Shown piece after piece: positions 1 to 64,000 of a DNA stretch of 64,000 nucleotides; the first letter of the stretch is position 1, and each line of letters opens with the position of its first letter. Origin of the DNA: Paracyclopina nana (Eukaryota > Arthropoda > Copepoda > Cyclopoida > Cyclopettidae). The notes beneath the pieces are model-generated. The model was not told the origin of the DNA. It saw nothing but the letters and a program-made list of their open reading frames with translations, and ran no database searches. The position numbers were made by a program, and so were the translations under genes. The DNA lies in NCBI GenBank assembly GCA_019096065.1, contig JAGUCH010000004.1, forward strand, positions 6,758,001 to 6,822,000, read 5' to 3'.

Positions 1-278
1 CTGTCGTTCTCACCATTGAGAAAGTCAACAAGATGAGCTGGTGGCCTCGTTTAGTCACAACTGATCCAGAGATCAACACCAAGAAAGTCCAGCCGGAGAA
101 TTCAAAGTTGTCTGACTTGGATGGCGAGACTCGTTCCATGGTGGAAAAGATGATGTATGACCAAAGACAAAAGGAAATGGGCCTTCCGACCTCGGACGAA
201 CAGAAGAAAGAAGATATGCTCAAAAAGTTCATGTCTGCTCACCCAGAGATGGACTTTTCCAATTGCAAATTCAACTGA
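1..278 (+). CDS. NUDC: NudC, C-terminal part (cut by window start)
   Basis: The frame is open from base 3 and runs to TGA at 276-278, so only the last about 91 residues are present. The visible part begins in the last strands of the CS/p23-like domain ([14 protein letters not shown]) and continues into the conserved tail ([20 protein letters not shown], then [22 protein letters not shown], ending DFSNCKF). Both are hallmarks of NudC. NudC is a cytosolic HSP90-associated co-chaperone linked to dynein/LIS1 function. The gene is the first visible member of a co-directional cluster: TOMM7 starts 80 nt downstream and NME6 follows TOMM7 by 2 nt. No AATAAA lies between the NudC stop and TOMM7. Confidence 0.95.
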
Positions 279-328
279 AAACATGTTCATCTGTTTCATT
301 GCACTCGTGTGATCCAATTGCTAATCAG

Positions 329-350
329 CACCAATCTTTTTATTTTGCAG
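329..350 (+). promoter_or_regulatory. Strong 3' splice acceptor upstream of TOMM7 (trans-splice candidate)
   Basis: A T-rich tract followed by TTTTGCAG ends at 350, eight bases before the TOMM7 ATG and 72 nt after the NudC stop. No matching 5' donor or extra coding exon is evident between the two genes. The simplest reading is a spliced-leader acceptor inside a polycistronic pre-mRNA. A cis-intron in a TOMM7 5' UTR is the alternative. Confidence 0.55.
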
Positions 351-358
351 GCTTTGTT

Positions 359-526
359 ATGGCATTGCTCACTCAAGGAACCTTGCAACGTTTGAACACA
401 GTCATCTCTCTCTTCAAGAGATCCTTCCACTTGGGTCTGCTCCCATTGATCCTGTACCTAGGATTCAATCACGGAGCTGAGCCAGGCATGCCCGAGTTGA
501 CGTTGGCAAGCTTGCTTTGGGCTTAA
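359..526 (+). CDS. TOMM7: TOM7, mitochondrial import receptor subunit
   Basis: A 55-residue protein, the usual length for metazoan Tom7. The central segment (LGLLPLILYLGF) is a single membrane helix, followed by the highly conserved C-terminus GAEPGMPELTLASLLWA, which is diagnostic of the family. Tom7 is a small outer-mitochondrial-membrane subunit that modulates assembly and stability of the TOM complex, and in vertebrates supports PINK1 retention. The ATG at 359 is the first after a good splice acceptor. The TAA (524-526) is followed by only two bases before the NME6 ATG at 529, leaving no room for a separate promoter, poly(A) site or acceptor between the two. Confidence 0.9.
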   Translation: MALLTQGTLQRLNTVISLFKRSFHLGLLPLILYLGFNHGAEPGMPELTLASLLWA

Positions 527-528
527 AC

Positions 529-1074
529 ATGAATAATCATCATCCTAGACGACTTCAGTTGACATTGGCCATTTTCAAACCCGATCTTACTCAGAGGCCA
601 TTCAGCATTGAACACGTGCGTGGTTTGTTGCTGAAGAACAGGTTTATTGCCATCAAATCGAAGCAGGAGCATTTGAGTCGCTCCAAAGTGGAAGCCTTCT
701 ACCAAGAGCATGCAGGCAAGTTTTTCTACAACCGGTTGGTCACGTTCATGTCGAGTGGCAAGTCTCACATTCATGTTCTTGGAAGAGAGCACGAAGCCAT
801 CAAGACCTGGCGCGAGCTGATGGGTCCTACCAAAGTTTTGAAAACAAGGTATGACCAGCCTGACTCGATAAGAGGCCTGTTTGGCTTGACTGACACCAGG
901 AATTCCACGCATGGCTCCGATTCAGAGGAGAATGCTCTCAAAGAAATCAGCTTCTTTTTCCCCGAGTTTGACGTCAACGCCTTCTTTGCCAATCAAACGG
1001 ATGTCGCATTTTTAAATGGCCAACGCAATGGAAGTCTCTGTCTTGATCGTAGTTTGTTCGAACACTCGCTATAA
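529..1074 (+). CDS. NME6: Nucleoside diphosphate kinase, NME6 type
   Basis: A 181-residue protein with the NDPK fold signature: LAIFKPDL near the N-terminus and TRNSTHGSDSEENALKEI, which contains the catalytic histidine of the N-x-x-H-G-S-D motif, followed by FFFPEF. The group-II, NME6-like character comes from the altered active-site surroundings and the C-terminal extension after FFFPEF. NDP kinases transfer the gamma phosphate between nucleotides. Vertebrate NME6 is mitochondrial and weakly active alone. The start at 529 lies two bases after the TOMM7 stop, so this frame probably depends on the TOMM7 transcript. An AATAAA lies about 175 nt after the stop. Confidence 0.92.
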   Translation: MNNHHPRRLQLTLAIFKPDLTQRPFSIEHVRGLLLKNRFIAIKSKQEHLSRSKVEAFYQEHAGKFFYNRLVTFMSSGKSHIHVLGREHEAIKTWRELMGPTKVLKTRYDQPDSIRGLFGLTDTRNSTHGSDSEENALKEISFFFPEFDVNAFFANQTDVAFLNGQRNGSLCLDRSLFEHSL

Positions 1075-1249
1075 AATTGTATCTTTTGTTATTTGTGTGA
1101 TAATTAACATGAGCTGCGAATTTCCACGCATTGAATTACATAAGTGACGTTGCTCCATGGAGTTCGTATTTTTTTTTTCTAGATTCTAGATTTGACCTGC
1201 CTAATGTGAATTTGGCTTATTAACTTACCAACATGGCTATTTTTCACTA

Positions 1250-1255
1250 AATAAA
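1250..1255 (+). terminator. Poly(A) signal AATAAA after NME6
   Basis: First AATAAA after the NudC-TOMM7-NME6 series, about 175 nt past the NME6 stop. Its absence after the two upstream genes fits a single 3' end for the cluster. Confidence 0.5.
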
Positions 1256-1308
1256 GATAGTTACTTTGTTTATTAGTTACTACAAGAGTCCACTGAGACA
1301 AGCATAGT

Positions 1309-2385
1309 TTAGTAGGCAAATCTCATGTCAGCACTGTAGCCAAGTTTCACCAAGTTGGGGATGCAAGCAAAGTTGATCATGGGTGGAGGTCCACACAAGA
1401 CTACCAAGTTGTCGCTAGATGGCTCAAACAAGTTGTTCTTGATCATGTCAGCATCAATGAAGCCACTGCTATACTTCCACCCTAAATTCGCAATTCCATA
1501 AAATGCCAAAGTAGATGAAAATGTAAGCTAACCTTCAGTGGGCCTGTCAACTGTGTACCACAATTTGAACCTGTCTGGATGTTGTTGCTGGACAGCCTCC
1601 AATTCTTCACGCACCAAAATGTCATCTTCAGACTGGTTAGCAAAAAGCAAGGACAGACAAGTTTGGTCTTCAGGATCTCTAAAGACAGCTGTGATCAATT
1701 GCAGCATTGGTGTAATTCCAGTTCCACCTAGTAATAAATACAGTCAGCATTTGTCTTCACATAATTTTACGTTATATTGCACCTGCAATCATGGAGACTT
1801 TTTTAGCTTTCACAATGTTAGCAGGGCTCTTTTTATCTTTTTTGATGCTGAATGCACCACGACCTTGATATACCAATAATCCATTTGGACCTCTCACATC
1901 AATGGTGTCACCAATGGCCATATTTTCCAAGTATTGAGACATTTTGCCACCATCAGGGAATTTTGGATGAACATTCTTGAAGTAGACCTTGACCACCAAA
2001 TCCATATGGCCCAAATCCTCATCACTTGTCACTGGCGTGTAAGACCTCACCACCAAAGCTCCATCAATCTTGGCAGACAAGTAGATGTGTTGTCCCACTG
2101 GCAAACCCAACACGTGGTTGTCAGATGGAAGAGCAAACACAAAACGACGCGTGTCATGGCTGATATTATGCTTCCCAACCAACTTCAATGGGTACTTCTG
2201 ATTGGCATCCTCCAAAGTGACCCTTTTTTGCTTCCTATTGAGCAAAACCTTGGCCAGAATGGCTGTGAGGGCAACCACGCCAACCCCAATGGCAATGGGC
2301 AAAGCCTGAAATAAATATGGGATGAGAAGACATATTAAATAGAGTCAAACTTGGCCCAATGCATAGTTACAACCTTGGAACTCAT
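1309..2385 (-). CDS. CYB5R: NADH-cytochrome b5 reductase
   Basis: Four exons on the minus strand: 2371-2385, 1783-2305, 1533-1727 and 1309-1481. All splice sites are GT-AG with continuous phase, giving 301 residues, typical for CYB5R1/3. Exon 1 encodes only MSSKV; exon 2 supplies an N-terminal membrane anchor ([20 protein letters not shown]). The FAD-binding motif RSYTPVTS, the stretch [12 protein letters not shown], the NADH motif GGTGITPML and C-terminal CGPPPMI are all present. The enzyme passes electrons from NADH through FAD to cytochrome b5 for lipid desaturation and related reactions on ER or outer mitochondrial membranes. The last exon reads EGWKYSSGF as in the family. It is transcribed convergently with NME6. 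Confidence 0.95.
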
Positions 2386-2648
2386 GATTGAGACTGACAG
2401 GTGTCAAAGAGGACAAGAACAAATCAGAGATGATGCCAATTTACCGAATGATCCATAAGGTACTCCCAATCCTTGATGAAAAGATAAAAAGAATGTGAGA
2501 GATGACCTAAGGACTGTTATGGTGTAGTAGTGAACATTCACTATCACAAGTCACAACATTGAGCAGAGCTACCAGACCACCTGGATTCAAAAGTGCCACA
2601 CTTGTCATGATTCATTTCAGAGTATGCACCAACAGTTTATTTTTTATT

Positions 2649-5051
2649 CTAGAAAATAACAAAGTTGTCCTCTTCATCCTCTTCATCTTCTATAAATTGG
2701 AATTCCCCATCCAGACGGTCCACACCTTCAAACAAAAGGTTGTAGCAATCTCCAACAGGAGAGCTGAAATGGCTGTATGGATTTTCGTTGGGAAGTTTGG
2801 CGCCACATATGTAGCAAAAGTATGTTCCACACCTAGGAAATAGCATGATTAAAATAAAAAATAGGGGAGAGATGCTAGAATTACTTGTTGCAAGTCATTT
2901 TGTTGCAGCCCTCAGATTTCTGGATGGGAGCTTGACATTTTGGACAAGGTTTGGTATTTTCAGACAGGTAGGTTTCAGAAAGCATATTATTGACCATAGT
3001 TTGCAATTGCCTCTTCCCATATCTTTTTTCCATCAGCTCCTTTTCACTTCCATCAGCTCCCATATATTTTGTTATTAGAGCTCTTTGCTCCACTGATTTC
3101 ACCCTAAAATAAAAAATAAATTATCATTTCTTTATGTTATAGCAAAAAAGCAAATTGAGATGCTAGCATGCAAAGCTTGATTTTCAGTATTGACATTAGC
3201 AAAATGCAGCTATTTAAAAATGAAATCATAAATAAACTAACACCAATAACAAGATTTCAATCTTTACCTTAATTGGAAAAAAATTAAAATTAAAAATGCT
3301 CTGTTTGATAAAACAAAATGCCAACAAATCCATTCACTGATGGTATGTAAAGAAAAATGATAATGTAAAATAAAAAAAAATATCTTTATGTTCTGGATAT
3401 TTTATCCAAAGCTAGGAATGTACCTGCAAGGAGCCACTCCATGGAATGATGCATTACAATAAATGCAGAAAACATATGAGCACTTGGGATTCGGACATTG
3501 TCCCATATTGGCGTCTCGATCAATCAGAGTAGGACATTGGCAGTGCCTTCGAGGGCAAAGAATCACATCAGCCATGGTTTCCAAAGTGGTTGACAACAGC
3601 ACATCCTCATATAACTTGAAACTCTTCTCAGACACGAGGGACTTGACTTGATTGGGAAGAGCTTGAGACTTGCACTTGTCCTCGGGACAAATGAGGCTGG
3701 ACATTTGGCCTTCTTTGATTTGCACCTCAAAGTAGGACCTCATACAATCATTGCAGAAAATGTGCCCACACTCAGCAAACTTGAGGCAACTTTTGCCTGA
3801 TCTTTCAGCAAAGCAGACTTTGCAGCTGAAAATCTGTGAAGCAAAAGCTCGTTGCTCTTCAGATTCATTGAAAGCCTTCAAGGTCTTGACCAGGTCAGGC
3901 TCAATTAATTTTTGGGCTTCTGGAACTTGTCTCACTCTAGGGATTTCAGATCCTTCTTCTTTTTGCAGAGGATCTTGCAACTTAATAACTTGGACTGCTT
4001 CATAGAAATGTCTTCTAGTTTCTTTTATGGTGAATTCCACAGGAATGTGATGATTATGCTCGCTAGGCTTGAATTTGAGCTCATTCTCCTTGACAAACAA
4101 ATCAGCATCCAGCTCAGGAGTGTAAATAAATCCATATTTCTTAAGAAAATTCCAAAAAGACAAGTCCAAAGTTCCTTGGTATCTTGTTGATAGATCACAG
4201 CTTTCCAGTTGCTTTTCAGACTTTTTTGACACTTTGATGGCTTCAAATTGAGCAGAGTTCTTCCTTTTGAGGAAGAAAGTCACAACAGTAATTCCATTAA
4301 AATGGAAATTCATATTTGTGCGATGGACAAAGCATTGTAGGTGCAAAGCTGGACAATAAATGAATCCAAAGCCTTTTTGAACCATATACCTATCCAGAAT
4401 GCCTTTGTATTCCCTACTGAAATCCACCTCTTCTTTGTCAATACTGTCAGCCTTAGCTTCTTTTGTTTGAATCTGGTCAAGCTTGAGCAAAGTAGGGTCC
4501 AAACATAGGCTGCCATCACTGATTTGCAAAGTGTCAAAGCACTCATCTTTGATTTCTGAAATCCAACTGAAAAGAATCACATTTTGTTGGTTGTCAGTCC
4601 AAACCTGCTCAAATTTCCTCTGAATTTTGCCAATGGCTTCTGGAGTCAGCCAGGAGCATTCCAGTTGGAAGTAAGTACAAGATTTTGAGGGGTAATTTTT
4701 AGGATGAGCAAAGCGAATTTTCACAGGTGTCAAATAGCTGACAGAAAACTCGTGCGTTTGGCTGAAATGAAAGGTTTTTGGCTACAAAAGAATAACAGTA
4801 ATCTTAGGTGTTTACCTTTTCTCATCAGTCCAGGAAATCTTCAGCTGATCAGTGATGGCAGGAGAAACCTCTATCAGGCCTCCAATGGAACAATCAATGG
4901 GAAAATTAGCAAAAAAGTCCTCATTTTGGCTTGTTGACAGGCTCTCATAGTTGTCAGGGCTTTTTGCCCATAAGTGCACGTTTTCATCTCCACAAATCTC
5001 TTGGATGGCTAATAGTTCATTGATTTGCTCTTCCAGATCATTTTCACTCAT
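2649..5051 (-). CDS. RNF14-like: RNF14-like RWD-RBR E3 ubiquitin ligase with two inserted cold-shock-like domains
   Basis: Four exons: 4816-5051, 3424-4737, 2885-3103 and 2649-2832. Phases are continuous and give 650 residues, well above the about 475 of vertebrate RNF14. An RWD domain fills residues 1-145 (YPSKS...WLTPEAIG...VILFSWISEIKDE). RING1 starts at about residue 384 (CKVCF...CGHIFCNDCM), followed by the IBR and RING2 (CPKCQAPIQKSEGCNKMTC), which keeps the catalytic cysteine in EGCNKM. A highly acidic tail (EDEEDEEDN) ends the protein. Residues about 189-248 and 265-329 resemble cold-shock domains (KGFGFI...FVH and KKYGFI...DLFV), which I do not know from RNF14. RNF14 is known to act with GCN1 at stalled ribosomes and RNA-protein crosslinks. 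A nucleic-acid-binding insert would suit that role, but this is inference. Confidence 0.88.
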
Positions 5052-8000
5052 TTTCAACTTTTTTCAGTAGAGAAGCATGATTTGATTCTTACAAAATGAT
5101 TGCTTTTTTACTGCTGGGCACGAAATTTGTTTTGATTTGAAGGTGGACGAAAGCGCGCGAAAGTTTGAATTGACGGAAAATTCGAGTCCATGCTTTTTCA
5201 CAAAAGGACTTTTTTAGAACTTTCAACATTTGCATTATACATCTAATTTTGTTCAACTCTCAGATAAAATGAAAATTAAGCTTTTTTTCTGTTTGAAACA
5301 ATTAATGTGTTGTTCATCTAGGTCATATTTCCTCATCAAAAGGAAACTTATGATTTCATGACTCCGTCATTTTCCAGCTTAGAAACATTAAAACTATCAG
5401 AAAAAAATCAACTTTTAAGAATCATTGCTAACTTTTAGTTTTTTGCTCAAGCTCTCAGTACTTAAGTTATTCGCTAAAGGAAAAAGTGTTTAAAGATAAG
5501 GATTATCCTTTCCTTCATAGATGAACACCACATAAATTCATGGTATTAATGATTTATTCATTTGTGCTTATTTTTCAGGAAATAAAATATTTAGTAAGTA
5601 ATAAATTTGCATTAATTCTTTAGTTCGGTTTTTTATTGAATATATACTACTATTTGGGTAATTATGTAACCTGTTTTTACCTCTCTTTGATTTGCTGATC
5701 TTTGAGGGCAATTTGAAATGCATCTGCAATATTCAATTGAGCGTGAATTCCACAATTGCAGTGATTGCTATAATTTCATTGAAGAGAAAGCAGCTGACAA
5801 AAGTTAAACAGCCTCTATATGCCAATTGTCTATGATGCCCTTTATTACATTATAGCGGCTGACCGCTAGCTTTTCAGCACAATTTAGCATCTGCTCCTCA
5901 ACTCGCATGATTTTCGCTGTTATGCAATTATTTCGAAAATTAAAGTTGCAAGAACTTCGGCCTGGGTAAATATGAATTTTCACGCTTTTTGCGGCAATTT
6001 TGCTGGAAATAGCTTCTTTTTAGCCCTTTCGTGTGAGCTCATAAAGGCACATGCGGTCACTTTGTAATCATCTTTCATGACCACCTCATAAAATAATGAC
6101 AAATAAGACGGTAAATTTTCATGTAATTGGACCAAAAAATGAAGCTTTTTTTTAACGTGGCTTGAAGGACACACGACCATATCATAACACCGCACTATTG
6201 GGCCATTTTTTGTCACCTAAAAGCTGGCAATAAAACATTCATCATACCAAATAAATCTAAAGGTGTAATTTAGTGAAAAAAATGTAAACTCAGTTATTAA
6301 TAAAAGATGAGCCAAAAGTTGGGTTAAAACATACTTTTTTAGGTTTTTAGGTATATTTTAGCTTTGCCACAATTAAGGAAATTTTTGCATAAAAAAGGAT
6401 TTAACTTATTTTGGAGCCATTTTTACATTAATCAGCCCACTGTGTCCTTCTCATCCTCGCCTCTTTTTTCATGATCCATGAAAATCGAGCCATTGTAGTG
6501 CAGTAGATTGACCATAACATCCTTTCCATTTTTGAGCCTTTTGTCTTGCTAAAAGCGAACAACACGTGCGTAATTATTTGTTGTGAGCTATAATCAAACC
6601 TTCCGCTTTACTGCTACTAATTAGATGACCCGAAATTATTTTAGCTTCTGTGCGTACGTGCCTATAATCGATGTGCTTTGTTTTATGTAATTAAATTGTT
6701 CTAGAAATAATGCAGCTCCGAATCAAGCTAAACGTTATTTTTCTTTAATTGAATGTAATAAAGTAACCATTCAAAATTATGAAAATAAATTCTGTTGCAA
6801 AAGTGACTAAAGAAATAATATATTTTTCCACATTTTTTACCTCTTTTTAAAAAGCCAAGCCAATAAAGTTAGTGTCTTCATACTAAAAACATGTTTAATA
6901 ACATAAATGTTTAAACTGCTTTAATTTCTTTAAAAAGAAGCGAATGTAAGAACTGAGTTGAACATCTCTTGTAAAAGTGTGCATTTACACAGTGAAAATG
7001 GGGTAAAAGGTCTGACCTGAAAATGGCCTGAAAATGTAAATAGGCTCTTTAAATGGACTGCTGCTGCTCCAGTTGAGCCACTGAGAAAAACGTACGTTAA
7101 ACTGCTACCATGCAATTTGCTCTCTGGGAAAAAGAGCTTCTTGCATTGTCATAAAAGTGACACGACAATGAATGGTTCTGACCTGGCCAATGAAATGATG
7201 GGTTGTAAAAAGCTAGTAGCACTGTCATTTCAATGACTTTTGTGTACTATTTCAATTGCCAATTTATCTGCTAGATAGCTCACTGCTATGCAATTCAAAA
7301 GATTACAGCCCACGGAAAAAACGAGCTTTTCTGGAGTAATTTCGAATTTTAAGTAGCTATCTTGGTTACTTTGCTACATTTGTGGTCTTTTATTCAATAT
7401 TTTTTTGGCGCAAAAAAAATATAAAGATAGAGGGTGAAAATTAGACATTTTTTGAAGGCTGTAAAAAAGGCTTTGGTAGTTTTTCAGGTTTTAAATAGCA
7501 ATTATTGTATGTAAACTGTCGCGTGCTACATTGAGATCTAGTACACTTTTATAGCTAAGCCACAATAAAAAGGGAGATAAAATCCCCTGCTGCTAATTGG
7601 CACCATTTTGGAATTGGAGTCGTACACGAAATGATTTGGAGAATGTGCTACTGAACCGATTCCAGCCTCATTAATTGGCAGTATAGGGAATGGCCCAAAA
7701 TTACACACCCTCTGGTGATATAAAAAAATGTGCTCAAACAGCTACTTCTGTTAGTTTTTCATAGGCATGGATAATGGTTGTTTTATGATTTGATGTAGGG
7801 TGACAAGTCACTCAAGTGTCAGGTGGCAGCCGTCCCAATAATTATGAGAGATTAGTAGACCATTATTTGCTGATCTTAATCTGAAGGACATCATCATTGA
7901 AATCAGCATTGATTCAGGTCAAATTGCTGGCAAAATCATACATTTCAAGCATTGGCTTCAACTTGCAAAGTGCATCAAATGAGATCTGGAAAATAAGGCT

Positions 8001-8439
8001 TTTTTTCAATCAATTTTGTGTCAGGCAAAAATAGGAGAGCATTAGCTTTTTCATTGGTGGCCAGAGCAGAGCAAGCTTTTTTTATGCACAATTCCCACCT
8101 GTGAGCAGTTAACCAAAATGGTTTTTGTCGGTTTTTCTGGGCTGAAGCAACAAAACAACAACAGTTGTGAAATGAGAAGTTTCCTAGCTCAAGGTCAGCT
8201 GAAAGGACTCCCTGTTTTTGCTGTTTCATCTCCTACTACTTCTACTACACTGCTGCAATTCATAATACAAACACAAGAGCATCAACATCATTCAACTGAA
8301 AAAAGGAGCAAAAAATCAATTTACATTAATGAGGGCTAATTTAGCATAAACTGAGTTCCTAATGGACAAAATTGACCTAATTTTAGGCTGAAATTAAAAC
8401 TATTTTGGCTGCAATGGACCCAGAGAAGGTTTTTGAACT

Positions 8440-9245
8440 CAGTTCTAGCTAGGTTTTTTGCTGAGTCTTAGCTTGGTTGTTTCAAAATTAAGCTCAGTTT
8501 TTTGGTCAGGCTCAGCTTCAATAGCCATTCTCAGTTTTTGAGTCAGGCTCGGTTTTTTAGCCAGACTCAGTTTTTGAGTCAGTCTCAATTTCAAAGACAG
8601 TCTCAGTGTAGATAAGACTCAGTTTTTAATCAGTCTCAGTTTTTTAGTTAGGCTCAGTTTTTGAGTCAGGCACAGTATTTAATTCAGTCTCAATTTTTAC
8701 ATAAGTGTTTCTTATTAAGGCTCAGTTTTTCATTTAAGTCTCAGTCTTGAGTCAGTCTCAATTTCAGAGACAGTCTCATTAGTGTTTTTAAGACTCAATT
8801 TTTAATCAGTCTCAGTTTTTTAGATAGACTCAGTTACTGAGTCAAATTCAGTTAATTTAGTCAGGCACAGTTTTTTTGGAAGGCTCAGTTCATGAGGAAG
8901 TCTTAGTTTTTATTCAGTATCAATTTTTTCATAAGACTCAGTTTCTTATTAAGGCTCAGTTTTTCAATTAAGACTCAGTCTTGAGTCTGACACAGTCTTA
9001 AAGTCAGTCTCAATTTTAGAGAAAGTCTCATTAGTATTTTTAAGACTCATTTTTTAATCAATCTCAGTTTTTTTGATAGGCTCAGTTACTGAGTCAAATT
9101 AAGTTGATTTAGTCAGGCACAGTTTTTGGGAGGGCTCAGTTAATGAGGAAGTCTCAGTTTTTATTCAGCCTCAATTTTTTCATAGCACTCAGTTTCTCAT
9201 TAAGGCTCAGTCTTGAGTCAGACTCAGCCTTTAAGTCAGTCTTAT
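8440..9245. repeat. Degenerate minisatellite, CTCAGTTTTTGAGTCAGG-like units
   Basis: About 800 bp of irregular 17-30 nt units built around CTCAGTTTTT and GAGTCAG. Blocks of several units are themselves repeated, for example the CAGTCTTGAGTCAG passages near 8.75, 8.98 and 9.22 kb. Unit length varies, so this is an old, eroded array. Confidence 0.8.
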
Positions 9246-12200
9246 GTCTCGTTCATGTGCAAAGTTGCTTTTCGGAAAGTAAAAAATTGTCATAAGGCAA
9301 AGGAGTTTTGCTATCAAGCCACTTAAGAAGGGCTTCTCAACTAGTTGAACCAGGAATCGAGTTTACAAATTTAGGTCAAAATTCAGAAAAACTTTGATTA
9401 TTTCAGCTGTATCTTATATGTATGACCTCTGCATTTTTGAGTTGGTTCATATGAATTTGTGTGATGAATATTGATTCAGAAGTAACCAATTTGGCAATGA
9501 AATTGAAATGTAATTTTGAGTGTTTACTTATCAATAGTCTTAAAATTGACCCGTTTTTTCCCAAAGTGTTAGCATCAGCAGAAGTTTACTTTTTGTGTTT
9601 GTCATAAGACAATTTTTCTCCTTTCCGTAAGGCGTTCGGCGTGCATTATCGTAAGGAATTTGGGGGCAGATGAACGGGATATTAGTTATTGGACTCATAC
9701 TGAACCTAGCTTTTTGGCATGACCAAGGTTAAATAAAGGCGTTTACTTGCAAGTTAAGCTAAAATCGGGTAGGTTTGGGGGAAAGGAATTGTTCTCAGTT
9801 TTATTGCGCGATCACCGCACAAAGAGTTTGAATAATGGTGGTGCCATTATCATTCTGAATGGTTTTTAAATCCCTGAATTAGAAGGAAAGGTGTCAAAAT
9901 GTCGATCAGCTGAATGGGTATACGAGAATCCGCTCTCTTTTCTTCGAGGTGTTGATCGCCCACATCGCAAGATCAGCCAAAGGGTCATGGACCTCTGATT
10001 TGGCAGTTTCCCGTCAATTTTTCCACATTTATGCCCCCCTAAAAAATATCTGGTAGCTTGATCTCTTCTGTGCATTTCAATTGAATGGTTGTGTTTGCAT
10101 TGCCAATTCTGCATTTGTCTGGATCTGTTGCACTTTTTAAAGCTTCTCATTTCAGACTTGGGCGCGTTCTCAAGATATAAAGCTTTATTTGCCCTTTTTT
10201 CAGCTCCCAATGAGCAAACTTCAGGAAAATATCCAATTCTCAGAAATTCAGAAAGCAGAATTTTTTTTAAAAAAAATGATTATTCTCGTTGTGGAGATTT
10301 CATTTCATTAAAGATTTTTCAGCAAATAATTCAAAATACTAAAATAATGTTTCTCCCACGCGTTGAATTCTCCAAGAAATTGAATTTTAGGCCCAATCAT
10401 TTCCAGGCTAAAATTATGCTTAAAACCCTTAATTTTAAGGCTTAAAGTGGCCACTTTTCCTGGCTTAAAAATAGCCAAATATGCAGGACACTTTTGGAGA
10501 GAAAAAGTTTCTATGGAAAAGTGGCGCAAATCATTAGTGGCTTCGCCAGGTCAAAGCGTTGCTGCTGAGAAGGAGAAGAAGATTTTCTATGGCAGCAAAA
10601 GGGGAGAAGAGTTCTTTTTTTCGGAGCCATCTGCTTGATCTTTTATATATTGTCATGGTGCTCTCATGCTCAATGAAGCGTTTTCTGGGACGACATGACA
10701 CAAAAGTTCACGCCAAAGGATTAAAACCATCAATTACATCCTGATCGGGTTACACTATATATAAGGCATTACAGGATTACAGCTTTTCAAGAAAATGTCT
10801 CTTCCATTGCATTGCACTGATTGCAGATACAAAAAGCGCATAAAAGGGGGATTTTCTCAGTGCGAGGATTGCCAAAAAGTAGCCATTTTCCTAGGATAAA
10901 ATAAAAGATTCCAAAGTTGGATATTTGGCTCGCGCGTGAATAATTTATTGCTTCATTTCAGATGCCAAAAGGAGGGCAAATATTTGCTCGATCAGTGATA
11001 AAAAGAAGTCAGCTTTTGACATCAAATGTGGGAGGCTAGAGCACAATGACACCAAATTGAATAGAGTCTCCAGATCAAAAAAACTCATAAATCCTGGCTG
11101 CAGGCATTGAATATCTTTTCATCTTCCCTACAGTAGTAGTATATAGCAGTAGACTTTGCAAGAGCAAAATCATGATCGAATGTCCTTTTGTGTGAGAGTG
11201 TCTATATATATAAAGCTCACAGGCTCAAATGGTCAAAAAGTTGCGAAGTAAGTAACTAAAAAAAATGGAATCGAGAGGAAAAAACCGTCATTGCCATTAA
11301 CGAGCACAAAGCTATAATAAACACATTTTTAAAATGAAACATTTCTCCATTCTGAATTTCTAGAACTAAATCCATTTTTCTGGTATTTCAAGGAATGAGT
11401 TAATTGGGAATTATCAAATAATATTCAAGACATGCACATGAACACCGCATAAAAAATGATTGCATTTGGATTGCGTTTGGCTAGACGAATTTTTGGTTGA
11501 CCTTTGTCTAGCCCCAAAAATGCAGATATTTTGTCACGATAATTACTCATAATTGATCATTATCTGAAAATTGCAACCAATTTTTTATATCAATTATATT
11601 GGTGCTCTCCTCCCTGGATAAAATCGGCCAAAAAAGTTAATTAAAGCAAAAATGAACAAAAAACTTGCTAGTGTTGAATTTCAATGAGGATTTGTTTCGT
11701 GTGATTTTGAATAAATTATTTCGCAAGCAGACATTGACTAGACACTTTTATTTAGCATGAGTCTGGTTAAATAAGCGTTTGTTTTGTCACGTGATCCTTT
11801 CGCAAAAAAGCTCCTATAAAACAAACTTTGCTGATGATTGATTACTTTCCCACTTTGGCTTCCCTGCTCATTTACGGCTCGCAGTCCAATTTAATGTGCA
11901 TTTGATGCTCTTTTTCAGCCATTGGCAGTTTTTTGGCGGTTGATCTGTGACTTTATTTATTCAGGGCCAGCCATATTTGATCAGTCTAGGTAACGTCTAC
12001 TTTTGCTAGCATCAAGCACACAAAGGAAGACATTTCTTGTGAAAAAGATCGCACAATAAAACAAACGCGACGTTCATCTACACATTTCATAATTTTTTCC
12101 CGATTTTCGTTAAAAGAAGTTTTAACGCAAAATGGAACAAAGGAAATCATAATTAGAATTTGGTTTGAAGTGAAAATAACATTTCCCACAGATAATATAT

Positions 12201-14039
12201 AATAAATTAAATGATTTGGAATGATTCAAAAATTATTTTGAAACTCACAAATCTAAAATAACGCTTACACACCAATATAAAAGTTTGACAAAAAAAAAAT
12301 TAAAAAACACTCATGAAATCACATGAACGCTGCATATGGATGGCAGTTTTCTGTGTTTGCTTGCAGACAAATCAATCGAAGGTAAATAGCAATTACCTTG
12401 GGGATGGCAAATTGCCGAATGTTTGAAAAGTAGTTTGTATAGTCGTAGTACATTCGATTATAATCTGTTTTTGTGATGAGGTGCGACCTAGGTGGAGATC
12501 TCAACGCCAGATTTTGCTCTCCCCCCTACATACAACAAATGGAGAATTTTATGAAGCAAACTGACCCAAAATCCGTGTTCGCTCTAATGGACACGACACA
12601 TCATGATGCATGACAAGAGATGCAAAATCGAGAGATTTACACAATATCTAACATTTCAGTTGTTAATTTAACAGAATTCCTGTAGTTTTTCTTGATTTTC
12701 CTGGCAAAAGGTTTTTTTGGATATCTTGGTGATTTCAACGCTAGCTAAGCTTAATTTCTGAAACTGTCCTCAGGATTTCAATTTAATTTTAGAAATAAAA
12801 AAAACCTGTTTTTGCTGGTGAATCTCAATGTTTTAGATAGGTGATGCTCAAAAGTGACCTGAGAGATGATTTAGAATAGTCCTTTATAAAGTGGCACAAT
12901 AATAGGTTGACCCCAATCTCGAGCTCACTTTTCTGCATCATGAGATATACTACATAGCAGCACCTGCTGCCAACAAGTAAATAGCTGGAACAAACACCCT
13001 CCTTGGGGCTATAAATACACTTCCAACAACTTGTCATCACTTTCATCACAACATTAACTTTGGCACACTTCTCGAAGACCTCAAAAAATGATGGCTTACT
13101 TATCTGACATCAGCATCTCAAATTAACTTCTCCCCTGCTTTATTGCCATTTATTATTCATGGCACGAAAAATTCGGGAATCTCCGAGGCAAAATAAATTA
13201 CAGCACAAAATCCTGTATAATGCAAAAAAGCTCTTTTTGGGCGACCAAAGTTCATTGAAAGTGAAGGTCTTTTTTACAGTAGTGTCGTTGATATCCACGG
13301 GTGGTCAAAGAGAAGAAATCTCAATTCCGAGTCGTTGTTAACTTCTTTGATCAAGATTAGTATTTTTTCCCATAAAAAGTGGAGACCTGAAGTGTCACGC
13401 TTCTTGATTGGCCATTTATAGCTAGAGATGCCTCCTTTTTCACAAAGAACCTCCATATTGGAAATATTTTTGATACTTTTTAAAACTTAGTATTTGCCAA
13501 AATTTGCTTGGAAAATTTCCTCTCAAAAAGATGTCAACATTCCCAGGTTTTTTATTCACCCTAAAAATAGGGACGATTTTTGTTGGCCTTATAAAGGGTC
13601 TTCTCAGCTGGTGAAAATTATGGCACGTGATTGCGCTACTTCACGTGATCAAGGGGACAAAATGCCCCTAAAATTGAGAAGTTGTGAGAACTAAGACAGT
13701 GATTGAGTTTACGAGCTGCGATTTTCATCACAATTTAGGGGAGAAAAAACCTAATTAGGACGTTGTAGACAGACTAGAGAGAGCACCTTTATATAAAATG
13801 GCACATAAAAAAAATTCCCTGCCCCCCACGACAAAAAAACTATTAAAGTTCATCGTCATTTGACCTTGGCGGCTTTTTTGTCAATTTTGTCTAATTAATC
13901 ATTAGCGGTCACCGCCCAAAAAGTTGCCAAAAGAATCTATTACGAGCTTTATGTGTGGCGTTCATCTCTGAGAGGAAACGAGGGCAAAAATCCATCTCTT
14001 TACATTGAACTTCAACAATTGATGTGTCAAATTCTCAAT

Positions 14040-14360
14040 TTCATATGTCTACTAACTTTTTATCTGACTGCATGAAACTCAAATTTGATTACATTTAGCT
14101 CAAATTTGACTAAACCAATCTGCTAAATCAAAGTCAAACTTAATCACATAAAACTTAAATTTAATTAAATCAAACTCAATTTTAATTACATCAAGCTCAA
14201 TTTTAATTACATCAAGCTCAAATTTGACTAAATCAAACTCCAATTTGACTTCATCAAGCTCAAACTAAATCAAACTCAAATTTGATTAAATCAAATTCAA
14301 TGACTTCAAACTAAAATTGTACTGCCACATCAAAGTAAAACTAGATAACTTCAAGCTCTG
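14040..14360. repeat. Degenerate minisatellite, CATCAAGCTCAAATTTGAC-like units
   Basis: Roughly 15 copies of a 19-22 nt unit alternating ATCAA(A/G)CTCAA and TTTGACT/TTTAATTA. It resembles the 17.7-18.3 kb array on the other side of the achaete-scute gene. Confidence 0.75.
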
Positions 14361-14639
14361 ATTGAATGAAAAATGCTTCATTCAAAGTAAGTTGTGCTTT
14401 TTTTTCAATCAAAAATTAGTACCTCATAGATTTAGCATTGAATAATGAATATTTGTCTGCCTCCACATTTGAGATGAATGGGTTAAAATATGGCAATCAG
14501 GAAAAGCGAATGAAAAGCAAAAAAGAGTAGAGGTAGACAATTGTACAAATGCTGTCCAAATTGCGTGCACTAAAACCACAAATGAGCTCGCTTTTGTGGT
14601 TGATGTAAATTCAAAAATCCTGTCTACTTCCAAAAGTGT

Positions 14640-14855
14640 AGCAACAGCAGCAGCAACAGCAAATATGTGCGTATAGTCGCCATTGTTGAATGGCCATGAT
14701 AAAAATAGTAACTGTTCCAATTTGAGCAGCAGCAGCAGCATGCCGGTCATCAGGGTGAAGCTGCTGCTGCCACAAATTGAATCTCCATTGTGTAGAGGAC
14801 CTCTCAGCCAAATTATATAACGGCATAAAAGCATTTATTGCAGCAGCAGCAGCCT
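14640..14855. repeat. Cluster of short CAG/CTG tracts
   Basis: Four short CAG or CTG runs, near 14643, 14727, 14760 and 14840, lie within 220 bp, about 250-450 bp downstream of the achaete-scute stop. An open frame crosses them but has no conserved features. They may be in the 3' UTR or just beyond it. Confidence 0.7.
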
Positions 14856-15091
14856 TTTCACATTGCAAATTCGAGCCTCCTCGATCGGAATCTCCCTAGC
14901 TTAATTGCCACCTCAAATTAGCCAAGCAGTATACGGGTCAATATCTAACAACTTTATTATTTGCATTTTTTCCTCTTCTTGGGACGGAACTCGATTTACA
15001 TAAGTAAGCATCTAAGGTATAGAAATAATAGGAGGAGCTGAGTGTAGTTTTGTTTCCTTTCTTGATAGAGATCATCCTTTGCAGTGTTTTT

Positions 15092-15976
15092 TCATGTTTC
15101 TTGCCACTTGGCAATCACATCTAGTAGCTCGTCTTCTTCATCGTTGGCCTCAATTGGTGCGGCGGTGGCGGGATGCGGAGGCTGCGCGTAGTAATAGTTG
15201 TAGTCGTAGCTCACGCTACTCGAGGTCATAGCTGAGGGACTGCTGGCAGTATTGCAATATTGAGGTAAAGCCTTGGAAAAGGGCGGTGTGCTCAGCCCAT
15301 CGAGGCCGTTGGGCGAGGCTGCCGACGAGTAGAAGCTGGAGGCGGTGTCGTAGCCGCTCTCATTGCAACGTTGGGCGCCATGTTGCACCGCAGCATTGCT
15401 GAGGAGCTGGTTAAAGTGGCCACCATTGGTGGGTGTGAGTGGGGTCAGCGGGCCTTCAGCCGGGCCCTGGTTGTGGGGCAGGTCCGTCAGCCCACCTTGA
15501 TGCACATTGAAGTGTCCATTTGTGGGAGTGAGAGGCGTGAGCGGGCTCTCGCTCAATTCCGCCCCACGTTGGGCGCCATGATACTGCTTGCTCTCCAGCA
15601 TCAGCTGCATCTGCTGGATGTACTCCACTGCATGCCTCAGAGTGTCCACCTTGGACATTTTCTTCTGCCTAGCCGCTGAAGGAATATGAGCTTTCAACAT
15701 CTCAAAGCCACTGTTGACTTGCTTCACCCGGTTCCTTTCCCGGGCATTGCGCCGCGCCACCTTGGCCGGCAGGGGGGGCTGGATGGCGTAGCCCAGTGTG
15801 GGGTGGAAGGCGATTTTCCGCCTGCAGCCCTTTGTGGATGTGGACGAGGTCACGGCCTCGGCAGAAGTGTTGGAGCACTTTGGCGCGATGGACTTGTGCA
15901 CCATGTTAACTGAGTGAAGGTTTGTGCTTGACTGAGGTGGGACGCGGAGGTCTCGCGCGTGCTTAGCACGAGCCAT
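15092..15976 (-). CDS. ASH: Achaete-scute family bHLH transcription factor
   Basis: A single-exon gene of 294 residues from the first in-frame ATG at 15976; a second candidate ATG lies at 15904. The bHLH domain contains the family-defining basic region ARRNARERNRVKQVN and helix 2 KMSKVDTLRHAVEYIQQM. The C-terminus is acidic, DEEDELLDVIAKWQET, matching the conserved tail motif of arthropod achaete-scute proteins. Between them lies a Ser/Pro/Thr-rich region with the phrase PLTPLTPTNG repeated twice. These factors dimerise with Daughterless/E proteins on E-boxes to specify neural precursors. The coding region is clearly more GC-rich than its surroundings. Wide non-coding flanks suggest complex enhancer control. 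Confidence 0.95.
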   Translation of the reverse strand: MARAKHARDLRVPPQSSTNLHSVNMVHKSIAPKCSNTSAEAVTSSTSTKGCRRKIAFHPTLGYAIQPPLPAKVARRNARERNRVKQVNSGFEMLKAHIPSAARQKKMSKVDTLRHAVEYIQQMQLMLESKQYHGAQRGAELSESPLTPLTPTNGHFNVHQGGLTDLPHNQGPAEGPLTPLTPTNGGHFNQLLSNAAVQHGAQRCNESGYDTASSFYSSAASPNGLDGLSTPPFSKALPQYCNTASSPSAMTSSSVSYDYNYYYAQPPHPATAAPIEANDEEDELLDVIAKWQET

Positions 15977-17739
15977 ATCAAGCCGCCGTTCGCGGCGCGA
16001 GCGACCAACAACAAAGGAACTTGCGCACGGCACCCGGCCGCTGCTGTTACACCGAGTATCCTTCCATTATGACCATAAAAGATGCTGCTTCTTATTTGCT
16101 TAAAATGTCCGATTCTATATTTTTCACTATGCTTTTGTTGCTGCCTTTATGTAATTGAATTTAGGCTATCTTTTTTGAATTTGTTGCGACATTTTTGGTA
16201 GTCATTTTTTGGCTGATTGAAGATAAGGGTAAAGATTCTCAAAAGCTGGACTTTCCTTGATTTAAGCCAAAATGCATTGTTTTTTAGCTTTCCTTGAGCA
16301 TTTTTGCAAGATATGGCTCAAATGAGCTGAACGTTAGAAAGTTTGCTGGAATTGGTAAAACGGCTAATGCCAGCAGTCTAAAAGGGTTTCTGTTTGGCAT
16401 TTGCCGAGATAAAAGCATTTTCTTGTTTATTCAGGGATCATGTTCAAAATGCAGCATATTTGCCCACCACTTTTGCAAGGACTGCAATACGACTTTTTTG
16501 AGCAACGAATAATATGCTGATACCAAGAAGTAAGCCGAAATGCTAATTAGCTAGCGTTGAAATCACCCAAATCCAAAAAATGTAGAAAAACCCACTAAAA
16601 AATGCTTTTCACAATTTCCGGCGTTGAAATCACCAAAGCAAAAAGCGAAGCAAAAATGGAAGTCGCTCAAAAAATGCAAAAGCTAGACAAAAATATCCGC
16701 TGCAGCTTTAGATCAGCGAGATGCACAGAGTTCAAATGCAGATTTTTTTGAGTAGAAAATTGGTAATTGTGCTCAGCACTGTGGAAAAATTATCGCAGCG
16801 TCGATCTCAGCAAGAGAGGAGAGCAAACAGTGTAGTATATAGAATAGAGCTCAGAGGTCGTTATTTGTTTTGCGTTTTTACTGGTGGGTGGTCAACTGGG
16901 AAGGTTTTATCTCTGCAAAATGACGGCCAAGAATAGAAGAAGGTGGCAATTTTGTCAGGTCTCAATTCCTATATCGGAGGACCGGCAAATAGTTTTCCCT
17001 TTCTAATTATCGCGCGAGAGCAGAGAACTCCGATATTGCAATAGAATTCTGTGGATTTTTCGCCGCGCGATGATTGTAGTGACATTTGGCTGCGACACAC
17101 ACCTGCCCCCGTTTCTGGAAATGTTATAATAATATTACAAGGTGCATTTCATGCCAGCTTCCTTATCTCAGTAAAACGAGTGAGAAGTGTTCAATTTTTA
17201 TCATAAAAATAAGGCTGAGAATGAGCCAAATCGAGTCTTCAAGAAAGAAACTCAGCTTGGTTCAATAGTTTAATTTTACATAATTTTAGTTGAGCACTTT
17301 AATAAAGATTCAAAAATTGGAATTGAATCATTTAAGTTTTTAGAGTTGTAAGCGAGGAATTCTGTGAGATTCTTTCGTATTGGGAAGGATAAAGGGCTCA
17401 TAATTGGACTTTTTATGGCTCTTTCCCCACCGTGGTGAGACAGAGTAAAGCTGCAATAAAGATGGGGACGATTTATGGCGCTCACTTTTCACTCGGTTCC
17501 CCCCATAGAAAAATGCTACAGTACAGAATACGTGTGGCTTCTGTGTGCCAGCCATTGTTGAACTTTACTCTGGCTCTGTTGCAGTTTCAAGCATTTTTCA
17601 ACTTCCGAATTCAGGCTTTTTTGTCGTGCAGACTCCAGTTCATATTTCACTTTTAGGTTTTCTTATGTGAAATGAAACGACCAACAACGAAAAAGTTGAA
17701 GACACAAATATGTGATTTACTTATATCTTATCAAATTTG

Positions 17740-18300
17740 ACTCAGCTTTCATCAAATTTGACTCAGCTTTCATCAAATTTGACTCCTTTAATCAAATTTG
17801 ACTCAGCTTTAATCAAATTTGACTCTGCTCCATCAAATATGACTCAGCTTTCATCAAATTTGACGTTGCTTTAATCAAATTTGACTCTGCTTTCATCAAA
17901 TTTGACTCTGCTTTAATCAAATTTGACTCTGCTTTAATCAAATTTGACTCTGCTCCAATAAATTTGACTCAGCTTTAAACAAATTTGACTCTGCTTTCAT
18001 CAAATTTGATTGTGCTTTAATCAAATTTGACTCAGCTATCATCAAATTCGACTCTACTTTCATCAAATTTGACTCTGCTTTCATCAAATTTGACTCTGCT
18101 TTAATCAAATTTGACTCGGCTTTCATCAAAATTGAGTCATCAGATTTGAGACAACTTATTTGAATTTGACTCAGCCTTGCTAAATTTAACTCAGCCTTCC
18201 TGTATTTTGACTCTACTTTAGTCATCAAATTTGACTCAGGTTGCATCATGATTGACTCAGCTTTGATCTAATTTGACAAAGCTTTCGTCATCAAACTTGA
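17740..18300. repeat. Minisatellite of ATCAAATTTGACTCTGCTTT units
   Basis: About 25 copies of a 20-22 nt unit, the most regular of the arrays near the achaete-scute gene. Many units contain TGACTCA or TGACTCT, the former being the AP-1/bZIP core. The array decays toward 18.3 kb. The minus-strand open frame across it is a by-product of the periodicity. Confidence 0.88.
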
Positions 18301-20714
18301 CTGAAGTGAAATCATGATTGGCTCTTTGAGAAAGGTCTCGTCAAATTTCACTCAGCTCTCATTTTTTCTAATCAGTTGAATATTAAATCCTGAAAGCTTA
18401 CATGTTTACATGTTCTAAATTTAGTAAAAGTAGGAGAAGAATTTGGCTGATATTTCCTTACAAAGAGATTCCAATACACTTTTTTACACTTGGCAAGATC
18501 TCGAGTATTTGACTTATTTGTGAGCAAAAAAGCCTCAAGAGGACCTTGAAAAGGCACAAAAATGTCTCAATTTCGGGAATGTAGTTAGCACCCGTGTAAT
18601 TTAGAATGATCGACAAGAGATGGACACAGTGGGCAGAAATGTGGCCCAAAGCTTCTCTTCTCACTCTCAGAACTAGCAAATACCACTTTAAAGGCCACTT
18701 TCCCCAGTGTGCATTGAGCAAGAGAAATATTTGGGGCATTTTTGCTGGCCAATTCTACAATATCTTCAGCTGCAAATAGTAGTAAGATTTTTTGGTATTT
18801 TTTGTCAAAATGTGGAATATATCAGGACAGGTGGATAATTACAGGTGCAACTGTGTAGCATCAAGTCAAAAGCTACTTTGGGATTATCTGGAAATGCAGA
18901 TAAATAAATAAAAGGACGAAAATTATAAAATCTATAATCACCTGAGCTTTTTTTCAAATCTTAAAACAAACATTCAATCTTCTCTATGAGGCAAAAATCA
19001 AATTAAGTACGAATGTAAGCATCATTATGGCGAAAATGGATGATGCTAATCAACATGTTGCAGCGCATAAAATGGCACGTGGATTTCCAGAGGGCAACAG
19101 AGAAAATTGTCCTTGCGTCATCTGCAACTTCCTCCGAGAGCCCAGAGCACAGCGGGAACTTTAGCCTCAAAAAACTCATTTCATCCACAAAATGGCAAAT
19201 AAATCCTTTTGACTTTTACTACTTATTTTTAATGCTCTGAAAATCCTGAAAAAACATGAAAAATGCCTGCATTGGATTTTTGAGGAGCTTTTCCCCACTG
19301 TGTGGAGGTTCATGTGGTTTTACCTGTAAAGGAAGTTGGCCACTTAGATTAGCCCCAAAACACGTGGGGATCATGCAAACTTAGCTTGGCGTCGTTCGGA
19401 AGCATCATCATCCTGCTGTTGTTCATTGAAGATAAGCCTTAATAATTCTATAGAGGCAAAATGGAGCTTGTTACCATTTCACCCTAAACTTCCCAATTTT
19501 CCAAGTTTCCTGTGCTTTTTTCCATTTGTAAAAAATGGCATTGATAATTTTGCTGAAATTTTGCACATTCAAAATAATTGCGAAAAGCTTGTCTTGAGCT
19601 TAGATTAATGCTACAAAGTCGGTTCAGATGGCGCTAGTTGCATTCTGAAATAACTCTGTTTGTGGGCTTTTTTCGGAATCAAACGGCCCATTGCAGAATC
19701 TGTCATCCGTTAACACACACAATGTGCGAGGTTGAAACGCCGGCCCGCGTTGATGAAATCACGCACCCGCTTTTATTCGCGCCCAATTTATGACGTCATT
19801 TTGATCTGAAGTGCCCTCTGTGTACGAGTGCAGCGCCATCTAGATATGATTTGGCATTAATCAAAGCTTTAGGCAAGCTTTTCCCAATTAGCTTTAAATG
19901 ATTTCTTTATGGCCATAAAAATGGTCATACTAAAAATTAGAGCATTTTTAGCGAATTTTTCATTTATGTTTATTTTCCACCACTTTATCAAATCAACTTA
20001 TCATGATTTTTTTAGTTAGGCATAAAATGTGATTGATTTTTGCATGAAATCGACTTCACACAATGTCCACAGTGGTTTTTCAGCTCTGATTTCAAATTAA
20101 TGGATGTGGACAAGTTATTTGATTTCAATCGGAAATTCCTGAGCTTGACAAATTGGGTTTACATCCATTTTAAAAGCAAGATGGAAAATGACTGAAAAAT
20201 CAACTTTTCAAAACGTAAAAACCATACCAGGAACTGTATTGGATGTCCGTGAAATTCCATGCATTCACAGAGGGAGCTCATTGAAAAAAGTGGGGAAAAA
20301 CATGTCTTTATCGGGCTATTTTCAACGAGATTTTCAGCGAAAAAGTTTGTTTGTCATATGAGATTCTTTGGCCTCTTTCCTCTTCCTTGTTGTTGATCGT
20401 AGGGAAAATAACAACAACTGAACTCAACCCTTATTTTGACCACTTGACCGTAAACCAGAAGAGCAAAAGTGCAAAACATCCCTTGTTGACCTCAGGCTAA
20501 ATTTAGCACTCTTCCTGCAAGGAAAAAAGTGGCAGGGAAATCCCTCCGATTGAGACCTGATTTTGATCCAAAAGAGCTATTTTTTGCTTCCATTTCCTGA
20601 GAACTTTTAGCCACGTTTTCGGCTCGGCTTGGCTATTGTTACTGAAAGTTGGACTAAAGTTTTCAATTTTGAACAGGTTTTTCTTTGTTTCAGAATTTCC
20701 CGGTTCTGCTAAAA

Positions 20715-21250
20715 GTTGACTCAATTTTGAGTTGGATCAGTTTTAACTTGAGTTGACTCAGTTTTGACTTGAGCGGACTCAGTTTTGACTTGAGCGGACT
20801 CAGCTTAGACTTGAGTTGACTCAGTTTTGACTTGAGCTGACTCAGCTTTGACTTGAGCGGACTCAGCTTTGACTTGAGCTGGCTCAGCTTTGACTTGATT
20901 TAACAACAGATTTACGCCACATCAGTTTTGACTTGAGCTGACTCAATTTTGACTTGAGTTTTAATTAAATTTTGACTTAAAATTTTGACTCAGTTTTTAA
21001 TTGAGTTTAAGTTCAGTTTTTAATTGAGTTTAAGTTCAGTTTTTAATTGAGTTTAAGCTCAGTTTTAATTTGATTTGGGCTCAATTTTGCATGTAATTTA
21101 GGCTGAAGTTTGACTTGAGTTTTGGCTCAAGTTTGACTTGAGTTTTGACTCAATTTTGACTTGAGTTTTGGCACTAGTTCATATTCTTAAATTAAGCTGG
21201 CAACTTTTTAAATTGAGCTGACAACTTTTTGAATTGAGCTGACTCAGTTA
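20715..21250. repeat. Minisatellite of GACTCAGTTTTGACTTGAG units
   Basis: About 25 units of 18-23 nt. The first part is GACTCAG(C/T)TTTGACTTGAGC(T/G)G; the later part drifts to TTTTAATTGAGTTTAAG and then AACTTTTTGAATTGAGCTG. The shared GACTCAG word links it to the 8.4 and 17.7 kb arrays. Confidence 0.85.
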
Positions 21251-23928
21251 TGAAACTGAAATCAAGTTTAAAATAAAAAAGTATGGAGTGCAATTTCCAA
21301 GCATGTCATTCGATTGCTTTACTTGTCGTACTTTTTCAATGGACAATGGTCAAAGCAATATAATCATTCAGACAGTTTTTTGTTTTGAAGATGATGTATT
21401 AACCATCTGGTGCCCTCTACTTTAAACTGTTTGTGAAAAATTGCCAGCAAAACATCGTCATTTTCAGGATAATACATAAAGACTATAAACCCTTATGCAG
21501 TCGTCAGTTGCCATGACCACAAAATGATGGCTCTTACTGCGATTATTCCTTGCTCAATTTGCCGTTTTTCTCTGTAGAGTCGAATATGCTACTTTCACCA
21601 TTCTCCATTGTCTTTAATTTCAAAATACAGCATTTCATTAAGATTATTGAAATTTTCATCATATTTCAGCACAATTTTCAAATAATTCAGCTTGTGTTTC
21701 AGGATTCAATGATTTATTTTCAGTTTTTGAACTATGCATTTTTTTATTGAAAATATGATTTCAAAATGAGGACAATTGGCTGATGCTGATGATTAATGCA
21801 AAGCTGTGGCAAAAATTGGCCAAACTAGACCATCATCATTTTTCTCAACTGTCCAGCAGCAATTATCTCTCGGTTCTCCTGGAGATTTTAACGCGCGTCA
21901 GGGGACTGGAAAATCCCTTATCATCTTGACAAATCTATTTGTTTTCCCTTGTTTTACTCATTATTACAGAATCTTGACAATGTCAGACCGCCACATGTGG
22001 CAATGGGGCAACAATTTTAGCAACAAGGTGTTCCAAAAATTGCTCATCATTTTTACTCATTTAAGCTTTCAATAATGATATAACTGATTTTGGCCTAAAA
22101 GCAAATCAATTTATAAGAGAAATGATCAAAAATGTGCTTTTTGAATGAAGTTTGGGTTTTAGCGTATTTTTAGCCTATTTTTTGGAAATATTTAATTTTA
22201 CATAATTTTGATTTTTTCATGATGAATAATAATTGAATTAACTGAGTCACTCAGTATTTTGAAGTAGGCCAAAAATAGACTTGTTTAAACGGTTTAAGCT
22301 ACTGCTGTGACACAGTTACTGATGTTGCCAAAGTTAAGGAATTTTTTCGCTCGCACACAGGCAAATGTCAAGTCTAATTCTATCAAAAAATTCAATGGTT
22401 AACCAGAATCAATCACACTATAAACCAATTTATCTGAAACTAAAGAATAGTTTGCAAAATCCAAAATCATCCACAGTATTTCAAGTTGGAAAGTAGCTTA
22501 CAATGCAATGTGCAATTTATCCAAAAATTCCAGAAATTTTTGCATGCAGAATTTCCAATTGAAATTGAGAGAATGTGCAGTAATTTTACACAGACAAAAA
22601 TGTGTCAGAGTTCATCATAAAGTGTCGCCTGATCAAAGGATAAACTATGCACACAGTGGAATGTTTCACCTACATTTTTGACCCAAAATCGGCCGAGTTT
22701 TGACCTAAAACGAAGTTGGCCAAAATAGGCTATTTTTGGCTGAAAAGGTGATTCAAACGAGAGCGTCAGCTTTCATTGTAATCCCTTTCTGGTCCCGTTA
22801 TGAAATCAGAGAGCCTTCAACATCATCAGGTGAAATAACCACAGTGGAAAAATCACCCACAAAAAAAAAAATGGCCAATTTTGAATGAAATTAATGAAGC
22901 CTCATTTTTTTTGGGAAAATTGGCAATTTTAATCAATGATTAGCTCAAAAGTTTATTTTTGGTCAATTTTGCACACAGGGTTCTTCTTGTACAAATACCA
23001 CACAGAAATAGTAGTCCAGTAAATGGCCAGACCCTGTAATTTGACGAGTTTGCCCGAATGACAACAACAGCTCGTGCCACTTATTTTGAGAGTTCAAGGT
23101 GAATTTTTCATAATTTTCTTAACCATCTCCTTTCAAAAGCTTCATTGTTTACACTGAAAATTCACGCTCATTTTCTTGCTAATCCTTTCTTTGGAGAACG
23201 GCTCAATCACCAATTGTCTAATTGTGACCCAAACTTATAAACATTATATATCATATTTTTTGTAATTAGACTTAATTTCATCATTGACTGACAAACTTGC
23301 TCTTTTTTAACTTTTAAAAAAGCATATTAATACTTGAAGTGAGACAGGAAAACATAATTTTAAAAAATCCCCACAAAAAACTTCAAATTTGGTGAACCAG
23401 TTAAAATCGTGAAAAAAAAAAGAAAAAAGCCAAAATCTGATATTACAAAGCCTCCTTTATAACCAAGTAATTAGTTTGTTTTTTCCTTATGAAATTTGCG
23501 GCCTTTTTCTGTTTGTCGGAATGATATACAAGTGAAAGGGGTTTATTGTTGCTCTGCATGAGATGAGGGCAGGTGGTGTGTTCCACTGTGCTGCTCTAAG
23601 GATGCGGCTATTTTCAGTGTTTTTGTCTAGATTCAAGTTCACCTGCTAACAGTAGCCACTTTCACACCCACTTCCTTTAAGACTGGGTCAAACTTGTGAC
23701 CCTAACCGCAACAGTTGGAAATTAGTTTACCCTAAAACAGCTGATAACATTCAACAAATATGCCACTTCCTTCAGTACAACAAAGAAAGCGCATTGATTA
23801 TGAAAGAAAACATATTGTGCTGAATGACTGAAGTTCCATTTGAGACAAAAGCAAAATGCTTATTTTAGCATTGTTTTTAACATTTTCATTCGAATTTTCA
23901 ACAGCTCTACAGAAAATTAAAGCTATTA

Positions 23929-24536
23929 CAGTAGTAGAGTATTTTGAATTTTTGAATTTGGCGCCATTTCTTTGCTTGTTTTGAATTTTGATGCCTGACA
24001 CGTGCGTCCGTCGTCATTTCTAAAAAATCTTCTTAACCTTGCTTAGACTAATTTTAAAAGCATCAATTACATTTTAAAACCAACTAGTACATAGTTGAGA
24101 AGTGCTAGAATTGGAATTTGGCGCCAATTCCTTGTTTGTTTTGAATTCTTCGGCATGACACGTGCGCCCCTCATAGCATAGTTTTCATATATACATGGGA
24201 ACTAAATGGGAACCATGAAATCAACCATTCAGAAGATACAGTAGAATATTTTGAATTTTTGAATTTGGCGCCATTTCTTTGCTTGTTTTGAATTTTGACA
24301 TGACATGTGCGCCCTTCGCCATTTCTAATTTTTTTTCTTAACCTTGATTAGACTAATTTGAAAAGCATCAATTACATTTTAAAACCAACTACATAGTTGA
24401 GAAGTGCTAGAATTGGAATTTGGCGCCAATTCCTTGTTTGTTTTGAATTCTTCGGCATGACACGTGCGCCCCTCATAGCATAGTTTTCATATACACATGG
24501 GAACCATGAAATCAACCTTTCAGAAGATGATGATCA
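23929..24536. repeat. Tandem duplication of a ~305-bp unit carrying TTTGGCGCCA palindromes
   Basis: Two adjacent copies (about 23929-24237 and 24238-24536) share long matching blocks. Each copy contains two half-units in which TTTGGCGCC is followed by TTGTTTTGAATT and TGACA(C/T)GTGCG, so the palindrome occurs four times. No coding potential is visible. Confidence 0.8.
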
Positions 24537-27112
24537 AAGGTAATTGTAATTTTTGTTCCTAGCTCGAGGCAAATTCGGTTGTTATTGACAAACAAGGCGA
24601 AGCTTTTGTTATTATTGCCTAGCGAGTCTTTTATGTCGAAAACCATCAAACCATCAGCTTTTCATTGCTCGAATTTGGGGGTAGTTTTTTATTGCGCAGT
24701 CAAGGTTGGCAAATTTTCAATAAAAAAGCACTTTTTGGCGGCCAGACAGACTATGACCACAAACAATTGTTTGTTTGTTGACTTTAGTAGTAAAAAAGTC
24801 ATTTCAGGCTATCATTAACTTTGGCGTCATCACGGATCATTTCACTGGCTGGAAAATAATGCATTTGCATCAACAATCACCATTAATTAAGCAAACGACA
24901 AAAAAAACTTTAACACTGCTGTCAATTCAATTTTGCCCTGGACTAATTCGACTTTTGGGGCATTTTTCAAACCATTTTATAAGGGTAAATCTAGGTTGAA
25001 AATTAAAGGCAATAAAAGTCAAGCTTGAGTCTTGCAAATGCAAAAGATGACAAATCATTAAAAATTCGAGTCAGGAAAATTCGGGCCAATTTGGGCTCTG
25101 AAGTGACACACAATTCCGGTCAATTTTGAGTTAGGTTAAAATCCGTTGAAATGGCCTTGAGGTAAAGTGCGAAAAGGTGTCCTAAATGGAGATGTTAGTC
25201 AAAAGAGTCCAGCTTTGCCAGGTAATGATTGGTTTCAAGTAGTCCACGTGCTTTTTGTCTTATCTACTTTACATATGTTCCACTTGACAGTTATACCTAC
25301 TACTCACAAAAAGCTGTAAAATCTCTCCTTCTGGACACATCAGCAGGTTTTCTTCAGAAAAATCAGCTTTTTTAACAAAAATTACTCTGAATCATAAAAT
25401 TGAAAACACTTTTCATTTGTTACATTTTACTGGGCATTTCTCATAGAAGAGTGTGCAATTTTTTCAAAATGTGTGATGAAAGCACAATTTCTATAATTTT
25501 AGCTATGTTTACAGTGATTTTTCATGAAGAAACTAATTTTCACCCCATTTCCTTTCTTAGCTTACAATTCAATTTTTTAGGCTAAAAATGTTTTCTGCAG
25601 TTTTGGAGAGCTTTTCAAGATAGATCTGTTTAAAGAGGGATAAAAGTCTGCTTTTAAAGGACTTTTTTTGGTGTAGACAAGATCTTGGATATGCTGCTGC
25701 CCGTCTTTTTAGCATGATAATGAGCTTGTCCAAGGTGATAATTGCTCCTGTAGTTACGTTCATTACGCACTCACAACGAGAGATCCTCGATACTGTCAAG
25801 ATCAGCCAAGAAGAAACTTGTTATATCAGAGCTAAAAGCTCTAACATTGATTTCACTGATCTATCCGTAATTTCTAAAAACACTGATATTTACTTTAAAG
25901 TATCGCAGAATCAGCACCGTTTCAAATTGGCTGAACTTTTTGATTTATGCAAAAAAAAAAAATCCCCTCCCAGTTTTTTTTAAAATTGAACCCCATTTGC
26001 TCTACTTTTTAGATTTAGAATTTCAGACAATCAGTCATTTTTGTTTAAATATCCTAATTTGAGAAATATTGTAAGCATAACTTGACTTTTTAGATTGAAA
26101 ACTGTTTTCACTCCTATTTCAGGCATTTCACATTTGCGCAATGGGCATGGCCGAAAACTTCATAATATTCTTTAGGCAACTTTCTTTTCTGAAAATGATT
26201 TTGATTTAACTTAAAACTTTTCAAGGAAAGTTTAATTTTAATTTGGCATATTTTCATTTCTATCCTTGAATACATCACAACTTTTACTGTTCCATACCAA
26301 ATTTGCAAAAAAGCATTATTTAGTAGAAAGACTCAAAGGGACATGTTGCTTTTCTTTCTGCAAAGAGGGTCTCTAGGCTAAAGTTTAGTGCTTGGAAATT
26401 GCCGTTAAATGCCACTCTGTGGATGGGTGGAGTAAATCAAGCCGAAGAGAGAGAACTTGTCACCGTTGAAACTGTGGCAAAATTACGACCATCATTAGCT
26501 CTTTAAAGTTTTGACCCAAAAAATCAACTTTTTTCTATGGCGACCAACTTTGCCGTTCTTAAGCATGGGCCCGTTTTTTGAGCCTCTAAGAAATATTTTT
26601 TGCAAGCCATTTTTGGTTGATTTCTAATTACAGAAATAATGTTAAGCAGTTTTCGTACCTTATTGCAGAAATCCTCGGTATTTTCCTTGCAGCAAAATCT
26701 TGATCCTTTTTTGAATATCGTGTGAAATTTGGCACAAAATATCTTTCACATCTGAATTCTCTACATGACTTGCTCTGATTGAGATTCTCAGCTAAGAAAA
26801 GGAAAATGGGGAACCAACTGAGAAAATAAAAGCGAGAAAAACAAAAGCTGAGATAAAGTGAAAAACCACGAATATTGCAAAGGTTGCGTGAATAATTTGA
26901 AAATATTCCGTGAAATATTTTCAAATTTGCATATTTTTAACGTTATTTTAAAAAGTGAAATTATCCATGAAAAAACTTCCGATGTAATCGTAAATGTATT
27001 TTTATGGGTTGTACCCTTTTTTCTTTTTCGTCTCGCCCCGATTTATTCCGAAGTCAGCACAAAAAGTCAAAGTGTAAACAAATCGACGTTTTGTGACAAG
27101 AAGCCATCAAAA

Positions 27113-28310
27113 ATGTCACACCGAGACAACAGAGACAGGGTAAGGTTATTTTAAGCCCTTTAAACCACACTGAAGGCCATTTTAGTTCAATATTTGCCTT
27201 TTTTATATAAGAGCAAAGTTGTCAAAAATTGACTGTGCTTTTCAAGTTAGCCAAACTCTTCAAATTTCAGTCACATTCTATGAGGAAGATTTCTATTAAA
27301 GGCTGAAAAAAGATTTAAATTGGGCCACCAAACATTGCTGCATTTGCAAGAAAAAACAAATTTTTGCTCAAAGGTTTTTTCATTTCTTTCAGAAAATAGA
27401 TATTATGATAATTTCTTTGATTTTGCCATTTCTCAGGCTAGAAAAAACTTATTTTAATGAATTTTTCATGATGGATTTCAGGCCCAAAGACCAGATTCTC
27501 ATAGGAGGAAATGGGACAAAGATGAGTTTGAGCGAAAGGCCAAAGATCGTGAGGATGAAGAGAGGTCCAAACGTCGCGAGCATGCCAAGGCCATGTCTGA
27601 TGCCGCAGCCGCGAGGGCAGCCTCTAAATACGACGATTCTGATGATGACTGGGATGCCATGGACGAAGATTGGGAAGGTGTTCACAAACGAAGCAGTATT
27701 CCAAGAAGGTAAACTTAAACAGTTTACTTTAAAGCAAAGTGATGTCAATTAGTGACTTTTCAGGCCAAAATCCGAGGATGGCCCACCTGTCAAGCGAAAA
27801 TTGCTGTCACAGCGAGACTATAAAGTTGACTTGGAGTCGAAGTTGGGCAAAAGTCAAGTGATCACTAAAAACACTCCATCTTCTTCGTCGGGTGGTTACT
27901 ATTGCAATGTGTGCGATTGCATTGTCAAGGACTCCATCAATTTCCTTGATCACATCAATGGCAAAAAGCGTGAGTAAAATGAAACTGAAACGCATACAAA
28001 GTCTTCAATTTGATAAATTGCAGATCAAAGAAATTTGGGTATGTCCATGAGGATTGAAAGGTCCACTGTGGATCAAGTGAAGGCAAGGTTTGCCCTCAAC
28101 AAGAAGAAAATGGAGGAGAAAAAGAAAGAATACGACCTCGAGATGAAAGTGACCGAATTGAGGGAGGAAGAGGACAAATTACGAGAATATAGGAGAGAGA
28201 AAAAGAGGGAGAAAAAGAAAAGCTCGACCACAGATGATATCGGCCAAATGGATCCGGATATGATGGCCATGATGGGCTTTGGGGGCTTTGGTGGGTCCAA
28301 GAAGAACTAG
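27113..28310 (+). CDS. ZMAT2: ZMAT2/Snu23 spliceosomal zinc-finger protein
   Basis: Four exons: 27113-27139, 27482-27708, 27764-27969 and 28024-28310. Phases are continuous and give 248 residues. Exon 1 encodes MSHRDNRDR, exon 2 the [18 protein letters not shown] segment, exon 3 the U1-type C2H2 finger ([25 protein letters not shown]), and exon 4 the conserved [19 protein letters not shown] followed by a Lys/Glu coiled coil. ZMAT2 is the metazoan Snu23, a component of the pre-catalytic spliceosomal B complex involved in 5' splice-site handover. It is longer than the 199-residue human protein mostly in the N-terminal acidic segment. A poly(A)-like AATAAA lies near 28330. Confidence 0.94.
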
Positions 28311-28387
28311 CATTTTTTCAGTGCATCTTAATAAAAAGTGTTCTTTTTAGCTCATTTCCTCTTTTCAAAGTGTCATCAATGTTTAAA

Positions 28388-28778
28388 GGGGCTTTCCATG
28401 TGGTGCTTTTTTGACACTAAGTTACCAAAACTCGACACTACAATCCGTGCTAAATTTTCCAAGTTGCCGAAATTTGTCACATCACAGCACAGCACAACAC
28501 AACACAAGCCAGATTGACAAAAGCATAAAAGTTTATTTTTCATCAAGAGTTACCAGACTAAGCAGAAAGTCATTAAAGCTTAAATTGGTGTTTTTTGTAA
28601 GAAAAGGGGGATAAATGAATTGAGGTATGAAATAAAGTGTGTTTTGGTTGCTTGTTACATGTCCATCTGCTAGTCACTCCTTGACACTGTCACTATTGCG
28701 CATTGCATAGCACACAGTTACCATTTTTTGACACTATCACTCATTTACTGTTTGTTGACACACCACATGGAAAGGCCC
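28388..28778. mobile_element. Non-autonomous terminal-inverted-repeat element (MITE-like)
   Basis: The ends match as 18-nt inverted repeats with two mismatches: 28388-28405 reads GGGGCTTTCCATGTGGTG and 28761-28778 reads CACCACATGGAAAGGCCC. Inside, TTTTTTGACACTA or GACACT words recur near both ends, as subterminal repeats do in many MITEs. There is no coding capacity. A second element with related ends lies at 31889-32116. No clear target-site duplication is visible. Confidence 0.55.
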
Positions 28779-28926
28779 AAAATTCTCACCCTCTTAATTA
28801 ATCTGTTGAGGACTTTTAGCTTTAGCTCAGTTATCTTAGCTTGCAGGCAGGAACTTGACTTTAAATGGCTCAGCCATAGAATTGGTTAACGTTTATTCTC
28901 GCGTGATTTATTGCCCGTTAACGAAG

Positions 28927-29730
28927 ATGGGCAATCTCAAGTGTGACGCTTGTCACAAGAGCTGTTCCACCAGAACTGAGCTTAAAAGCCATGTAAAGGG
29001 AGTGCACGAGAAAGAAAAGCCTTTTAGCTGTGATATTTGTGGAAATCGCTACACCAAAAGGTACATCCTGGAAGGCCATGTCAAGGCTGTGCACGAAGAG
29101 GCAAAGCCATTCAAGTGTGACATTTGTCACAGGAGCTGTTCCACCAGAACTGTGCTTAAAAGCCATGTAAGGGGAGTGCATGAGAAAGAAAAGCGATTTA
29201 GCTGTGATATTTGCGGAAATCGCTACACCAACAGGCTCATCCTGGAAGGCCATGTCAAGGCTGTGCACGAAGAGGCAAAGCCGTTCAAGTGTGACGCTTG
29301 TGATAAGCAGTTCAGCTTTAAGAGTAACCTAATAAGGCATGTTAAAGCTATTCATGAAAAGAAAAAGGCTCACGAATGCAGCATTTGCAGCAGAAAGTTT
29401 GGACTTTCAGGAAACCTCAATCGACATTTCAGAACAGTTCATCAGAATAAGACACTATTTCGATGTGACACTTGCGGCAAGTCATTCACTGCCAAGTGCA
29501 ATTATTCGTATCACATCACCACCGTACACCAAAAGATATATCCTTACAAATGCAGCATTTGTGGGCATTTATCTGGGTCGCGAGGGAACTTGCAAAAGCA
29601 CATCACATTCAGGCATGACTCAGCAAGACACACTTCATGTCACATTTGTGATGACAAGTTTCGCAATCTTGGAGAGCTGAAAATTCACATTGACAAGGCG
29701 CATATCAATAAGATGAGATCGAAGAGCTGA
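28927..29730 (+). CDS. C2H2 zinc-finger protein with nine tandem fingers
   Basis: A single exon of 267 residues from the first ATG, at 28927. Nine C2H2 fingers follow one another with H-x-x-x-H spacing and TGEKP-like linkers of the type HEKEKPF or HEEAKPF. Fingers 1-2 and 3-4 are near-identical pairs, offset by exactly 174 bp, so a two-finger unit has been duplicated. Fingers 5-9 are distinct. No KRAB, BTB, ZAD or SET domain is seen. A DNA-binding regulator is the natural inference, but target and orthology are unknown. A splice acceptor-like GCTTGCAG sits at about 28846, so an upstream non-coding or coding exon is possible. Confidence 0.85.
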   Translation: MGNLKCDACHKSCSTRTELKSHVKGVHEKEKPFSCDICGNRYTKRYILEGHVKAVHEEAKPFKCDICHRSCSTRTVLKSHVRGVHEKEKRFSCDICGNRYTNRLILEGHVKAVHEEAKPFKCDACDKQFSFKSNLIRHVKAIHEKKKAHECSICSRKFGLSGNLNRHFRTVHQNKTLFRCDTCGKSFTAKCNYSYHITTVHQKIYPYKCSICGHLSGSRGNLQKHITFRHDSARHTSCHICDDKFRNLGELKIHIDKAHINKMRSKS

Positions 29731-30184
29731 AGCACTTTTCTCCTACTAAACAGGGCAGATGGAAGAGAAATTGCAATGAATTGATTGTCATGAAAAACTA
29801 TTATTTGGAAAAGTTCCAATCAGGGAAAAATTATTGTTATTGAAATATATGTATTATTTTTACTGGGAATTTTTGGCATAAATTCATTATTTCAATAATC
29901 TGTGTGCACCCATCTCCTCGTAAAATATTCATAAGATTAGCATGAATTAGGAGAGAGGACTTTCATATTAATAATATAAGCAGCTTCAGGAACAATCAAG
30001 AAAATCATGAAAGAGCAATTAATCAAGAAGCCATGAAGGCGTGACTATTTAGATGGAAAATATAGATTTGAGGTACCAACTTCATTTACTTATTTTACGA
30101 AAGGAATTGAAATACTTGTTCTTAAGGTGTATTCAATAAAAATCCACCTAATAACATACAAGAGCAAGCTAATGCAGCGGCTCA
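29731..30184. other. Intergenic, convergent 3' ends
   Basis: AT-rich space between the zinc-finger stop and the DNAJA3 stop on the opposite strand. Nothing beyond general AT-richness is seen. Confidence 0.6.
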
Positions 30185-31672
30185 TTAACACTTATCCTTG
30201 TTTGATTCACTTTTATCAGCTGCGAGTAGCTCCCTTATTTCACCCACGAGTCCATCAGTGTCTTCCATGACCACTTTGCCACCAGTTCTGTTATAAGTCA
30301 GCCCATTGACTGTGCCAGGCGTGTCCTGTTCAGTCTCAGCAAAAGCATAGAGCAAAGCTCTCTGCTTCTCACTCAAGGCTTTGGGAGGCTCGACCCTGAT
30401 GTGAATGTAATGGTCGCCATAGCCATAACCACTCACTTTTTTGATGCCCTTTCCCGCCATTCGCATTCGAGTGTGCGAACTAGTTCCAACTGGGATTTGC
30501 ACATTCAAGTCCTCATAAACGCCTTGTATTCTAATGGCTCCTCCCAAAGCTGCCTGTGACAGGGAGATTTTGGCATCCGTGTGCACATCTGCTCCTTGGC
30601 GCCTGAAATAATCAGAAGGAGCCACAGAAAATGTGATGAAGATCTCTCTGTTGCCCACTGGCATGCGAACAGTTTGACCATCTTCAATGCCAGCAGGGAC
30701 TGGCACTTTGACGGTGTGGCGTTGCTTGCTTTGACCTTGACCCCCACATTCTCGGCATGGGTGCTTGTTCCAGAAGCCCTTGCCATGGCATCTACGGCAA
30801 GTTGACCTCATCATGAAAGGTCCGGTTGTAACTGTTTCCATTCCAGTCCCTGAGCAATTGGGACACCTGTAAAATGGTTTTTAAAAGAGATGGCAATTAA
30901 ATGCATTCAAGCAGTTTACCTTTCTGACGATGTGCCAGGTTCATTCCCACTTCCGCTGCACTTGACACAACTGTCCATGATGGACACGGTTATGTCCTTG
31001 TCAACGCCTTTGGCAGCCTCCAAAAAGTTGAGCTTCATTTTGTACTCTGAAGGCTGGCTGAAATCAAACCCACCAGAGTCCCCAAATCCAGCTTGTCTCC
31101 AGCTTTTGTCACCAAATATGGTTCTGAACAGTTCCTCGGGATCGATGGAAGATTGGAAATTCCAACCTCCTTGTCCTCCACCAGGGAAACCCCCACCACT
31201 GAATGGATTTCCTCCCGGGCTGCCTGATGTCGTTCCAAACGCATCATATTGTTTGCGCTTGTTGTCATCTGACAAACACTCGTAAGCCTCGGAGACCTCT
31301 TGGAATTTTTTCTGAGCTTCTTTGTCGCCTTTATTTGTGTCTGGATGAAACTTTTTCGCTAGCTGATAGTAGGCTTTTTTAATATCCTTAGAAGAGGCAT
31401 CTCTGCTCACTCCTAAAATATTATAGTAATCCTTCGAGCTCAAAAGTGCACTCGAAGTCCTGTAACAGAAAGGAAACCATCAAATTAAGTAAAATTTCCA
31501 ATGAAAGTAAAAGTAGAACTTACCTAAATGATCTCGCTTCAATGACAACTGATTTCTTAAAGTAATTTGAAGGCGTTTTGTCGCTTCTCAAGGCGAATGT
31601 TAAATTTCTTGAAGGCTCTTTCGTTATCAATCGAACACTAGACAAAAGTCGGACATTTCTCATAAGACCCAT
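30185..31672 (-). CDS. DNAJA3: Mitochondrial DnaJ/Hsp40 (Tid1 type)
   Basis: Three exons: 31524-31672, 30920-31459 and 30185-30866, giving 456 residues. Exon 1 encodes a basic, hydroxylated N-terminus ([16 protein letters not shown]) suited to mitochondrial import. The J-domain begins at KDYYNILGV and carries the HPD triad ([10 protein letters not shown]). A Gly/Phe-rich stretch ([17 protein letters not shown]) follows, then four CxxCxGxG zinc-binding repeats ([32 protein letters not shown]) and the substrate-binding C-terminal domains. The protein is a co-chaperone of mitochondrial Hsp70. It is divergent from mago nashi, with about 660 bp between the two starts that includes a TIR element. 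Confidence 0.95.
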
Positions 31673-31888
31673 TTTGACTTAGACGATTTCGCAGATTTTT
31701 CTAGTACAGCATGTTTTGTTTATTTACAATCCGGATTGGTAAATATGTTTTAAGGCAGCCGACAACTTGAAATAAAGCCCTAAAGAGAAAAATTTCATTA
31801 TGAAAGCTTGAAAATTCATTTCATAGACTTCAAATAATTTTTTATGAAGTATTATTTACGAAAAAAGGTAATTAAACTGGGTATTTAA

Positions 31889-32116
31889 GGTCCTTTCCAT
31901 GTGCTCACTTTTGGTTTTAAGGTACACAAAAATGTACCACGCAAAACCGTTTTTGCAAGACCGTTTTCATTGTTTATTTACGTTTTTGTTTACTTTTTAC
32001 GTACTGGATGTTTACTTATTTGTTTACTTCTTTTGCTACTTGCCTAAGACCAATTTTTTGTACCATCAAAAACCGTTTTTCAGTTTTATTTTTTGAACAA
32101 GCACATGGAAAGGTCC
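31889..32116. mobile_element. Short TIR element (MITE-like) between DNAJA3 and mago
   Basis: The ends form 17-nt inverted repeats with one mismatch: GGTCCTTTCCATGTGCT at 31889-31905 and AGCACATGGAAAGGTCC at 32100-32116. If one more base is counted at each end, TA flanks both sides. The terminal sequence CCTTTCCATGTG is shared with the element at 28388-28778, so the two probably belong to one family. The interior is AT-rich, with GTACCA and AAACCG words mirrored near the ends. It lies in the shared promoter region of DNAJA3 and mago. Confidence 0.55.
31971..32027 (+). promoter_or_regulatory. Cluster of four TGTTTA(C/T) forkhead-like sites
   Basis: TGTTTAT at 31971 and TGTTTAC at 31987, 32009 and 32021 match the core bound by forkhead/FOX proteins. 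They fall inside the TIR element and about 310-365 bp upstream of the mago start. AT-rich DNA yields such words by chance, so function is unproven. Confidence 0.3.
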
Positions 32117-32335
32117 TTAGTGACTATGAAAGAAAGCCGACTGATGCGGGCTACTTTTATGGTCATTCATTGGTGCCATTAAAATTTGCTCTTTTAACAC
32201 TTTTTTATTGGGGAATTTGGCACTTTTCAAAACTTTTCAGGGGTAAACTAAGTTCGGACACCGAGTAGCTATCAGCCTACAGAGTTTGAGCAAACACAAT
32301 TTTCGATTATTTTGATATTTGAGTAATTCGTGAAA

Positions 32336-32776
32336 ATGAGTGGGGACTTCTATTTGCGTTATTATGTGGGCCACAAAGGCAAATTCGGCCACGAATTTCT
32401 CGAGTTTGAATTCAGGCCTGACGGCAAATTGAGATATGCCAACAATTCCAACTACAAGAATGACACCATGATCCGAAAAGAAGCCTACGTTCACAAGTCT
32501 GTCATGGATGAACTGAGGAGGATCATTGAGGACTCTGAAATCATGGACGAAGATGACACTCCTTGGCCTCAACCAGATCGGGTTGGCCGGCAAGAACTGG
32601 AGATTGTTATCGGCGATGAGCACATTTCGTTCACCACTTCTAAAATTGGCAGCCTAGTGGATGTGAACAACAGCAAGGACACCGATGGGCTCAGATGCTT
32701 TTACTACCTTGTTCAAGACTTGAAATGCCTGGTGTTCTCCCTCATTGGGCTGCATTTCAAGATCAAGCCCATTTAA
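32336..32776 (+). CDS. mago: Mago nashi, exon junction complex core subunit
   Basis: A single exon of 146 residues, exactly the family length, from the ATG at 32336; the GTG two codons earlier is not needed. The sequence is nearly invariant across animals: [40 protein letters not shown] and [19 protein letters not shown] are present. Mago pairs with Y14 (RBM8A) in the exon junction complex, locking eIF4A3 on spliced mRNA and acting in mRNA localisation and NMD. It converges on NUB1, with only 26 nt between the stop codons, so the 3' UTRs probably overlap antisense. Confidence 0.98.
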
Positions 32777-32802
32777 TTTGAAAAATACAAGCGTGTAAAA
32801 AA

Positions 32803-34674
32803 TTACATTCCCATGAGTTTCTTATACTGGTCAAGATAGGCACTCTCTTCTTCCAGAGTGACATCCAGATGATCCTCTTCACCTACCATATCTTCTTGCA
32901 TTCTCTTTTTTGCATCTTTAGTTTTTTGCTTGTCAGAATCAGCCTGGCTAAGAATAGTGTCTATGATTTCAGGATTTTTGGTGAGCAAGTCCACTGCTCT
33001 GCCAATATTCCCCTTGCAATTCTTTAGAGCTGCCTTGGCAGCCTTGGGATCAAACCCCATGGACGTGATAGAGTCAATCATATCTTTGGTCACCTTTTCT
33101 TCCGAGTCATCTTCATCGCCAAAGTTAGAGAGAAGCAGCTCTGGATTATCATTCATGACTTCAATAGCTTGGTTCATGTCATTGTCTGTGTGTCTCAAAG
33201 CTCTAGCAGCAAGCTCCTCTTCATAGCCCATTTTCACGAGTGTTTTCAAGTAGCCCAAGTTTACCCAAGATCCATTGACAGTCTTGCCCAAAGATTTCCT
33301 CTTCTCATTTCTCTCCTCTTCTTCCTTCGCCATTCTCTCCCTTTTAAGCTTGGCTTCATGGGCATATTTCACTGCCAAAGTTGGACAATGTCGGGTGGCT
33401 CGCAATGCCAACCTAGCTTCTCTGGGCGAAAATCCTTGAGCCACAACTTCCTCAAGGGCTTCCTCGGGCACCTTCAACTGCTTCAGCTCATGATTGGCTT
33501 GGCTTAACAGGCTCCTAGCTTGGCTTTGAAGGCCTGAGATGAAAGCACAAATAGCTTGGAGCAAATGTAGTCTCATGTACAAAACTGTCTCATTGCTCGA
33601 ACTTCCCTTGAGAGCCTCAAGTCTTTCCAGGTTTTGCCCGTAGCTCTTTTTGAAGCTTGTCTCGCACTCTTTCAGCCGCTCTTGAGCATTTGGCAACTCA
33701 CTGAGGTTGCCCAGACGTAAGTAGCACCAGGCAATGTCCAAGTTCAGTAGTCCATAGTTGTCAACAACTTCAAGCAATTCAGATCTACATTTGTTGTACT
33801 CCTCCTTGGCTTCAAGCAACAAGACAATGGCCAAAGCATAATTTGACCTTTTCATGGCTCCCTTTCCCTTGTCATGCAAACTCATGGCCATAATCATGCT
33901 CTTCTTCTCCTCTTTAGGTAGCTCCACTTGCTTTCCATTTTGGTCAGTGATTGTCATCTCATCTTTGTCACTTAAAATCTCAGCATCTTCCTTGGCAGTG
34001 TCCAAGATTCTCCTTTGTTCTTCAACAACAAGGACATCATTACAATTGTGATCAACCGTGAGAACCATCACAGTTTGTCCTGGTTTAAAGCCTAGGTGGG
34101 ACAACCTGGCATTAGGCTTGATCACTGAGCCTCCAGAGACAAGTTTAAACTTGTCTTTAGAGCAGCCGAAAGTGGTTGACACCAAGTTGGCTAATTCATC
34201 TCCCGTCTCGTTGTTGTCAATTTGGATGGCAATTACATTATCTTGTTTTCGAAGGTGTCTGTCAGGCTTCAATTTCAGCTCAATTAATCCCGATTGTACT
34301 AGAATATCCCTGGCTTTTAATTTTTCAATAGCATTGCCTTGAAGCTTGCTAAAAATGATAGAAACAATAAATTATACATTTCAATTTAACAAGTAACAAC
34401 TTACATAAGGCCTTGGTAAACAATTAAATCATCTAATTCCAGTTCTGGAGCCAAGGAGGTGGCAGTTTGCAGTAAAGCTGACTCATTTGGTCCATTATCC
34501 TTGATGTAATAGGGCTCAAGCCACAGCCTAATATAGAAAAGCATTTTAATCAGAAAATGGTGAAATTAAGCAGAAGCTTTACTTGATTTTGTTCATGTTG
34601 ATCAAATTTCGTATTCTGCTTAAAATTGCTTCGAGCGCAATTTTCTCATTGTCCTCTTCCAGGATGTCTTCCAT
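32803..34674 (-). CDS. NUB1: NEDD8 ultimate buster 1 (UBL-UBA protein)
   Basis: Three exons: 34583-34674, 34405-34527 and 32803-34348, with continuous phase, giving 586 residues. Domains in order: an N-terminal helical segment; a ubiquitin-like domain (about residues 80-145, ending GFKPGQTVMVLT); a helical middle; and three UBA domains (EEVVAQGFSPREARLALRAT, LVKMGYEEELAARALRHT, DSITSMGFDPKAAKAALK). The end is LDQYKKLMGM. NUB1 delivers NEDD8 and neddylated proteins to the proteasome. A CTTTTAGCAG acceptor-like site lies about 14 nt upstream of the ATG and could be a 5' UTR intron or leader-splice site. Confidence 0.92.
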
Positions 34675-35155
34675 CTTTGCCCTTTGTTCTGCTAAAAGTT
34701 TTCCAAAGGAGGAAAAAAGTCAACGATGATTCAACAATTGTTTTTGTTGAACCCAGTTCACAGATCTCAGTTTGTAACTTTGTATATTATTTACATGAAT
34801 CAGAGTTTCCAGATATATTTTCCGTTAAACACTGCTCATATTTTTTTAGTATAGAAAGATAATTGCGTCAAATTACAAGAGGTAAAAAATCATGTTTGAT
34901 GAGGCCATCATTTTTTGTCTTAAGCGGCTATCATAAATTTCGGAGGAGGCCTTTTGTCAAATTTGGCTCTTTTGAAGGCTTCTGTGCTAAATCGAGCTTC
35001 TTCGATCCTTCACGCTTCACTCACAGACAGAAATTTTGCAATCTGCACATTCGTAAGCAGCCGAATCTGACTATCGAGTCGGATGTTTTTCCACGTCAAC
35101 TCACAAGTTAGACATGGTGTGAATTTTGCATTTTGTTCTTTAAGAAAGCGTGGGG
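34675..35155. other. Divergent promoter region NUB1/TRAPPC2
   Basis: Head-to-head spacing of 481 bp. The half next to TRAPPC2 is richer in GC and contains CG dinucleotides. No TATA box or other strong element stands out. Confidence 0.4.
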
Positions 35156-35642
35156 ATGTCAGGCAATTACTTCTTTGTTATTGTCGGTCACAATGACAAC
35201 CCGTTGTTTGAGGTGAGCACAAAATCGACACGAGACATTTCTCATTTGCACAGTGGGCGTGTAATTTTATTTTCAGATGGAATTCTCGCCACCCGGTAAA
35301 GATCTGCGTAAAGATGATCACCGGCATTTGAACCAGTTCATTGCTCATGCAGCCCTTGACCTCGTGGATGAACACATGCTGAAAACGACGAACATGTACT
35401 TGAAAGTGGTGGACAAGTTCAATGAGTGGTATGTGTCCAGCTTTGTCACTGCAAGCCGCCAGCGATTTATCATTTTGCACGACTCCAAAAATGAGGATGG
35501 CATCAAAAACTTTTTCATGGAAATGTACGAGACCTACATCAAATGGGTGATGAACCCTTTCTACGAACTCAATACGCCCATTCGATCCCAAGCATTTGAG
35601 AGGAAAGCTCAATTTTATGGGCGTAAATTTCTCACTGGTTAA
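35156..35642 (+). CDS. TRAPPC2: TRAPP subunit 2 (sedlin)
   Basis: Two exons, 35156-35212 and 35277-35642, encode 140 residues, the same length as human sedlin. The sequence [22 protein letters not shown], the [14 protein letters not shown] stretch and the C-terminal [10 protein letters not shown] match the family closely. TRAPPC2 is a longin-fold core subunit of TRAPP complexes that act as Rab GEFs in ER-Golgi traffic. Its TAA (35640-35642) is followed after 20 nt by the PIGP ATG, and no AATAAA lies between them. Confidence 0.96.
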
Positions 35643-35662
35643 AATCCACCACTTGTGTGAGC

Positions 35663-36049
35663 ATGCAACAATTTGTCCCTGAGCAGCACAATCCCGCCCC
35701 AACACCTGAAAGAGCTGTCTATGGGTTCATTCTATACTTGCTAGCAACTGCTGTTTTCGGACTTTACCTAGTGTGGCTTATTCTGCCTGAAGAGCTCCTC
35801 GACCACATTGGGGCTGGCTCCTTTTTGCCACAAAAGTACTGGGCTGTGGCCTTGCCCATATACTTCTCCGTGGCCTTCTTTTTGTTTGTCTTCTTTGTGT
35901 ACCCGAGTCTGGGCATGCTGATCACTCCTTCGATTCACGATATTCGAAATATCACTGATGAGTATGTGATTTATGGCAGTCACACTGACAAGACCAAAAT
36001 CCCACGAGTATTTGACATTCACCCAGCTGACCAGCTCAAGAAAAAGTGA
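35663..36049 (+). CDS. PIGP: PIG-P, GPI-GlcNAc transferase subunit
   Basis: A 128-residue single-exon protein from the ATG at 35663; the in-frame GTG just upstream is ignored. It contains two membrane helices (VYGFILYLLATAVFGLYLVWLI and YWAVALPIYFSVAFFLFVFFVYPSL, described by position about 15-36 and 60-84) and the conserved DIRNITDEY segment near the C-terminus. PIG-P is a small subunit of the ER complex that adds GlcNAc to phosphatidylinositol in the first step of GPI-anchor synthesis. It lies 20 nt after TRAPPC2, and its TGA is separated from the ATXN10 ATG by four bases. Confidence 0.93.
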   Translation: MQQFVPEQHNPAPTPERAVYGFILYLLATAVFGLYLVWLILPEELLDHIGAGSFLPQKYWAVALPIYFSVAFFLFVFFVYPSLGMLITPSIHDIRNITDEYVIYGSHTDKTKIPRVFDIHPADQLKKK

Positions 36050-36053
36050 AAAA

Positions 36054-37229
36054 ATGGCAAGTTTTAAGGAGTTGTTAAAGGACGTTTCTCAAAAGCGAAA
36101 TGATCAGCTTGAGACTTTGAAAGCTATCAGAGCTTTGGTGGCTGCAAATAGCTCTGATGAATTGTTAAGTGATGTGAAAAGTGAACTTTTATTGACAATC
36201 AGTGCTCTTGCAGTGAATAGTGAGAACTGTGAGCTGAGCAGAAGAATTTCTTGGCAAATCATTTACAATTGTTGTGTTGTAAATCCTTCATTTACTGATG
36301 AAGTCATGTCAACTCTCAAAAGTGACATCATGCGCCAAATCCAGGTGGAGGGGCCAAAAACCCAAAATGTGCTCTGTGCTATTGTCTACTTGCATTTAAA
36401 ATCTGCCTCTGAACATGGGCCTGAGTTTGTGAAATTGGACTTTGTGGAATTGCTTATAGCCATAATTGGTTGTGATTTTGCTCTACTCATTGTCCATGAG
36501 ATGCTCAAGAAAGGTCAAATTCTCGATACTTTTGAAGAGTTGAGTGATGAGCATAAAAGAATTGTGCTATTGGAAGTGATTGAGTCAATCGAGTTGGAAG
36601 ATGCTCATGAGCCACTATTGGCCAAGCTGGCAGCCATGTTTAAGCAAAGATCCTCTCACTTGTTGACCAACCTTTTTGAGCGTGAGAGCTCAATCAGTCC
36701 AGCTGAGACTTCAAAGCTACTGCAAATACTTGGGCAAGCTTCAAGCCAAGATAACCTAAGGCCTCTTTTGCAGCAAGACATGAGTCTTTTGGTTGATTCC
36801 TTGTACTTGCTCAGGTTAATGCATGATTCAACTAAAAAGACCAGGAGCAAAGGCCAGCAATTCCCTGAAGAGCCACTTAGTAATGATAACCCCTACTATG
36901 GCTTCAAATGCAACTTGATTCGACTGATTGGGAACCTTTGCTTTCGTCACAAGATCAACCAAGATCAGGTAATCATTGAACCATATTTCAGTGAACTTTG
37001 GAACCTTATAAGTTACAAGTTACAGGTGCGGGATTGTTGTGGCATCCAACTCATCCTTGATTGCTCCCCATTGGACGCTGACAATCCAATGATCACCCAA
37101 TGGGTTGTTCTGGCGATTCGCAACCTCTGCGAGGACAATGCTGAAAACAAAGAATTGATAGGCAATTTGGACAAGAAAGGAGCCATGGATAGGGATGTGT
37201 TGAAAAGCATAGGAATTGATATACATTAA
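36054..37229 (+). CDS. ATXN10: Ataxin-10 homologue
   Basis: A single exon of 391 residues. The body is alpha-helical and armadillo-like. The C-terminal domain is diagnostic: YYGFKCNLIRLIGNLCFRHK, then LDCSPLDADNPMITQW and VLAIRNLCEDNAENKELI. Ataxin-10 is a cytosolic protein linked to neuronal survival, O-GlcNAc transferase and cytokinesis. The frame is open for 27 codons upstream of the ATG, through the PIGP 3' end, but that part is PIGP coding sequence in another frame. The start at 36054 is four bases after the PIGP stop, and no plausible acceptor lies in the gap, so it may be translated from a shared mRNA. Confidence 0.9.
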   Translation: MASFKELLKDVSQKRNDQLETLKAIRALVAANSSDELLSDVKSELLLTISALAVNSENCELSRRISWQIIYNCCVVNPSFTDEVMSTLKSDIMRQIQVEGPKTQNVLCAIVYLHLKSASEHGPEFVKLDFVELLIAIIGCDFALLIVHEMLKKGQILDTFEELSDEHKRIVLLEVIESIELEDAHEPLLAKLAAMFKQRSSHLLTNLFERESSISPAETSKLLQILGQASSQDNLRPLLQQDMSLLVDSLYLLRLMHDSTKKTRSKGQQFPEEPLSNDNPYYGFKCNLIRLIGNLCFRHKINQDQVIIEPYFSELWNLISYKLQVRDCCGIQLILDCSPLDADNPMITQWVVLAIRNLCEDNAENKELIGNLDKKGAMDRDVLKSIGIDIH

Positions 37230-37247
37230 GCATCTCAATTTCAATCA

Positions 37248-37253
37248 AATAAA
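37248..37253 (+). terminator. Poly(A) signal AATAAA after ATXN10
   Basis: AATAAA 18 nt after the ATXN10 stop. It is the first after TRAPPC2 on the + strand, in keeping with a single 3' end for the TRAPPC2-PIGP-ATXN10 series. Confidence 0.55.
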
Positions 37254-37353
37254 AAACAATGGCTTCCTTACCAAGAAAAGCTTTTTTCAAAATCTTAAAT
37301 TGATTTACACTGTTATTTTTCACGCAGAGTTTTCAAAGCAAGCATTCTTTTAA

Positions 37354-39009
37354 TCAAACTACAGTTGACTTTATTGGCCTCATGGCAGGAAACAGAAGTA
37401 CATCACGAATACAAGATTGACCAGTCAGCATCATGACTAAACGGTCAACTCCAATGCCCCAACCCGCGGTCGGTGGGAGTCCATACTCCAGAGCGTTGAC
37501 GAACCGATCATTCACTTCATTTGTGTCCCCTTGAAAAGCTTGTCTTTGCTTCACAGGATCATTTAGTTCAGTATATGCATTGACCAACTCCAACCCTCTC
37601 GCATACAGCTCAAACCTTTCGGCAATTCCTGGCCTTGATCTGTGCTCTTTTGCCAGAGGTGACATGATCAATGGATGGTCCATGACAAAGGTGGGATTCA
37701 GCAGCTCTGGCTCAACCAATTTGCTAAAAAGCTTGTCTAGCAATTTGGGTGCCGATGACAATGCATCCAAATGATGGATGTTATGCTTGATACATTCACT
37801 TATGTAGAAATTAATGGCATCTTCAGAGTCAAGTTGAGTTGGGTCAGGAAACTCACAACCTGTTGCAGATTCAAGTGCTGACATAAAGTCCACTCTGGCA
37901 TAGGGAGTTTTTGTAAAGTCCACGGGTAGGAATTCTTCTTTCCTTTTCAAAGGTTCAAAGTCCGGCACACAAATGAGCATGTTTTTCTTAATGATGTACT
38001 TCCCCCCTTGAGTGCCCACCAAACCAGACGGGCCAGTTATGGCAGCCAAGCCAACCTTATTTGCAATGAAGGCGAGCATCTCTTCAGTCATGTCGATAAG
38101 CTCAAAGTAATCTGCATAGGCCATGTAGAATTCACAGGACGTGAACTCGGGATTGTGAGTCCTGTCAATGCCCTCATTTCGGAATTGCCTTCCAATTTCA
38201 TAAACTCGATCCATGCCTCCAATGACTAGTTGCTTGAGCGCCAACTCTGGAGCTATTCGCAGGTACATGGGAGTTTTCAGCTCATTTGAGAATGTCTTGA
38301 AAGGTTCAGCTGAGGCTCCGCCAGCTCCAGTATCAAGTATCGGAGTGTCGACCTCAACAAAGTCTCGACTATCCAGAAATTGCCTTATGGAGCTAATGAT
38401 TTTGGATCGGGTGTAAAAAATGGACCTCACTTGGGGACTCATCATGAGGTCAACATGTCTGTGTCTATATTTGAAGTTGGGCTCTGACAAGGCAATAGTT
38501 GGCAATAGTTTCAAGCATGGAGCTAGGCAAGTAATTTTTAGTGGCACAATTGACAATTCCCCAGCTTTGGTCTTGGCAGGAAATCCATTGGAAATTCCTA
38601 TCAAATCTCCTCTGCCAAGCTTGGACACATCATCATGGAATTGCTCAGGATGAGCATAATTGGCTTTGGACACTTTGATTTGCACCCTAAAGTCATTTTG
38701 GTGCAAGTCAAGAAAGAGCAAGTTTTTGCTCATCTCTCGGATGGAGTGAATTCTGCCACTGATGCAAATCCCACCTTGATCCTCCAAACTCTGGCCTCTG
38801 TCCAAGTACATGTACTTGTCCAAAAAGGACTCAATGGAAGTGTTGCACTTGAAATTGTGAGCATATTTAAATTTGCCTAGTTTTGATAGCCTCTCTTGCT
38901 TGAAAAGAGCATTGGCTTTGAGCGGCTCATCTTTCCACTGATGATTTTTCCTCACCAAATTCACTCTGATTGTTTTTGCTAAAAGTACCAAACCTCTTTG
39001 TAGCACCAT
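37354..39009 (-). CDS. KARS: Lysyl-tRNA synthetase, class II, probably mitochondrial form
   Basis: A single exon of 551 residues from the ATG at 39009. It has an OB-fold anticodon-binding domain (ISGRIHSIREMSKNLLFLDL), class II motif 1 (RQFLDSRDFVEVDTPIL), motif 2 (RQFRNEGIDRTHNPEFTSCEFY, described by its FRNEG...CEF core) and motif 3 (GWGIGVDRLVMML). It charges tRNA-Lys. The N-terminus is basic, free of acidic residues and hydrophobic (MVLQRGLVLLAKTIRVNLVRKN), like an import signal. It lacks the Lys-rich cytosolic helix of animal LysRS. The absence of introns and this N-terminus suggest a dedicated mitochondrial paralogue, perhaps from retroposition; that is inference. It converges on ATXN10. 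Confidence 0.9.
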   Translation of the reverse strand: MVLQRGLVLLAKTIRVNLVRKNHQWKDEPLKANALFKQERLSKLGKFKYAHNFKCNTSIESFLDKYMYLDRGQSLEDQGGICISGRIHSIREMSKNLLFLDLHQNDFRVQIKVSKANYAHPEQFHDDVSKLGRGDLIGISNGFPAKTKAGELSIVPLKITCLAPCLKLLPTIALSEPNFKYRHRHVDLMMSPQVRSIFYTRSKIISSIRQFLDSRDFVEVDTPILDTGAGGASAEPFKTFSNELKTPMYLRIAPELALKQLVIGGMDRVYEIGRQFRNEGIDRTHNPEFTSCEFYMAYADYFELIDMTEEMLAFIANKVGLAAITGPSGLVGTQGGKYIIKKNMLICVPDFEPLKRKEEFLPVDFTKTPYARVDFMSALESATGCEFPDPTQLDSEDAINFYISECIKHNIHHLDALSSAPKLLDKLFSKLVEPELLNPTFVMDHPLIMSPLAKEHRSRPGIAERFELYARGLELVNAYTELNDPVKQRQAFQGDTNEVNDRFVNALEYGLPPTAGWGIGVDRLVMMLTGQSCIRDVLLFPAMRPIKSTVV

Positions 39010-39823
39010 TTTCACAGCTTTTTTATGTCAGCCCACGTGGATGACTGCAACGATCATTTTAAGATTAATCTCTTAATTGTGTCATGGTAACAAAAAAGAC
39101 TGACTAAACCATTTTTGAATCAAGTTTTCGACTTTTCAGTTTCAGAGCGTGTTTATTTACAAAATTATATGCGTATGGAGCGTTGTCTGCGAAAAGGTCA
39201 GATTTTGTTATGCCTTATTCCTTTCTTACGTAACGTTCTAATAGTAGTTTTGACAGAAAAATTAATGTTCTTTTTAAGGCACAATTTTTCAATTTTTTAG
39301 GTTTTGAAACCATCTTTAAAAATGCACTAAATAACCGCCAAAACTAATTATATGCCCAATTTCTCATTTTGAATGCTTTCACTCTACTCTTTCACAAAAC
39401 CAGTTTAATGGAAAGTGGAAACTAGTGCTGAGTGAGCATAGTGTTTAATGCTGAGATAAACTTAGCATCTGCTGAGTGCTGAGCTGTTTGTCTGTCTCCG
39501 TTGTGGCTCTTTTTCTTCTGTTGTTCGTTCCGATTCTTGCCGTGGTCAAAATTCGGAAAAAATCGAATTGCCAGTCCCATCTTCGATCCGCGGAGAGAAT
39601 AACTTAATCTGCTAGCTTTTCTGAAGATCTCGGTGTCATCAAGAAGATCTTCTTTTTTAAAAAAGACAATTTTCAGGTAGGATTTGAAATCTGGATTATC
39701 TTACAACTTTTTTGGTTATTCAGGCCATTTTGGAAAGCACAAAGCTTTTAGACTAGTTTGTAAGCTATGATCTCTCTCTCATAATTTAATTTATTTAATA
39801 TTCTCTGCATACGTATTGGTGAA
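39010..39823. other. Intergenic space upstream of LysRS
   Basis: About 800 bp between the LysRS start and the end of the extended channel frame, both on minus. It includes the LysRS promoter side and the channel 3' UTR. A purine-rich donor-like CAGGTAGG occurs near 39676 on +. No gene is supported. Confidence 0.4.
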
Positions 39824-40303
39824 TCAACTCATTACATGGTCTTCTTCGAATGTGACCACTTTCTTCTCTGGTTTTGTGGCCACTGCTCCAGTGGTCTTGA
39901 GTCGGTCAATGAGTGGTCCCACATCAGCGCCATGCCTGATTTCAGATAACAGCTGGGAGGCCAACAGTGGATCTATGTGTCGTAGGTCCAGGTGGTCCAG
40001 TTCAAGTTCTGGTGGCAAGCGACTTGAGTTGCCCATTACAGGTGATGGCGTGGCTGATAAGTGGTCACAATGTTTGATTCCTCGTGGTAGGCTTTGTGCT
40101 TGCAATGGTGGTCTGGGTGGTTTCAGGGGTGGTCTTGGTATTGTCTCACAATTATGTCGACTATCAATGGCAATGGTTGTACTTGTCGAAGTGATGATTC
40201 CATCTGCAAAGGATGCTGAGGAAGGCATGTTGGATTTTGTCGGGGTGGCCTCAACCAGTATAGGAAAGTGGTCAGAAGAGGTCTCCCTTGACAGCGATTG
40301 GTG
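39824..40303 (-). other. In-frame open extension after the K2P stop (readthrough candidate)
   Basis: Immediately after the UGA at 40304-40306 the same frame stays open for 159 codons, ending in TGA at 39824-39826. The first residues are HQSLSRETSSDHFPILVEAT. The rest is Ser/Pro-rich with IPRPPLKPPRPPLQAQ, ending KKVVTFEEDHVMS. The context is UGA-C, the leakiest class of stop. No splice sites are needed. Alternatives are a recent nonsense change, a sequence error or a coding relic. Confidence 0.5.
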
Positions 40304-41924
40304 TCAGGATGGTCCCTCATTGTACACCCATGATGAGTGGAGCTGACCACTTTGTATTGCGGCAAACTTTTCATCGTCCACACCCAAGCATGAGAGACAG
40401 GTGTGGGCCTTGTCATAAACCAATGAGAAGCACATGGACATGATTGAGAGGCCCATCAGAAGATAAAGGCTACAAAAGGCAACAAATAGCCCATCAGTAC
40501 TCATGTCCTCTGTGGTCTGATTGGTCACATCGACCACTCCAACGGTGGTCATCATTGTGAAGGCAAAGTAAAAGCTGTCCACAAATGACCACTTGCCATG
40601 CTGGTAGGCACAGAACACTGAAGCACCTGCTGAGATGTAACAAAACACAAGCAAAAGGCACAACCACAGAGGGAACATGACCACCGGGCCACCACCCTCT
40701 TTGATTGATCGGTGTTGAATGTCCACCCTTTTACTTGCTAGCTGGATTTGATCTTGGCGGTCTACTTTTTGGCATACCAAATGTTTGTAGCATTTTCTGG
40801 CTGCTATGGCTAACCCAGCACCTGTCACAGATAAGTAGGCAACCAGCAGTGGCAAGCCCAAGGAAATGACCACAATGGCCACAACTTTGCCAGCTGAAGT
40901 CTCTGGCACCTTTTTGCCATTACCTGGAAAGAAATTTTATGTAATGGATGCCATATGATGAATGAATGACTGGAAATGGGACTTTTGCTCAATTGCTCTT
41001 GAGCAATCAATGAAATTGAGGCTATAAAAGCAATTTAGCTGAAAATCAATTCCAAGGCTGCAAAGCTTAGATTTTTTTGCTGCATTCAGGATTTTTCAAC
41101 TTACCAGTAGTGGTGATTAATGACAGGGAATACAAAAAGGAGGCAGCAAATGACCACTCATCTCTTGCTACATTGCTGTCCTGCTTATCATTTTTGTAAT
41201 CGTGCTGGGCATTTTGAAGAAACTCTGCTTGAAATTTGATCATTTCGCTGTCTGCCAAAGCAGTCCAGTTATCTTTGTACAAAATATTGAGCTTCTCGGT
41301 GATCTCCCACAGTTTTTCCACAGTTTGCTGGCGCACGGCACGTAATTGGTGCTCTTGCACACCTAGGCTGACCACCACTTCATTTGCTTTCACTTGAGCT
41401 CCTGCAAAATGATTAATGCATTATTTTTGTTGGCCAAGAATGTTGACAATGCATATTTCAGCATAAAGGAGGCGAAAACTGCAAAGAAAGCAAACTTGTG
41501 GCATTACTTAGTGGTTGTTGACTATAACTCTTTAGGAGCATTATACTAGCACTCAAGTTATCATCTATAGTAAACAGAAAAGTTTTGCTAATAATAATAA
41601 TAGGGTTATTCTGAGGTTGCCAAGGCCAAGAGAAGAGACCAAATTAATTATTTCTGCTTCATTGTCTGGTGGCCACCAAAAAAACAGGATTGTCACATTT
41701 TCCATTAATCTGATGAAAATTGGGGAATTACCTCCTCCTTCCACTCCAGCTGGTGAAGTCTCTAGGTTTGAAAAGACAAAAGCCCCACAAAGGACATAGG
41801 AAATGAGGACAAGTAGAGCTCCAAAGGTGCTGAACAACAAGGTGGAACACCTGCTGCAACACCTTCTTTGTTTTGAATCTTGAGAGGTCTGTGGGTCATA
41901 ATTTTCTGGATCCTTAGTGCTCAT
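40304..41924 (-). CDS. KCNK-like: Two-pore-domain potassium channel (first of two)
   Basis: Three exons: 41732-41924, 41105-41401 and 40304-40923, giving 369 residues to the first stop. Topology is canonical: TM1 at about residues 30-55, an extracellular cap, pore loop 1 ending TTTGNG, TM2 (VVAIVVISLGLPLLVAYL), TM3 (VVMFPLWLCLLLVFCYISAG), pore loop 2, and TM4 (FVAFCSLYLLMGLSIMSMC). Intron 2 splits the glycine codon of selectivity filter 1, a position shared with the second channel here. Filter 2 reads TTVGVVD, where T-x-G-(F/Y/L)-G-D is expected, so the second filter glycine is Val. K2P dimers carry background K+ leak. The frame continues open past the UGA stop. The closest family relatives are invertebrate TWK channels. 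Confidence 0.9.
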
Positions 41925-43401
41925 CTTGGTAGCTTTTTCATAACATTTTCAGCTGAAAAGAAAAAAAAAATAGCATTAACAGGACTTTATACCACTACTA
42001 TATGTATTGGGAGAACAGTAACCAATAATAGGAATGTATTTGGTATAGGCTATTGCCTCTACTTTTTGCAGCTTAACTACCCAATTAAAAGGAGCATACT
42101 ACTTCTTCTAGCTAGCTGCATTTATCTCTCTCTCTTTCTTCAGAGATGTGGATGTGTTGGGGGGAAAATCTGGTGAGGAAAATTGGGATTTGTGTCTGCT
42201 CCTACAAGGAGGAAAAATAGCTGTGAGCTGATTCCAGTTATCAAATAAGCTTTCCATCTTTTTCCCACTGATGTTTAAACCACACTGTTCTATCAAAGCT
42301 CACTTTCTAATCTGGTCAGATTTTCACCTAAAAATTCCTCATACTACAACTTGTGCTCCTAAGTTGTTATATTGGTCGTTTTATGGAGGTATGGCCACAG
42401 CATGCTTTTCAGGCCTGTTTTGTCGCATTGTCTACATTTACATACTACTTTATACTGTGATCATGCAGTGTGTTACTCCAAAGTATACAGCAGTCTAATT
42501 AGAAAGCTGTACTTGAACATATGTGTGTGTGTAATCTGGAAAACGATGCAAAATTGACACTTTTTTTGAAGGCTGGCCAAAAGAAGAAGAAGAAGATACA
42601 AGAGATTGTTTTGTTTTAACAATTTTATGAAATAAACATGAAAACATCTTAGAAAATGCCCTTTCTTGAAATTGATGATTTAATCTTGGGCCAAATTGGC
42701 ACAGTTTTATCTAGCCTAGTAGCATATTTGGTACATTTTTATGGCTGCCATCCTGCTCTCTTTATCAGATGGATATCTTTATCTTTTGCAGACTCTCTAT
42801 AATTTGGGTCAATATGCTATTGCCCCTGTTCTACAGCAGTGGCTCAAATTTTGAAACAGCTAATAAAGTTTGATGGCCATTCTATCATAAAAAATGATTT
42901 ATGGAGGGGCATTATTATAGTTGAGCTTTCTTCCTGCTAGCACATTACTGAAATATGTAAATTCTCTCCAATGCATCATGCCACTTTTCACTTGGGTGGG
43001 GAGAAAGCATATTATGTGATCTGAATTGGAAAAATTGGCATGACAAAGATGGTTGTGGGTGATAAGGAAATGCATTTTCTGATATGTAGTACTACATAGA
43101 AATTGGGCAATCTCTCTCAATAGGGCACAATTATGTGCTCTTTCACCCAAAGTTATGGCAGAACAACTATAAAATGGTTAAAAAATCCTTTAATGGCTTT
43201 TTTGTTTTGGCTCACAGACAAGCTTTGGCCCAGCTATGTTTAATATGATGTTTTCACAGCTTCAAAAGTCATGGCATTGCCAAAAGCTTCATTTGCATTT
43301 TGGCTTTTAGCTTTGAGAGCCATGAATTTGAATTGCTTGCTCCTCCAAATAAGAGAGGTTTTCTTGAAGGCTTTCTTGTTGCTATGATAGTAAAACAAAT
43401 G

Positions 43402-43959
43402 AGCAGTGACATGTGCAGCATGATTTGCTGCATCCCATACATTACATGGAATCACATTTGCTTCTTTTTATTGAATGCAATGCTTGCTTGCACAAGTGAT
43501 CACAACCACTGTGAACTGTCTAAATGTAGTAGATCACATGCGCATGTTCATCTAGTGTGCCAAAAGTGATGATGTGAGGAAAGAAATGGAAAGTTCGCTT
43601 GACTTATCATTAAAGTCAGTTGTAAAGGGTTTATATCCTGAACCCTGCTTGCTCCAGTCAATCTTGCTTCAATGGCTTTAATGGAGTGGAGTAGGCACAT
43701 CTAGGCTTTTAACCCCATCCCAAAGAGCTGTTTATGGCTGAGAAAGTTATTTTTGCCAAGGAATTCATCTTGAAATGATTCCTATGCTTATATATAAAGC
43801 TTTCTTCATATTTGCAAGCTCTATACTTGCCTAACGACATTTAGACAGTTCACTTTGGTTGAAATCATTTGTGCATTGAGGCTCATTTTCAGTGAAAAGA
43901 AAGCTAATGTCATTCCATGTAATGTATGGGATGCAGCAAATCATGCTGCACTTGTCATG
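43402..43959. repeat. Inverted repeat, ~125-bp arms with a 40-nt perfect core
   Basis: The arms are about 43402-43527 and 43837-43959. The cores, 43413-43452 and 43912-43951, are perfect reverse complements over 40 nt. Similarity continues outward through ACATTTAGACAGTTCAC with small indels. The spacer is about 310 bp. It could be a foldback element or a source of a long hairpin RNA. Confidence 0.75.
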
Positions 43960-46900
43960 CTTTTATTGAACGTAAGCTTTAAAAATACTATGATAGTAAA
44001 GGAGCCTTTGTTTTATTCAACACAACAAGCCAGCTTGATTGTTGACGTTGTCAATCTGGAAATAGTGCTTTGCTGTATATTTTGTATTTTCTGACACGCG
44101 GACGCTTCTTGCACAATAATGAAGAGCTGTCATGATACAGATTGAAATGCAGCATAGGATGATGGATTAAGCGTATTAGCTGCTTGATTTTTATATGTAT
44201 ACAGAATACAGAATGCAGGGAGAAAGTGGCAAGGTGGCATGAAATCATGCTACTACATACATCACTTTTTTTGAATGAGAAGAAAGCCTTAAGACCCAAT
44301 TTGTCAGATTTTGTGCCAACTGAACATTAATCACATGCAGAAGGACCATACCACACTAACACAATCCTTGGTCAGGAAGACAAATTGAGGTCTAGCATAA
44401 AAAACTGAGGTCATAACTACCACTAGAAAGGAAGGTTGCCTCCACTTGGAAATAAGTCAAGTGCAGCCTAAGTTTTGGAAATTAAGTGTGATTTCCTTTA
44501 TAAAAATCACCTAATACACTGCAAATTAAAAACGCCCATTTTATGGATGTATGACAAGAGAAATGACATTTTGCTCCTTTTTCTCCATTGCTGCTTTATG
44601 CTATATGAGTTTCAACTTTTTGAGAAAGGAAAGAGGAAACTTTGGAGGAGAACTTCTGGCATTTGTTGATAAAGATTAAATTTGGATTATCTCACCCTTG
44701 CAAACGCTCTCTCTAAATTAAGAAATCTACTCTTCTACACTTTCCGAAAACTTTCAAGCTGAAAAGCTACACGTGATTATTTTTAATAAGGCATCAATTG
44801 CAGCTTTCTAGATTGTCTTAGTGAAATCGAGGCTTGGAGAATGGGTAGAGATAGAAAATAAAGCCTAATTCAAATTTTGCATGCAGGTGTCACTCAAAGT
44901 TGGACAATTTTCTGAAGTAGAGCATCACGTAGGGGAGAGAGGGCAGAATTTCAGGTCCCTTTAGTAGCATGAAAAATGGCCCAGTGTGAGCTGCATCTAT
45001 CTGCCACTCATATACTATATTCTCAGCAAAAAAGTTTCTTCTTTCTGGCAAACCAACTTGAGCAATTTTCTTCTCAACCCAGACAAGAACACAAGATAGT
45101 TGATCAAAATGCTTTTGCCCATTTTCTGCTTTTTCTCAAAAAATAGCTTTTTGTGCCAAGTTCTTGAGTCAGGTGACAAAACCATGTGTAAGCCATCATT
45201 AATTGCTTGATACAACAGCCTTATAAGAAATGTCTGTATTTAGCTTTGCTTCCTACCAATTACTTCAACTCAAGGGCCTGTTTTTAGCAGGCTTTTCCCA
45301 CTCCAATTTTTATAGGAAACAAATATTATCATTTTTTATTTTATGAGAGGAAGTTCTAGCCAAAAGTGATACTTTTGACATTTTTTATGGGGGCTACATT
45401 GGTTCATAAGAGTTATTTTACTAGGCCATTAACAACAGACCTGATTCTCTCCTGTTGAAAAGTGCTGTTAGTGGACTAGACAGTTTGTTGCACAAAAAAG
45501 TGCAAAAATTGACTTTGAAGCACATTGTGTCACCACAAAATGGCCTGATGGGGAAAAATCAATTCTCCTAAAAGGTTTCTTAGCTTGTTCTTGCTATAGC
45601 CAAAATTAGACAGCCTAAGTTACTTGGAGTCTCTACTTTTTTGCCAAAAAGTAGGTATTTTATGGAGCCCATAATTTTTGTGTGTTGGTGGAGCCAGTCT
45701 GAAGTCTTTTCCTGATCAAGATTGTTGTTTGACCATCTATGCAATAGAAATACAATATTTTTCTATACTCAATGCATGAATGTGCATTGACCATAAGAGC
45801 TTTCACGGGCTATGATAGATTGACTCTAGGGTAGCAGGGACAATCATTCAGGCATCCATCAAACAAAAGTTGTACCAAAGTCATGATATCATAACCAGTC
45901 TACAAGAATGTAGAAAAACTGCTTTTTTGCCACATAGAAAATAAATTCTGGATATCTTGGACAAAATGCACTACTTTCAAGAAGCCTCAAAAAGCAATTG
46001 TTTCCTCCTCTAAGCTTTCCTGGCATCTAATGAAGTTATGTCTTTCTTTTTGGTGAAAGTTTGTGAAAGGAGGTCACCATAATGAAATCTGTAAAGTAAC
46101 TTTAGCACAGTGCAGCAATAAATCAGCAAAGTATAGCAAACTTGCATCAGTTGCAGCTGTGTTCCAATGCTATAATAAAAATATTTTTGAAGAACCTCAT
46201 TTTTTCATGCTTTCAATGTTCAAAATGCTTGAATTTGAACTGATTTCATGGCCCTTCAACAAAAACATTGGCCTTGAATTTGAAATTTGCTTATGGTAAG
46301 AAAACATTTCCCACTTGATTCCTTCTGAGGTAGAAGTGCATGCAAGTGGACCTTATACCATCTGGATCATGATGGTATAGATAGGTATATATATACCAAG
46401 AAGAGTCATACTGTGTTCAATCATCAGCCAGCTTTTGTCTGCACAGCAAGACCATAATAGCCACAGATGTTGTTTCAGAGATGCAAATGCACTCAGGATG
46501 GACCTTTTGGTTGCATTCAACCAAGAAAGACACCTTACTTTCATGTAAGAGGCAATTTATTTTGGTGTTTTTTCATACACACTTACTGCTAGGTAGCTTC
46601 CATTAGCCTTTCTTCGTATAGTGGAAAAAAGCTACCAATGACTCTTCTCCCAAAAAGATTTGAGTAGTGAGCCCTTTTTTTCCTGCTTTTGGAAGATAAA
46701 GTGAACTTCCAGCTCTGACTTGAGAGATCATTAGGGATGCACTGGTCTAATTATGGCAATTTCCAAGCTCAGTCCACTTTACCCAACTTCTTTCAGAAAG
46801 GGGGGCAAGAAAACTTGGCCCAATTGGAGAAGGTCAAATAAGAGTACTTGAATGCTTTGAAAAAGTTGGATTTCAAGTTAGAGAGTGTGGAAAAATTCCA

Positions 46901-47194
46901 ATTTTGCTAGCAGTTCAAATGATCTGATTATTTGTCACTTTAGCAGAGGAGAAAAAACAATTCTGCCAATGGTGGTGCAAAGAAATCCTAGCTTAGATAA
47001 AAGCAATGGCACACATCCTCCTGTAAATCCATACACTCACACTCAGTTCTTTGCAGCAAAGGATAAACTACTGCTTATTTTCTTGGGCTGCAAGAAGAAT
47101 ACATATTTATTATTTGCAGCCATGTGTGTGAAAGCACCCAATTTCATGCCAAATACTTTTATTGGAAAGCATGTTGTGCATAAGTAATGCATAT

Positions 47195-47267
47195 TAGGCC
47201 CTTCACCTCAAGGCTGCACTGACAAATTGAATTGGACTTCCATCCTAAGGACCTGGGTTCAAACCCC
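47195..47267 (+). repeat. tRNA-like remnant, copy 1 (possible tRNA-derived SINE)
   Basis: It ends in a good B-box/T-arm (GGGTTCAAACCCC at 47255-47267), preceded by an anticodon-arm-like GGACTTCCATCCTAAGGACC. The A-box half is degraded. It cannot fold into a clean cloverleaf, so it is not called as a working tRNA. Confidence 0.35.
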
Positions 47268-47418
47268 TTCAAGAGTATTTTCATGGATTACAATTAACTT
47301 GGAAAGATACCATTACATAATTAGATTTTTTGAGATTATTGGTTCAAATCGCTGAAAAGTAATAGTTTGAACTTTAAAATGATGACTAATTCTTACTTTT
47401 TTATTAATTTATCTGGCA

Positions 47419-47481
47419 GCCACTAAGGCTACAAAAACAAGGCAATTGAAGTTAAAATCAAAGGAGCCCAGGTTCAAATCC
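47419..47481 (+). repeat. tRNA-like remnant, copy 2
   Basis: It aligns with copy 1 from CTAAGGCTACAAAAACAAGGCAATTGAAG to the B-box GGTTCAAATCC at 47471-47481. It is more decayed. Two related copies 210 bp apart suggest SINE insertions or local duplication. Confidence 0.3.
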
Positions 47482-48773
47482 CAAGTATTGTATTTTTTCT
47501 GTTTCATTAGCTGGAATTGGGCCATCAAAGCAATAAATTCATTCCACGCAATATCCTAATAATGATCATATTGCAAGTGGACTCTTTTGCTTGGTGAGGT
47601 GATAATTTGCATAGAAATGGATAGTTTATGGAGGCAACAAGCCTTTTTGTGGCTTAATTAATTTTATATGGTACTCTTCCATGCATGCTTAAAAGCATAA
47701 TTTTTTGCCTACCTTGGTTAACAATAAAAGTGTCTTGATCCACGTTCAGGAAAGCACTAGACAAAATGCTTGGCCGGGAAAAGAGAAGAGGAGCTCTTCT
47801 TCTATTTATAGTGCTATATAAGCGCAGTAGTATGGAAGTATATAGCAGTGGGAAAGAATTCTTCCTGCCCTGCTGGAATATGCTGTAGTACAGTAGTAAA
47901 GGCAGCACGCGAAACCAAGATATTTATCATACATTTCTGCCCCTCTTTTTCCGTTTCTTGTCCCCTCTGTTGACCATGATTGTCAACTCCATAAATATTT
48001 TTCTTGTGTTTTTTACTTTAAGAGTCCACCTTATAAAAAGCCATGGCCTGGATGCTTTCACTTGGTAGCTGACTGACATAATTTGCATTTATGCAGTCAA
48101 AATGACTGGTTCTAGCTTTTGTTAACTTGTTTGATGCATCTCTTATTAATGCTTCTCGCTATCAGAGATTGCGTTTTTGTGTAAAAGTATGCAATTTCCA
48201 ATAAATTATCCAATTTCATTTAAAAATGCACTATTTAAAATCTAATTATTTATTTTTAAATAAAAATTCAATATTTCCAATCAAATTATGCATTTTCGAA
48301 TAAAATCATGCACTTTTCAAATAGAACTATGCATTTTAAAATAAAATTTGGATTTTATAAAATATCATAAAATTTCAAAAAATGGGCTAATATAAATAAA
48401 TAAATAAAGTTTGGCCGTTTCATGTACAATCTTGTTATCTCAAATAAAACATAGCAATTTCAAATATGATGGATGAAAAAAAAGTAAATGAAACAATAGG
48501 AAGCTAATCATCATAAATCATATTTTGCAGGCTTAGAAGCACTATGTTTGAAAGGCAGTGAAAAGTAATCTTATTTTAATGAAAAGAAAGTTAATTTCTA
48601 GTAGGAAATTCAGTTGTCAATTCTTTTATCTTTTCAAGTGAATGAGTCGCTTCTATGAAACGTACATCTTTGTGGCCTTGCTGCTTTTCATTTTCACGGC
48701 CCAAAATACGCAATTTTTACGCAACAGTAAGCTATTTTACTGATTGAAAAAGCATCCAGACTTTTTTTTACGC

Positions 48774-50955
48774 AGTTCGTTATTTTAGAGAATTCCCAAT
48801 AAAAGGCAAAGCAGTATGCTAAGTGTGTACTTGGTAAATGCTGTAATTCATGTAAGAATAAATCATTAATTACATCTGTCGCCTTAGGAAGAGATGCTCT
48901 CTTCATTATCGAGATCTGCCAACCTGAGGGCAATGAGAACCACTTTGAGGCCTTTTATTTGAAGGCCAAACAAGGTCATGATGTATTGAATGCATTAAAA
49001 ATTAAGTGCTATGAATCTAAAATTAATTAACATTTCCTGTCCTTTGCTTGATAGCATGCCAAAATAATTTTAATTCTAACTTATTTTTCCAAAATAAAAA
49101 GTGCAAGGCTGATAAATAAGAGAAAAGCCTTTTTTTAAAAACAACCAAATATAATGATGGCTACTCTGAGTATATGTTACTTTTGGTATGAGAAGAGAAT
49201 GTGTTTTGGGGGGCAATTTGCCCCAGTGTGAATTGAGAGGACCAAGTTCATTCATCAATTGTAGATCCTCCTAATGAACCAACAACTTGGGTCATGATGA
49301 CAATGTTTATTTGGTACCATCATCGACAAAATTTAGGTTAGCTACTAGGAGTTGCAGCCCAGGGCTTTCACAAAATGCCCACAGCAATAATATATAATCT
49401 GGGAAAGAGAAGAGTAATAATAGGAGGAGTACACTCACAACAACAACAACTCTTTTGACAATTGAGTTAGCCTGGTTGTTATATCATTTGTCACCCAAAA
49501 AAAGAAGAGGGGATAAAGTTGCAACCTTATAAACCCTAATTCTTTTAGTGCTAAAAATTTTTCATAGCAACTGCAGTAGTTGTTCTATTTTTTGCTACAA
49601 TCCTGCCTTTCTCTTCTTCTTATTCTTGCAAGGCAAAAAAACATGTGACAAAGGGCATAAAAACAAACACCTCACACTTCTTCACCTCTCTGAAAACAAG
49701 TCAGCAGCACATCAATAAACCCCATAATAAAGTCTCATTTGGCATTGGGAGCGAGTGAATTGACTTTGAAGAGTAGCGTATGCTTTGGTGGTATTGGCAA
49801 TTCCTTGGCCAACAAATAGGGGAACTAATGACATTCTCAAATGGATAGTAATAGTTGACCTCGGAGTTCGTTATTTCAGAGAATTCCCAATAAAAGGCAA
49901 AGCAGTATGCTTAGTGTGTACTTGGTAAATGCTGTAATTCATGTGAGAATACATCATTAATTACATCTGCCGCCTTAGGAAGAGATGCTCTCTTCATTAT
50001 CGAGATCTGCCAACCTGTGGGCAATGAGAACCACTTTGAGGCCTTTTATTTGAAGGCCAAACAAGGTCATGATGTATTGAATGCATTAAAAATTAAGTGC
50101 TATGAATCTAAAATTAATTAACATTTCCTGTCCTTTGCTTGATAGCATGCCAAAATAATTTTAATTCTAACTTATTTTTCCAAAATAAAAAGTGCAAGGC
50201 TGATAAATAAGAGAAAAGCCTTTTTTTAAAAACAACCAAATATAATGATGGCTACTCTGAGTATATGTTACTTTTGGTATGAGAAGAGAATGTGTTTTGG
50301 GGGGCAATTTGCCCCAGTGTGAATTGAGAGGACCAAGTTCATTCATCAATTGTAGATCCTCCTAATGAACCAACAACTTGGGTCATGATGACAATGTTTA
50401 TTTGGTACCATCATCGACAAAATTTAGGTTAGCTACTAGGAGTTGCAGCCCAGGGCTTTCACAAAATGCCCACAGCAATAATATATAATCTGGGATAGAG
50501 AAGAGTAATAATAGGAGGAGTACACTCACAACAACAACAACTCTTTTGACAATTGAGTTAGCCTGGTTGTTATATCATTTGTCACCCAAAAAAAGAAGAG
50601 GGGATAAAGTTGCAACCTTATAAACCCTAATTCTTTTAGTGCTAAAAATTTGTCATAGCAACTGCAGTAGTTGTTCTATTTTTTGCTACAATCCTGCCTT
50701 TCTCTTCTTCTTATTCTTGCAAGGCAAAAAAACATGTGACAAAGGGCATAAAAACAAACACCTCACACTTCTTCACCTCTCTGAAAACAAGTCAGCAGCA
50801 CATCAATAAACCCCATAATAAAGTCTCATTTGGCATTGGGAGCGAGTGAATTGACTTTGAAGAGTAGCCTATGCTTTGGTGGTATTGTCAATTCCTTGGC
50901 CAACAAATAGGGGAACTAATGACATTCTCAAATGGATAGTAATAGTTGACCTCGG
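48774..50955. repeat. Recent 1,091-bp tandem duplication
   Basis: Copies are 48774-49864 and 49865-50955, starting at AGTTCGTTATTT and ending at TTGACCTCGG. Only about ten base differences were seen and no indels, so identity is about 99%. No coding exon is evident inside; identical 60-codon minus-strand frames in both copies look fortuitous. Confidence 0.95.
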
Positions 50956-51273
50956 AGAGCAAAAGGCCAACTGCCAACAATGCAATGCTCAAGTTGAGCA
51001 ATAAATATCCACACCCTTTGAGCCAAGTCTCCAGTTGTTATCTTTTAGCAGATTCAGAACACTGTGAATCATTGTGTGCTTCTTGTGAGATTAGCCACCC
51101 CTTTTTGTGCTCTTACATATTGTCAATCAGCTAGATTTATGTAGGCCACAACTCAGACATATATTATGCTCAAGAAGGGGGATGCTTTCTCATTATGGAA
51201 TTTTCCCATACAGATGTTCATAGGTATAAAGACAGTCATCCGGATTGCGATATTGCAATTGTCGACATGGGAA

Positions 51274-51440
51274 GGTTTTCAGCGATTGTTGACGGGATCC
51301 ATCTCAAGAGTCTGGCCTTAATTCCAATTTAGTTTCATTCTTCCTCATTGTTGGAGAAATGAAAAGTTCTGGCCAGCCTTTTGCACAAGACTTTGCCACT
51401 CTTGATGACTTTCTCCTGAATCAAATTAAAGCCTGCCTCA
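51274..51440 (-). pseudogene. Duplicated fragment of the K2P terminal exon
   Basis: This DNA resembles 51688-51850, covering the end of the second channel gene and its 3' flank. The translated part FNLIQEKVIKSGKVLCKRLART...EEE parallels [22 protein letters not shown]...DEE of the intact exon. Upstream of FNL the coding match dissolves, and the rest of TM4 and pore 2 is missing, so it is a relic and cannot make a channel by itself. Confidence 0.7.
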
Positions 51441-51749
51441 ACTATAGGGTCACATGCACTATAGATCCGGATCTCTGTTTTCTTAAGGATCACTGTTGTC
51501 GGCATTTTAGATTGCGCTCCTGAAATTGCCCTCAAGTCATGCAAGGTATAGCAAATCTGTGGACGACACTGAAAAGTTCAAAGTGTTGAGCATTTTTCAT
51601 TTATCTTCGCATATTTCGAAGCTGACTAGCTGACGTTTAACGACTTTGACGCGTACACGGCTCTTGAAAGATTGGCCAATTGAGCTAAGGTTTCCAGTTT
51701 TTGTTCAAGGGATCCGTGGCCAGAGTTTGGCCTTAGTGCCAATTTATGT

Positions 51750-54700
51750 TCACTCTTCATCCATGTTTGGGTTGTGAGAAGTTCTGGCCAGCCTTCTGCC
51801 CAAGGATCGCACACCCTTGACGACTTTCTCCTGCATCAAATTAAAGCACATGGCAATTAGGGCCATGCCTATCAAGATGTAGGCTGAGCACAGCACAAAC
51901 TTGGTGTTCACAGGCGCGACTTTTGACAACTCGGGTCCACTAGAAATGGCATCACCAGGGACCATGTCTCCAAAGCCAATGGTACTGAGGGTAATAAAGC
52001 AAAAGTAGGATCCATCGAGGTAGCCCCAGCCTTCCCACTCGGAGAAAAGCAAAGCTCCGCCTGAAAGCAGAATTGAGAAGAGCCAATGAAAAGCAATAGC
52101 TTGTAATTGACTAATTAATTTGTCAAGTAGATCACTGAGGCAACTTTCTATAATTAAAACCATAAAAATAGTATTTGGTCAGTTTGATGTAAGAATTGCA
52201 AATTTCAGTTTGCTTTTAGGATTAAATCATTAATAACTGTTGAGTAAAGATTAAATAAGTTATTTAAATATGTGAAAAATGTCAAGTTTGCAATTATATT
52301 GTCAATGCTGAAAGCTTGCTTAGCTAGTGACTTTGCTCACCTACAACATAGGCAACCATGACAAGTAAACAAAGGCTAATAGGTACTGTGACATCCTCAA
52401 GGTTCACAATTCGGCTGCTGGAGCTGTTGGAGCTGTTGTGGCCTCCCGGACCCACAACAATTCGAGGCTGGTCATCAGAGTACTCTGAGCTGGGCAAGTT
52501 TCCTGAATGAATGCTGGATGTGGACTCCTCCACGTTGCCATTGAGTGCATTGAGGCCATGGATGTGGTGGGGCAAGTAGTGAATTCTGTAGGCTTCAGGC
52601 TTCTTGAGAATGCCACTGGGCACTTTGTCTGAGAGGGGCTTTGGCCCACGTTGGCACTTGCACAGCCTCGAATATGTCCATTTGAAGCTCTTGGCCATGA
52701 TGTCACCAATGTTGGAGAGGTAGAGAAGGAAGAGAGGAATGCCAACTATGGCGTAGAAAATGGTCACCAGTTTCCCCACTGGGGTAATGGGGACAATATG
52801 CCCATAGCCTGAAATCATACTTTTCAACATGTTGCTGAGCTCTGCTATAATGAACTTTTTTCCTTCAAGGCTGCCAACTTTTGAGGGTGAATATCATTAG
52901 CAAGATGCCGAGAAGCACCACAGTTCCAGAGTTTTTCAATAAAACTTTGTGGACAGATGATGATGTGAGCTTGAACTTGGCATTTATGGAAGTTTTACTG
53001 AGGGGTTTGCTTGAACATTGATTTAAAGCCGCTTTCCAACTTTGATGGCATAATGCATTTGCTGAAAATTGAGGGGCATCTTGAAAATTGTTTGGTGATG
53101 CTATCATGGTGTAAAATCTGTATTTAAAGAAAAAAAGGCTTCATTTGTAGAATTAGAGTTTCATTCTAAGTAGGTTTGAAGTTTCATTCTTATAAAAAAC
53201 AATGCTTAAATCTAAAAGCTTCATTTGAAGTAAAAAGTTTCATTTGAAGAAGAAAAGCGTCATTTGAAATATGAAGCTTCATTTAAAATAAAAAGCTTCA
53301 TTTAAAGAAAAAAAAGCTTAATTTGATGTCAAAACTTTTGAAGGAACACGCTTAATTTGTGGGGAAAAGCTTCTATTGAAATGTAACGGGTTCATATTTC
53401 ATTTGAAGAAAAAGCTTCATTTGAAGAAAAAAACTTCATTTGACGTAAAAAGCTTGATTTATAGAAAAAAAGCTTCATTTGAAGTAAAAAAAGCTTCATT
53501 TGAAGTAAAAAAAGCTTTATTTGAAATAAAAAGCTTTATTTGAAATAAAAAGCTTTATTTGAAATAAAAAGCTTCATTTGAAGAAAAAAAAGCTTCATTT
53601 GAAATAAAAAGCTTTATTTGAAATAAAAAGCTTCAATTGAAGGAAAAAGCTAAATTTGAATATGATAGCTTCAATTCATTTTGATAGCTTCTATTCAATA
53701 TGATAGCTTCAATTCAATTCAGTAGCTTCATTTCAGTAAGAGATTATTTCTATTCAATAGCTTCATTTTAAAAAATAGCTTCATTTCAAGGAAACATTTT
53801 CATTTCCTTGAAATTGCTCGAAATTTATGAAAAAGCTTTAAAAAAACTTCATTTGAAGGAAGAAGCTTTATTTGAAGGAAAAAGCTTCATTTGAAGAAAA
53901 AAGCTTCAATTTGAAGAAGAAAAGTATTATTTGAAACAAAAGCTTCATTTGATGAAGAAAAGCATTGTTTGAAATAAAAGCTTCATTATGAAAAAAAGCT
54001 TCATTTTGAAAAAAAGCTTCATTTGATGAAGAAAAGCATTGTTTGAAATAAAAGCTTCATAATGAAAAAAGCTTCATTTAAAAAAAAAGCTTCATTTGAA
54101 AAAAAGCTTCATTTGAAAAAAAGCTTCATTTGAAGTTAATTGATTCATTTGAAGTTAATTGATTCATTTGAAGTTAATTGATTCATTTGAAGAAAAAAGC
54201 TCTATTTGAAGAAAAAAAGCTTCATTTGAGTTCATTTGAAGAAAAAGCTATGTTTGAGGGAACACGCTTGATTGAATAGAAAAGGCTTCAATTCAAGTAA
54301 AAGCTTCATATGAATATGACGGCTTATATTCAATGCAATAGCTTCATTTCAATGAAGAAGCTTTTTGCAATACCTTGATATTTATAAAACTGCTTAATAA
54401 AGCTTCGTTTGAACATAATTGCTTTGTTTGAGTGTGGCTTGAATGAATCGAAGAGATTCTTTAGAACGAACAAGCTTCATTCGAAGTAAAAGGCTTCATT
54501 TGAAGTACAAAGCCGAAAAATCCGTCTGACAAAGGCTCAAATCGTAGCTAGGTCAAGGCCTCGGCGCTAGCACTATGAGCTATCTAGCATCCTTAATTAC
54601 CTATGGTAGTGATCACAGTGATTGAGTAGAGCAGGGCGCCAGTGAAGGTCCACTTTTCGGGCGGGTTGTCCGCGCCGTCGTAGCCCCGGTGAGCCTCCCT

Positions 54701-55051
54701 GATGATCCTCTGCTGGTACTGCTGAATGAGTTGCGACACTTGCTCCGTCCAATTGAGCGGGTGGAGCGTGTTGAGCTCGAGCGTGATGCTCCACATTTGG
54801 GCCACCGTCTGGGCCCTGTAGTCACCCACTCTGAAGCGGATGTCCAGCTCGGCGGGGCCCTCCAGCTGCTGGAACATGACAGCCCCAACCATGAGGTAGG
54901 CGATGACCACCACACAGATGCCGACCTTGCTGAACACAAAGGCCACTGTGGCCCTTATGCCGTCCTTGATCCGCTTCTTCCATGGCCGTTTTCGTCGCGG
55001 TGGGCTCGAGATCGAGCGGAGCGACTCCAACTCCACCAACTCCTCATGCAT
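51750..55051 (-). CDS. KCNK-like: Two-pore-domain potassium channel (second of two)
   Basis: Three exons: 54601-55051, 52341-52808 and 51750-52060, with continuous phase and 409 residues. TM1 ([22 protein letters not shown]) is followed by a cap, pore 1 TTIGYGHIVP, TM2 ([20 protein letters not shown]), a long cytosolic loop with a Ser/Asn/Gly-rich stretch, TM3, pore 2 [12 protein letters not shown] and TM4 ([19 protein letters not shown]). Both selectivity filters are canonical. Intron 1 (1.8 kb) splits the first filter glycine codon, is far longer than other introns here and is filled by a minisatellite. The start is the first ATG after an in-frame stop; an upstream exon cannot be excluded. 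Exon 1 is unusually GC-rich for the window. Confidence 0.92.
53180..54500. repeat. Minisatellite of AAAAAGCTTCATTTGAAG units in a channel intron
   Basis: More than 50 units of about 17-22 nt with the palindromic core CTTCATTTGAAG and a preceding AAGCTT. It fills most of intron 1 of the second K2P gene. Units drift (GCTTTATTTGAAAT, GATTCATTTGAAGTTAATT), and three 20-nt GTTAATTGATTCATTTGAA copies sit together near 54.13-54.19 kb. Confidence 0.9.
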
Positions 55052-56546
55052 GATGCCGCCACACAGGTCACCATGTTGGCAGTGACCACCACCATGAATC
55101 ACGAGAAGTCATGCCAGGCTGATCTCGAGGTAGTTGCTGCAAATGTCGGCCTTCGTCGCTCAAAAAGCCACTTCACACTGACGTGACGGCTGCTTTCACC
55201 TGTGAGACAAGCTAGAGCTGCTCAAGCTCTCCTATATAACAGCTATGGAGTAGGTCCCAAGGCTGCTGAAGGAAGGCCGAGCCTTGACGATTACATCATC
55301 GAGAGGTGATTTTGCCCTTTTAGGATAGAATGCTGGATTATTCGAGCATATATAGGCTGATCTTGATCATGTATGTGCTAAAATTGGTTTTAGGGAAATT
55401 CAAATACCTTTTGCGTATGAAAAAAGATCTGATTTTTAGATAATGATCTACTGTGAAAAGTCCGCTGTGTGACATGTCCAGATAAACCAAGTCTGGTTAA
55501 AAAAGATCTGGTACTAAGAGTCCGCTCATTTAAAGACCGTGATAATCAGCTCCGCAAATCTCAGGTAATCCTCAAATACATATGGATAGTCTTTTTCTTT
55601 AGAAGGTTTGGTGAGTTCAATTTTAAAAGTTAGAATTTTTCTTGAATGAAGTGACAGGCTGTTGCCGTTATGGATAATGGCCTGCATTAGCAAGCTGTGA
55701 TCGTTGCAACTTTGTGTGAAATCACTTCTTTTATGACACCTTTGAGCGCAGGCCGGCAAAGTTGTATGCTCTCACCCCGTCAAGATCTTATAAAGAAGTG
55801 AAAACCTGTCATTCTGGCTCACATTTCAAATTTGAAAAGTCAACAGCTCCCATGGGACCTTTTTTCACAGCTGCTCTCCTCCTGCCATAAATGGTTTGAT
55901 TCAAGAATGGGGGGAACAAGACTGAGAGAAGCAAGCTAGCTTTTCCTCAAAATGACCCCATTTGTGTGAAAAGAAAGCCACTTAAAGCTAAAAAACGATC
56001 ATTTTCCACCCAAGAAGTGGAGAAGAAGCTTTCTAAATTTCCTTTTTTTCTTACTGTGTGACGCAGTCAATTAGAATAGCCTATTCTAGTATGAAAACAT
56101 TGAGCTATTCTCTTACATACTACAGCATAGTAGTGGGAGAATTCTCTTGATCTTGTAAAATGGGTGAAATCGATTTTCCTCTTATTGAATGATGGGCTAA
56201 CTTTTGTGATTCAATAGGCAGGGAAAAAAGTTGATCATGATCACTGCATCTGGTCTAAATTCTTGTGAAATGGGAGGGCTTTGAAATGCCCATAAAACTG
56301 AGATTTGCATTAAACTTGCTTTTATTGGCAATGCACTTTCTTCTTCTCTTCTTTGTTGCAATTTTTTATAGGCGTACTTATAGCAGGGGTTAAAAGCTAG
56401 CAGTAGTTGTAGTAGTGTTTATGCTCTCTGAGGCAAATGTCTGCATTTCATCAAGTTCTCTCTCTGCTTTTCAACTGCTGCTGCTGCTGCTGTGGATTAT
56501 GAACCACAAAAAGAAATAAACTTTGCTACATTTTGTTTATTTTCAG
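55052..56546. other. 5' flank of the second K2P gene and intergenic space
   Basis: No gene is supported. A CTG run occurs near 56480. TATATA-like words at 55233 and 55350 could serve the channel promoter on minus. Open frames of up to 77 codons have no family features. Confidence 0.45.
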
Positions 56547-56862
56547 TCTCAAGAATCTGTTTGCTTTTCATTCACAGCTTTCAGGGAGGAAAAATCCTTT
56601 GTGTGTTTGAAGAATCCGTCATTCTGGGTGTGCAAATGCAAATTTCAAAGTAATTTCCACTTGAATGGGCATTACCTCAAAAATGAGTTGGGTAAATCAC
56701 AGCTTCTTTTCTGCAGTAACGCCTTCATGTTTCCAGAGCTACCAGATTGGACTAAATTAGTTTGCCTTCTGAACTGGCAGATCGCTTACAAATGCAATTG
56801 TTATTCTGTTAGAAGCACATGGATGCCTCTCTTTTTGTCACCATTCAAATCGATCAAATAAA
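56547..56862 (+). CDS. Possible exon(s) of an unrecognised gene
   Basis: A good acceptor (TTTATTTTCAG) precedes an open frame starting SQESVCFSFTAFREEK that reaches a GGTAAATC donor at 56692. A second acceptor (TTTCCAG at 56736) could continue it in phase to a TAA at about 56862. The 45-nt intron this implies is shorter than others here. The Cys/Phe-rich sequence matches no family I recognise. It may be an upstream part of the gene at 57446-58201, but the phases do not join directly. Confidence 0.25.
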
Positions 56863-57445
56863 AAATTTGTGGAGCTCGTTCCAACTTTTCTTTTGGCTGA
56901 GAAAGTCTACAAATCCAGATTCATGATCAAAACTGTAATAAATCACGCGAAAAGCAGTCGCATTTTGTCGCTGTTCAGCCACTCTCGGCAAAAATGAAAG
57001 CCTGGGGTGATCATTAGTTTTCTTTGAAAACCTTAAGAATGAGCTTTTTCTGCACTGAATCAGAAGCTGTAGGCTAGTATTTTAAACTGCATCCAGATGG
57101 CGCATCAACCTGCAACTTTCTATTAATGTTAGAAAAAGCGACATCTTTCAAAAAGTTTGTCAAACAAAGGAAGTAGAAATTCGTGAAATTTCTTGATAAA
57201 TGAAGGAGGCTGCAAACCTTACGCTTTTATTTGGCTTTTTTAGTTTCCTTTTGGCTGCGTTACATTTACGCAGACTTGCGACTTTACATCAAGTTGTACA
57301 AGTAAACAAAGACTAATAGCAAAAGTGACTGACAGAACGACAAGCGTTTCAATCTTCATTGGAATAGAAAATACGCTATGCAAATGAATCAGGTGATTAG
57401 AGGAGGTTGCTCTCCTTTCTCAAAAGTATTTCTTTTTCTTTTCAG

Positions 57446-58201
57446 CTTCTGGGCTGTTTTCTGACTGATGTCAGCCGAACTTTGGCTGATTCAGGGCAAC
57501 GCGAAAAGTTCAAGAAATCTGCTCATTTCTTCATTTGTCCCAATTATGGCACTAATTGTCCTTGCTTCCAAGACAAGTCTATCCAATGTGAAGAAGAGGG
57601 CATTTTATCCAATAAATTTGAGGAGCTATCAGCCATGACATTGACATCATCCATGGCAAAGCCAGACTCCTCAGAAAATATTTCTGATAAAGATCCGTTA
57701 CAAGTGGCTGAGGTGAACAGCTTTAGTCCTTTCAAGCCAGCTTCATTAGCTTAGCTATTTTTTCAGGCCATGCTTAACCATTTGTATAATGTAGCTGAAT
57801 CCGTGGGAGAAATGGAGGTGAAAAGTCTGCTTCGGTCTTGCTTACAAATGCTCATTGACAGCCAATTTGAAGATGAGCAACCAATGTCAAGCTCCGTCGG
57901 AATTCAAGCTGGCATGAGCTGGAATCCGGTCAAACTGCAATTGTCAGTCATACTTGAAAACCATGAATTTTTCGTGATATAGCAACTCTTTTTGTTCTGT
58001 TGTAGGGTATCACGTGGTCAATTGTCTTGCAATTCAGCTAGGAGTAATGGAATGTTTTATGGTCATCCGGTCATACTTAATGAAGATGATTTCAGGCTTA
58101 TTCCAACCAGAATTATCGATACCTCGTACATGTGCCAAGATCCCAGGCTGTTCAATAGTTTTACCAACTGGAGAAACTCGAGCATGTTAATGATCGATTA
58201 A
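57446..58201 (+). CDS. Unrecognised multi-exon protein, 3' part
   Basis: Three exons (57446-57712, 57767-57942 and 58006-58201) each have acceptable splice sites (TTTTCAG, TTTTTTCAG and TTGTAG acceptors; GAG|GTGAAC and ATT|GTCAGT donors), and phase is preserved through to a TAA. The translated portion is about 212 residues. It begins LLGCFLTDVSRTLADSGQRE with a Cys-rich segment (FFICPNYGTNCPCF), then an acidic Ser-rich stretch, a helical part (LNHLYNVAESVGEMEVKSLL) and an end rich in Arg/Asn (DTSYMCQDPRLFNSFTNW). The start of the gene lies further upstream and is not resolved. No function is proposed. Confidence 0.45.
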
Positions 58202-58509
58202 AAAGGATATCCTAAGTTCAAAAGTTTAAGCATATACAAAGGATAATCCCTACAAAGCGTATGGATAAACATGTTTGTAAATGTACATTAATTAAAGGTT
58301 TGAATTATAAGGCTCAAAACGCTAATATCTGTTAATGGCATTTTTAAAAAATAAGTGGCTACTTAATAACCTACGTACGTAAAGCAGCCACACGTGATCA
58401 TTTGTTATTGTTTACATTTTCAAATACGGGAATTTGCGCGAGCGTGAAACTTTAATTGCATTCTCGTCAAAACGAATGGGCGAATTAAGAGCGCTGACAA
58501 GGTTGATAA

Positions 58510-59088
58510 ATGGTGGAAAACAAGGTTGAACAGCCTTTGTGGCCCTCGGATCGTAAAGTTCCTCCCATCGAAAGAAGCCTGGATTTGGGTCTCCCGTACA
58601 AGTCGGTTGAGGAGCGGTACTATTCAAAGTTTTATCACGTGAGTGAGGAAGACGGCCAAGACCAAGTTGTTTTGGTGCATTCCAATAGAGTGTGTCTAGT
58701 CTCACTAGCTCCGCGGCATCCAGTGGTTAAAGAGAAAAAAGCCATCAAAGCACTGAATTTCGACGTATCGAAAAACGTCAATCGGTTGAACAACAAAGTG
58801 AGCGGCAAGGGGAAGAAAGGCGGTCAAGGATTGGATGAGAGGTCCATTTTGTGCATTATCGAGTGTGAGGATGGGCAACAGTATCCTGTGAAAAGTTGCA
58901 TTCGAGGCAAATTGGTTGGACTCAACCAGAGAGTCGTGGAAAATCCGAGTATCATCCTTGAGAAATCTTGCGGTGAGAGCCACTTGGCCATCATTCTTAC
59001 CAAGATTCCTGATGGCATTGCTGAACTCAAGGCACGATTGCTAAGCGAAGAAGATTACAAGAAAAAGATTGAATCTATGACTACTTAA
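58510..59088 (+). CDS. ABITRAM: ABITRAM (FAM206A/Simiate) protein
   Basis: A single exon of 192 residues. Diagnostic parts are SVEERYYSKFYHV near the N-terminus, VLVHSNRVCLVSLAPRHP and, in the second half, CIIECEDGQQYPVKSCIRGKLVGLN followed by GESHLAIILTKIPDGI. The fold resembles the lipoyl-like/GCVH family. In mammals the protein is reported to bind actin and localise to nuclear speckles. It is the first gene of a tight + strand series: NSUN5 starts 22 nt after the stop, with no AATAAA between and only a weak GTCAG acceptor in the gap. Confidence 0.9.
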   Translation: MVENKVEQPLWPSDRKVPPIERSLDLGLPYKSVEERYYSKFYHVSEEDGQDQVVLVHSNRVCLVSLAPRHPVVKEKKAIKALNFDVSKNVNRLNNKVSGKGKKGGQGLDERSILCIIECEDGQQYPVKSCIRGKLVGLNQRVVENPSIILEKSCGESHLAIILTKIPDGIAELKARLLSEEDYKKKIESMTT

Positions 59089-59110
59089 ACGTCAGGAATC
59101 ATTCAAAAAT

Positions 59111-60370
59111 ATGTCAAAACATTCAGTGAAAGTTCCTAGACTGTACAAAGTTGCCACTTCTATTTTAAAGGCTTTTCACAAAGGCCAAGGAAGCGTGAAA
59201 ACTTTAGTGTACGAGGCCAAGAAGAAGCACCCCAATGTCAAAGCTCTGTTTGCTCTTGTCACGGAGTGCCTCAAGTATGAGCAAAGTCTCCAAAAGGTTT
59301 TTGACCTTATGGATATTTTAGCCGTAGAAAAACCTCTGGACAGAGATTTGGCCTTAATTCTTGCCACTGAGCTGATCTTTGGCAAGAAGGCTCTGCCAGG
59401 CGAAAGTAAACCCGTGTTGACTCTTTTGAAGTATCAAGACAAGTTGAACGAGCTTATTGATGTGACTGACATCGCCGAGGCAGAGGTGAAGAATCCTAGA
59501 TTTGTTCGTGTTAATTTGCTCAAGACTACAGTGGACTTGATTACGTCATCATTCGTGCGTGAAGGCTACAAGTTGAGGTCCAAGCATGACAATTATGAAG
59601 ACTTTATTGAGTCTGTGAAGGCATTGGAGGAGTTTGAGTTCATGGTTGACTTCCATCTTCCCTATTTGCTCATTTTCCCTCCAGGCACTCATTTCTATGA
59701 GCATCCTTTGTATCTCGATGGCAGCCTAGTTCTGCAGGACAAAGCTAGCTGCTTGACCTTGGCAGCCTTGAATCCTCCCCCTGGGTGTATCCTTTTGGAT
59801 GCTTGTGCTGCACCAGGCATGAAGACCAGCCAAGCTTTGGCCATGATCTGTCAAGATGGGAATGGTCAAGTTATTGCCGTTGAGAGGAACTTTAAGAGGT
59901 TCAAAGTACTTGAAGAGCTTCTTGGTAAACATGCAGACAACATGGATCGGGTCAAGGCCGTTCACGGTGATTTCCTTCAGTTGAATCCTAATGACTTTCC
60001 AGATGTGAACTATATGGTCATTGACCCAACTTGCAGTGGCTCCGGACTGTCTGGAGTGAAAACTGACACTCCTGATGCTGAAAGGCTGTCAAGACTGTCC
60101 AATTTGCAAAAGATGATCCTCAAGCATGCCTTGAAGTTTCCCAGTGTGAAAAAAGTGGCGTACTCCACATGTTCTGTGTATGCTGAGGAAAATGAAAGAG
60201 TGGTTGAGGAAGTGCTCAGAGATGTGAAGAAGCAGTTCAAGTTGGCCTCCAATGTTTTGCCCACCTGGTCCAGACGTGGCCAGCAAGGCTACGAAAAGTG
60301 TGTTCGCGTTGATCCAATACTCGACCTATGCACTGGCTTCTTTGTGGCAGTTTTTGTGCGAAGGAAGTAA
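59111..60370 (+). CDS. NSUN5: 28S rRNA (cytosine-5) methyltransferase
   Basis: A single exon of 419 residues, close to human NSUN5. The N-terminal segment (YKVATSILKAFHKGQGSVK) is typical of the NSUN5/Rcm1 group. SAM-binding motif I is LLDACAAPGMKTS; motif IV is IDPTCSGSG and motif VI is YSTCSVYAEENE, supplying the two cysteines used by m5C RNA methyltransferases. NSUN5 methylates one cytosine of large-subunit rRNA in the nucleolus. It lies 22 nt after ABITRAM. The TAA at 60368 is followed after 22 nt by the next start codon. Confidence 0.96.
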   Translation: MSKHSVKVPRLYKVATSILKAFHKGQGSVKTLVYEAKKKHPNVKALFALVTECLKYEQSLQKVFDLMDILAVEKPLDRDLALILATELIFGKKALPGESKPVLTLLKYQDKLNELIDVTDIAEAEVKNPRFVRVNLLKTTVDLITSSFVREGYKLRSKHDNYEDFIESVKALEEFEFMVDFHLPYLLIFPPGTHFYEHPLYLDGSLVLQDKASCLTLAALNPPPGCILLDACAAPGMKTSQALAMICQDGNGQVIAVERNFKRFKVLEELLGKHADNMDRVKAVHGDFLQLNPNDFPDVNYMVIDPTCSGSGLSGVKTDTPDAERLSRLSNLQKMILKHALKFPSVKKVAYSTCSVYAEENERVVEEVLRDVKKQFKLASNVLPTWSRRGQQGYEKCVRVDPILDLCTGFFVAVFVRRK

Positions 60371-60392
60371 ATGACTTTCTTTTCTTTTGCAG
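60371..60392 (+). promoter_or_regulatory. Polypyrimidine-CAG acceptor directly between NSUN5 stop and next ATG
   Basis: The whole 22-nt intercistronic gap reads as a 3' splice acceptor (CTTTCTTTTCTTTTGCAG), ending at 60392, with ATG at 60393. A cis-intron would need a donor within NSUN5 coding sequence. A spliced-leader acceptor explains it more simply. Confidence 0.65.
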
Positions 60393-61311
60393 ATGTCAAA
60401 TGACCTGAATCTTGCGCTCAGCTGGCTCATGGAGCATTCTTTGATGCATGACTTTGAAGCCCTCAGAAAGCAAATCAATCAATCTTTTCCAGCTTTCACT
60501 CCAAGCCAATTCAACTTTCCCAACAGGTAAAGCTTTCAAGTGTTTAACATTATGAAAAGTCGTTTTAAGATTGTTTCCGTTTAGGGATTGTTTGCTCGAT
60601 ATGGCCACCCTTAGAGCTATTTCGCAACAGAAAGTCTCACAACTGGAAGATTTGGATGACTTGAAGATCATCATTAATAGGATCAAGGAATTTGCCAACA
60701 CTCATCCCGATTTTCTGGAAAGAGCCTTGAAAAGGAGAAATTTGTTGTGGGACTTTTTGGCCAAACTGGCACATCTGAGAGCCTTGATACAGCTCAGAAA
60801 TCTGCTCTCGAGTGTTCAAGAAAATTTCGAAAGTGACATCATGGCAGAATTCCTCAATGAAACCTTTTGTGAGAGCTATGAACAAGATCAACAGAGAGCC
60901 AAAAGTAAAGCGGAGAAGGAGCTGCGTAAGTTGGCTTTGGCATCCAAAATTCCAGAATCTGAATTCGATGAGCTGATCCATGACATTGCCAAACATGGAT
61001 TCATACCCCACTACATTAATTACTTGCTTGACAACCAGCTCAAGCAGCCGACACAATTGGAACTTTTCGTCAAGGATCCACCAGCTAAATTTGGGGTTTA
61101 TGAAGAGATCATTCAGAAGCATTTGGATAGTAAGAGCAAATCGGAAGATTTGACGCGGAAGCCAGCTGAGAAAAAGCTCATGCTTGCTTTGCAAGACTTT
61201 TCCAACTTGGAGAGCAAAAAAGAGCCGAAATGGTGTCCTTTAATTCATATTCTAGATGAGCAAACGCAAGGCTTGATTGGGGTCAAAATAAAAAATGCTT
61301 ATGAAGACTGA
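60393..61311 (+). CDS. Unrecognised helical protein downstream of NSUN5
   Basis: Two exons, 60393-60526 and 60585-61311, encode 286 residues. The join (AG|G, Arg) preserves phase. The sequence is alpha-helical and charged, with segments such as LKIIINRIKEFANTHPDFLERA and RAKSKAEKELRKLALASKIP, and no membrane helix or signal peptide. I recognise no family; a small cytosolic or nuclear scaffold is as much as the composition suggests. Its position as third gene of the ABITRAM-NSUN5 series, with the start codon abutting a splice acceptor, implies co-transcription. It converges on the fibrinogen-domain gene. Confidence 0.8.
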
Positions 61312-61335
61312 ACCTTTTGGAATGAATGGTGACAT

Positions 61336-62020
61336 TTATTTGGGTTTTACCATCATTTTCACAGCTTTCAAGCTTGAATATTGGGTTGTAAAGTTCAACC
61401 AAATAATTCCTTCTGCATAAGGAGTGCTTGACATGCCAAAATTCCATCCATTTAAATTCACATTATGACACTTTCTGTACCACCAACCCCCTTTCCATTT
61501 CACTGCACAGTTGTATGTGGCATCATCATTGTCTCTATCAATAGTTGTGAATGCATATCCATTGTGGAAGTCTAAATTGTCAAAGCCTGAAGGTCCGTCA
61601 TATTGCCTCACTTGTAAGTTGTATTTGACCTGAGCAAGCATATCTGATAACTTTTCTACTTTTGTCATCGCATGAAAACACTTACATTGTTGGCAAGCGC
61701 AAAAGTTCCATAGTTGACTTCCAAAGTGGTTCCATTGAATGCTTCCATGACTATTTTCAATTGGTTCCCTCCATTTTTATTTGTAAGGTGGTAGATGTTG
61801 TCTAATCCAAGCCACTGCTCTTTGTTGGGCTCGCCAAAGCCTTTTTGGTACTGATTCCAGTCTCTGTAGAAGTAATCTTCAGGGTTGCCAAATTGTCCGC
61901 GGGATTGGATGACAGTCCAACCATATTCTTCACAGTATACTTCAACTTCATTGTTATAGGGCTTCATGACGTACTTGCCAGGCAGTGGGTATCCAGCAAG
62001 GTATGCATCATAACAACTAT
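61336..62020 (-). CDS. Fibrinogen-related domain protein, 5' end unresolved
   Basis: Two exons, 61686-62020 and 61336-61629, encode about 209 residues that form nearly a complete fibrinogen C-terminal domain: SCYDAYLAGYPLPGKYVM, YCEEYGWTVIQSRG, WLGLDNIYHLT, the Ca-binding-like DRDNDD and WWYRKCHNVNLNG. FReDs are secreted lectin-like proteins (tachylectins, ficolins, FREPs) used in innate recognition in invertebrates. No in-frame ATG or signal peptide is found upstream of SCYDAY; a short first exon ending at 62145 (before GTGAGT) appears non-coding or out of phase. The gene may therefore be incomplete or have a missed exon. Confidence 0.8.
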
Positions 62021-62179
62021 CTTGAAAAACATAGGCATTACTTATTATTTTTTAGCTCCTATATGCTTTTACCTTTAGTGTTACTCAAATATGAGAGAAT
62101 GGCAAAAAATTCCCAATGACATTCTTTGAATTATTCTTACTCACCTGACTAAGAGCTATGCTACAATAAGGAATGTCAG

Positions 62180-62193
62180 CTTAAATATATAGT
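62180..62193 (-). promoter_or_regulatory. TATA-like box upstream of the fibrinogen-domain gene
   Basis: TATATATTTAAG on the minus strand, about 30 bp before the putative first exon (GCTGACATTCC...CAG|GTGAGT). Placement fits a TATA promoter, though expression is untested. Confidence 0.35.
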
Positions 62194-62344
62194 AAGGTAA
62201 GTCAGGTCGAGCTGAGCGCAAGCGGTCTGACTTCGCTTAAGAGTCAAGCCAACCGGCGGTAACACTCCCATGTTCAGCGCACAAAAATGCTCAAATTGAC
62301 ATAGATATCACATAAAAAAACACAAAAAGTCTGAGCAGGGCACA

Positions 62345-63525
62345 TAAAATCACAATTATTCTTTCCCAACCACCACCCATCACCACCCAAAATGATTTTG
62401 GATTTGGTCTTTTTTTCTGATCACCACACATCACCACCCAAATTTGAATTTCGTTTTGCCTCTTTTTTCCCAATCACCACCCATCACCACCCAAACTGAT
62501 TTTGGATTTGGTCTTTTTTTCTGATCACCACCCATCACCACCCAAATTTGAATTTCGTTTTGCCTCTTTTTTCCCAATCACCACCCATCACCACCCAAAC
62601 TGATTTTGGATTTGGTCTTTTTTTCTGATCACCACCCATCACCACCCAAACTGATTTTGGATTTGGTCTTTTTTTCTGATCACCACCCATCACCACCCAA
62701 ATTTGAATTTCGTTTTGCCTCTTTTTTCCCAATCACCACCCATCACCACCCAAACTGATTTTGGATTTGGTCTTTTTTTCTGATCACCACCCATCACCAC
62801 CCAAACTGATTTTGGATTTGGTCTTTTTTTCTGATCACCACCCATCACCACCCAAATTTGAATTTCGTTTTGCCTCTTTTTTCCCAATCACCACCCATCA
62901 CCACCCAAACTGATTTTGGATTTGGTCTTTTTTTCTGATCACCACCCATCACCACCCAAACTGATTTTGGATTTGGTCTTTTTTTCTGATCACCACCCAT
63001 CACCACCCAAATTTGAATTTCATTTTGCCTCTTTTTTCCCAATCACCACCCATCACCACCCAAACTGATTTTGGATTTGGTCTTTTTTTCTGATCACCAC
63101 CCATCACCACCCAAATTTGAATTTCGTTTTGCCTCTTTTTTCCCAATCACCACCCATCACCACCCAAACTGATTTTGGATTTGGTCTTTTTTTCTGATCA
63201 CCACCCATCACCACCCAAATATGATTTTGGATTAGGTCTTTTTTTTCTGATCACCACCCATCACCACCCAAATTTGAATTTCGTTTTGCCTCTTTTTTCC
63301 CAATCACCACCCATCAACACCCAAACTGATTTTGGATTTGGTCTTTTTTTCTGATCACCACCCATCACCACCCAAACTGATTTTGCATTTGGTCTTTTTT
63401 TTCTGATCACCACCCATCACCACCCAAATTTGAATTTCGTTTTGCCTCTTTTTTCCCAATCACCACCCATCACCACCCAAACTGATTTTGGATTTGGTCT
63501 TTTTTTTCTGATCACCACCCAAAAT
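62345..63525. repeat. Two-type minisatellite, ~51/53-bp units in a 155-bp higher-order pattern
   Basis: All units start ATCACCACCCATCACCACCC. Type A continues AAACTGATTTTGGATTTGG and type B continues AAATTTGAATTTCGTTTTGCC. The middle part follows an A-A-B order with 155-bp period; edges are less regular. Its periodicity creates repeated minus-strand frames without biological meaning. Confidence 0.93.
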
Positions 63526-63589
63526 ATGACTCAAAATATGAGATTTTTGACTCATTTTGAGTTTGAAAGTTTGCAAAAGTAAAGCATTT

Positions 63590-64000
63590 CGCGATGCACA
63601 AAATTTGGCTCTCGCATAGTCAAAAATGAGTCAAAGTTTGACTTTGCTTCACATTTAGGGTCCAGATGCCTCAAATTATCAGCCACTACTGACATTTCGA
63701 CTCAAAATTGACTAGTCCAGAATTTTGCATTTTCTCAATAGTTTATAAGTAGCGTTAAGGGATGTGTAAGTTTTTATTTATCTCATAGTCAAAAATAAGT
63801 CAAAGCTTGACTTTGCCTCACATTTAGGGTCCAGATGCCTCAAATTATCAGCCACTACTGACATTTTGACTCAAAATTGACTAGTCCAGAATTTTGCATT
63901 TTCTCAATAGTTTATTAGTAGCGTTACGGGATGCGTAAGTTTTTATTTCTCTCATAGTCAAAAATAAGTCAAAGCTTGACTTTGCCTCACATTTAGGGTC
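63590..64000. repeat. 169-bp tandem repeat running off the window
   Basis: CATAGTCAAAAAT(G/A)AGTCAAAG starts at about 63615, 63784 and 63953, giving a 169-bp period and two full copies plus part of a third. The copies differ at few positions. Satellite-like; extends past 64000. Confidence 0.9.

Follow-up and report, generated by a model that had tools for sequence, protein, structure and literature searches.

A predicted RNF14-type ubiquitin ligase of Paracyclopina nana with two cold-shock domains between RWD and RING1

Human RNF14 has been described as a protein of 474 amino acids in which an RWD domain (residues 11-137) is followed by the RBR (PMC10931611). Its RWD domain is bound by GCN1, with RNF25 acting alongside, and this GCN1-RNF14-RNF25 axis is reported to drive the degradation both of ribosome-trapped factors and of mRNA-crosslinked proteins (PMC10931611, PMC12868832). 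Cold-shock domains (CSDs) are described as holding single-stranded nucleic acid mainly through the stacking of bases on aromatic residues, and their motifs have been given as [YF]-G-F-I for RNP1 and [YF]-[YF]-H for RNP2 (PMC7825780). A protein combining RNF14 with CSDs was not found in searches of the openly licensed literature on RNF14 and on RBR, IBR or RWD ligases together with the cold shock domain; the papers returned for RNF14 with the cold shock domain name neither of the two in their titles or abstracts. The main text of PMC12741051 does not contain 'cold shock', that of the paper on non-canonical CSDs contains none of RNF14, RING, IBR and ubiquitin, and 'ring finger', 'ubiquitin' and 'RWD' are all absent from the CSD review.

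Gene model and ligase architecture

The window (the whole stretch of 64,000 nucleotides analysed here) contains a complete four-exon gene on its minus strand (positions 2649-5051), encoding 658 amino acids in a frame that stays open up to its stop codon and with GT/AG borders at its introns. The splice sites were read by eye from the sequence and the exons were then joined. Exon 1 (4816-5051), whose frame is uninterrupted between its start and its GT/AG border, encodes residues 1-78, from the start codon through the first half of the RWD domain, while exon 2 (3424-4761) is a single open frame for the remainder of this domain, the two cold-shock repeats, RING1 and part of the RBR. Exon 3 (2885-3103) was assigned by the gene model to the region intervening between IBR and RING2 and to the start of RING2, and exon 4 (2649-2832), again an open frame, supplies the end of RING2, an acidic C-terminus and the stop codon.

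The RWD domain (residues 7-152; 4542-5033, minus strand, a span that includes intron 1) was recognised by Pfam RWD with an E-value of 8.4e-15 (55.4 bits, cut-off 22.8), and the Pfam IBR model gave 50.9 bits against a cut-off of 24.3, in two stretches. RING1 (3678-3827, minus strand; residues about 391-440) was placed by alignment with the RBR of ARIH1 and by Pfam RING-type models, whose matches fall within residues 391-439 and are each under the model's own cut-off. A PDB sequence search returned 41 distinct sequences at E<=0.001, with RBR ligases on top (ARIH1, RNF216 and ARIH2; also parkin and others); the ARIH1 alignment spans residues 385-525 and 567-608 of the 658. RING2 contains GCNKMTC at residues 590-596, in which Cys591 is presumably the catalytic cysteine. 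We take GCNKMTC in RING2 and an acidic C-terminus to be features of human RNF14 also. Since an RWD domain followed by an RBR is the architecture described for RNF14 (PMC10931611), the 658-residue protein is, as read from its sequence, an RNF14-type RWD-RBR ligase, an assignment made by architecture and by the likeness of the C-terminus.

Other open frames were noted in the window. Two-pore potassium channel-like frames with GYG/GFG filters, recognised by eye, lie at 40307-41948, 51753-52893 and 54596-55108 (minus strand) and form an apparent local cluster. An achaete-scute-like bHLH frame (15095-16066, minus strand) and a frame encoding several consecutive C2H2 zinc fingers (28840-29727, plus strand) were likewise read by eye. 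An Rfam search across the window gave no match.

Cold-shock repeats in the RWD-RING1 linker

Two tandem repeats sit in the linker between RWD and RING1, within the single uninterrupted exon 2. The first, CSD1 (4224-4409, minus strand; residues 197-258), has KGFGFI as RNP1 (208-213) and CFVH as RNP2 (222-225), and the second, CSD2 (3978-4181, minus strand; residues 273-340), has KKYGFI (286-291) and DLFVK (299-303); both are terminated by V-x-F...EAxxV. The original prediction had reported these motifs at 3987-4409, and they are indeed present there, on the minus strand and in a coding exon of the complete gene model. The residue numbers that it gave (189-248 and 265-329) were about 8 too low, the spliced model placing the repeats at approximately 197-258 and 273-340.

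The RNP1 consensus is matched in both repeats (FGFI at 210-213 and YGFI at 288-291). At RNP2, CSD1 carries FVH and CSD2 carries FVK, in which Lys303 replaces the histidine; FVH is also found in most of the aligned bacterial and phage CSPs, so that a strict [YF]-[YF]-H does not define the CSD family. CSD1 has Arg203 at the position of the first-strand tryptophan of CSPs, and five aromatic positions are retained in CSD2 according to the CSP alignment. CSD1 is basic (net charge +6) and CSD2 slightly acidic (-2), the latter being two residues longer immediately before RNP1. Aligned with each other over 72 columns, the two repeats are 33% identical (E 2e-9, from this single comparison), which suggests an internal duplication.

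Profile searches point to cold-shock homology, as had been predicted for this linker. Taken alone, the insert has Pfam CSD (PF00313) as its best match and passes its cut-off (30.3 bits against 27, E 4e-7), and the same model ranks first for each half, both below the cut-off (CSD1, 18.6 bits, E 0.0018; CSD2, 17.4 bits, E 0.0041). The full 658-residue protein scores 18.1 bits, under the cut-off of 27, and Pfam annotation would therefore miss the pair; the RNF14-type locus is absent from the eight matches of a genome-wide PF00313 search, and similar fusions may for this reason be overlooked elsewhere. Among NCBIfam models, the insert was matched by those of CspD, CspE, CspG, a retron effector, CspA and RecX, none near its own cut-off, and among PHROGs by a cold-shock family (E 0.00043). 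The second Pfam match of the insert, OB_RNB (RNase II type; 20.5 bits, below its cut-off of 24), is weaker than CSD, and kinship with this family was rejected; a search of the genome with PF08206 was negative at E<=0.1. A PDB sequence search with the insert gave a best E-value of only 0.76, to the cold-shock domain of Chlamydomonas NAB1 (2mqh), and the 24 candidate stretches from a search of viral contigs included no relative.

A further HMM was built from all 46 non-redundant bacterial and phage CSPs. These had been drawn from 160 loci (the best 80 of 129 and the best 80 of 155), which gave 104 distinct rows before a 75% identity cut. With this HMM the insert scored 28.8 bits, CSD1 15.4 and CSD2 17.4, against 0.1 and 2.3 for the flanking RWD and RING regions. 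The insert, CSD1 and CSD2 were each shuffled 20,000 times, and no shuffle attained the real score (best 14.3, 13.2 and 12.2 bits, respectively), those missing from the program's output being counted as scoring too low to list. Alignment of the CSD pair with the CSPs by hhalign covered 65 columns (probability 88%, E 3.2e-6).

From the single sequence, AlphaFold gave a poor model of the insert, with a mean pLDDT of 43.9, for which Foldseek found no match at E<=0.001. Two alignments with 39 of the 46 CSPs each were prepared, the first row of both starting with M, as its GTG first codon was read as a start where the protein has V. One (A1) was not taken further, as it placed the N-termini of the CSPs on CSD1; in the other (A2) these ends were trimmed, and all 39 rows fall on CSD2. 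With the bacterial and phage CSP alignment, CSD2 was modelled as a five-strand CSD barrel with a pLDDT of 91-96 that matches CSD structures (Foldseek/VIA); as the model was built on CSPs, it is a test of compatibility, not independent proof. CSD1, for which there were no aligned rows, shows strands from residue 210 onward at low to middling confidence, and its expected first strand is drawn as a low-confidence helix in both AlphaFold models. Of the two segments, CSD2 gave the expected barrel fold, given the CSP alignment. The two top-ranked Foldseek matches of the modelled insert are fragments of Drosophila Unr, with whole-alignment rmsd of 10.3 and 14.4. By homology, both linker repeats are identified as cold-shock domains, and the prediction of two such domains between the RWD and RING1 of an RNF14-type ligase is backed by profile, shuffles and internal repeat, and for CSD2 by structure prediction as well.

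As DNA, the insert keeps an intact frame across 154 codons, a length over which none of 20,000 base shuffles remained free of in-frame stops, and of its frames the coding one has the codon usage most like that of the remaining gene. Its G+C is 0.365 vs 0.415 and 0.446 for the rest of exon 2. A retained intron or misjoined frame is not supported, given the single open exon, the lack of a GTRAG donor between residues 166 and 210 and the codon usage. A recent transposon-like copy was rejected, since a search of the 92 Mb genome at E<=10 located the insert only once. When the two halves were compared with the eight other CSD pieces of the genome, every pairwise score was at most 9.2 bits and none was clearly nearer. 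The linker would have gained its CSD pair most simply via the capture of one CSD, followed by duplication.

Related genes of the genome

A second, divergent RWD-RBR gene was identified at C3:10398209-10399573. It shares RWD and RBR with the 658-residue protein but differs in being a single open frame of 475 amino acids that lacks the insert; its RING1 motif begins at residue 160, so that RWD and RING1 are nearly adjacent. Judged against this gene, and against human RNF14 by length only (474 amino acids; PMC10931611), the CSD segments do not resemble the usual linker of RNF14. The genome also contains a GCN1-like gene (PF23271, 50.1 bits) and an RWD and RING gene that reads like RNF25, its RING recognised by eye; from their presence, the pathway in which human RNF14 acts seems to exist in this genome. 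Five of the eight genomic PF00313 matches fall at C9:3286853-3289467, likely a CSDE1/Unr gene, a name taken from the pattern of hits only.

Predicted role and comparison with known systems

The best explanation of the present gene, to which we assign a probability of roughly 0.55, is an RNF14-type ligase whose linker gained a CSD pair that would serve as a built-in single-strand RNA module in targeting. At collided ribosomes, the RWD domain would anchor the enzyme to GCN1 (the RWD-GCN1 link, like the ligase role, being taken from literature on other species), the CSD pair, and mainly CSD1, would grip nearby single-stranded RNA such as mRNA, and the RBR would use RING2 (Cys591) to ubiquitylate proteins caught on that RNA or within the A site. 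The basic CSD1, with its FGF and FVH, and CSD2, which keeps YGF and the phenylalanine of RNP2, suggest an RNF14 with an RNA grip of its own. CSD1 is the likelier putative binder, and CSD2 may be a second binder or a support comparable to the non-canonical CSDs of Unr; with Arg203 in the one and Lys303 in the other, RNA binding may be weak. More tentatively, and at somewhat less than even odds, RNF14 may in one animal lineage read RNA directly: with RWD held on GCN1, the CSDs would lie on the mRNA next to collided ribosomes or in the space separating them, so that proteins crosslinked to this mRNA are presented to the RBR. Such direct reading, if true, would add a substrate-finding step that is absent from the same chain of the human enzyme.

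A less favoured reading, which we consider rather unlikely, is that the CSD pair serves as a protein-contact or spacing module, which fixes how far apart RWD and RBR lie or how they are oriented, or which binds a protein of the ribosome or of an RNP. A precedent is offered by the non-canonical CSDs of Unr, described as scaffolds that show no RNA binding of their own and have an extended beta1-beta2 loop (PMC7383231), and CSD2, slightly acidic, without the RNP2 histidine and extended by two residues relative to CSD1 before RNP1, could be of this kind. However, the same source describes the Unr non-canonical CSDs as devoid of RNA-binding residues (PMC7383231), whereas FGF and FVH are kept in CSD1 and five aromatic positions in CSD2. 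It is improbable that the insert is a lineage-specific decoration that a tolerant linker accommodates and that hardly alters the action of RNF14. A change in linker length is tolerated, as the C3 gene lacks the insert, which is itself strongly diverged from the eight CSD pieces compared (9.2 bits at best) and somewhat lower in G+C than the rest of exon 2; yet core and RNP positions are kept in both repeats despite this divergence and the 154-codon frame is intact, which, in the single genome covered, suggests selection. That an ordinary linker mimics CSD motifs by chance, in keeping with the sub-cut-off Pfam CSD score of the full protein (18.1 against 27 bits) and the poor first AlphaFold model, is contradicted and scarcely credible, since none of 60,000 shuffles reached the real scores, the three HMM libraries (Pfam, NCBIfam and PHROGs) all point to cold-shock families and CSD1 and CSD2 match each other.

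On the preferred reading of the CSD pair as an RNA module, the value of this genome lies in a natural RNF14 with an RNA-binding-type module, accompanied by GCN1-like, RNF25-like and module-free RWD-RBR genes, which offers a direct way to test whether RNA contact, beyond docking on GCN1, helps RNF14 to choose its targets on stalled ribosomes and among RNA-protein crosslinks.

Among known systems, Y-box and CspA-type CSDs have in common with the insert the RNP1 and RNP2 positions, with Lys303 in place of the RNP2 histidine in CSD2, and the barrel predicted for CSD2, but the repeats described here are far more divergent and lie within an E3 ligase. Unr/CSDE1 likewise carries tandem CSDs, without ligase domains, and probably corresponds in this genome to the separate locus on C9. 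A further known system is RNF14 (ARA54), an animal RWD-RBR E3 ligase with an N-terminal RWD and the RBR (RING1-IBR-RING2) behind it, as in the 658-residue protein. The human enzyme has 474 amino acids (PMC10931611), whereas the protein described here is extended to 658, with two predicted CSDs added between RWD and RING1.
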